From Ectocarpus siliculosus (Eukaryota > Sar > Phaeophyceae > Ectocarpales > Ectocarpaceae): a stretch of 46,658 nucleotides of DNA. Where the stretch lies: positions 1 through 46,658 of the forward strand of contig FN648777.1 in assembly GCA_000310025.1 (NCBI GenBank), written 5' to 3'. The notes beneath the pieces are model-generated. The model saw only the letters and a program-made list of their open reading frames with translations. It made no database searches and had not been told where the DNA came from. The translations under genes were made by a program, and so were the position numbers. Below, piece after piece: positions 1 through 46,658 of the stretch (positions are counted from its first letter, which is position 1; every line of letters begins with the position of its first letter).

Positions 1-133
1 TAACCCTAAGCTAACCCTAACCCTAACCCTAACCCTAACCCTAACCCCTAACCCTAACCCTAACCCTAACCCTAACCCCAACCCTAACCCTAACCCTAAC
101 CCTAACCCTAACCCTAACCCTAACCCTAACCCC
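1..133. repeat. Telomere, CCCTAA repeats
   Basis: The first 133 bases are nearly pure CCCTAA hexamers with a few variants (CTAAG, CCCCTAA). Read 5'->3' on plus this is the C-rich strand, as expected at the left end of a chromosome arm, with TTAGGG running outward. It passes directly into the subtelomeric array. Confidence 0.95.
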
Positions 134-3060
134 AGGCATACACAGTATCAACAGGCAGTCAATCTGCAACCCTGTGTTCAATCTCCAACTCTGTTTTCTG
201 TGACACGTGACAAAGTGGGGGCCCTAACCCCAGGCATACACAGTATCAACAGCGATTCAATCTCCAACCCTGTTTTCAATCTCCAACTCTGTTTTCTGTG
301 ACACGTGACAAAGTGGGGGCCCTAACCCCAGGCATACACAGTATCAACAGCGATTCAATCTCCAACCCTGTTTTCAATCTCCAACTCTGTTTTCTGTGAC
401 ACGTGACAAAATGGGGGCCCTAACCCCAGGCATACACAGTATCAACAGCGATTCAATCTCCAACCCTGTTTTCAATCTCCAACCCTGTTTTCTGTGACAC
501 GTGACAAAGTGGGGGCCCTAACCCCAGGCATACACAGTATCAACAGCGATTCAATCTCCAACCCTGTTTTCAATCTCCAACCCTGTTTTCTGTGACACGT
601 GACAAAATGGGGGCCCTAACCCAAGACATACACAGTATCAACAGCGATTCAATCTTTAACCCCGTTTTCAATCTCCAACCCTGTTTTCTGTGACACGTGA
701 CCAAATGGGGGCCCTAACCCCAGGCATACACAGTATCAACAGCGATTCAATCTCCAACCCTGTTTTCAATCTCTAACCCTGTTTTCTGTGACACATGACA
801 AAATGGGGGCCTTACCCCCAGGCATACACAGTATCAACAGCGATTCAATCTCCAACCCTGTTTTCAATCTCCAACCCTGTTTTCTGTGACACGTGACAAA
901 ATGGGGGCCCTAAGCCAAGACATACACAGTGAAAACAGGGAGTCAATCTGCAACCCTGTTTTCAATCTCCAACCCTGTTTTCTGTGACACGTGACAAAAT
1001 GGGGGCCCTAACCCCAGGCATACACAGTATCAACAGCGATTCAATCTCCAACCCTGTTTTCAATCTCCAACCCTGTTTTCTGTGACACGTGACAAAATGG
1101 GGGCCCTAAGCCAAGACATACACAGTGAAAACAGGGAGTCAATCTCCATTCCTGTTTTCAATCTTCAACTCTGTTTTAGGTGACACGTGACAAAGTGGGG
1201 GCCCTACCCCCAGGCATACACAGTATCAACAGCGATTCAATCTCCAACCCTGTTTTCAATCTCCAACCCTGTTTTCTGTGACACGTGACCAAATGGGGGT
1301 CCTAACCCCAGGCATACACAGTATCAACAGCGATTCAATCTCCAACCCTGTGTTCAATCTCCAACTCTGTTTTTTGTGACACGTGACAAAGTGGGGGCCC
1401 TAACCCCAGGCATACACAGTATCAACAGCGATTCAATCTCCAACCCTGTTTTCAATCTCCAACCCTGTTTTCTGTGACACGTGACAAAATGGGGGCCCTA
1501 ACCCCAGGCATACACAGTATCAACAGCGATTCAATCTCCAACCCTGTTTTCAATCTCCAACTCTGTTTTCTGTGACACGTGACAAAATGGGGGCCCTAAG
1601 CCAAGACATACACAGTATCAACAGCGATTCAATCTCCAACCCTGTTTTCAATCTCCAACCCTGTTTTCTGTGACACGTGACAAAGTGGGGGCCCTAACCC
1701 CAGGCATACACAGTATCAACAGCGATTCAATCTCCAACCCTGTTTTCAATCTCCAACCCTGTTTTCTGTGACACGTGACAAAATGGGGGCCCTAAGCCAA
1801 GACATACACAGTATCAACAGCGATTCAATCTCCAACCCTGTTTTCAATCTCCAACCCTGTTTTCTGTGACACGTGACAAAATGGGGGCCCTAACCCTAAC
1901 CCTTTCCGTGACACGTGACAAAAAGGGGGCCCTAAGCAAAGACATGCACGGTGAAAACAGTGCTTCAATCTGTAATCCTGATTTGAGTCTCCAATCCTGT
2001 ATTCTGTGACACGTGACAAAATGGGGGCCCTAACCCTAAGCAAAGACATGCACGGTGAAAACAGTGTTTCAATCTGTAATCCTGATTTGAGTCTCCAATC
2101 CTGTTTTTTCTGACACGTGACAAAATATGGGCCCTAAGCCAAGACATACACCGTGAAAACAGTGATTCAATCTGAGATCTTGTTTTCAATCTCCAACCCT
2201 GTTTTCTGTGACACGTGACAAAAAGGGGGCCCTAAGCCAAGATATACACCGTGAAAAAAGAGTTTCAATCTGAGATCCTGTTTTCAATCTCCAACCCTGT
2301 TTTCTGTGACACGTGACAAAAAGGGGGCCCTAACCAAGACATACACCGTGACAACAGGGATTCAATCCCCAACCCTGTTTTCATTCTCCAACCCTGTTTT
2401 CTGTGACACGTGACAAAATGGGGGCCCTAACCCAAGGAATACACAGTGAAAACAAGGATTCAATCTCCAACCCTGTTTTCTGTGACACGTGACAAAATGG
2501 GGGCCCTAACCCTAACCCTTGAGTCTCCAATCCTGTTTTCTGTGACACGTGACAAAAAGGGGGCCCTAAGCAAAGACATGCACGGTGAAAACAGTGTTTC
2601 AATCTGAGATCCTGATTTGAGTCTCCAATCTTGTATTCTGTGACACGTGACAAAATGGGGGCCCTAACCCTACTGTGAAAACAGTGTTTCAATCTGTAAT
2701 CCTGATTTGAGTCTCCAATCCTGTTTTTTCTGACACGTGACAAAATGGGGGCCCTAAGCCAAGACATACACCGTGAAAACAGTGATTCAATCTGGGATCT
2801 TGTTTTCAATCTCCAACCCTGTTTTCTGTGACACGCGACAAAAAGGGGGCCCTAAGCCAAGATATACACCGTGAAAAAAGAGTTTCAATCTGAGATCCTG
2901 TTTTCAATCTCCAACCCTGTTTTCTGTGACACGTGACAAAAAGGGGGCCCTAACCAAGACATACACCGTGACAACAGGGATTCAATCCCCAACCCTGTTT
3001 TCATTCTCCAACCCTGTTTTCTGTGACACGTGACAAAATGGGGGCCCTAACCCTAACCCT
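134..3060. repeat. Subtelomeric tandem array, 98-bp unit
   Basis: About 29 imperfect copies of one unit. The landmark TGACACGTGA starts at 201, 299, 397, 495 and 593, a 98-bp period. Each unit has CAGGCATACACAGTATCAAC, two or more copies of TTCAATCTCCAACCCTG, the CACGTG palindrome, and ends GGGGGCCCTAACC, so a telomere-like hexamer sits at each unit junction. Units after about 1900 differ (ACATGCACGGTGAAAAC, ACATACACCGTGAAAAC) and are less regular. Short runs of CCCTAA recur at about 1890, 2507 and 3048-3062, where the array ends. Open frames here only mirror the repeat and are not genes. Confidence 0.95.
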
Positions 3061-3216
3061 ATCCCGCGTCCGGTGTACCGGAAGGTGTACTCTAAAGTCA
3101 GGGCCAGAGAGAACCAATTAGAACGTTGATAATCTGACGACGACACTTACAACAACTTTGTCTGGAGCTCAAACTGAACTGACCCTTACATTTTCTTCCA
3201 CCTGTCGGCACCGCAG

Positions 3217-3724
3217 ACGTCCGAAGATAGCTTCGAGAAGCACTACTTAGACCTTTACGGGAACGCCCTTTTGAGAGGCGCTCCACCTGAAGATGGAGGT
3301 GGGTCCGGGGTGGCTCTGAAGACTACGGGCAACGGTGACTGCATGATGAACGCGGTTTGCACCGCAGCGTGGGGAAAAGGCAACCAGAGGCCAAATGAGA
3401 CAGACAGCCTCGCCCTGTTCTTGCGTGCTTGGGTATTGAGGGTAGGTATCAATGCGACCAATCAGTTAGAGTTAGACGACCCCAGCGGAGCCTTCTTCAG
3501 TAAACGAGAGGCGTACGATGCCGAAGTTCTGGATTCGGCGAGGGAGGGTAGAATGGAGATTACAACTATCCCAGGAGACGACGCGTTCTACGAGGAAGAC
3601 GTCGCTCGTGGCCTACTCGTAATCGCACTGTATGGAATCACGAGGGAGTACTCGGAAGGTTCGACTTTCTGTCTACCCATTATCGCTGGTGTCCTGCAGG
3701 CCAGGGTCCGCTGTTACCACCCAG
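3217..3724 (+). CDS. Exon with OTU-like cysteine protease signature
   Basis: An open exon between a good acceptor (ACCGCAG before 3217, phase 0) and a strong donor (CCCAG|GTACGT at 3724/3725), about 169 codons. It encodes KTTGNGDCMMNAVC near residue 40, which resembles the catalytic-cysteine loop of OTU-family deubiquitinases (D-G-x-C followed by small or hydrophobic residues); here N-G-D-C. Further on, STFCLPIIAGVLQARVRCYHP resembles the later part of OTU or vertnin-like domains. No ATG lies in the exon, so an upstream first exon is missing or in the 156 bases after the array. It is the gene nearest the telomere and may be the 5' part of one long gene reaching 9.2 kb. The OTU call rests on one motif, so protease activity is uncertain. 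Confidence 0.5.
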
Positions 3725-3942
3725 GTACGTCTGGGGGTAATAAGAATGCCATCCTAGCATCAGCGTCCGTCCGCTATCAATCGAAACGACGACGACTTAA
3801 TGACAACAAGATCTAACAAGATCTGGTACATCGGTGCGTCGATGCACGTTGCAATGAAACGGAGAAAACCAGGGTTGGCATGAAATGTCAAAAACTAAAA
3901 ACCGGTACAACTTACCTTCGGAAGTCGGAAATTTCACCTGAG

Positions 3943-4309
3943 ACTACGAGATCTATACTCCAATCAAATAATCTAAGAATTGTACGCGTTCGCGGTTATC
4001 CTCCGTCCGATGGATTTTCAGTCTCCAGCGTTGACGACTTTTACTCCGCAGCGGTTGGAGACTGGAATCGCGTATGGTTCGGGGATTGTGCCGACGACGT
4101 CAACATTGTCATGTCAAAGTGGTATCCCAGCAGACGACGCCCAAGCTTCCGGAACCTGCAAGAGTTCAAGGAGAAGGTGTGCATGAAGCCAACGCTGGAT
4201 GATTCCGGTCAACCAATCGGGGAGGAACTCCACATCCCGACCATGAACCATTTTTTGGCGATCTGCCCATCTGCCGGAGACGGGACGGACGAGGGAAACC
4301 AACAGGCAA
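3943..4309 (+). CDS. Probable downstream exon, unrecognised
   Basis: Open in one frame with protein-like composition, including VDDFYSAAVGDWNRVWFGDC and EELHIPTMNHFLAICPSAG. It follows the OTU-like exon on the same strand. The start is placed after CCTGAG (phase 0); other acceptors are possible and the phase does not match the donor at 3724, so another small exon or a different boundary is likely. The end is placed near GAAACCAACAG. I do not recognise a family. It may belong to the same transcription unit as 3217-3724 and 4590-4758. Confidence 0.35.
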
Positions 4310-4589
4310 GGTGTCCTGTGCGGTTGGCGATACCAATGTCATAATCCGCTTTGGTTTACCACTGGTGTATGTACTTTTGCCCACAAGACTGGTCAGTACC
4401 CTAAACCTATTTGTAGGCTGCAAGCGGACCGTAAGCCCGACGCGGACACATCCAAGTTGTGAAAAATACCGTCCCCGCACCGCGAATGTGCAGCTAATCC
4501 AATTAAGACCTATGTATGCAGAACTACAGAAAAATCACTTTTAGAACGTACGCGTGTCGTTTTGTGGACGTGGCGCTTCTTTCCAGTCT

Positions 4590-4758
4590 GGGTCCGAGGA
4601 CCGGCAGGGAGACAAGAGCGCAGGGGGGGGGCAGGGAGAAGGGTCACAGAGCAGCGGACCCGAAAGTGACTCGGAACACGAGACGAACCGGCCCTCGGGA
4701 GGGGGGAAACCAGGCAGACCCAAGGGTAGCTCAGGCAAAAGCAGGTCCAACCAGACCG
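4590..4758 (+). CDS. Probable exon, polar tail with AT-hook-like motif
   Basis: An open segment between a pyrimidine-rich acceptor (CTTCTTTCCAG) and a donor (GACCGAG|GTGGGT). The translation is rich in S, G, E, D and K (GSEDRQGDKSAGGGQGEG) and contains KPGRPKGSSGK, close to the AT-hook core (GRP flanked by basic residues) that binds the minor groove of AT-rich DNA. It may be a DNA-binding or nuclear segment of the protein begun upstream. One degenerate AT-hook in a low-complexity segment is weak evidence. Confidence 0.35.
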
Positions 4759-4799
4759 AGGTGGGTCCCCAGACTTCATACTTCCTAAGAGTCAACCTG

Positions 4800-5950
4800 T
4801 GAGGAACTCGTTTGTCATTTCGTCAAAAGTATCCTAACCTTGTTGCCGACGAAAGGGATCTCTTCCAAGGTGAACGTGCCCAGTGTACGAATAGTATTGG
4901 ATACTTAATAAGCAAAGCCAGATTTGAAATCTGGGCTGAGGCTACCCCTAACACCGCAATCTAGGGCCCTTCAAGAAGTAAACGTTTGCCTGCCTGATCG
5001 CTTTATCTAGGTTTTAGACGACATCACGTGATTGTAAAGGGGGGCCAGCAGGACCGCACGTGACCACCCAGCCGATTACAGCCGCACATTGCCTAGGCGC
5101 ATGCTGTTTCTAGCAGTCAAGCGATATCGTGCCATTGTCAGCAGAGGTGCCGAGCAAAGCAGAGACCGCGAAGGAGGTGTAGGTTAATTGATACATGTTC
5201 ACAGCAGCAGTAGTTGGTGAGTGATCAGTAACAATAAATGTGGCATGCATCCGGCCCGCGGGTTGCGTCCGCATCCAATAATCCAGAAAAGAACATCAAT
5301 GGGTTAGCGACAGTCTTGCTTGTGACCACGGCACTATGACGCAACGGCTGACCAGTTCGATCTCACATCATGAGGACACTGATATGGCACGGATGTCTCT
5401 GGGCGTTCCGCGTCTTGGGTGTTGAGGTGCAGAGATGGATGAGCTTTCGAAGGCGCTTCGAGGCGGCAGCAGAAACCACACCAGCTGGGGGCAGACTGAT
5501 GATGCACGAAAACATCAACTGCAAAAAAAAAAAAAGGCTCTACATTCCACCTGCGGTGCCCCTCGAAATTAAAGCGCACTACGTATTTTCACTCGTTGAT
5601 TGTTGGTCAGCCGGTTTGCGCGGTCGAACCTAATACCATTCCTCCCGTAGACGCACACGTCTGAAGACATTCTGAAGACAGTTTCATCTATCAGCTGTCG
5701 CCCATTGTAGCTACAATGTCTTTCCTCTCTAACTCAAATCCCACGAAAGTCAAAGCCCGCCCGAAGGCAGACGTGTATTGACCGTATCGAGGACGCTCGG
5801 ATATCGCCATGCTAGTAGCTGGCTTGAATTGTTCCAGTATCTCATCTATAGATGAAGATAGGTAACAACTGAGTAAACCCCGCGACTGTACGGCTGGACT
5901 AACGAAATCGGCCGTTTTCTGCAAGAATCATGCAATACCTTAAGTCACAC
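4800..5950. other. No convincing gene; short repeat remnant
   Basis: No frame shows protein-like composition. 5580-5635 (GTCAGCCGGTTTGCGCGGTCGA) resembles a dispersed sequence also found at 17755-17790 and, on the opposite strand, in the 151-bp tandem repeat at 25251-25697. 5522-5536 is an A homopolymer. The interval could be an intron of the long plus-strand gene; an acceptor (TCACACAG) ends at 5952. Confidence 0.5.
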
Positions 5951-5952
5951 AG

Positions 5953-8352
5953 GAGTGGGTCAATTCACAACTTCATTCCGAACGTGGTGTACGCCCTTCC
6001 AGGGGCGTGAGGATGTGAACAATACCCAAGGGATGGCCAAGAAGGGTATGAGAGCATCCCAGGACCGAATACAAAAGAGTTGGCGAGCGGGGAGGAGGGA
6101 CCTGCTGTACTTGAAGACAGTGTCAAAAAAGAAGCAGACGATGCCGCTGGGAGACTCATACAATCCAAGAGCTCCGGGGCTACTCTCAGAGGACTACAAG
6201 TGGGGAATGGCATCATCTGCTTTGCCGTCCAGCCTGAAGTGGGACGACACAGCGCCAGTAGACATCGACTACGCAAAGTACTGCCTGCTCGTAGAGGACG
6301 TAGGCACGAAGGTGCTTCTGCACCACGATACTCTGAGCCATTTGATGCCTCAAGTGCGTAATCTCAACCTCCCCAAGTACGCCAGTCCACTTTTCCTTAC
6401 CCGTGGACCCGGCCTGACGTACGTGGTCATACAGGCGGACGAGGAAGAGGTGGAAAACGGCGAGACAACCGTGGAAGAGGAAGTTGGGAAGGCCCGCGAC
6501 GAGTTTCTCGATGCCTTTAACCGCGAAGCACCGGGTGTAGTCCTAAGACGCCCATCTCGACCCGACCTGATTTGCCGCAGTCATCAGAGCGTTAGCGGCA
6601 TGCTGTTGCAGCGGGTTCTTGTAGATGTGGGATTCGACGTTGTTTGGCACCTGGAGTGGGGGATGAAATGCCCAGCAGGCGACTTGGCCGGGTTGGACGA
6701 TGCCGCCGAGCGAGCGCGTGACAGGGTCAACGCGGACAAAAATCCGACGGAGTCGAATACATTCGATGTGGCAACAACTCTTCCCACGACAAAGGTTCCC
6801 CTCGTGACTTGCTGGCCACTCCGAAATCGTGGTGCGGGGGACGACCTGGCTCGTCGAGGAGCGACAAGGATGAGATGCTACGCGCAAGCGCCAGGCCTTT
6901 TCCACCGGCCGTTTGGGTCCACGCAAACGCGCGGAGCGACACCGTGGGAAGGGGAAGGAGTAACAAAGCTTACCGTGTACAGCAAGTGGGACCACGTTCT
7001 GAGGGCCTGGGGTAAGTTCACCTGGGCAGTCCCAAATTCACACAAGAAAGCCGGCAGTAACTTGAAGTACTTGCGGGGGATGATCGATCAGCTCGTGACA
7101 GAAGACGGTATGACGTTCATCAAAGAGAACGGGCTGGGGCTCAGGCTTGAGGCGCGGGTGCTGGCTGTGACGGCACGCGAAGCGGAAGCGAAAGTGAGGG
7201 ATCTGGGCCTCCTTGATCCTGAAGCGGCGTGGACCGAATTGAGACAGTATCACGATCGTCCGGTGAAGGACCAAACCGGGAGCGGGACTACAACGCAAAA
7301 GCACCTTCCTCTGTGGCTTGTTCGACCTGAGGTAATCTTGGCGAACGCGATGAGGGTGGTGCAGTCCGGAACCGGCTTGTCGTTCCCAAGAAGCCGCCCG
7401 CCGCCTCTGGCGCTCGTGAAACGGGCAGGGGTGGATGCGATGGCGGCCGTTGGGCGGACCCCTAACAGTTGGCGGGCTTATGCTGGGCTCAAACAGAAAC
7501 AGCCCTCATGGTGGGTCCACGACCACGAGTTCAAGCGCAACGTGGAAGCAGCAACCCGAAGACGTAATCCTTCGAGGCACGCAAGAAAGCCCGCAATCGT
7601 GGAGGAGCGGAAAGATGACATTGATGGAGACGTGTATGCTGACTGCGGGGAAGACGAAAGCTCAGGGTCTAGGGAAGACCTGTCTGCAGAGGACACACCG
7701 TCTGCCGGTCCAACGGCAGACACGAACGCCAACGGACGGTCGACCGACACGCCCATCATGGCGTCGGACGGGGATGAGCGCGCGGGACGTGAACTTGGTG
7801 GTAACGTCCGTGGCCCTGGAAGAGGTGAAGGTGTTCCAGGAGGACCTCCGAACGACAAAGATGCGCAAGAGTCCGGGGAAGGATCGTTTGAAGGACGTTT
7901 TGCGGGAAGGAAGCCGGTAAGTGCGCCACCTGCTCCAGATTTCGTCGGAAGCGACCCTGACGAAGAGAGCCCCCTGCGGGAGTGTGAGTATGACGACGAG
8001 GACACCGAGCTAGAGGTAGGCGAAGGCAATCCTGACTTCGGCTCTGGCGGAGTATACGACGATGACGACGCCGGTGGGGATGATGGGGCCTTCGACTTCG
8101 ATATCGCTGACGGCACTTTCTATTCGCCTGGGGAGTTCGTTCCCGTCGCTGGACGCGACGATGAGGAGGAGCGGCAGGAGGATGAGCCGGTGGATGAGAG
8201 CGGCGAGGAACCGGAGGAGGAGAAGTCAGGGCAGGAGGAGGAGCAAGTCGATGCCGCTGCCGAGCCTTACTCTCCCAATGACGATGATGGAGAGTGCGTG
8301 ATGGTGAGCCAAAGTGAGGGGGACAGGTTGGGGCCGGACACGCGGGGTGCTG
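5953..8352 (+). CDS. Large protein with basic/globular head and acidic tail, unrecognised
   Basis: A frame of about 800 codons opens just after an acceptor-like TCACACAG; the first ATG in it is 6033 (MAKKGMRASQDRIQK). Residues to about 500 look globular with many W and R, for example KLTVYSKWDHVLRAWGKFTW and KQKQPSWWVHDHEFKRNVEA. From about 7600 it becomes low-complexity and strongly acidic (runs of DDED, EEEERQEDE, EEPEEEKSGQEEE), with codon bias still favouring this frame. I do not recognise a family. A basic head and acidic tail would suit a chromatin or nucleic-acid protein, but that is inference. After about 8350 the natural frame moves by one; a 61-nt GT-AG segment (8353-8413) would restore phase. 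It may be the 3' part of the gene begun at 3217. Confidence 0.55.
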
Positions 8353-8413
8353 GTAGGGTAAATGAAACGGTCGAGCCTTACCCCAATCGACTCAAGTGCT
8401 GGCGAATTGGTAG

Positions 8414-9159
8414 ATGGCACGAGTCCTCCGCGAAGCAGTGCTTTCGGTATGGACGACGACGCAGTGGAAGTCGGGGTGAGCGGCACATCGGAAGTTCTTA
8501 CTGGCCGAACCACACAAGAGCCGGACTCGGACAGTGGCGGAAGAGAAGGTCGAGTGTCGCTAACTTCAGGACACGATGACCGTACCGAGACAAGTACAAA
8601 GACCGGGGAACTACGAGTCCGGGGACGCCGCGGTAGAGGTGGAGACCGAACTGGAGCAGGCCGGAAACGCCGAGAGGGCGTCGAGGGGACACAAGGTGGT
8701 GCTTCCAATGACCGCGTGGCATCCACGACGACAAGGCACGCCGGCGGAAACGAAACATCCCCGGAAAGGTCACGGAAACGTAAGCAGGATGCAAGACGCG
8801 GCGTTAGTCCTGCGAAGACACGTGTTCGACGTGACGCACGGAGGAGTGCTCCTCGCAGCACTTGGGAGTTCGGGTTGCAGGCTGCAAGAAACAGGACGAG
8901 AGACAGCGGTAGCCAGGAGGGTACCCGAGCGAGCGTTCGATTACGCCCGCTGCCTGAGTGTGAACTGTCGAAGATGAAGGAATATGTGACGATTCGCAAG
9001 GCTCCTTTCAACCGGGTAGGCGTGACTTGGAAGGCTAAAACGAAAGACGGCCACAAGAGGACAAAAATCGGCAGCGGAGTTACTTGCCGGGACAGTACGG
9101 CCGTGTACGAAACTCTATGGGCAATGTACAGGTACGCCTGGCCTGGTGTAGTTGGTTGA
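8414..9159 (+). CDS. C-terminal part of the same protein, basic with a small end domain
   Basis: Begins DGTSPPRSSAFGMDDDAVEV if joined to 8352 by removing 8353-8413, and ends at TGA after 9156. The middle is Arg/Gly/Ser-rich (RVRGRRGRGGDRTGAGRKRR) and looks like a nuclear or nucleic-acid-binding linker. The last 60 residues, from EYVTIRKAPFNRVGVTWKAK to the stop, look folded: a short beta-rich module ending YETLWAMYRYAWPG. It resembles small DNA-binding beta modules (AP2 or integrase-type) only loosely, and I do not claim a family. The frame change could be a mini-intron or an indel. Confidence 0.5.
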
Positions 9160-10133
9160 GAAGGCCCTACGCCGAGGTCACTGTTGACTGTTCCGAAAAT
9201 GTTTGCATATTGCCGGTTGCGCTAAGCATGGCATAAACTGACCTGGTGTTCTTGGTCAATAACAACTGCGCCTGGGTTCGCATTGGTGGTATATGTTAAC
9301 CGGAAAGGTTCTGGCCGGTTCTCTTCAGCGTGGGAGAATTTCTCATGAGAAAGACGAATCAGCACGACGTGTGGGTCTACGCAGGGAATTCATAACCGTG
9401 GAGAAAATAAGAAAGCTTGGCAGCGTAGTCAATACAAGCCCAAACGGAGGCCGCGAAATGGTCCAAGTGTGGGGGAAGCAATGGGCGTGAGGCAGCGGTG
9501 CTCAACTGCTTATTTCTCGAGCCCCTCTGCATGAAAAGTGGTTCCGTCTTTTTTGTCGTGCTCGGAGCGCACGTGTGGGTGAGTGTTTGAAAAATCGCAA
9601 CAAGCAAATTCTTTATAGTGGAGAAAATTTGTCAATACAAGCCCAACTCTAACCCACCGCGACCCCGGCACCCGCCGCCGTCCCTGGAACTCCGCACGCT
9701 CGGAGTTTCGGAACCCCGCACTCGCGGGGTAACTGACCCGCAGGTGACGGCCTTTTGCACACATCGCCGTCAATAGTACCGGGTGTGCGCTAACAGCACG
9801 ACCACGGCTGTTGTATGCTGTGGCTCCGTATGTGACGGAGGCTTGGGTAGAGAAACACAGAGTGATTGTATTATCTTCACACCGACGCCCAAGCTGTCTT
9901 CACCTGACGGTTACAGACTTGCCGACGCTTTCACAATACCGCATAAACCCATGCAGTAGAATAGAGCCGTTCTTGTACTACAAGCACTTCCAACATGTCC
10001 TCTCAAGAACTACGTCATTCTACAGTTCCGATGCATAAGACCTCTCGAAACGATATACATCCGTGTCCTCTCGAAACGATGCTGTCTGAAGAACTTCTAA
10101 CTCATTATGGCTTCGACGCACCATTGAACGCAT
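9160..10133. other. Intergenic, small direct repeats
   Basis: No supported gene. A short direct repeat is present: GTGGAGAAAAT...GTCAATACAAGCCCAA at 9399-9440 and again near 9618-9647. Around 10000-10080 the phrase CCTCTC(A/G)A(A/G)A recurs. The interval holds the 3' end of the plus-strand gene and the region beyond the end of the minus-strand glycine-rich gene. Confidence 0.5.
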
Positions 10134-10480
10134 TGCTGGTTACGATCTCTCTACATTGTTCACCAACGCTGTCTATCCCTATTAATTAGGGACTCGACGT
10201 TGTCGTCAACTATCTGTAGGCAATAAATTGCAGGAGTTTTTACATCCCTTTCCAGATCTCTGATCGGGGTCACCTTCCCGGGTACCTTCCCGGGTACTCT
10301 CTCTGCTCACCCAGAGTTCTTCATAAAAATACATTTACCACTTGCTGTGAATGTCTCGGTCACAACTGCCAACTTAAGCATCTTGGAAACTCATCCTCAT
10401 CCGCGGCTGCCGCCGGTGTGCGCCGATGTCCTTCCTGCACAGAGAACAGCGTTGGTGAACAATGTCGAGAGATCGTAACC
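10134..10480. repeat. 35-bp inverted repeat pair, ~270 bp apart
   Basis: CTGGTTACGATCTCTCTACA and the following TTGTTCACCAACGCTGT (10134-10170) are matched in inverse orientation at about 10443-10480, with one mismatch in about 37. The spacer contains TTCCCGGGTACC repeated in tandem. This may be a small inverted-repeat element (MITE-like) or its remnant. No target duplication could be assigned. Confidence 0.55.
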
Positions 10481-10583
10481 AGTTCGGTTTGAGTTGTAAT
10501 AAATACATAGTCGGAAGGAAACACAGTAGCACCTGGTGGGGATGTACAAAAAAATATTATCAGTTGAAAAAACAAAACGTACC

Positions 10584-12104
10584 TTACTCCCCACCGTCAT
10601 CGTCGGGGCTGATTACCGATGCATCTTCACCCCCAGGCGAAGCCTTGCCGTCGTACTCTCCGTCGGAGCTGACCACCGATGCATCTGCACCACCAGGCGA
10701 AGCCGCTCCGTCGTCGCCCTCGTCGGAGTTGATCTCCGATTCAGTTTCGGAGCCACTGACACCACCACCAGGAGCCGACGGAGCCGACGGAGCCGACGGA
10801 GCCGCTCCGGCGACGCCCGCGAATCTTGCCGGGCGTTTACCCTTGTTGTTGGATTTTCCGTCAGCACTGCTTCCACCACCAACTCCCCCGCCTTCACCGT
10901 CGCCGTTCGCCGCTCCGCCACCCCCACCACCACCGCTGCCGAGAGCACCCTGCGTCCACACGCGTCCGCGTCCGCCGCCGTTTATGCAAGCATTGCCGGA
11001 CTTGCCTCCTCGGCACCTTCCTCGCCCGATCAGGGTGCCAAGATCACAGAGTTCTGAGCTGGCTTTTCCTTTGCCGCCAACGGTGCCACCGACTAGTCCC
11101 CTAAAGCCGGGGAGAGTCCCGGTCGGGCACACGGGAACTCCAGCTGCCTGCGTAGTCGTCTCCTCGCCCACGCCACCCCCCTCTCCGGCTCCAGCTCGCC
11201 CTCCCACCGGTGTATCCTCCTTTCCTCCAGACTGCCGTTCTGTAGGACAGTCGCTGTCATCACCACCCCCCTCTCGGGCTCCAGCTCGACCGCTCACCGG
11301 TTCATCCTCCACCCCTCCGTTGTTTCCAGCACCGCCCCCCGCTCCGGCCCCAGCTGCCCGTGCAGGCTTCTTCTTCATCACATCGGCTCCACCACCCGTT
11401 GGGGCCCCCTTCCTCTTCCGGTCATCGGCGCCGGAACGTTCCACCGCCGCCGCCGCGTCAGCTTGGTCGCGCTTGCGCTGGTCGTCCTTCATCCTAACCG
11501 CTTCCTTCAGCAACGGCAAGTATTGCTCCGGGGTCAGTCCCGTCGTTCCACGAGTCTGCTGGAGCTCGACTTGCATGTCTTCTGCACACACCATCCTGAC
11601 CCCCTTCTCGTGTCGCATCACGGCAACCATCCTGCCGAGATTGAAGTTTTTCACCACCTCTTTCGCACGCTTGTCCTCCCTAAATACTTGCCCGCTGACT
11701 ACCTCGGGAGGGCAAGCGTATGTTCCTCTGACATCCTCGAAGAGCTTTGTGGTCGAGGGTTTGAATGAACGCACGGGACAGTTCGGGTCTATGATCTTCT
11801 GTCGTGCAGCAGGGAACTTCGAAAGGTTCAGCGGCAACCCCCGTTCCATCAAGATGTCAATGGTCGGCGGTGCGCCGCGCACACGCTTGCCCTCACCCTC
11901 TACACCGTCACGACTGCGTCCCGCTCCTCCTCCGCCGCCGCCCCCGGGGCTGCTGCTTCCGCCGCGTTCCGATTCGCCACCACGTTCCGCTCCGCCACCG
12001 CCATCGCGGCTCGTGCCCCCCGCTCCGGCTCCAGCTGCCTGTGCAGTCCTCTCCTTGTCTCGGCCGCCCACGCCACCCCCCCCCCCGGCTTTGGCTCGAC
12101 CGCC
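10584..12104 (-). CDS. Glycine-rich multidomain protein, C-terminal part (domain D)
   Basis: Minus-strand continuation of the gene entering from 15084. It contains a fourth domain (D; about 11875 down to 11360): PPTIDILMERGLPLNLSKFP, then NFNLGRMVAVMRHEKGVRMV, then LTPEQYLPLLKEAVRMKDDQ, then MKKK. Domain D closely matches domain C upstream. After it come Gly/Ser/Asp-rich linkers and an acidic end (GGEDASVISPDDDGGE) before TAA at 10584-10586. Its frame differs by one from the upstream part, with the break at about 12103-12112. The plus strand is also open here, but as a Pro/Arg-rich shadow of the GGN codons. Confidence 0.6.
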   Translation of the reverse strand, partial: GGRAKAGGGGGVGGRDKERTAQAAGAGAGGTSRDGGGGAERGGESERGGSSSPGGGGGGGAGRSRDGVEGEGKRVRGAPPTIDILMERGLPLNLSKFPAARQKIIDPNCPVRSFKPSTTKLFEDVRGTYACPPEVVSGQVFREDKRAKEVVKNFNLGRMVAVMRHEKGVRMVCAEDMQVELQQTRGTTGLTPEQYLPLLKEAVRMKDDQRKRDQADAAAAVERSGADDRKRKGAPTGGGADVMKKKPARAAGAGAGGGAGNNGGVEDEPVSGRAGAREGGGDDSDCPTERQSGGKEDTPVGGRAGAGEGGGVGEETTTQAAGVPVCPTGTLPGFRGLVGGTVGGKGKASSELCDLGTLIGRGRCRGGKSGNACINGGGRGRVWTQGALGSGGGGGGGAANGDGEGGGVGGGSSADGKSNNKGKRPARFAGVAGAAPSAPSAPSAPGGGVSGSETESEINSDEGDDGAASPGGADASVVSSDGEYDGKASPGGEDASVISPDDDGGE

Positions 12105-15084
12105 CACGCGGTGCATCATCCGCCCCTCCGTCGTCTCCAGCACCACACCCCGCTCCGGCTTCATCGCGGCTTGTGCCCCCCGCTCCGGCTCCAGCTCCCT
12201 GTGCAGTCGTCTCCTTGTCTCGGCCGCCCACGCCACCCCCCGCCCCGGCTTTGGCTCGACCGCCCACCGCTGCATCATCCACCCCTCCGTCGTCTCCAGC
12301 ACCACCCCCCGCTCCGGCTCCAGCTGCCTGTGTAGTCTTCTTCTTCATCACACCGGCTCCACCACCAGTTGGAGCCTCCTTCCTCTTCCGGTCATCGGAG
12401 CCGGAACGTTCCGCCGCCGCCACCGCGTCAGCTTGGTCGCGCTTGCGCTGGCCGTCCTTCGCCTTCACCGCTTCCTTCAGCAACGGCATGTATTGCTCCG
12501 GGGTCAGTCGCGTCACCCCGCGAGTCTTCTGTAGCTCGGCATGCATGTCCTCCGTGCACACCGTCCTGACCCCCTTGCCATGTCGCATCACGGCAACCAT
12601 CTTGCCGAGATTAAAGTTCTTGACCACCCTCTGGCCAACGTTCCCATCCGAAAATACCCCTTTCAGGTTGAGGATCTCGGAAGGGCAGGTGTAGGTGCCT
12701 TGCGCATCCTCGAGGAGCTTCGTCGTTGTGGGTTGGAAGGATTCCACCGGAAAATCCGAGTTTGGAACGTTTTGCGGTGTGTGAGGGAACGTGAAAAGGT
12801 AAAACGGCATCCCCTGTTTCATCAACGTGTCCAGGGTCGGGGGTGCGTCGATCACACGCTTCCTCTCACGCTTCGCACCACCCTCTCCACCGCCCCCGGG
12901 GCTGTTGCTTCCTCCGCGTTCCGACTCGCCACCACGTCCCGCTCCGCCACCGCCATCGCGGTTTGTGCCACGGCTTCCCCCGCCGCCAGACCCGCGGCCG
13001 CCACCGCGCTCCGAACCTCCGCCAGCACCAACGCACCCCGGTCCTCCGTCAGCGCCACCCCCAGACCCGCCGCCGCCACCGCCACCGCGTCCCGAACCCC
13101 CGTCAGCACCACCGCCAGCACCGTGTTGCGCACCGTGATCCACATCCCCATCACCCGCCTCGGTAGCCGTCTTCTCCCAGCGCAGGTCAGGACGCTCTGG
13201 CATTGTGAACACCTTTTCCCGACGGCCGACCACTTCGTCCACGCACTGTTCCCATTGCTGTAAAGTCAAGGTCTGGCGATGTTCCTTGTTCAGCGCGTCG
13301 AGTGCCTTTTGTCGGTCGCCCGGTGGAGCCATCGCGATCCCACCATCTCTCAGCTGGACGAAAGCGATCCCGCGGTTAAATTTCTCCCGTGCTCTGGCCG
13401 TTAATTGCGATGTGCCACAATAGCCACGAGATTTTTCACCTTCGGGAAAGCCCCAGGTGCATGTGTGGTGGCGTCTGGCCACTACTTCCGGACAAAGCGG
13501 GTAAAAGAATGACACGGGGAGCGCATCGTTCACGACGTCATATTTCGTTCTTAGCCAAGCACTATGAGCCAATGGCCACGACCTCGCCATCAAGCTTTTC
13601 GTAGTAGTCTCGACGTCGAACGCTGGCGCGGCGTCGACGCCTCCAGCGCCTCCGCCATCATCATCCATGGATGCAGCACGTGGTGTGTTGCGTCTGCCAC
13701 CACCGTGCCCCGGGACCGCTCTGCCCGAGATGCCGTTGCTTCTGCTGGCGCTGCCGCCACCGCCACTGCCACCGCCACCGCCGCCACCACGTCCCGCCCC
13801 GCCCCCGCTCCCGGAGTTTTCGCTCCCCTCACCCCCAGACCCACCACCTCCACCGCGTCCCGAACCTCCGCCAGCACCACCGCACCGCTGCCCTCCGTCA
13901 GCGCCATCCCCAGACCCGCCACCGCCACCACCGTGTTCCACATCCCCATCATCCGCCCCGGAAGCCGTCTTCTCCCAGCGCAGTTTTCTATTTGGCAGCT
14001 CTGGCAACGGGTTTCCGTTTTCTTCCCTTATAGCGACCGACCTATTCATGCACTGCTCCCATTGCTCCAGAGTCAAGCTCCTTCCATGTTTCTCGTTGAG
14101 CTCCTTGACTTCCTTTTGCATGTCGTCGGGTAAGGCCACCGCGATTCCACCATCTCTCAGCTGGGCGAAAGTGAACCCGAGGTTATACTTTTTCTTTGCT
14201 CTAGCCGATATTGTCGGCGTCAGAAAAGTGTCACGGGATTCTTGACCTCGAGGAAATCCCCGCACACATGTCTCGTTGATTCTGGCGACTACTTCCGGAA
14301 ATTTTGGACAAAAAAATGAGAAGGCTGTCGCTTGGTTCTTGGACGACTGTATCGCTTTGGGCCACCATTTTGAAGCCAAAGGGCCTTTCCCCTTATCCAT
14401 CAAGCTTCTCGTCACAGTGTCGACGTCGAACGCGGGCGTGGCGTCGGCACTGCCACCGCCACCGCCACCGCCACCGCCACCGCCACCGCCACCGCCACCG
14501 CCACCGCCACCGTGCCCCGGGACCGCGCTACCCGTGGCGTCGGCACCGCCACCGTCACCGCCACCGCCACCGCCAACACCCCCGTGCCCCGGGACCGCGC
14601 TACCCGTGGCGTCGGCACCGCCACCGCCACCACCCCCGTGCCCCGGGACCGCGCTACCCGAGCTGCTGCTATTGCCGCCACCGCCACCGCCACCGCCACC
14701 GCCACCACCCCCGTGCTCCGGGACCGCGCTACCCGTGGCGTCGCCACCGCCACCGCCACCGCCACCGCCACCACCCCCGTGCCCCGGGACCGCGCTACCC
14801 GAGCCGCTGCTATTGCCGCCACCGCCACCGCCGTACCCCACGCCCCCCGCATCGCTGCTACCGACGCCACCACCGATAGCAGCTCCCCCCGGATCGACGG
14901 CGGTAGCTTTCTCACATATCGCACGGATCATCTTCACGTAGGACACGTTGTCGGTGTAGCTGGGACCCGGGGCTCTGTGCAATTCGATTCGATGTAAACG
15001 GTAATTGAAGAAGTCGAGATGGATCGCGACAATGTAGGGTCGACCAACATCGGGATGCGCGGTTTCGGGCTTTTGCTTAACCAC
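12105..15084 (-). CDS. Glycine-rich multidomain protein, N-terminal part (domains A-C)
   Basis: Reads on minus from about 15084; the first codon there is GTG, so a 5' exon is probably missing. An N-terminal block (GRPYIVAIHLDFFNYRLHRI) is followed by long polyglycine linkers (about 14870-14450) and three homologous domains: A (about 14435-13940), B (about 13625-13135) and C (about 12845-12335). A and B share FDVxTxTxSLM, PEVVARxxxTCxxGFPxGxxSR, FxQLRDGGIAxAxPxD and LTLxQWEQCM/V. C replaces these with NFNLGKMVAVMRHGKGV and LTPEQYMPLLKEAV, but the order of blocks is the same, so all domains are probably related. The family is unknown to me. Linkers contain GSAVPGHGG repeats. Location and function are unknown. 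Confidence 0.65.
14445..14870. repeat. Coding minisatellite: GCCACC tracts and a ~50-bp unit
   Basis: On plus, long (CCACCG)n runs alternate with a unit containing GTGCCCCGGGACCGCGCTAC followed by CCGTGGCGTCGGCACCG, five to six copies. Translated on minus this gives polyglycine with repeated GSAVPGHGG blocks. The tract lies in the linker before domain A of the glycine-rich protein and should vary in length between individuals. Confidence 0.8.
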
Positions 15085-15089
15085 AAGTG

Positions 15090-15300
15090 GTTTTAAGGAT
15101 TCATCGGTTATTCACTGAAACGTTTTAGTTAAAAAAAAATTAAAGTTGATAACAATGAATAAGAAAATCAGCCTGAGGTGGCTGTTTGTTTGTCTTGTTT
15201 GTAAGAAACTCCGCCTCAAGCCCTAGGTGTAGTTTCTTATTTGCGGGCCGGTACATGCATTCGCTCCCATATAAACAGGTAACAGCAAAAACGCAGTGAT
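15090..15300. other. AT-rich upstream region of the glycine-rich gene
   Basis: Contains a T/A-rich stretch (15121-15150 on plus, giving a polypyrimidine tract on minus) followed by GTTTCAG on minus, an acceptor-like context just before the first open codons of the glycine-rich gene. It also holds an imperfect inverted pair, GAAACTCCGCCTCAAGCC and GGTGTAGTTTC (15205-15240). This is either an intron or a promoter. Confidence 0.35.
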
Positions 15301-15499
15301 CTCACTTTCTTCGCTTGAACGCCGCCTCCACTCGCTTCAATCCAGTGATCACCGCCTCCTTGTTGCATTCCATGGCCATGGTCCTCAGCCGGTCACCAAG
15401 CTCATCGTCAATGACGTACTCCCCACCATCCTTTTCGCCGGCCACAAGCGTTACCAGGTCATCCCAGTGGAAACTTTGCCCCGGCTCCTGTTCACACAT
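15301..15499 (-). CDS. Small exon or small protein, unrecognised
   Basis: Starts with ATG at 15499 (MCEQEPGQSFHWDDLVTLVA) and runs 65 codons to ...GLKRVEAAFKRR. Immediately before its stop a good donor occurs on minus (AGAAA|GTGAGA). Composition is natural, acidic then basic. It lies upstream of the glycine-rich gene on the same strand and could be its first coding exon, but none of the acceptors I can see joins it in frame without a stop. Alternatively it is a small independent gene. Confidence 0.35.
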
Positions 15500-15690
15500 C
15501 CGTTCACTGCGACGCGAGACACAAAAAGAGCCTTGCTTTGTTTGTGTGTAGGTGTTTAATCGTCACGGAGACGAAGCGCGACTACTATGCCTTAACTGGA
15601 TTTTTCATTTTTCAACCTCAAGATTCTCGATGATCTTGAATGACTTGATGTTGCAACATGAGAAACATTACGCTTAATCCGATTATGATT
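15500..15690. other. Intergenic; short motif shared with the end of repeat R1
   Basis: GACTTGATGTTGCAACATGA (15643-15662), followed by GAAACATTACGCTTAA, recurs at 20276-20311, just after the second R1 copy, so it is probably part of the same dispersed repeat system. No gene is visible. Confidence 0.5.
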
Positions 15691-17168
15691 GTGTATGGGA
15701 ACTCGACGAGTATCGTCGCGTTGCCTGTCTGAAGACCAACACCCAAAAAGTCCCGATGAAAAAATTCAACACCCAATCTGGTTCGAGTCTTTCAGCGGGA
15801 CGCCCGATGAGCACACACAAAAAACAGGAACCGGGGGACCCCAAAAAACAAAGCATGAAAAATACAAAAATAAAAAAGCGAGAACAAAAGAGCCAGTAGA
15901 CGCGACAGGCTTCGAGGAGGAGGCAAAAGAGAGCACAGAAAACCACCGTCGCCGCTCGCTCTGGATCGCTGGAAACTCTCACATAGCACTTCAGATGCAG
16001 CAAACTTTAGGTAGGGCCCAAGTTCATTGCTTGACATAAAGAGGCAGTGCCCATCGCCTCACATGCAGCAGCCGGATGCACGGGTATAGCTTCTTATTCA
16101 GTCAGCAAGAAGAAAAACGACTGCGGTTGACGTTCGATGTTGTTGGGACCCCACCGGCGAAAGGCGAGAGAGAGAGAGAGAGAGAGAGAGAGGTAGACTA
16201 AGAGAAGACAAGGCATTAACTCTCAAGAAGACACTCACTCTCGTCTCTCTGGCCCACCGCGGCTGTCAGACATGATGTATATGTATCGAACGGCGATATC
16301 CAATGTGGGCTCAGCAACAACAAACAACACAAGAAACAAATATAGTCGCCGTTTGCGAAGTGTGGACTATCTTTTGTGGTAGGAAGTGAGAAGTAAAGAG
16401 AACATGACTACATCTAGTACGACGGACGAACTATTATTATCTCAATACGCTTCACGTCCGCGATAGATGCGCACCGCTGCACGATCGAGCAGATCGTTGG
16501 TTCTCATACCTCACTACGTAAATAAGATTGTGCTGCCATCTACCTTATCGCTCAAATGACGACTACGCAGCAGACTCAAGGCAAGGCAGCAACACGCTTA
16601 CCGATGCAAACCACCCATGCATGCAGCAAAACAAAAAAAAATGAAGGCGGACCGTCTGTTGTTGTTTGTCTCTTCAACTGCTGCGCTGCCGTTGCTCTTC
16701 ATGGATAACGACACTCTGGGAAAAGAGACACGCATCGCCTACGCCCACAACGCGTGCAGCCCAAAACGAGAGAGACGATACCCTTACGACCTTTGCAGCA
16801 CATTCCGAGCATATACTGCAGCAACCGCATGTGTACAGCAGCAGCCGCATGTATGTGTGTGTGTACAACGGTCACCTCAGGAAGAAAATCACAAACGCAA
16901 AAAAAAAAAGTTGTGGCGCGCAGCATGCGGGACCCTCTTTTGCTGTTCAACCGGCCGTTCCCATGGCGAAACAGAAAAGGTACAGTGAAGGCCGAATCTT
17001 GCCGGCCACAAGACGCGGAAGCTGCTCAAACTCGGGGACAGGTCATGATTTGCGATTCCCCACCGAACGGATATCGAACGATGCACGAGAAAAGCTTTAG
17101 AATTGCGAAACTTGCGGGGTCCAGTCATAGACATGGCAAGTAAACACCCCCTCACAACAAAAATAATA
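15690..17168 (+). repeat. Dispersed repeat R1, copy A
   Basis: A non-coding repeat of about 1.3-1.5 kb shared with 18995-20275 and 32930-34150, with fragments at 32470-32930 and 35130-35340. Ordered landmarks: GCATGAAAAATA (15853), CACCGTCGCCGCTC, GCCCATCGCCTCAC, TTGACGTTCGATGTTGTTGG (16129), TAGTCGCCGTTT, CGGACGAACTATTATCTCAA, GGCGGACCGTCTGTTGTTGT, CATTCCGAGCATA, GGCCGTTCCCATGGCGAAAC. A GA microsatellite lies at 16168-16192. No protein-like frame spans it, so it is probably a non-autonomous element or satellite. Only copy A has the 16388-16440 block in this form. Confidence 0.75.
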
Positions 17169-17251
17169 CAGTCGTGGGCCCGGTTTAGCGGTTCCCTGTT
17201 TTGCGGGATGCCCTGAATAGCGGTTATAAAATCTCGTGACACGGCTGCACC

Positions 17252-17285
17252 CCGGTTTAGCGGTTATACAACCGCTAAACCGGTC
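17252..17285. repeat. Perfect palindrome, 14-bp arms
   Basis: CCGGTTTAGCGGTT, a 4-nt spacer (ATAC), then AACCGCTAAACCGG: a perfect inverted repeat built from the TIR core. It lies inside the left end of the TA-flanked element and could be a transposase-binding hairpin or two inverted copies of one binding site. Confidence 0.9.
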
Positions 17286-17675
17286 GTGCCCTCAACAGCG
17301 GTTATTGGACATATTTGCAGCCACCAATAGCGGTTATCGGTTCAATTTTTGCGGGGACCTGCATGTAGTGCGCGCTTCGCTTGCACATACTCACAGCACA
17401 GCGACTTGGTCAGCCTGTTAGCTGGTCGAAGCTCATAATAAAAAGGACACAGCAAGACACACACACATACACCAAACGACGCAGGGCCAGAGAAGAATCG
17501 CCGAAAAATAGCTGAAGAAACGACGATGAGAGTGATGGTGGCGAAAGCAAGGAGGATGATGGTGAAAACACTCCAAAACGAACTCGAGTGCAAGGTGGCA
17601 GTTTTCCTCTGTTGCTACCTACCGTGTCTGTCCTTACTCCGGGTATAGCTTTTACCTGCCCCATGCCGCCCCCTC

Positions 17676-17795
17676 ACGAGGTCCCAGTTAAATGACATAT
17701 AGAAGTGTTGTGTGTTTTCAACCACGTTGAGACTGACGACGACGTATTTTCATTGGTCAGCCGGTTAGCGCGTTCGATGCTAATATTAAAGACAC
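17676..17795 (-). repeat. Inverted, diverged copy of the 151-bp repeat
   Basis: GTGTGTTTTCAACCACGTTG...TATTTTCATTGGTCAGCCGG...AAAGACACACACC is the reverse complement, with about 20% divergence by eye, of the unit repeated in tandem at 25251-25697. It lies inside the TA-flanked element. A shorter related piece is at 17409-17465. Confidence 0.7.
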
Positions 17796-18994
17796 ACACC
17801 ATGCGGCGCGTGGATGGAGAACTGTGCAAGCTTCTAGATGCGGCACGAGTCCAAGCGGCGCGCATGATTGTAAAAGTTGCTGTGGTGGCCGCGTACACGG
17901 CATGTGTGTGGGGAGGTGGAGGTTCCGGATGAGAACGAGATGCAACCGGCGTACAACCAAGAAGGCGCAGAGTTCCCCTCACTTCTCAAATCCGCCCAAG
18001 CGCCAAGAGGTGTAAGGTGGCTTTCTAGCACCAGGCGCGCGGAAAGAAACAACTCGCGCTGCAGCTACACGACAACAGCCCCACACGCGGCTCTACTTTC
18101 GCTAGAATCTCGAGGTTTTGAAGCTTCTTGACCGGAAGGTAGCGCACGCAGAAATAGTGCGCACAGGAAGAGATCGCCGAAGCTTTGCGTAAAAGGGCGC
18201 GAATGACGAAGTTGTTGAAAGTTGTCCGGTATGTACGTGGAGGGGGGCCTGACCCCTCCGACGACGACACGACGACCTAGAGCTAGGGCTATACCACCGC
18301 ACAATTTGACGGAGCGAAGGGCAGGGGGGTGATGTCGCCGCCACCACACTCGGAGGTATCATCGGATTTTGGCCAGCGTGGAGAGCGCGGAGTCGTGTGG
18401 CGTAAGCGAAGCAGCACACTATTTCGCAAGGCAAAAATGGCGTTCCTTGCAGCGCACGCCGCTCCTCCAGCGCGCAAGGCAGATACCAGAGAGATTGCTT
18501 TGGGTGAAGAATGATCGATACGCGACATGTGGCAGAAATGAGATGCTCAAGCACGTGGTTGATTGCCATTGCGTTGTCACAAGTTTGTCTCATCACCTAC
18601 TTCACTTCGTTCGTTAGAGACGCGAACGATTTTCCAGTCTTGATGAGGGGCATACAGTCCAGAAGGGAGAATACTCTTCGTGCTTTGGCGAATTAAAATG
18701 CATCATTAATTAATGAATGTGATTGCGGCGTTGTCCTTCATTGGCTCGTTACTTCTTTATCCGCACCTTCGTGTGACTGCTGCAATGATACGCATGACCC
18801 TATCAATATCATCAGCTCTCCACGCTGTTATTGTAGGGCAAAAATGGGCTTTTTCCCGGTTTAGCGGTTCATGACCACTATTAAGCCTCCCGGTTTAGCG
18901 GATAATGACCGCTAAAGTGGTTTTGCGGCGATGCCCTGAATAGCGGTTATGAAAATTCGCGACACTATGGACCGCTAAACCGGGCCCACGACTG

Positions 18995-20275
18995 TAACTA
19001 ACTGAAGTAATGGGTGGGTCAGTGGGTGGGTGACCGGCGGACCCCAAAAAGCACAGCATGAAAAATAAAAATAGCAAGGAGGGAGAACGAAGACAAGTGA
19101 GCCAGATGCGACAGGCTTCTCAGGGAGGTTGTAAAAGAGGGCGTAGAAAAGCCACCGTCGCCGCTCTGAACCGCTGGAAGCTTTCACATAGCATTGCATG
19201 CAGCAAAGAGTAGGGGCCATGCCCATTGCTTCACATAAAGAGGCAGCGCCCATCGCCTCACGTGCAGCAGCCGGGTACACGGGTAGCCTCTTACTCAGCA
19301 AGAAGCAAAACGGTTGCGGTTGACGTTCGATGTTGTTAGGACCCCAACGGCGAAAAAGCGAGAGAGACAGGTACTACTACTGTAGCAGGTTGACTGTAGA
19401 CCAAAAGAAGAGAGCGTCGAGAAGGCATTATAACTCTCGAGAAGACACTGACTCACGTCCCTGTGGCAAACCGCAGGCCGTCAAATGTGTAACGAACGGC
19501 GACATCCAATGTGCGCTCAGCCACAACAAGCACAACAAACAAAATATAGTCGCCGTTTCCGAACTGTGGAGACTTTCTTTCATTTATTTGCGGTATGAAG
19601 TTAAAACAAACTAGACGCACCACGGACGAACTGTTATCTCAATACGCTTGCCGTCGCGATAGATGCGCACCGCTACACGAATGACCAGTTCTACGCAAAT
19701 AAGATTGTGCTGCCATCTACCTTATCGCTCAAATTACGACTACGCAGCAGACTCAAGGTAAGGCAGCAATACGCTCACGATGCTTTACCACCGATCGATG
19801 CATATGCAGCAAGAAAATAAAAAAAAACGAGTACAAGGCGGACCGTCTGTTGTTGTCTGTATCTTCAACCGTGCTGCCGTTGCTTTCTTCATGGATATCG
19901 ACACGGAGAAAAAATTAAGGGATGCGCATCTCCTAGGCGAGCACAGCGTGCAGCCCAAGCGACAGAGACGATGGCGTTACGAACTTTGCAGCATATTCCG
20001 AGCATAACAGCAGCAACTGCATGTGTACAACGGTCACTCAGGAAGAAAATCACAGACGAAAAAAAAGAAGGTTGTGGCGCGCAGCACGCAGCACCCTCTT
20101 TCGCTGTTCAACCGGCCGTTCCCATGGCGAAACAGACAAGGAACAGTCAAGGTCGAGGCGTGACGGCCACAGGAGGTGCAAGGTGCTAGGTGGTTGGTGA
20201 TTCCCTACCGAACCATACAACTTGAGGGGCCACGAGATTTGCACTGTAGCCCGAGATCAGCATTTGAGACCGGGT
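18995..20275 (+). repeat. Dispersed repeat R1, copy B
   Basis: The same landmarks as copy A in the same order and orientation: AGCATGAAAAATA (19057), GCCCATCGCCTCAC, TTGACGTTCGATGTTGTTAG (19319), CGGACGAACTGTTATCTCAA, GGCGGACCGTCTGTTGTTGT (19836), CATTCCGAGCATAACAGCAG, GGCCGTTCCCATGGCGAAAC (20113). It begins directly after the right TA of the TIR element; removing that element places copies A and B in tandem. Confidence 0.8.
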
Positions 20276-20411
20276 GACTTGATGTTGCAACATGAGAAAT
20301 ATTACGCTTAACCCTATTATGACTAACCCCACTCTGGGGTGAGGATAGCAGTGAGGTTACTCTTCCTAGCTACACAGTTTTGGTGTTAGGTGGTGCTGGC
20401 GGGGGAAACAG
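20276..20411. other. Non-coding, end of the R1 region
   Basis: Contains the GACTTGATGTTGCAACATGA motif (20276) also seen at 15643. No gene is visible before the exon-like frame starting near 20412. Confidence 0.4.
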
Positions 20412-20621
20412 AAAACCGGCAACCTCGAGCCGCATGCGTCATACGACTCCGACGACGGCATCGGTGAAGGAGGAAAGGATTGGACGCACCACAAGACCCC
20501 TGGAGCGTCGACGGTCTTGAAGAGTAAGAAGAAGCTTGCGGCGGACATGAGGAAGGTCAAGGAAGTGGACTACCAGCGGGCGTTTTTTCTTAGCAACAAG
20601 AGGAAGGCTTTGGGTGATAAG
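20412..20621 (+). pseudogene. piggyBac-type transposase, probable acidic N-terminal exon
   Basis: An open frame with ASYDSDDGIGEGGKDWTHHK and KEVDYQRAFFLSNKRKALGD, ending at a donor (GATAAG|GTGGGC) in phase 0. The next exon at 21221 also begins in phase 0, so the two join cleanly across a 599-nt intron. Acidic N-termini are common in piggyBac transposases. The start is not fixed; GAAACAG before 20412 is one acceptor, and an upstream ATG exon is not evident. It could instead be an unrelated exon. Confidence 0.45.
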
Positions 20622-21220
20622 GTGGGCTTTTGGCATTCGCTTCAGAATTTCCATGCCGCCTACTGCGATCATCTGTGTCTCTTCCTTAGAAATCTACATT
20701 TGCATACAATCGAGGAAGGCTACCGGTTGGTGGTGCTGGCAATTGCAACTTTTTCTTGTTCCCTTCTCGTTCGTGAATGCAGCACACACCGTCCCTCAAA
20801 CTCGTTTGGCTTGCTCACATCTGTTGTTCGCTAGTTAGCGAGTCATCGTTACGTGTCCAAGTTGCTTGTGTGCTGTGCTGTATGTTGACCGTCAATGGTT
20901 TGGTTTCTTCCGTAATTTTATTGTTGCATTATTTGTTTGTCGTGCGTTCATCAGCACCCGTGCCCCGGACTCTCCTGGCCACCCGTGTAGTAGCCTTTCA
21001 TGTTTTCTGGGCGCTCACACATGTTGCAAGTGCTTGAAGCGCCGTTCCCTGCTGCGCTGCACTGTGTGTAAATGGGTATTATTATTTATTTTTTTTTTGC
21101 CCCCGCCTTATGTTCGTGTTCCGTCTGCGTAATCACGACCCCTATGACAAAGGACGTCCCTGACTACTTCGTTGCTCCCACCCCCCCGGCCGATGGCTTC
21201 CCGCGACATGACCAATGCAG

Positions 21221-21633
21221 CTCCTCAGGATCAAGGAAGAGGAGGACGAGAAAGCGAAGGAGGCAGCAGAGGCAGCGAAGGCAGCAAAGGGTGGCGCGCG
21301 TGCAGCCCCCCAAAAGCCGAAGAAACGGCGGCAGCCGAAACCGGTGGTGGAGGAGGAGGAGGAAGTCGATGAGTCCTGGGATTGGTCGGAACGGGGGATT
21401 TCAGACTTCGACAACACGGACGCGTACAAAAGGCGCAACAAGAAACCCTCGGCAGGGTCCTCTGCTAGCTCGGTGTCGCTATCCCAGAGCGTGCAGGAGA
21501 AAATGCCGTCGCTGGACCAGTTCATGGAGACGATCGGCAGCAACTCCGGGGCCTTCGCGATTGAGCAAGTGGTGGGGACGTGCTTCGATTATGAACTTCC
21601 CCAAAGAGGCAGTACAACTCTTCGTTGATAAAG
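21221..21633 (+). pseudogene. piggyBac-type transposase, N-terminal charged exon
   Basis: After acceptor CCAATGCAG the frame reads IKEEEDEKAKEAAEAAKAAK, a charged helical stretch, then RAAPQKPKKRRQPKP (a basic, nuclear-signal-like patch), an acidic run and WDWSERGISDFDNTDAYKRR. Near 21590 the natural continuation (NFPKEAVQLFVDK) is one frame away from the upstream reading. The piggyBac domain start should read straight into the next exon's TNAYVEH, so an indel is likely here. The donor is AAAG|GTGCGT (21633/21634). Its phase also does not match the next exon cleanly, a second sign of damage. Confidence 0.6.
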
Positions 21634-22397
21634 GTGCGTCTTGTTTTTTTGTGCTGTTTTTTTGTGTCCCGTATTTTGCACCCCGAATGCGCCGGGCACG
21701 AGAGCCGGGCCCGCTCACCCGAAAGTGGATCAGCCACTGTGTCGTACGAAAGTCGACTTCGTACAACGCAAAAAAATAAAAAAAAAATGTTTCCCTCTCC
21801 CTCCTTCATGGATTTGGCCCGCGCTGGCGTTGTTTGTGTTGTAGGCATGAATGTTGTTGAAGACACACACGGCTTTTTTTCCCCTTGACAATTGCAGGTT
21901 GGGAAGAAGGCTTTCTTTGTCCTCCCGTTGACTTTTTTGGGTTATAGGTGCTCGTACATTCTGTTTATATCCGATTGGTCCGTGTGTTTCGACCTCGAGA
22001 TCGTTTTTTCCTCTCCCGGTGCAATTCTGTCTGAACGTCCCTCCTCCCAACGATATGACACACGAGACGCTCGGGTCCAGGGCGTACGAATATACCACAC
22101 TTGTTGACCCCCTATCCCATCTCCCAACTCAACCCAGCCGAAATATCTACCGATGCCGATACACCGAAATCATCATGTTACACCAATGTACAGGACATCA
22201 TTTTCTCTCGGGCGAAACAAATTATAGGTGAAAGGCTGGACCGCACAGAAAGCGCATCACGACCGCATCCCTTGCATGCTTGCGCATACTTGAACCACTC
22301 GTACTGCAGTAGCAGCAAAGAATGCGCAACGAACCTAATAAATTTTCCACCACGTCACCCATTCGCCCATTCCCCTCGTCGTTTGTTCTCCGCCCAG

Positions 22398-22789
22398 ACG
22401 AATGCGTACGTTGAGCATTCCACGACGGAACCGCTAGAGGGTGAGGTTGACCCTCGGCGTAAGCACCAGCGATCGAAGAAAAGGACGCTTGGTCACGTTA
22501 CCTTGGATGATCCCGCCGAGCCAGACCAGGGTAACCCGTTCAACGAGGACAACATCTACGGCATGGTTGGCCTCACGATTATGATGGGACTCACGAAGAA
22601 AACCCGTATGAGAAAGCACTGGAGTACATCAGAACACGACAACTACCCTCTTGTGCGCAAGTGCATGCCGCGAGACAAGTTCGAGCTGCTGTATAGTCGG
22701 TTCATCCACTGTTCCGACGCCAACGCACCCTCGCGGGTCCTCGACGGCGGCACAGAAAACCCGGACTACGACTCCAAGTGGCACATCAG
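22398..22789 (+). pseudogene. piggyBac-type transposase, domain exon 2
   Basis: After TTGTTCTCCGCCCAG the frame reads TNAYVEHSTTEPLEGEVDPR, then NEDNIYGMVGLTIMMGLTKK, KHWSTSEHDNYPLVRKCMPR and FELLYSRFIHCSDANAPS. This is the N-terminal part of the PGBD domain (the region where family members read TNxY ... hxGhxhxMGhxxxP ... W ... M...F). It ends HIR in phase 2 at donor CACATCAG|GTGAGA and joins exactly to 23192. No internal stop. Confidence 0.8.
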
Positions 22790-23191
22790 GTGAGACTGGC
22801 GGTTTGTATCCCTTTCTGGTTGGTTGTGGTTGGCCTTCGTCTGGTACCCGTTCCTCCGTTTCAAAGACGTGACAAGATCCCCAGCACCCTTCACTCTCGG
22901 CAATCCGTCACCGTCGCGTGCGAGCGAAAATCGGTGTATGTCTGTATTTTTTTTTACTAATAGTTTTTTTTTTAGTCCGTTGCGTTGAATTTGGCGTATA
23001 CATGAGGACGGCACTAAGGTTAATAAAGCCTTTCCCCGCCGACCGTGATGTCCCCGCTTGCATTCGGGGCCAGGTACACGCGTGCCGTCAGTGTATCTGG
23101 TACGTTCGGGGAGATGACGTCCGTCCACACTGTCACTTATTCTATCGCGTGTTCTGTCGTCACCACCCGTGCCTTCGTCACATCTCGGCAG

Positions 23192-23337
23192 GTTGCTGGA
23201 GGAAATTCTGAACAAAGCCTGGGCGGAAAACATGGACATCAACCAGTGGCTGGCCTATGACGAGCAGATGGTTAAGAGTGTTTCGACGTTCTCCAAGTTC
23301 CTCCAGAGGTTTAACCCCTTGAAGCCGATCACTAACG
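23192..23337 (+). pseudogene. piggyBac-type transposase, domain exon 3
   Basis: Acceptor CATCTCGGCAG; reads LLEEILNKAWAENMDINQWL, then AYDEQMVKSVSTF and FNPLKPITNG. This corresponds to the PGBD stretch with the conserved DExM and the P-x-KPIKxG motif just before the first catalytic Asp. It enters in phase 2 and leaves in phase 1 at ACTAACG|GTGACT, matching both neighbours. The intron after it is 628 nt. Confidence 0.8.
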
Positions 23338-23965
23338 GTGACTTCCACAATATTTTCGGTGTTTGTTTCTTGTGACAATCGACGCGACTAGTATGTCGTC
23401 CGCGTTGCTTGGCTGAACCTCTCTTTTTTCACTGGGTAGTTTCAGAGCTGTTTGATCTTGTTTTATGATAATATTGGTTGTTTGAACACAAATTCGGGGA
23501 ATTTACATCGCTTTCAGCTTTTTTCCTCTTGGATTGCCTTACATACGCAGCGGCAGGGCGAGGCAGTACGTTTTTTCTTCTTCTTTCGCGGTCGGCTTGG
23601 ATAGTGTTGTGCCCCGACTGGGGCAGAACCCGGTTCACGCCTCCCGGGACTGGGATACACGGCCGGTTCCACTTCCATCTGTCTTGTATCAGAGTATGCA
23701 TTTGGGTTTGACACACGGCACCCAAGACCTGGAGGGCAAATCGTGATATTATTCGTACGCAGCAAAGCCGGTGGCACGGCGCCCACAGAATCATGGGGTA
23801 CCTCATATTACATTATACATGTATACCAGAGGCGAGCCCCCCCGTTTACCCGGGTACAGGTTCCAACCCGCAGATACCCGGTGCCAGTTTATCGAGCCGG
23901 GGAAAAACCCTAGTCGTGGGTGACCTTATTTTCCCGCCGGGTTTCCCTCCTCGCTGTAACAACAG

Positions 23966-24464
23966 GTATCAAAATGTGGGCTCTGTGCGATGTAGAGGGG
24001 TACTGCTTAAAATCGCGCGTCGACGGGGGGATGACCGGAGACCCGAACCTGCGTCAATGGATGGACTGCCCACTCGGGCGCACGACGCGTCAGGTGCTTT
24101 GGGTGCTGCTTGGCGCGAGCCCGGTGTTGAAGGAGAACCTCATTGGATCCGGGGTTTACATCGCCATGGACAACCATTTCACCAACCCGACGCTGTTCGA
24201 GTGCTTGGCGGCCCACGACATCTTTGCGGTTGGCACGTGCCGTTCCGATCGAACGGCCGGAGCGGTGCCATACCTCAAGAGCCTTGACCACAAGCTTGTC
24301 GAACGTGGTGACATGCAGTTCTGCCGGTCGGGAGAGGTCGCGTTTGTGCAGTGGAAGGACTAGAAATATGTCCTCCTGTGTAGCACCATCCACATCGGGC
24401 AGCCGGGCGAGGGGGAGGAGCTGGTGGATGGTGGGGTCAACCACTTCAAACCTCTTCCGCTCCA
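23966..24464 (+). pseudogene. piggyBac-type transposase, catalytic exon with in-frame TAG
   Basis: Acceptor TAACAACAG; reads IKMWALCDVEGYC, with the first catalytic aspartate (the conserved CD-x-x-GY), then GVYIAMDNHFTNPTLFECLA, with the second (the DN-(F/Y)-(F/Y)-T-S/N motif), then VAFVQWKD. A TAG at 24361-24363 interrupts the frame, which otherwise continues KYVLLCSTIHIGQPGEGEEL to donor TCCA|GTGAGT. The W-K-D-x-x-V-x-h-L-S-T block is typical, so the stop is a nonsense change within a conserved block rather than the natural end. Confidence 0.85.
24361..24363 (+). other. Premature TAG within transposase exon
   Basis: The stop lies between WKD and KYVLLCST, inside a conserved block of the family, with the frame remaining open and family-like on both sides to the next donor. 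A single base change would explain it. Confidence 0.8.
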
Positions 24465-24669
24465 GTGAGTATATGCGGATTTGGGTTCCTTTCAGTTCTT
24501 TCGCCCTGCCGCCTTCTATTGTCCATGTGATGAAAAATAGATCAACTCCCCGCCTACCTTCTAACAAGTACCAGTAAATAACTCTGTGATGTTGTGTCTT
24601 TTGTATGGGAAGGGGGCGTTATTGTTTTGTCGTTTCGCGCTACGTTCTCGTGTCCTAACCCAAACCCTG

Positions 24670-24730
24670 TCCTTGCCACAAAACGAAATTGTGTCTCCCA
24701 CCTGCCCTGTACAATATAGACTCTGTGTGT
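24670..24730. repeat. Duplicated intron segment (pair at 25771-25830)
   Basis: CCTTGCCACAA(A/C)ACG(A/C)AATTG followed by CTCCCACCTGCCCTGTA(C/A)AATATAG occurs at about 24671-24719 and again at about 25770-25817. Both lie in the long intron after the catalytic exon, on either side of the gap and tandem repeat, showing local duplication. Confidence 0.75.
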
Positions 24731-24835
24731 CTATTTTTTTTGTCGAACGTGTGTGTGTGTGTGTGTCCAAGGGTCAACGTGAAACAAAATTCAAGAGACA
24801 TAAACAAGGCCCACAAATCGAAAATCGTGGTGGTG

Positions 24836-25230
24836 GTGGGGGGATTTTGGGGGGGGGGTACTCTGATTTCTGTATATTTGCGTAAGGGGCACCGTGGACA
24901 TAAAACCCTCTGCAGTCGGGGGGGGGGGGGGGGGTTTTTTTTTCCCAAAAAAACCCCCTTATAATTTTTTTTTAATCAAANNNNNNNNNNNNNNNNNNNN
25001 NNNNNNNNNNNNNNNNNNNNNNNNNNNNNNNNNNNNNNNNNNNNNNNNNNNNNNNNNNNNNNNNNNNNNNNNNNNNNNNNNNNNNNNNNNNNNNNNNNNN
25101 NNNNNNNNNNNNNNNNNNNNNNNNGGGGGGGGGGGGGGGGGGCTTATTTTCGGGAACAAAGCCCATTATATTATTTTTTATACAAGACAGAAATGGAATG
25201 GAAATTCCCCTCCCGCGGGGGGGGGGGGCA
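24836..25230. other. Assembly gap (144 N) with homopolymer flanks
   Basis: N run at 24981-25124. The left flank is G-run, T-run, CCC, A-run, C-run and ATAATTTTTTTTTAATCAAA; the right flank is 18 G, then CTTATTTTCGGGAACAAAGC and TTATATTATTTTTT, which looks like the same text at different quality. Another G-run lies at 25216-25228. Sequence here should not be trusted. Confidence 0.9.
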
Positions 25231-25250
25231 CGTGTCCGGATTTATTTTTC

Positions 25251-25697
25251 AGGTAAACCCTTGGTGTGTCTTTGATATTACCATCGACCGCGCTAACCAG
25301 CTAGCCAATGAAAACACGCCAGTCTCAGTGCGGTTGAAAACACAAAATACCTCTAAATGCCATGAAATGGGACCCCGTGAGCGGACGGCAATTTATTTTT
25401 CAGGTAAACCCTTGGTGTGTCTTTGATATTACCATCGACCGCGCTAACCGGCTAGCCAATGAAAACACGCCAGTCTCAGTGCGGTTGAAAACACAAAATA
25501 CCTCTAAATGCCATGAAATGGGACCCCGTGAGCGGACGGCAATTTATTTTTCAGGTAAACCCTTGGTGTGTCTTTGATATTACCATCGACCGCGCTAACC
25601 GGCTAGCCAATGAAAACACGCCAGTCTCAGTGCGGTTGAAAACACAAAATACCTCTAAATGCCATGAAGTGGGACCCCGTGAGCGGGCGGCATGGGG
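25251..25697 (+). repeat. Tandem repeat, three copies of a 151-bp unit
   Basis: AGGTAAACCCTTGGTGTGTC starts at 25251, 25402 and 25553, exactly 151 bp apart. The units differ by only a few substitutions (AACCAGCTAG/AACCGGCTAG; GAAATGGG/GAAGTGGG). Each contains CCAATGAAAACACGCCAGTC and GGGACCCCGTGAGCGG. A diverged inverted copy lies at 17676-17795. The near identity indicates recent expansion. Confidence 0.95.
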
Positions 25698-25959
25698 GAG
25701 GCTGTGTGTGTGTGTGTTTGTGTGTATGTTTTTTTCTTTCGTGATTTGTTCCGCCCTGCCTTCATGTGCCCTTGCCACAACACGCAATTGAACCTCCCAC
25801 CTGCCCTGTAAAATATAGCCCCTGTGATGCTGCGCCGTTTTATTGAGGGGGCCGATTACTCCGTACGTCATTATGTCTCTGCTTTGTGCAAAATGTTATT
25901 ATACTCCCTTTCCTGTCCATCCCGATGTATGTTTGTTTTCCCCAATACCATGGAAGGAT

Positions 25960-26265
25960 GCGGAAAGCCGGGAGCGAAGGAAAAGGACTGCATACCGAGC
26001 AGCCGAGCATGCGCAAGGACTATGTTCGGGAAATGGGGGGAGTCGATACGGCCGAGCAACAGAACGGATCGCACACACACGACCACAAGTCGTACAACAA
26101 TCACTGGCGACACGTCATGGAGGCTAAGATAGAGCAGGCCTTGACCAACGCTTATCAGATTTTCAAGAAGGGGGTTCGTATGTTGCACAAGGAGGCGGAG
26201 GGCAGCCTGGTGATAGCGCGGAAGCATGCCTCGATTGACAGGGTACAAGAGTTGGAGGGTGCTGT
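25960..26265 (+). pseudogene. piggyBac-type transposase, exon with third catalytic Asp
   Basis: Reads EQPSMRKDYVREMGGVDTAE, then HKSYNNHWRHVMEAKIEQAL and TNAYQIFKK. GGVD carries the third catalytic aspartate of the family; the nearby conserved Asp is replaced by Glu (TAEQ). The exon start is uncertain (several AGs between 25956 and 26010). The frame continues to GAVCRC and stops at 26276, while the family-like C-terminus continues in a frame one base away, so a frame break lies near 26265. Confidence 0.75.
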
Positions 26266-26640
26266 GTGTCGGTGTTGAACAGGCTGGCGAAAGTAGAGCG
26301 GGCTGTTTGGGACGAGGCGATGGCGACATTTCTGATGACCAGGTGTACCGAGGGTAACGTTGGCAAGGGCGGGAAGAAACGGAGACGGCGTACGTCGCGC
26401 GGGCCTGTGTGGGGTAGCGTCAAGCTAAAGAATGCCAGGGGCTGCATGAACCCTATATGCGATAAGAGGTCCACAAGCGGCTGCATTTGCACAGAGCACT
26501 ATACGAATGGGGGTGAGTCAGGGGTGTTGATGTGCCAGGAGTGCTACTTGGACGACCATGCTTACAGCGGGGCGGCCCGTGCCCACTGGGAAGGCATAGA
26601 CGGTACGCGTACTACAGTAGAAAGACATTTTTGTGGATTA
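26266..26640 (+). pseudogene. piggyBac-type transposase, Cys-rich C-terminal finger
   Basis: Reads LNRLAKVERAVWDEAMATFL, then a basic patch (GKGGKKRRRRTSRG) and MNPICDKRSTSGCICTEHY...GVLMCQECYLDDH, a C-x-x-C / C-x-x-C / H pattern typical of the RING- or PHD-like zinc-binding tail of piggyBac transposases. It is out of frame with the preceding exon by one base. A donor-like TTAG|GTAAGA lies at 26640, or the protein ends at TGA near 26677. Confidence 0.7.
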
Positions 26641-26679
26641 GGTAAGATTCCTTGCGTCTGCGGACTTTATTTTTACTGA

Positions 26680-27210
26680 TTCATGTTGGCATTCGTGACT
26701 TTGTTGGTGTCGGGCCACTCCTCCAGTAGAGCAAAAATATATACTTCAAAGTTACGTATAATTGCTACCCTGTCCTGTCGTCGTTATATAACACGAAGTT
26801 TGGTAGCGGTACAAGACACTGCGAGGTCAGCGGTTGCGCATTCCGTTCCGAGAATGAATACGAAAAATACAGGTTCCCCACGCTTTCCTGGCTTCTGTCA
26901 GGCTGTCAGCATGGCAATCAGGGATGCCTCTCGAAAGCCCAAAAGACACATCGTGGGCACCCCCTGCATGTGGCGTTTTCCCCGAGGTGTCGCGTGTTGC
27001 ACAAACTGATACAGTTCATCCCGGTTTTCTTTATCTCTCTCCACTGTCACAAAAAGCAAGAAAACAACTCCCCTTGTCGACGTCCGTTTTCGCCCCACGT
27101 ACGCACGCATCGCAGCCCTTCATTATTTGAACGTCATGCCACGGCAGTATCGCAACGCGTCCCCTCGTCTTCCACCCCCGTTCGCTACAATAACCGAAAC
27201 CTTTCAAGAT
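26680..27210. other. Intergenic, nothing supported
   Basis: Between the end of the transposase remnant (plus) and the 3' end of the minus-strand gene at 27212. No frame with convincing composition and no repeat recognised. Confidence 0.5.
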
Positions 27211-27211
27211 T

Positions 27212-28041
27212 CTACGGCGGCGATGCATGCAGCGCGTTGACGACGGGCTCCGGCAGGGGGGCGTCGCCGGGCCAAATTGCACGACACGCCTGCGTGAAGC
27301 ACTCCTTCCGTGCTAGCTGGACCCCGCGCCCTCTGGCGTTCAGGGCAACGCCGGTTTCGTAGCACGCCTGCCAACACGAAAACAGCGACACACCGGCACA
27401 GCACCGAAAACATATTTCAAGAGGCTACCTTCGGGGGTTAGGGTTAGGGTTAGTAGGTGGATTGGTCAAAATAGCCCAATTGTTGCCGGGGTACACCTTG
27501 CACGTACAACTGTAGGAAACCTACATGAACCCAAACTAAATCCGATGTTATGTAGAGCAGCACGACAGCAGGCGATCGCAGGGGACCTCTAGCTTGTTCA
27601 GACACGGAAGGCCAGCAAGTCCAACCTGGGAAAAGGGCTTGCAGGAGCAGCAGCAGCAGCAAAACTAACCTGGTTCCGAAGATTCTTGGAGGTTGTTGCT
27701 TCGACCCCCGCACGCGCATCGGCGGCGTCGAGGTCAATGTGGGCGATGTGGTGGGCATGGTGACGGCCGCACAACCCAGCATGCGCCCGTGCCGCGGCTT
27801 GCCTGTCCTTGACATCCTTTATCTCGGGCAGGGGTCCGGGGATCTCGTTCCCATGTAGGCAAAAACGGCGCCCAACTGCTTTTGCGGCAGCCTCCGTGGC
27901 GCCACGATACATTTCCGGGGTCGCGGCTGCGATAGACAGCAGCGCCTCGGAAATAGCATGCGGGTTGTCCGTCGCATGGTGTTCGCTAGCCATTGCCTCC
28001 CAATACGCTATAACCTGCCCCTCATCCATTGTGTGTGCCAT
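27212..28041 (-). CDS. Two-exon gene, 175-aa protein of unknown family
   Basis: Exon 1 runs from ATG at 28041 to 27670 (124 codons, MAHTMDEGQVIAYWEAMASE ... TTSKNLRNQ) and ends in phase 0 at a consensus donor (ACCAG|GTTAGT). Exon 2 runs from 27367 (after GTGTTGGCAG) to TAG at 27212: ACYETGVALNARGRGVQLAR, then KECFTQACRAIWPGDAPLPE and VVNALHASPP. Phase 0 joins phase 0. The protein is small, soluble and helix-prone, with a His/Cys cluster (LCGRHHAHHIAHIDLDAADA) that could bind metal, which is inference only. No signal peptide or membrane segment. The 302-nt intron contains an interstitial telomere tract. Confidence 0.65.
27434..27453 (+). repeat. Interstitial telomere repeat inside an intron
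   Basis: GGGTTAGGGTTAGGGTTAG, three TTAGGG units, in the intron of the minus-strand gene 27212-28041. Its orientation is opposite to the chromosome-end tract at 1-133. Confidence 0.9.
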
Positions 28042-29740
28042 GCTGGTGTCTCGTGTCTCAGTGTGTGTAACAAGCGGACCCAGCAGTCACGCCTCAGTCT
28101 AAACTCAGATACTGTTATCCTCACTGCTAACCTTACTACCAGTTCCCCAGTCTGTGAAATGGTACGTTTCTCTCTCCAACTATCTCTCCCCTCCATACTA
28201 TTTCTAGTTGTTTGCACCCCACGGACGATTTCCCGCTTGAGAATTTGTGCGAAAGACTGCTGCCCTCCTGGTATATGTTTAGCACAGCAGCCGCAGATCT
28301 AGTATCGTGACATCCGAGCGCGGACAACGATATTCAGCACGGTCGATACCTTTCTTTGACGAACACAGGGGGCACACATAGGAATAATAGCGTCTAACTC
28401 TACAATACAAAAGAGTTAGTTGCTATAGCTGCTGCTGCTGCTCGTCTTGTTTTTTCCCTCTAGACTACGACGGAGTGGACGGATTCAGGGAGATGAGATA
28501 TACATATGTCTGTCTACACACGTAGGACCTAAAGGAAACTGAAAACGTGTGTGTTTGGGTCATTTGGTCGTGTGATGAGTATGGAACTTCGCTGTAAGGT
28601 GGGAAGCTCCGCGGCATCCTGATCGTTGTTGGTGCTTGTGCTGTTGTACTACTGCTGTACTGTCTGCTGTTGTTGGTGCTGTACACTCTGTGCTGCTCTG
28701 TCTCTGTCTATTGCACCCAACACGAAAAAGCAACTCGCTTGTGGGGCGGCCGATGAGCAGTTGAGATTGTATCTATGAATACGGCATCCAAAACCTGACC
28801 TACAGCAGTACAGGGCAACTCCATTCCGCTCTAGGTGCGGTAGAGAGACGGAATGGCTCTATATCGCAACGCCCGCCCGGTGTCTGTTTTTGTTTTTTTT
28901 CTAGTATTTTCCGCTCCAGCAGCAAGTTGTCCCAACATTGTGATAAGTATCGTCGCGGTGCCTGTCTGAAGCTCTCCAGTTTTTTAGCAGTTAATAATAT
29001 CGAGGGCGCACAACGCGACACGCTCGCTCACCGAGCACGACAAAGCTGTCACAGAGTAGATGACATATGTAAGATATCACACCCCCTCAACACTTGTTAA
29101 TTTTCAAACCTCGATTACTCCACACAGCAGAAAGCATGGCCGGGCGACGTTGGAACCGATAGCTTTCCGAAGACAAACGTATCGTTTGACACCCATCCTC
29201 CTCGTCGTCGTGGACTCTCATTATTAGCTGTGATTGATTATTGATGAAAGGGGTTGTGATACATAATGTCCGCTACTACATACAGGTACATGCACTGCAT
29301 GTGATACATAAGAATAAGGAGCGCCCTCCTACCAGTTAGTTAAATACAGTCGGTAGTCCTCAATAGCTAGCGCGGTAGGTAGTGACAAGAGGTTTTGGTG
29401 GCGCTATAGAGGGCAGTGCCGTTATTCCTATTAGGGATTTGTACTGAGAAATGCATTTATTTGTGCCAAACGATTTCGATGCCGCTTTAGAGGTCATTCC
29501 GCCATTAAGGGTACCGTTAAATAATGAGGACCGCCGACTGTAGTTGAATTGAAACCTCTCATTACCCATCCTTGAATAAGTCGTTTCTGAAGCAAAAGAA
29601 GCATGGAATTTTTGAGGCGACTTCACGCGCACCCGAAAAAACCGTCAGTCTTCGACCGGCACTTCTCACTACACCCATCCATGCTTATGCACTTTTTTGT
29701 GGCGAGCGACTCCATTGGTTCTTTCAAGAATCCCGCTAAA
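28042..29740. other. Intergenic; CTG microsatellite, no gene seen
   Basis: 28427-28441 is (GCT)5. The 28620-28690 region is rich in TGCTGT/GTTGTTG. 28940-28975 (AAGTATCGTCGCGGTGCCTGTCTGAAG) matches 15710-15736 (GAGTATCGTCGCGTTGCCTGTCTGAAG), another shared dispersed fragment. A pair of related blocks, 29345-29420 and 29400-29545, mention GCCGCTATAGAGGGCAGT/GCCGCTTTAGAGGTCATT on either side of a turn (inverted remnant). No coding frame is convincing. Confidence 0.45.
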
Positions 29741-29753
29741 AGACCCATGTTTA

Positions 29754-31022
29754 GACCCATGTTTATGGTCGTCAAATCTTTGCGAAAATGTTTATATTTT
29801 CAAACATTTGCGGACAAAGAATTTCGTTTCACTGTTTATGGGAGAAAATCTTCGGCAAAATATTCTCAAACATTTTGAAACGGGGCAAAAGTCGCTCGTT
29901 TGACAAAATATTCTCAAACATTTCGAAATGGGGCAGGTCGCGAAAATGTTTCCCAAGAGCGGCGAGAATAGTAGCCGACCGCCCCTTCCGTCCTAAACAC
30001 CAACCACTGCGCAGCGCACACTCAACGTAGCAAGCTCATAGAGGGATCCGGGCAACCCTAGAGTCACCGTGTCAATGTGTTGCCGGCTGATACATGGCGG
30101 GAGCTCGTCAAGCGTGCACAAAAAAACAAACGGACAGGGGTGGTTTGGAGGGCACGGAGACAGCGTGGTTTGTGTCTCCGAACGGCAAAAAGTCGGCTGC
30201 TTGAGAGGAGAGGTGAGCACAAAACTATCCAGCTCTCGTCCTCTAGACCATCGATTCATGTTTTGTTTTCTTGGGTGTCTTCTTCATCAACGGCTCTCAT
30301 CCGGGTGTGCGTGGTTCAGCAGTGGACGTACTCAACAGGCAGGGAGGCGCGTCGCTGTGAACTCGATGTGTTAAAAAAGTCTTTCTTGGGACGGAGGAAC
30401 AAGTCCTCTATATTCAAGTGAAAAAATAGACCGAAAAAAACGTTGTGTCCACAACTTTGCGCGCACAACGATGTGCCTCCCTGCCCGTTGAGCGCGGCCA
30501 CTGCCAACCCACGCACAACCGGATGAGAGTCGTTGATGGAGAAGACACCCAAGAAGACAAAATATGAATCGATGGTCTAGAGGACGAGAGCTGGATAGTT
30601 TTGTACTCACATGTCCGTCCAAGCGGCCGACTTTTTGCCGTTGGGAAGCGCTGACGCACGTTTTGGTCTCTTTTTGACACCGAGAACATTTTTTCTCGCA
30701 CGCCCGGAGCGCTATCGCCACATACATATTGGCGGGCACAGCATCAGCTCAGTGCATCAAGGGTTGTGGGGAGCCCTTTGCGAGCTCGTTACATTCGGTT
30801 TCCATGACGCATTTGTGGTTTGTCTGTCACAAATCGTTTGGTAGCAGTAGACCACGATTCCCGCCGCACGTGCGATGCATTTCGAGAAAACCACACGATA
30901 AAGATTTTTTTGCCCATAAAAACGGTACTCAAATGTTCCTCTGGCAGATATTATACTCGCGCGCAAATGTTTGACAACATTTGAAGATTTTTTTCAAAGA
31001 TTTGGCGACCATAAACATGGGT
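29754..31022. mobile_element. Foldback element, unit 1
   Basis: A non-coding unit of about 1.27 kb, whose ends are inverted copies: GACCCATGTTTATGGTCG...CAAATCTTTG at 29754 and CAAAGATTTGGCGACCATAA followed by ACATGGGTC ending at 31022. Inside, long imperfect inverted arms continue: 30184-30320 (GGCAAAAAGTCGGCTGCTTG ... CCATCGATTCATGTTTTG) pairs with 30510-30650 (GAATCGATGGTCTAGAGGAC ... CGGCCGACTTTTTGCC). It is therefore a foldback-type element with a central spacer near 30330-30500. Open frames inside are palindrome shadows. Confidence 0.8.
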
Positions 31023-32295
31023 CTTATGGTCGCCAAATCTTTGCCAAAATGTTTATATTTTCAAACATTTGCGGACAAAAAATTTGTTTCACTGTTTATG
31101 GGAGAAAATATTCTCAAACATTTCGAAATGGGGCAAAAGTCGCTCGTTTGACAAAATATTCTCAAAATTGGTCGCGAAAATGTTTCCCAAGAGCGGCGAG
31201 ATTAGTAGACGACCGCCCCCTTCCGTCCTAAACACCAACCACTGCGTAGCGCACACTCAACGTAGCAAGCTCATAGAGGGATCCGGGCAACCCTAGAGTC
31301 ACCGTGTCAATGTTTTGCCGGCTGATACATGGCGGGAGCTCGTCAAGCGTGCAAAAAAACAAACAGACAGGGGTGGTGTGGAGGGCAAGGCGAAAGCGTG
31401 GTTTGTGTCTCCGAACGGCAAAAAGGCGGCTGCTTGAGAGGAGAGGTGAGTACAAAACTATCCAGCTCTCGTCCTCTAGACCATCGATTCATGTTTTGTT
31501 TGCTTGAGTGTCTTCTTCATCAACGGCTCTCATCCGGGCGTGCGTGGTTCAGCAGTGGACGTACTCAACAGGCAGGGAGGCGCGTCGCTGTGAACTCGAT
31601 GTGTTGAAAAAGTCTTTCTTGGGACGGAGGAACAAGCCCTCTATATTCAAGTGAAAAAATAGACCGAAAAAAACGTTGTGTCCACAACTTTGCGCGCACA
31701 ACGATGTGCCTCCCTGCCCGTTGAGCGCGGCCACTGCCAACCCACGCACAACCGGATGAGAGTCGTTGATGGAGAAGACACCCAAGAAGACAAAACATGA
31801 ATCGATGGTCTAGAGGACGAGAGCTGGATAGTTTTGTACTCACATGTCCGTCAAGCGGCCGACTTTTTGCCGTTGGGAAGCGCTGACGCACGTTTTGGTC
31901 TCTTTTTGACACCGAGAACATTTTTTCTCGCACGCCCGGAGCGCTATCGCCACATATTGGCGGGCACAGCATCAGCTCAGTGCATCAAGGGTTGTGGGGA
32001 GCCCTTTGCGAGCTCGTTACATTCAGTTTCCATGACGCATTTGTGCTTTGTCTGTCACAAATCGTTTGGTAGCAGTAGCGCATTTGTGGTTTGTCTGTCA
32101 CAAATCGTTTGGTAGCAGTAGACCACGATTCCCGCCGCACGCGAGATGCATTTCGAGAAAACCACACGATAAAGATTTTGTTGCCCATAAAAACGGTACT
32201 CAAATGTTCCTCTCTGGCAGATATTCGCGCGCAAATGTTTGACAACATTTGAAGATTTTTTTCAAAGATTTGGCGACCATAAACAAGCATGGGTC
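31023..32295. mobile_element. Foldback element, unit 2 (tandem copy)
   Basis: A near-identical tandem copy of the preceding unit (for example, TAAACACCAACCACTGCG(C/T)AGC at 29995 and 31234; the central arms are almost base-for-base identical). It ends ACCATAAACAAGCATGGGTC at 32295, followed by TA; the left end of unit 1 is preceded by TA (29752-29753). So the pair as a whole is bounded by inverted GACCCATG ends with TA outside. A 51-bp internal duplication (GCATTTGTG(C/G)TTTGTCTGTC) lies at 32036-32125 and is unique to this unit. Confidence 0.8.
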
Positions 32296-32439
32296 TAATC
32301 ATCTTTGATCTCGTTGATCTGTTTCTATTGTTTACAACAGTACTGTAGTACGCACGATCACACCCGAATAAAAAGGAGACCACCAGAACGCGCTCTCCGC
32401 ACGCTGGGAAAGGATCCGGGACCAAATGAATGCGGACCC

Positions 32440-32930
32440 CAGAAGACGCACTTTTCACATTTGGTTTTAGAGGCGAAGCGGACCCTCTTTTTTGTGGCTC
32501 TCCAACTGCTGTTCGCGGATGGCGACATGGCGACACAGACAGACAAATTTTAGGGTTTGACGTCAGTCTTATCCGCCGCAGAAGGTGGAAGCTACCCAAA
32601 GTCGGGGAGGGATCGCGATTTGCAATTCCCAAGGGAACCGTACTTGAGGCGCCATGAGATTTGCACTCCCGTGGCCGAGGTTATTAGGCGGCAGGGAAAC
32701 ACAAAAAAAAAATGTTGGGCGGACCGGACCCTCTTTTTTCAACTGGCAAACAAACTGTTGTTAGGATGGCGAGACAATTTCCGGTCTTCCTGTCCGTCAC
32801 AGGAGGCGGAAGCTGATGCTCAAACTCAGGGAGGGGTCATGGTTTGCGGTTCCCTATCGAACCATACTCACTCGGGGCACCACGTCATGTTCATGGCAAG
32901 AAAAACATACCCCCAACGAAAACTGCTGGA
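32440..32930 (+). repeat. Repeat R1, two tandem partial 3' segments
   Basis: Two copies of the R1 3' segment: GCGGACCCTCTTTTTTG ... GGTGGAAGCTACCCAAAGTC at 32470-32660 and GGCGGACCGGACCCTCTTTT ... GGCGGAAGCTGATGCTCAAA at 32717-32900. They lead into R1 copy C. The TGGCAAG(A)AAAACATACCCCCAACG junction at 32895 corresponds to the end of copy A. Confidence 0.65.
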
Positions 32931-34150
32931 GTAGTGGGTGGGTGTGGGGGACCCCAAAACAATGAAACAGTCACGGTTCGCGTTGTTCTGGGGGGCCCAC
33001 CGGTGAAAAACCACCATCGCCACTCTGAACCGGTAGAAGCTGTAACATACCATGGCACTGACACGAACATTAGGGGCCATGCCCATTGGTTGACGGAAAG
33101 AGGCGGCGCCCATGGCCTCACATGCAGCAGCCGGATACACGGGGAGCCTCCTACTCCGCAAGAAGAAAAACGATTGCCGTTCGTTGACGTTCGATGTTGT
33201 TGGGACCCTAATGGCGCAATGCGACAGAGGGAGAGAGAGAGGTAGACTAAAGGAAGAGAGACTCGAGAAGACAAGGGATGAACTCTCGAGAAGACACTCA
33301 CTCTCACCCCTCTGGTACACCGCAGGCTTGAACACGTGTAACGAACGGCGACGTCCGATGTGCGCTCAGCAACAACAAACACAACAAAAGAAAAATAGTC
33401 GTCGTTTCCGAACTGTGGAGACTTTCATTTTTTTGTGGTATGAAGTGGCAACAAAGAAGAACACGACGATCTGTGTAGACTAGACTAGAGGCACGACGGA
33501 CGAACTATTATCTCAATGCGCTTGCCGTCGCGACAGATGCGCACCGCTACCGCTACACGAACGAGCAGACTGTTGTCAAACCTGACAACGATAATCTTAA
33601 GACCAGTGCACCACATTTCCGAGCATTTCCACAGTAGCAGCCGCATTTTCCGAACTGTGGAGACAATTGGTGGGGATTTTCTCTATTTTTGTGGTATGAA
33701 GTGACAACAAAGAAGAACACGACTATCTGTGTAACTAGAAGGACGACGGACGAACTATTGTCTCAATGCGCTTGCCGTCGCGGTGGATGCGCACTGCTAC
33801 CGCGACACGAACGAGCAGCCTGTTGTCAAACCTGACAACGATAACCGTACGACCATTGCAGCACATTCCGAGCATAACAGCAGCAACAGCGGCAGCAGCC
33901 GCCGCATGTGCACAACGGTCACTCAAGAACAAACGAAAAAAAAATTGTGGCGCGCAGCACGCAGGAGGACCCTCTTTCGCTGTTCAATGGCGAAACAGGC
34001 AAGGAACAGTCAAGGCCCACTCTTGCCGGCCACAGGAGGTGGAAGCTGCTCAAACTCGGGGACGGCTCATGATTTGCGATTCCACACCAAACCATACTCG
34101 AGGCGCCACGAGATTTGCACTGTAGCTCGAGAACAGCATTGTAGACCGGG
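32930..34150 (+). repeat. Dispersed repeat R1, copy C
   Basis: Landmarks as in copies A and B: GTAGTGGGTGGGTG (32930), CACCATCGCCACTC, GCCCATGGCCTCAC, TTGACGTTCGATGTTGTTGG (33185), TAGTCGTCGTTTCCGAACTG, CGGACGAACTATTATCTCAA, GGTGGAAGCTGCTCAAACTC. An internal duplication repeats the TTCCGAACTGTGGAGAC ... GACGGACGAACTATT block (33404-33590 and 33648-33840). It carries the uninterrupted junction that serves as an empty-site model for the TIR element. Confidence 0.75.
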
Positions 34151-34154
34151 TCGG

Positions 34155-34498
34155 GCAAGCGGTGGGGGATGCGAATGAAAGTTCCACCCACCTACAAGTA
34201 CGGATATCGAACGATGAGACTGAAGCTAAAGCTTCAGAACTTTCATTTTTTTCTAGACCTACCTGTAGACCGCGAGGAGAGCGCAGCCGAATTGAACAGG
34301 GTTGACAGGGTTGTCGCGTGTGATGCTACAGCACCCCTTCACACACGTAACACACCTATCATGTACACACGCGCACTAACGCAAACACAGCACGCGCGCA
34401 CGATGTCTGTCTCACCTTTTCAAGCAGATCTCAAGATCTTCTTTTCACGCGCTCCCTCTTGTCTGCTCCCACACTCTTTTTTTGTCTCCGTTCGTATA

Positions 34499-34556
<58 letters not shown>

Positions 34557-34800
34557 GTTCCACCACGGTGTCTCCACAAGGCACAGCAGTTGGCTGTTGC
34601 TTTCCACGACCCGATCTCTCCCTGTCTCTCCCTTTCTCTCTGCCTGTCTCTCTCTCTCTATCTCTCTCTCGCTCGCTCTCTGTGCGTGTGTTCCACTACA
34701 ACAGGGGTGTGTCCTCAAAGGCACAGCAGTCAAACTGCTGATTCCCACGGCCCCATCGATCGGGAAAAAAATCAGAATCCACGGCGTCCCCATAAAAAAT
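34155..34800. repeat. TC microsatellite region, no gene
   Basis: 34500-34553 is a (CT)n run of about 27 units, and 34617-34680 a second, interrupted CT-rich run (CTCTCC, CTGTCTCT). Ser/Leu and Arg/Glu frames here are microsatellite artefacts. Confidence 0.9.
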
Positions 34801-34812
34801 CACTGACACTAA

Positions 34813-35020
34813 TGGGATCCCACGTGGGACGTCCCATGGGACACGTGGGACGTCTCGTGGGACACGTGGGACGTCCCATGGGACACCAAATCTAGAACGC
34901 GGGACTCGTGGGACGCCCCATGGCACCACGCTAGGGACGTCCCACACGGGGCGCTCGAAAACAGGCGTGGGACGTCCCAGCCGGTCTCCCCTACGGTGTC
35001 CCACTGCTGTCCCACAGGTG
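34813..35020. repeat. Cluster of GTCCCA/TGGGAC palindromes
   Basis: About 200 bp made of TGGGAC and GTCCCA hexamers in alternating orientation, forming repeated palindromes such as GTGGGACGTCCCATGGGACA (34822, 34868) and GGGACGTCCC (34826, 34872, 34932, 34968). It degrades rightward (GGTCTCCCCTACGGTGTCCC). This is not a simple microsatellite. Confidence 0.85.
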
Positions 35021-35129
35021 TTCATAAAATTAGCTATATTTTATCAGCTGATTTAGTGGATGATATAAGAGAATACGATGCATGAATAGCGAGTTTGCTA
35101 ACTTTCGAACTCACTCGTGTATTGTTGGA

Positions 35130-35340
35130 ACAGAAGTAGTCTATAGTCGCCGTTTCCGAACTGTGGAGACTCTCTTTCATCATCATTTATTTGTGGTATG
35201 AAGTAGAAGCTGCAACTGACAACAACAAAAAAAGGTGACGATTAGAAACACCACGGACGAACTACAGCAACAGTATCATCTCAATACCTCAATACGCTTG
35301 CCGTCGCGATCTAACGAACAGACAGACAGACATGCTGCTT
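35130..35340 (+). repeat. Dispersed repeat R1, fragment D
   Basis: TAGTCGCCGTTTCCGAACTG (35141) to ATACGCTTGCCGTCGCGATC (35290) corresponds to the central block of R1 with extra short insertions (CATCAT, CAATACCT). It is truncated on both sides. Confidence 0.75.
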
Positions 35341-36510
35341 TCTCACTGGCGACAAACGAGCGGCCAGCGGTGTGGGTCCTAACCGTGATTGTGTGCACAT
35401 GGGTTTTCGCCGAACAGCCCCGCCATTTTCGGGTAGGGGCAAGAACAACCGCGGGTACTCCTCCGGGGGGTGAGTAGCCAAGATCGGGTGCACCCGGTGG
35501 AAAGACGGTCAAGGTCGGGTAGGGGCGGGCATCGGCCAATCAGATGGTGTCATGCGGTCGCTCCCAGCAGCATCTTGTAGGAGTACCCGATTATGGCCGT
35601 GTTTGGACCGGGTGTACCCGATTTTTGGCCACTGCTCAATAAAATTGAACACCATGGTCTGTGCAAGACACACGAAAGCGGACAAAAAACACATGAAAAC
35701 AAGCAACCGCATAGGGAAAAAAAACGACTTCCGGGCATCAGCCACCGCGGTTCCATTGCGAGCTCTATTGCGACAGGTCACCCCTTACACTTTTCGTATT
35801 CTTGCACCATACAATTTCTTTGTGACAACGGTGTAGGGCAGAAAACTGCCCCATTTGCAGATTGGTTGTAGGCAGCGGCGATCCGGGTAGCATGTAAAAT
35901 AACACATTTATGACCTCCAACTATTCAATTGTATTTAATTTGTTGAGCTCGACGGTTCCTCCTCATGGACAGATACGCTGGGTAGCAGGCCGGTGGTCCC
36001 CCTTGGCCCTATAGATTGTCACCGCAACCCGTCAAGCAGCGTTCCTGCTTTTACCACTACCACCTGTTGCAAGAAAAAAATTATTGCAATCCATCGTGCG
36101 GTGCACACCAAACCTGGAAGAACACCCCCGTATGTGCGAAAAGCTCCCGCCGTGTCACACAAGCTACCGGAATGCCTGGATTCTCGGGATACCGGACAAC
36201 AAGCACTCCCTCTACCACGCTCCGGTGTTTCGGGTGAACTCGACGGATCAGGTACCGACAGCGAGATGCGCTCGTTCTCCCAAGCTTGTCCCAAGTCAAC
36301 ATATATATTCTCTCTCTGTACCCTGTGGGTACAACGGATGGTATGCGGCTTGGGTGGTTTCATGTGCATACGCTGCATCTAACGAGACCGACGTCTAGCG
36401 AGTTGGAGCAGCAGTCGAATGGGAATCCAACCATTTTTGAACGTTGTCGTTCCGGACCCACACCATCCCGCCCCTACCGTCGCTGTGACGCTTCATCTCC
36501 TCCCTGAAGT
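35341..36510. other. Intergenic; no supported gene
   Basis: 35430-35640 repeats CGGGTA-containing phrases (TCGGGTAGGGGC at 35429 and 35515; GGGTGCACCCGG; CGGGTGTACCCG) in both orientations. A frame at 36084-36398 encodes EKLPPCHTSYRNAWILGIPD and may be a gene relic, but has no other support. Confidence 0.4.
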
Positions 36511-37823
36511 CTATGTAGCCATCACACCATCCCGGGCGTTCTTCCGCCTCCTGCGTTCCTCGTTTTCCATGAAAACCTTGAGCGCTTCATACGAGGCCCT
36601 CGTGTCCCTTTGCAAATCTGCGCCGATGCTGTCCTCACCCAAAACAGCATGAAGCAGTGCGTCCTCGTCGAGAGTGCGGTCTACTAGCTCCTCGACCAAC
36701 CCATTTTTCAAGTCCTTCAGGAAATCCGAGATATCCACGTTCAGCCCTGTCGTTGCGTTCAGCGCCACCTTCGCGGTCACCACGGCTACCTATAGGAAGA
36801 GAGGGCGCGACTAAGGGGGCAACAAAGAATCCATCAAAGCTCATCGTCACTTACGTTTCAAAGGGTTACGCCAGGAAACAGAGTATTCATAGTCAAAGAC
36901 TTGACGTCTGCAGCACGTATTGCATGGGAAGAATTGCTCATTCGGAATGCGACTTTCCCTCCCCCAAAATAGGAGGGTATCAGGAACCGTAGAACCTTAC
37001 AGTTGAACCCCACCTGAAGTGGTGTCACCGACTCCGACCGGCGTACTACAAATTCCTGTCTTACCTGAAGCACAGGCGATATTTCCTTCACCCAGGCACG
37101 GGTCTCCTGAAATCGATAGCCGTCACCACCATAGCCACACGGCACCTTAGTCATGTCGACCGGGCACAAGAAATGAAGTGTCATGTCCTTCTTCCCCACG
37201 CCACGAAGTTTGCTCGGAAGAAACCTCTTCCACCCTGTGGCCCTCAAAGATCTGTCACCAATTCCAGCCTCCTTGACGACCACAAGGCGAGGGTAACGGT
37301 AGTTCGGGGTCTGCAAGTCCGTGAGGCGCATGAGGCTTTCCTGGGTGCTCTCTAGCACCTTGTCCAGGGTTCCCTGCATCGTGCCGAACCCGTCCTGCAC
37401 CTCCTGCTTCACTTTACGCAACCCAGCCACGGTGTCACCAAATCCTCCCTCCACCTCGTCCTTCACGTCACGCAACTCGGTATTGGTGTCGTCGAACCCT
37501 CCCTTGACCTCACCCTTCATCTCGTCGAATATTTCCTTCATCTCACCCTTCATGCTGGTGAATCCTCCTTCAACCTCAGTGAATCCCGCCTTCACCTCCG
37601 CCTTCACCTCGTTGAATCCTCCCTTTGTGTCACCCTTCACCTCGTTGAATCCTCCCTTCATCTCAACCTTCAAGTTGTTGATCTCCTCTTCCACCTCGGC
37701 GAATCCCCCCTTCACAGCTGTGGCCACGATCTCTCGAATCAACTCGCCCTCCTGCCTGGAGGGATCCTGCTTTGTACAAACACGACGCGACCGCAGGCGC
37801 AGGACGACCGCACTCAGCGGCAA
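36511..37823 (-). CDS. Two-exon gene: repeated coiled-coil-like N-half plus conserved C-terminal module
   Basis: Exon 1 ends at 37065 (CTTCAG|GTAAGA, phase 0); exon 2 runs from 36789 (after CCTATAG, phase 0) to a stop at 36511, 92 codons. No ATG is seen in frame, and an acceptor at 37766 (AAAGCAG|GATCCC) suggests a missing 5' exon. Residues about 40-150 are tandem 11-mer-like repeats (KGGFNEVKGDTKGGFNEVKA, GEVKGGFDDTNTELRDVKDE), predicted helical and amphipathic. Then come NYRYPRLVVVKEAG, KKDMTLHFLCPVDMTKVPCG, YRFQETRAWVKEISPVLQ|VA and TTGLNVDISDFLKDLKNGLV. The C-terminal block resembles a conserved tail seen in some large brown-algal and other eukaryotic signalling proteins, but I cannot name it surely. 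It ends with a basic ERRRRKNARDG. Confidence 0.6.
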
Positions 37824-37889
37824 CGCATAAAGCTAAAACACATGTGTGCCCCGACCAAAAAGAACCGCAATCCTGGTCCACACACGTTG

Positions 37890-39640
37890 CGGAGACACCA
37901 TGAGCCAGGCAGGAGGGCCAGGTGATTGCAATGTGGAATAGGCGATGTCAGCACATGTCTCCAGCGCACCCTTTCCCAACGAAGGCGTATTGATAGACGT
38001 CATAGAAGTGAAGTTTTGCTGCCACTACTGCCCATACTATTGGAACGTGATGGTGTTGTACACTTGCGCAGCAGACGAGGCGGTGAGCGAGGAGCAAAGG
38101 AACACGGCAACATCAACATTGTGCTCCGATTCTTCTCTCTGGCACACACAAGACCAAGCTACTGCAGATACAAGCCACAGAACAAGCCGGATTGCGGAAC
38201 CTATCATCAGCGGACAATCAATGCCCAGGGAGGATGGGCTTCGAGAGGAATCAACATTGTAGAACATCCGAAGGATATCATTAGTCCGTACGTAATTTAG
38301 GCGTTTGATATTCCCAAGAATTACGTACGATATGGATGGTCAGACGCTACGAGCAGCGGCGCCAAAGCACGCCAATAACTGACGGCAAACCGAATCGCCG
38401 AAAGGTCACCGAAACAGGCCAGACCTAGATGCTAGCGAGTTCGTGCGCTTTGGTCCACAATGGGCACAGTTTGTCGATGGAAGAACTGAAAACCTGATGT
38501 CGGTTGTTCTCCATCGGATCATACCGGAACACACATTGATGCGGCCAAATCACTCCGATTAGTTCGGTTGCGCAATATTTACAACCAAAAAGTTGCAATC
38601 CGTTCTCACCGCCGGGCAAGCGAAGCAGTACTGACTCTTCAGGTCGTCGAACCTCGCCTTCACCTCGTTGAAAATCACGTCTGCCATTTGAAAAACGAGC
38701 GGACTAAATATGTCAGCCTGCCCGAACAGTTATTCTCTTGCTCACTACGCGATGCTCGCTATCAGTATGCCCCCATGGGTGGACCGCGAGGGTGACGACA
38801 ACGGTCGAAACTTGACTGGGCTGGAGACATCGAGTTCATTCCTCCGTGTTGCCTACTTCGTTGCAATACGTGCAACGTAAGCACGAAAGTCAGCCTTGAT
38901 GACGACCCCGTCAAGGCGCAGACAACGCGACAGAACTACAATCTCGTGCCGCCAATACATCTATCAGTAGACCTACGGCTGGACTCACGGATCGACGAGG
39001 ACATGCTGACACTGCATTCGGCAAAGGCTACATGTAGCCAACTATTGCCGAAAACGTAGGAGTCAATATACAGGTGGGAGCAATCGAACAGGATTGGGGG
39101 AAAACGGGGGTATGAACATATAAACTTCTACATCGGTTTTACCAAGGGTCGGAGTTGACACACAAGATTGCAAAGACGTCAACAAAACCACCCCCAAGTA
39201 ACCTATCAGCCGTGATTTTCGTGATCAAAGATGGGCAGAGATCCGGTCGTTTTTCGTTCTTCGTATATATATCGCCACAAGCAAAGTCTCAGTCTGTGCG
39301 AGTGTGTATCGTGTATTGCATGTGCTCGATTGCAATATGGGAACGCTCGCAAGTCTGTTACAGAGATATTTGGTAACGGTTCGCCCTGTGCGATTTTGAT
39401 TAGTATCGCGGAGGGCAAGGATAATTCGGGGGATAGAAAATAGAAACAAAAAGACGGATGTATGATGTGATCTTATTCAGTATGGCAAATCCTAGCTGTC
39501 GCAGAGGGGCGCGCCTGAAACTAGCAGAACCATGCGAATAAAAATAAAATTCCGTTGGCGTGGCTGCGATCGCACAAGTGGCAGACATCGCGCGCATGAA
39601 GAAACGCAAGTGAGAGTTCGGTACTCCAAGCTCGACATTG
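37890..39640. other. Between two minus-strand genes; 3' end of ROCO expected here
   Basis: The last ROCO exon(s) after 39652 should fall here but I could not place them. A small hairpin, CGTACGTAATT ... AATTACGTACG (38288-38332), is present. Short frames at 37926-38300 have no support. 38425-38800 has a short Glu/Arg-type frame resembling nothing known. Confidence 0.4.
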
Positions 39641-39651
39641 GTCGTTCATAC

Positions 39652-39775
39652 CTCGGTCCAGTCGGATGTCCACTAACCGCAAGAGATCGATAGCCGCGTC
39701 CCCGAGCCCTCCCGTATCGGCACTGCATTGTGGGCATCTACTGCCTTCCAGAAATTTGTCTCCATCTCTTGTCGC
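39652..39775 (-). CDS. ROCO GTPase, C-terminal exon (Cys motif)
   Basis: Entered in phase 0 after CAATTGTCAG; reads ATRDGDKFLEGSRCPQCSAD, then TGGLGDAAIDLLRLVDIRLD, and leaves in phase 1 at GACCGAG|GTATGA. C-P-Q-C-S after the COR exon's C-P-Q-H-G gives a likely four-ligand metal site split across two exons. This segment follows the COR domain in brown-algal ROCO proteins. A further small exon should follow on minus below 39640, not identified. Confidence 0.7.
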
Positions 39776-40428
39776 CTGACAATTGGGATGCAACACCTTG
39801 ACCGTTGTAAGCGTGAAAAATGAAGCTCGCATGTCGACCTGAGTATTGTCTCAAACACCTTGATGTCTTGGAAAATGATGGAACGCCGAAAACCCCATCG
39901 GGCAGCAACAGAATCACGCAAGTCTAATACGTCAAACGCTACCTTTGGCACGTGCACGAGTACAGTCACCAAACAACAGTAAACGGTGAAATCGAGACTC
40001 GTTTTCATGCAGCCACGTGCTTCTATGGATGCATCACGTTTCCGACGACATTCCGGTAGCAAAGATTCCCGCTACCATACCACCAGCAGAGCAAGCGCCT
40101 GACAATACAGAATCCGTGCGACTTGACACCCGTTCAAGTCTCACGGTACATTGGCACTAGCTGCTCTGCTCCCAACTCTCGAGAGCGTCATACCTAATGG
40201 GATTCCCATGGCAACATCGTTACGGAGAAGAAAAATGTCCTCCCACTATGATCGCTCATGTGAACGATACTGGAACATGGACAGCACAACATTGTCGATT
40301 GGGCGAATAGACCATGACAATTCCCACACGGGGTCGACTGTTCCCAGAACCGGGCGATTCGAGCGACCAGAAGTGTAGTCTGCTTAGACATTCATTGGTC
40401 CACAGACATACACGTGTTGAGGGCTTAC

Positions 40429-41191
40429 CTTGTTCGCAAAGAGCATCCCGTCGCCATGCTGAGGACATTTCAGAGAGCCTTTCCAGCGCAGTCCTGGAAA
40501 ATCCACCAGCATCAAGCTCACGGCAGACATCACGTATGACATCGCCATCCACGGCCCTGGGGTGCTGATATCGCCGAAAATTTGAGCAACAAGCTCATTA
40601 TCGATGGACGAGTATTCCACGACCACAGCAAATGTCCTGCGCTCATCTCGGACGCCGAGGCCGCCATGCACAAGCACCCCATATCGCCAGAATGTTTGCA
40701 CACCACGAAGACCGCAGCACCGCGTCAACACCTTTTCGACCGCACCCGGCGGTACACCCAGGAAGATCTTCCAACTGGCGCGGAATGCCGGGGTGAGTCC
40801 CGAGCAGAAGGTATCGATTACTTTGCCCGAACTCTCGGGGCGGTGTGGCTTTAGCCTCAACAGAACTACCAGGCCTTCAGCAGGATCGTTTTCGAGTGGG
40901 AAAGTGAGACCCAACGATGCCAGAGTCCGCAGCACATACTCGGACAGACCATCCGGCCACATGGCATCCGCCAACCTGGGTTCAAGCACACCCTCCTTGA
41001 GCCTGTCCCACGAAGCGATGTCTGATGGATCGTCGAGCGTGATGCGTGTGTCGTCCGTGTCCCCAAGATACACATGGCCGTCAAAGGCCTCTTGGTCCTT
41101 GTGGTTGAGTAAGGGCTTGAGGATTTTCGCCAGCAAAACGACATCGAGAAAGACAAATTTCTCGTGGCGAACGAGGAATCCGTCGAACTCC
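40429..41191 (-). CDS. ROCO GTPase, COR-domain exon
   Basis: Acceptor GTGCACGCAG; begins phase 2 to give R-EFDGFLVRHEKFVFLDVVLL, then AKILKPLLNHKD, GLSEYVLRTLASLGLTFPLE (the COR pattern of a hydrophobic LxxLG followed by a strand), TPAFRASWKIFLGVPPGAVE, VQTFWRYGVLVHGGLG and SLKCPQHGDGMLFANK. 763 nt with no stop, ending phase 0 at AACAAG|GTAAGC. COR ('C-terminal of Roc') is the dimerisation domain that couples GTPase state to output in ROCO proteins. Phases match both neighbouring exons, so this part of the gene looks intact. Confidence 0.8.
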
Positions 41192-41470
41192 CTGCGTGCA
41201 CAACGTTGTGAAGCCAAATGTACAAGTTGGAAAATCCGCCCAGGAGCAATCCAAGGTCCAAATTCCATGCGGATTCTTGGGAGGAAGCATCGTTGCAACG
41301 TCGTTTTCCGACAGGACCAACAAAATACTCGAGACCTAGACATATTAGCTTTCTAAGCGATCATGTACACCGAACTGCAGCCATGCTATACCTAGCATTG
41401 ACCATAGTAGGATCTCAAGCGTGGTGAAAAAAGAGGTCGCCAAATCGAAAAGCCGATTTGATCCATTTAC

Positions 41471-41674
41471 CTGATCGAGAGAGCTCCTTCCAAAGCATTC
41501 TCGGCGTTTGTGACCGTGATCGTTCTCCTCCTAAGCTCATCAACTGTTTCCTGCCATTTGGCGCTGAGTTCCTCAACCGTGATCCCCTGATACGCGGTTG
41601 TCTTGCCTACTGCTGTTTCCGTCGCACCTCTGTCACTGTTGGGGGACTTGTGCAACACCATCTCCATCGGATCT
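41471..41674 (-). CDS. ROCO GTPase, Roc-COR linker exon
   Basis: After TTTCGCAG the exon enters in phase 2 and reads R-DPMEMVLHKSPNSDRGATET, then VEELSAKWQETVDELRRRTI and TVTNAENALEGALSIR, leaving in phase 2 at GATCAG|GTAAAT. It is a charged helical connector between Roc and COR. 'ENALEGAL' and the final R complete the codon shared with the COR exon. No stop. Confidence 0.75.
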
Positions 41675-42105
41675 CTGCGAAAGCAGTATTAATACAACAA
41701 CACGTTCAAACGCTTTCATGTCGCCGGACTGTACATCTCGTCGGCGCTCGTGGCACGCCAGTGTTCGAGGACTGCATCCATACCTCTGCATCGTACGAGA
41801 TGCTAGTGCACAGCAAACACCAACTTATCGACATTTGGACGAAGGCCACTCGCGAACAAAATATGGGCACGTAGGCCCGAGAATCAACAACGGGAATTCG
41901 ACGGGGCATGGTGCCACGGGGCTACGTTTCGTCACCATGACCAGGCCGAAGAGGACGTACTCAATAGAGGTGTTCAACGTAGTGGTGTTCAAATCCCACC
42001 CAAAACGTCAAGTGAGCAAAGGGTCCACAGACACCTCCGGTCTCAACATACGAAGGTACCCAAAGTCGGTGTAGAGCCCAAGCGAAACTCCATGACCAAG
42101 CTCAC

Positions 42106-42584
42106 CGTCCGTGCTCGAGAGAATCCAGGAAAGTCAGGGCGATATCCCAGCTGCGAGGAAGTACATTCTGGACGCCTCGGGGCCCACCTTCGTCTGGCTT
42201 GTTGATGAGCCGGTACAGCAAACTGGGCGAGGGGTTATCGTCTTCCACGTCTCGCCAGTCGCACGCCCAACCCTGCTTCGACGCATTACTCCCAGTGCTA
42301 CTCTCGCCATGCTCACCAACTCCTATCGGGAAGCAACTCGTGAGGGAAACGTGGGGCTCCAGCCGGACGGGGTTCATACCATTGCGAACCCAGCTCGAAA
42401 GCCACGTCCTACAGGCAAGCTCTATTCTTTGTCCAGTTTCCTCAACGCCGCTCACCAAGTCACACTTGGTAGCGACCAGAATGACGTCGTTACCGGGAAC
42501 GCGACGAGATATTGACCGCAGCCAATCGCATACGCGCAATCCTTCCAGCTTGCGGCAGAACATTTTGGGTGTGGTCCCAGAGAG
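42106..42584 (-). CDS. ROCO GTPase, second half of the Roc (GTPase) domain
   Basis: Reads LSGTTPKMFCRKLEGLRVCD, WLRSISRRVPGNDVILVATK and CDLVSGVEETGQRIELACRT. VATKCD is the guanine-specificity motif ([NT]KxD) of Ras-like GTPases. The end, LPRSWDIALTFLDSLEHG, is the Roc C-terminus seen in this family. The exon leaves in phase 2 at GGACG|GTGAGC, matching 41674. The start is taken at TTGGCAG before 42584 (phase 0); an in-frame TGA at 42606-42608 bounds it. No P-loop (GxxxxGK[ST]) or DxxG is visible in this exon. Confidence 0.7.
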
Positions 42585-42608
42585 CTGCCAAGCGAACCGA
42601 GAGTGTCA

Positions 42609-43330
42609 AACAGAGGTGGCCGCAGGCAGCCAAGCAGAGCCGGGCCAGCGTGACAGGATTCAGCAAATATAGGAGTGATGTCGAAGCGTAAGGTCGTGGA
42701 CATCCTCGGGATACAGAAAACGAAGCAGGTCAGAAGCAAGATTACATCACCGACTACAGGGACGGGACTGTGGCCTTAAGCCCACCGAGAATCCGGTGAG
42801 GACAGTATTGGCTATTCCTGTATCAAAACGAAGAATGACACGGCCGTTGATCAAAGCTTCAGCATGTGCAGTTTATTCCTAGTCGTGTGGGGGCACCCGT
42901 CTCTGCTCCTCGTCGAATTTCGAGTTCGTTTATTCCTAGACGATGGAATGTGGTGAGGCATATCAACAACTCATTCATTCAGCTGAAATCGGAAAGCAGA
43001 TCTCGTCATTTGTCAAACCCTCCAGAGACCGTTTTGGTCGCTTAGATGAAAAAAAAGCGGAAAAGAGCAAGCTTGCACGCATCCCGAAAAATGGGCGCGA
43101 CCACTCAGGGAAACGCTCACTCGGCATTATACTTTCCTGGTCACAATGGCCCTTGATGCGTGCTGTCTCATTCTATAGGCGCAATTTCCGAGCACCTGAC
43201 AGGCTTGAACAAGCTGTGAAGTTTCTTCGGCGAAAATCAGTTCACGGGATGGATCAATTGATTCAAATGGGCCGGCCTGATCTAGAAAGTTGACGCTTTT
43301 TGTCACTTTCGGTGTTCCGCTGTGCCGCTT
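42609..43330. other. Interval lacking the expected P-loop exon
   Basis: In a ROCO gene the first half of Roc (P-loop, switch motifs) should lie upstream of 42584, that is, at higher coordinates. I searched both strands from 42609 to 44134 for GxxxxGK[ST] in an open context and found none. A plus-strand ATG frame at 42943-43293 (MECGEAYQQLIHSAEIGKQI) has no family resemblance. Confidence 0.5.
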
Positions 43331-43337
43331 CAGACAG

Positions 43338-43409
43338 GCCCGATACCAAAGGAGCCCGGGGGCCTCACCGACCTGAAGGTGCTTGGGCTGAGCAACAACA
43401 AACTTAGAG
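43338..43409 (+). CDS. LRR exon, plus strand (P1)
   Basis: 72 nt between AGACAG and AG|GTAAAC, phase 1-1. Encodes GPIPKEPGGLTDLKVLGLSN then NKLR, one plant-type LRR (GxIPxxLxxLxxLxxLxLxxNxL); the usual L after KE is P. It lies opposite in strand to the ROCO gene. Confidence 0.85.
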
Positions 43410-43645
43410 GTAAACTGGCAAGTACTGCACATATATTGTGTTTCTTGAAATTCCCGGATGGTGTTCCTTGACTCCTTTAGAAACAACGTTGCATGAATCC
43501 CACCCACGCGTAGGCTACTACGAAATTTCACAATTGCGGAACTCGCGGGACATCTTTTGCTACGCGTTGGTGATTAGTTGTTCTCGAAAGCGGGGAATTG
43601 TATTGTTTTTTCCTCGATGATCCCGTTTTGCTCTTCTGCTAGCAG

Positions 43646-43717
43646 GCCCCATCCCACCGGAGCTTGGAGATCTCCGAGAGCTGCGGGAGCTGTGGCTCCA
43701 CAACAACAAGCTCACAG
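43646..43717 (+). CDS. LRR exon, plus strand (P2)
   Basis: 72 nt between GCTAGCAG and CACAG|GTAAGC, phase 1-1. Encodes GPIPPELGDLRELRELWLHN then NKLT. The exon and flanks (43510-43780) are a direct duplicate of P3 and its flanks, 280 bp apart. Confidence 0.9.
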
Positions 43718-43925
43718 GTAAGCTTATTATTTTGGCAAGTCGTTTCAATATATTGTTAGCGCTGATTCTGGATGAACCTCGCGGATGCGTAGGCGAGTAC
43801 GAAATTTCACAATTGCGGAACTCACGGGACATCTTTTGCTACGCGTTGGTGCTTAGTTGTTCTCGAAAGCGGGGAATTGTATTGTTTTTTTCCCCGATGA
43901 TCCCGTTTTGCTCTTCTGCTTGCAG

Positions 43926-43997
43926 GCCCCATCCCACCGGAGCTTGGATATCTCCGAGAGCTGCGGGAGCTGTGGCTCCACAACAACAAGCTCACAG
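43926..43997 (+). CDS. LRR exon, plus strand (P3)
   Basis: 72 nt, phase 1-1; GPIPPELGYLRELRELWLHN then NKLT. It differs from P2 by one base (GGAGAT to GGATAT, Asp to Tyr). Acceptor CTTGCAG, donor CACAG|GTAAGC. Confidence 0.9.
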
Positions 43998-44133
43998 GTA
44001 AGCTTATTATTTTGGCAAGTCGTTTCAATATATTGTTAGCCTTGATTCTGGATGAACCTCGCGGATGCATCGGCGAGATTCATCCATGGATCAATGCTAG
44101 AAAAAAACTAAATCATCAAAATAAAGTAGGTAC

Positions 44134-44205
44134 CTGTAAGGTGGTTCGCGCTGAGCCGCAGCCACTGCAGCTGTCGGAGATCTCCTAGCTCTGGCGGGAT
44201 GTTGC
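44134..44205 (-). CDS. LRR exon, minus strand (M1)
   Basis: 72 nt on minus between CTGGCAG and TACAG|GTACCT, phase 1-1. Encodes GNIPPELGDLRQLQWLRLSA then NHLT. It is the minus LRR closest to the ROCO domains, so probably the last LRR before Roc if the exons are joined. Confidence 0.85.
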
Positions 44206-44286
44206 CTGCCAGACGAAGGGAAAATAAGAAGTTGGCGGGAGAAAAACAAAATTGATCCCCCGGCGTCTAGAAAAACGGTCCTGCCA

Positions 44287-44298
44287 ACGCGTACGCGT
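44287..44298. repeat. Perfect palindrome at LRR module seam
   Basis: ACGCGTACGCGT, repeated exactly at 45580-45591, with shorter forms CGCGTACGCG (45861-45870) and GCGTACGC (45312-45319). It lies where blocks of differing orientation meet. Confidence 0.9.
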
Positions 44299-44364
44299 CC
44301 ATGGATCTACGGAGATCGAACATAAAATAATGAGGATCAATCTAGTTTGCTTGTCTGCTTACAG

Positions 44365-44436
44365 GGCCTATCCCGCCGGAGCTGGGCAAGCTAACAGCGC
44401 TGGTGCAGCTTCGACTGTGGAACAACCAGCTATCCG
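44365..44436 (+). CDS. LRR exon, plus strand (P4)
   Basis: 72 nt between GCTTACAG and TCCG|GTGAGG, phase 1-1. Encodes GPIPPELGKLTALVQLRLWN then NQLS. It sits between two minus-strand LRR exons. Confidence 0.85.
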
Positions 44437-44590
44437 GTGAGGCTGAAGTTGAGCATGAATGCCGCGTATGTAATTGGCGTCATAAAAGTTATCCCGCTAG
44501 TTCTGAAGTTTCGTGGACGCGTACGCATACACGGGATTCATTTTGAAAATTCTTGGGATTTTTCTTCAACACATCTAAACAGTGTCTCAC

Positions 44591-44662
44591 CGCTTAGCTG
44601 GTTCTGGTGGAGGTACAGAGCTTGAAGTGCTGCGAGCTTTCCCAGCGCCGGCGGAATGGGAC
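44591..44662 (-). CDS. LRR exon, minus strand (M2)
   Basis: 72 nt on minus between CTTATAG and AGCG|GTGAGA, phase 1-1. Encodes GPIPPALGKLAALQALYLHQ then NQLS. Exon and flanks (44530-44760) are a close direct duplicate of M6 and its flanks (46075-46310). Confidence 0.85.
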
Positions 44663-44743
44663 CTATAAGTGGAAGAAGGAAAACGGAGTGATGGTTGCGG
44701 GTCAAAACAAAAATAATGCCCCGGCTTCTAGACCAGTGAGTGG

Positions 44744-44759
44744 ACGCCAACTAGTTGGC
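44744..44759. repeat. Perfect 16-bp palindrome at seam
   Basis: CGCCAACTAGTTGGCG between M2 and M3. A related half-site GGACGCCAACTAGCGTCGGC lies at 46295, next to M6/M7, and GGACGCCAACTGCGTACGCG at 45301. Confidence 0.9.
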
Positions 44760-44854
44760 GGGACGGGATCTACGGAGATCGATATACTAAACCAAACGTA
44801 CCCACTCACGCCGAATCGGTCGCGAAAGAGCTATCAATTCACGTGTTCACCCAC

Positions 44855-44926
44855 CGCTTAGCTGGTTGCCGGAAAGGGCGAGCTCCTCCAGTGCTGAAAG
44901 GTGCCCCAGCTCCAATGGGATGGGCC
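44855..44926 (-). CDS. LRR exon, minus strand (M3)
   Basis: 72 nt on minus between CTTGCAG and AGCG|GTGGGT, phase 1-1. Encodes GPIPLELGHLSALEELALSG then NQLS. Confidence 0.85.
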
Positions 44927-45000
44927 CTGCAAGAGGACGGGTGGAACGGAGTACCTGCGCGGGACAAAAAATATAACCCCCCGCTTTCTAGAACATCGGT

Positions 45001-45020
45001 CCCGCCTACTAGTAGGCGGG
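45001..45020. repeat. Perfect 20-bp palindrome at seam
   Basis: CCCGCCTACTAGTAGGCGGG, between M3 (minus) and P5 (plus), exactly where module orientation flips. The half-site CCGCCTA(C/T)TCAC recurs at 46061 and 46500. Confidence 0.9.
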
Positions 45021-45123
45021 TACGAAATTTCACAATTTCAGAACTCGCGGGACATCTTTTCCTACGCATTTTTTTTCTAGAACTGTCCTTAGTGATATTT
45101 CTCCCTACTGCATTATTGTGCAG

Positions 45124-45195
45124 GACCCATCCCCAAGGAGCTGGCAGCACTTAGTAGGCTGGAGATTCTTTGGCTCCACCGCAACAACCTCACAG
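45124..45195 (+). CDS. LRR exon, plus strand (P5)
   Basis: 72 nt between TTGTGCAG and CACAG|GTGAGA, phase 1-1. Encodes GPIPKELAALSRLEILWLHR then NNLT. Confidence 0.85.
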
Positions 45196-45416
45196 GTGAG
45201 AGAATCGAAGAGGAGTTGAAATTTTTCTTGTTCACGAAATAAGAATCCTGCGGACGTAATTGGCGTCATAAAAGTTATCCCGCTAGTTCTGAAGTTTCGT
45301 GGACGCCAACTGCGTACGCGTCCATCCAACTACATACACGGGATGTTCCACAGCATCATCAATGACAAAACCTAAACAACCGCCAAAATTATCGCGAAAA
45401 AATACGTAATTGGTAC

Positions 45417-45488
45417 CTGTGAGCTAGTTGCTTTTGAGCCACAGGACCCACAGCTCGCTGAGAGCCCCTAGCTCAGGTGGGATGTGGC
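45417..45488 (-). pseudogene. LRR exon with in-frame TAG, minus strand (M4)
   Basis: 72 nt on minus between CTTTCAG and CACAG|GTACCA, phase 1-1. Encodes GHIPPELGALSELWVLWLKS then N, stop, LT. The TAG (45424-45426) takes the place of the K or Q codon in NxL; one base change from CAG or AAG explains it. A transcript that included this exon would be truncated. Confidence 0.85.
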
Positions 45489-45730
45489 CTGAAAGCGGAC
45501 AGGGGGAACATAATAGCTCAGCGGGGCAAAAAAAATGTATCTTCCCGTTTCTAGAACACACCTTCTCACCTACGCATGGACGCGTACGCGTAGGCGAGTA
45601 CGAAATTTCACAACTACGGAACTCGCTGGATATCTTTTGCTAAGCGTAGTCGGGTCCGATGTTCTAGAACTCGGGGGATGTTTTTTTGCTCTACCTCGCT
45701 AAATTACCCTTTTGACTCGTTCCTCTACAG

Positions 45731-45802
45731 GCCACATTCCGCCGCAGCTGGGAGATCTTGGTGCTCTCAAGTCCCTCAGCCTCTTCAACAACAAACTAGG
45801 CG
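45731..45802 (+). CDS. LRR exon, plus strand (P6)
   Basis: 72 nt between CCTCTACAG and GGCG|GTGAGT, phase 1-1. Encodes GHIPPQLGDLGALKSLSLFN then NKLG. Confidence 0.85.
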
Positions 45803-45939
45803 GTGAGTTGAACAGATCGAAAGTATTTTATTCTGTCGGGTTCTGAACATGCATGAATCCCGCGTACGCGTCGGCGAGATTCATGTACCTTGTGTCAACA
45901 TATTTAGTAAATGAAATGGATTTCATCTTCTGGACTCAC

Positions 45940-46011
45940 CATCTAACTTGTTGATGCTGAGATTGAGTCCCTTCAAGGCGCCAAGTTTCCCTAGCTCCGG
46001 AGGGATAAGAC
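45940..46011 (-). CDS. LRR exon, minus strand (M5)
   Basis: 72 nt on minus between CTTGCAG and GATG|GTGAGT, phase 1-1. Encodes GLIPPELGKLGALKGLNLSI then NKLD. Exon and flanks (45870-46075) are a direct duplicate of M7 and its flanks (46305-46500). Confidence 0.85.
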
Positions 46012-46142
46012 CTGCAAGCAGGAGAGCAGTACGAGAAAAACAGAGAATTGACTAAATGCTTCTCCGCCTATTCACGCACACACGGGATTCATTTTGAAAA
46101 TTCCTGGGATTTTTTTTTTAACACATCTAAACAGTGTCTCAC

Positions 46143-46214
46143 CGCTTAGCTGGTTCCCGTAGAGGTACAGATTTCGAAGCGCTGCGAGCTTTCCCAGCGC
46201 CGGCGGAACGGGAC
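46143..46214 (-). CDS. LRR exon, minus strand (M6)
   Basis: 72 nt on minus between CTTACAG and AGCG|GTGAGA, phase 1-1. Encodes GPVPPALGKLAALRNLYLYG then NQLS. Duplicate of M2; compared with it, the differences fall mainly in the variable positions of the LxxLxLxxN segment. Confidence 0.85.
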
Positions 46215-46375
46215 CTGTAAGTGGAAGAAGGAAAACGGAGTGATGGTTGCGGGTCAAAAAAAAAAAATGCCCCGGCTTCTAGACCAGTGAGTGGACGCCA
46301 ACTAGCGTCGGCGAGATTCACGTACCTTGTGTCAACATAATAGTAAATATAATGGATTTCATCTCCTGGACTCAC

Positions 46376-46447
46376 CATCTAACTTGTTGCCGCTGAGTGC
46401 GAGTGTCTTCAACGCACCAAGCTTCCCTAGCTCCGGAGGGATAGGAC
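46376..46447 (-). CDS. LRR exon, minus strand (M7)
   Basis: 72 nt on minus between CTTGCAG and GATG|GTGAGT, phase 1-1. Encodes GPIPPELGKLGALKTLALSG then NKLD. Duplicate of M5. The array continues beyond the window, since the repeated flank at 46500-46560 follows. Confidence 0.85.
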
Positions 46448-46658
46448 CTGCAAGCAGGAGAGCAGTACGAGAAAAACAGAGAATTGACTAAATACTTCTC
46501 CGCCTACTCACCCACACGCGTAGCAAAAGATGTCCCGCGAGTTCCGCCATTGTGAAATGCAAGGGTATGTTCTGTAGGGTCTGTAACTTTCTGTAGGGTA
46601 TCCGAAGTTGTCACAGAACTCACAGAACTATCGGGTAGGTATTGGAAGTGTCACAGAA

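Follow-up and report, generated by a model that had tools for sequence, protein, structure and literature searches.

Positions 1 to 46,658 of contig FN648777.1 of Ectocarpus siliculosus, the whole stretch of DNA analysed here (the window), carry at 43338-46447 thirteen LRR exons in the strand order + + + - + - - + - + - - -, and the question raised by this locus is how the exons of one receptor array come to lie on both strands. Exon shuffling of LRR-ROCO genes in brown algae was reportedly described by Zambounis in 2012. The available portions of Teng 2024 (PMC11378527) describe 72-nt LRR exons, each encoding one repeat of 23 residues, in a gene with Roc, and give residues 14, 16, 18 and 19 as the sites of diversity; somatic recombination has been proposed for brown algal LRR-ROCO genes, and Teng notes that there are no reports of a recombinase or of a somatic rearrangement. 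As far as those portions go, the arrays studied here agree in exon length, in one repeat per exon, probably in the presence of Roc, and in the diversity residues; of the eight largest cassette families, five show this diversity clearly and three weakly. The phase, 1-1 here, is called 2 there for the same layout, in which nucleotides 3-71 give the 23 residues. Antisense exons, cassette borders and a joint site, all present here, are unmentioned in the same portions. The reading that we prefer, with a probability of about 0.6, is heritable break-and-join shuffling of exons at a defined site within the LRR region of one minus-strand LRR-ROCO gene.

All 13 exons have the fixed length of 72 nt and the single phase 1-1, with AG before and GT after, and the sequence-only reading was borne out in coordinates, strand order, splice borders and phase. 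One point has to be corrected: 12 of the 13 are open, and the minus exon at 45417-45488 contains an in-frame TAG. The array belongs to a single minus-strand gene, of which it is the LRR part, and a Roc-like frame adjoins it on the left; the plus exons are therefore antisense. As the contig ends about 200 nt past the last exon, the 5' end of the gene lies outside the window. The coding features are:

40387..41352, minus strand: open frame downstream of the Roc-like frame, 75% amino acid identity in C109
42105..42605, minus strand: Roc-like frame downstream of the array, 85% amino acid identity to an ORF of C109 (L023)
43338..43409, plus strand: antisense LRR exon at the edge next to Roc
43646..43717, plus strand: antisense LRR exon, open
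43926..43997, plus strand: antisense LRR exon, open
44134..44205, minus strand: sense LRR exon, open
44365..44436, plus strand: antisense LRR exon, open
44591..44662, minus strand: sense LRR exon, open
44855..44926, minus strand: sense LRR exon, open
45124..45195, plus strand: antisense LRR exon, open
45417..45488, minus strand: sense LRR exon with in-frame TAG stop
45731..45802, plus strand: antisense LRR exon, open
45940..46011, minus strand: sense LRR exon, open
46143..46214, minus strand: sense LRR exon, open; locus L028 holds a solitary relative of its cassette
46376..46447, minus strand: sense LRR exon, open

Neither of the two frames has a Pfam match. Roc scores above the Pfam cut-off next to L015 and L021, a minority of the arrays having been followed to their 3' end, and in the window Roc is assigned by similarity only; the C109 ORF that matches the Roc-like frame is also matched by the Roc-like ORF of L021. 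The frame at 40387-41352 is perhaps COR, judged by its position; the one COR match (PF16095) in the genome lies elsewhere. A collinear match (91%) to the C109 paralogue takes in the exon 43338..43409 and ends at about 43510, at the joint-like sequence CCCACC-CACGCGTA-GGCTAC, which is absent from the strict list of joints given below.

Mixed orientation is neither peculiar to the window nor a matter of chance. Applied to 14 further arrays (L009-L022), the same strict exon pattern finds exons on both strands in 13; in L016, the exception, four exons share one strand. These arrays and the window make up the 15 used for gap counts; four LRR loci that are more widely spaced or more decayed, L025 and L031-L033, stand outside them. 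All counts come from one genome assembly; an assembly error is an unlikely source of the mixture, which recurs at 13 loci besides the window, and the joints have a defined form. An N-terminal cap exon lies on the same fetched stretch in 11 of the 15 arrays, and a twelfth, belonging to the C5 array (L021), on the adjacent stretch L029; the window, L015 and L016 yielded none. All 12 caps point into their array and no stretch has a second one. The idea of two antiparallel receptor genes, raised from the sequence alone, was set aside on the single, inward-pointing cap per array where one was found and on the minus strand of the Roc-like frame in the window.

Neighbouring cassettes, in whatever orientation, abut at a palindrome of the form CCCGCC-NAY-(GC or TA)-RTN-GGCGGG. 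With a hexamer list derived from the very arrays counted, the strict joint was scored in 127 of the 186 gaps between exons in the 15 arrays, against a mean of 0.025 and a maximum of 1 in 40 dinucleotide shuffles; 59 gaps are without it, 35 of them also without the loose form. Strict matches number 138 across 41.9 kb of gaps; the control sequence, 121.6 kb long, has 4, three of which lie within L024, itself an LRR locus. The shuffles and the control sequence rule out chance palindromes. The loose form discriminates less well, being present in 151 of 186 gaps (shuffle mean 6.6) and 50 times in the 121.6 kb of control, and a 20-mer search with at most 3 mismatches gave a modest genome-wide enrichment (456 against 302 in the control, per strand). 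Since the joint is equally common in same-orientation pairs, its origin as a by-product of head-to-head arrangement was rejected. Two stretches adjoining NB-ARC matches (8.2 kb) contain no strict joint, and a system common with NB-TPR genes was dropped on this result. In the window there are 11 strict joints, on which the sequence-only reading is silent, all at 43778-46315 and none in the rest of the 46.7 kb:

43778..43797: palindromic joint CTCGCG-GAT-GC-GTA-GGCGAG
44058..44077: palindromic joint, GC core
44280..44299: palindromic joint, GC core
44516..44535: palindromic joint, GC core
44743..44762: palindromic joint, TA core
45001..45020: palindromic joint CCCGCC-TAC-TA-GTA-GGCGGG, TA core
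45247..45267: joint, 3-nt core GTA
45268..45301: body of an exonless spacer cassette, between the joints on either side
45302..45322: joint, 3-nt core TGC
45579..45598: palindromic joint, GC core
45859..45878: palindromic joint, GC core
46294..46315: joint, 4-nt core TAGC

The exon cassettes bounded by such joints measure about 240 bp, and their ends are interchangeable: 145 joints divide into 38 of 3'-3', 37 of 5'-3', 37 of 5'-5' and 33 of 3'-5' arrangement. The core is 2 nt long in 104 of 110 joints between ends of the same type and 3 nt in 29 of 31 mixed joints, with an excess of same-type joints (odds ratio 7, p=1e-5). After joints with similar flanks were merged, the rule holds for 83 of 86 same-type and 21 of 22 mixed joints, of 112 in all. 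This is the pattern expected from 2-nt cohesive ends, and the joints probably arose by double-strand cuts with 2-nt overhangs followed by end joining. V(D)J recombination, which assembles receptor segments by break-and-join, is an analogy; here, by contrast, core length tracks end type, and variable P or N additions independent of end type were not encountered. The palindromes also raised the idea of hairpins opened as in V(D)J recombination to leave P nucleotides, which was given up since no base is added in 104 of 110 same-type joints.

The shuffling that we prefer would proceed as follows. Each cassette, an LRR exon with a partial intron on either side, bears the same outward half-site, CCCGCC-NAY, at both ends. 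Cuts there would leave self-complementary overhangs of GC or TA, which could rejoin the ends of other cassettes in either direction, whether within one array or between arrays. Any sense cassette could be spliced in, the exons being 72 nt long and of phase 1-1, and a cassette that landed backward would presumably be skipped as intron. Such antisense exons would be parked, and would decay unless a later event turned or copied them to sense.

It may be asked instead whether the joints act in RNA, as intronic hairpins that guide alternative splicing of LRR exons and are kept by selection. They are indeed palindromes between exons, and the available portions of PMC11378527 report alternative splicing of Ectocarpus LRR exons. 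We regard this as very improbable, since it explains neither the core-length rule nor why antisense exons have a joint on either side, and leaves unaccounted for the tendency of similarity between loci to end at joints.

That similarity was examined at a threshold of at least 92% identity over at least 100 nt, each pair being counted both ways. Copies of cassettes occur at several loci (854 of 952 matches are between different arrays) and their orientation is random, with 480 matches inverted and 472 direct. Together with the discrete cassette ends, this upholds the suggestion that inversion took place besides duplication. Of the 952 matches, 862 cross no strict joint. Of all match ends, 40% fall no more than 12 nt from a strict joint, against 6% of random points; this is true of both ends in only 159 of the matches. 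Between L010 and L011 the flanks are collinear and 83-94% identical, and the arrays between them are scrambled. In the window, 45770-45865, overlapping the exon 45731..45802, matches a 99-nt piece (1-99) of L023 at 77%, lying the other way round with respect to the gene. These observations suggest that exons were cut out, flipped and moved between genes, and such events were probably heritable.

If repeated introns underwent unequal crossover, gene conversion and small inversions, with the palindrome as a by-product of the copies of one ancestral intron, this would account for the joints that are shared: 88 of the 952 matches span one joint and 2 span two, and 12 of 28 shared neighbour pairs retain their arrangement. 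Ectopic recombination has also been proposed, in the available part of PMC6564038, for LRR exon shuffling in Tetrahymena. The intron-sequence families are, however, unrelated and have little in common past the terminal half-site, match ends are enriched at joints, and homologous recombination does not predict a core length that depends on end type; we consider this explanation quite unlikely.

The half-sites, as short inverted repeats at both cassette ends, bring to mind MITE-like cassettes moved by a DNA transposase, with joints as abutting repeats bearing excision footprints and orientation as a matter of ordinary insertion. The TA cores recall Tc1/mariner target sites, and a solitary exon cassette, with a half-site at its start, is found at L028 away from all arrays; its right end is truncated and it has no clear target-site duplication. 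Against this, all 47 genomic matches to a 22-mer from the exonless spacer are at array loci, and an extended half-site falls at fetched LRR loci in 64 of 78 matches, the other 14 being unread. The GC cores and the 2- versus 3-nt rule also differ from simple target-site duplication, and a non-exhaustive search met no autonomous element with these ends. A transposon of this kind is unlikely, and dispersal is not supported, the spacer copies being at array loci with one solitary exon cassette as the exception.

Searches for a recombinase or nuclease that could make the joints, by PF00239 and RAG1, identified none. The serine recombinase domain PF00239 has one match in the genome, adjoining an ORF that we take to be TnpB-like, and as the enzyme of the joints it was rejected because it looks like part of an IS607-type element. 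The RAG1 search was without match, and its control was likewise silent.

Constraint on antisense exons is relaxed. Judged by splice borders, length and stops, 21 of 118 antisense exons are broken (97 intact) against 6 of 143 sense exons, in a census of loci with an assigned gene strand, which omits L016 and leaves two matches containing N unclassed; the strict LRR pattern as criterion (79 of 120 intact) inflates antisense decay. Leaving out L022 and L031 weakens the contrast, with 110 of 115 sense and 87 of 100 antisense exons intact (p=0.027). In sense-antisense pairs the structural codons change nearly at the neutral pace (2.40 of 3.04). Breakage and near-neutral codons argue against frequent heritable flipping, which must be too rare, or insufficiently heritable, to equalise sense and antisense exons; the proposed reservoir of exons flipped into use is possible.

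In the bacterial shufflon of plasmid R64, with Rci, segments bounded by a repeated site occur in either orientation. Repeated sites likewise bound the segments here; the differences, as far as the available part of PMC11852207 goes, are a eukaryotic host, a near-symmetric site, two core types and exons as segments. Lamprey VLR genes also have LRR cassettes either way round near a receptor gene, which in the available part of PMC3308329 flank an incomplete gene and serve as copying templates, whereas the cassettes here are intragenic and have splice sites and a common end site. Donor cassettes outside the gene that act as copying templates were not encountered; at C5 the cap is on one side of the cassettes and Roc on the other. 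The 90-nt LRR exons of Tetrahymena, likewise uniform in length and phase, have also been shuffled on a massive scale, for which the available part of PMC6564038 proposes ectopic recombination and retrotransposition and mentions no palindromic border.

That the joining is programmed in brown algae, with 2-nt cohesive-end cuts reordering or flipping LRR cassettes in living individuals, we hold to be a long shot. If true, it would be an exon-level analogue of the shufflon that diversifies candidate immune receptors, and receptor diversity would be generated through exons and splicing outside animals. Joining confined to the germline would still be a concrete mechanism that moves single exons either way round. 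Exon shuffling of brown algal receptors has already been described, in the available portions of that description without a DNA signature of the joining; the borders, the palindromic joint and the core-length rule make the earlier proposal of somatic recombination testable.

The thirteen 72-nt LRR exons that the sequence-only reading had placed within 43338-46447, six on the plus and seven on the minus strand in the order + + + - + - - + - + - - -, were recovered as described, each with AG/GT borders and phase 1-1. Twelve of the 13 have an open frame; the minus exon 45417-45488 carries an in-frame TAG. Only 211 nt (46448-46658) are left between the last exon and the contig end. Contig C109 likewise begins within an array, and exons of two further stretches of this genome, L009 and L014, run into N. 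LRR arrays may be difficult to assemble, or they may vary.

The assembly searched (189 Mb, 492 contigs) contains further clusters of such exons, and 20 stretches were taken for reading. Joint and exon counts refer to the window and L009-L022, 15 arrays in all. A strict exon pattern shows both orientations in 14 of them, the exception being L016 with four exons on one strand. Four additional, less regular LRR loci (L025, L031, L032 and L033) were left out of the gap counts.

The exons lie in cassettes, each an exon with part of the intron on either side, and a similar half-site closes the flanks of exon families otherwise poor in common intron sequence. Two such ends form a palindromic joint with the consensus CCCGCC-NAY-core-RTN-GGCGGG. 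The joint pattern consists of 20 hexamers drawn from these same arrays, and gaps >900 nt were excluded. Strict joints occupy 127 of 186 inter-exon gaps (mean 0.025, maximum 1 in 40 dinucleotide shuffles) and loose joints 151 (mean 6.6, maximum 16). The 41.9 kb of gaps contain 138 strict and 168 loose matches, compared with 4 and 50 in 121.6 kb outside the counted arrays; three of these four strict matches are in L024, which itself has LRR exons. No strict joint was found in two NB-TPR stretches (8.2 kb in all). In the whole genome the enrichment is only modest: a 20-mer with up to 3 mismatches matches 456 times per strand, the reversed pattern 302 times. All 11 strict joints of the window lie within 43778-46315. 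The median one-exon cassette flanked by strict joints is 240 nt long (n=85).

End pairings and cores were counted in 145 strict joints from arrays of known strand and L031. The four pairings of cassette ends are about equally common (38, 37, 37 and 33), which rules out that the palindrome is a by-product of inversion. Cassette ends were typed by the adjoining core base, G or T. Same-type joints are over-represented (odds ratio 7, p=1e-5). The core is 2 nt long (GC or TA) in 104/110 same-type joints and 3 nt long (e.g. GCA, GTA, TGC, TAC) in 29/31 mixed joints; the remaining 4 of the 145 have different end bases. With joints of similar flanks merged (112 left), 83/86 same-type joints have a 2-nt and 21/22 mixed joints a 3-nt core. 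We infer that this is the pattern expected from 2-nt self-complementary overhangs: matching ends would anneal and non-matching ends would be joined with a one-base shift, and the core-length rule would result. The best explanation, with a probability of about 0.6, is heritable break-and-join: exon cassettes would have been cut and rejoined at a defined palindromic site. L022, L025, L031 and L033, which show wider spacing, fewer strict joints or more exon decay, may represent this process at a late stage.

A resolvase search of the genome gave a single match, a serine recombinase domain at L034 558-1478 (minus). The adjoining ORF is presumably TnpB-like, and the two probably represent an element of the IS607 type, here in a eukaryote; as an apparent part of such an element, the resolvase was rejected as the joining enzyme. 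A RAG1 search of the genome gave no match, but its control was silent too. Window 22059-22790 (plus) matches Pfam DDE_Tnp_1_7 (E=1.3e-8) and is taken by us to be a fragment of a piggyBac-type transposase.

Similarity matches among arrays (identity ≥92%, length ≥100 nt, each pair counted in both directions) number 952, of which 854 link different arrays; 480 are inverted and 472 direct. No strict joint is crossed by 862 of them, one by 88 and two by 2. Of the match ends, 40% are no more than 12 nt away from a strict joint (random points: 6%); both ends are so placed in only 159 of the 952 matches. Neighbour pairs in common between arrays are few (28), with the arrangement kept in 12 and changed in 16. 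The flanks of L010 and L011, which share a contig, are 92-94% identical at one end of the arrays and 83-90% at the opposite end, and the intervening arrays are scrambled. The window and C109 are collinear (84.5-91%) to about 43510, a joint-like sequence past the edge exon; nt 1-99 of C109 align at 77% with a portion of the window's 45731 cassette and are oriented the other way round with respect to the gene. A 22-mer of the spacer, a cassette without exon, has 47 matches genome-wide with up to 2 mismatches, all 47 at array loci. L028 holds one lone exon cassette away from the arrays, with a half-site at its start and the other end truncated. At 4013-5102 in the array L019 a two-cassette block is duplicated in inverse orientation.

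A conserved first exon (MASTDREAL...), the N-terminal cap, adjoins 11 of the 15 arrays, and a twelfth, for the C5 array (L021), was found on the adjacent stretch L029; all 12 caps aim into their own array. None was found beside the window, L015 or L016. Roc passes the Pfam cut-off downstream of the array at L015, and at L021 on the array side opposite to the cap, so that at the C5 locus cap, array and Roc follow one another on a single strand. Two frames of the window are relevant here:

42105-42605, minus strand: Roc-like frame, 85% identity to a C109 ORF that the L021 Roc-like ORF matches too
40387-41352, minus strand: second frame, 75% identity to C109

Neither frame passes Pfam on its own. 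From these frames we take the window gene to be on the minus strand, so that seven exons are sense (on the gene strand) and six antisense (opposite it), and the cap to lie past the contig end. In the paralogue C109 the Roc-like region is split by about 5.5 kb compared with the window gene (L023 1047-6598).

Of the eight largest cassette families, five vary mainly at residues 14, 16, 18 and 19 and have intron flanks that are alike; the pattern is weaker in the other three. The parts of Teng 2024 consulted already report these residues as positively selected (PMC11378527). A sensitive exon census covered L031 and the 14 arrays whose strand is known: sense exons number 143 and antisense exons 118 (binomial p=0.14), of which 137 and 97, respectively, are intact (p=4e-4); with L022 and L031 removed the values are 110/115 and 87/100 (p=0.027). 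Codon changes were compared in 219 sense, 187 sense-antisense and 54 antisense pairs, which are not independent. Structural codons changed per pair were 1.48, 2.40 and 1.54, respectively (expected 3.00, 3.04 and 2.67), and non-synonymous changes in six variable codons 2.69, 2.50 and 1.59. Antisense exons thus bear the diversity of expressed exons, yet are now relaxed. Broken antisense exons number 21/118 (18%), 7 of them through length change; in a simulation with substitutions alone, 11, 18 and 25% of exons were broken at neutral divergences of 2, 3.5 and 5%, so that decay since turning may have been close to neutral.

The window resembles brown algal LRR-ROCO genes as published, with 72-nt LRR exons beside a Roc-like frame, which suggests a brown alga; the consulted parts of Teng 2024 cover these exons, their shuffling, selection and alternative splicing, note that neither somatic rearrangement nor a recombinase had been reported, and contain no mention of antisense exons under the strand and orientation terms checked (PMC11378527). 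Among the papers listed by literature searches, no title or abstract opening describes such joints. Lamprey VLR cassettes likewise occur in either orientation but differ in functioning as copy templates, according to the portion of the source consulted (PMC3308329). Programmed flipping in living individuals is improbable, and the condition of the antisense exons argues against heritable flipping at high frequency. Under heritable break-and-join, cassette orientation would be left to chance and splicing would act as the filter.
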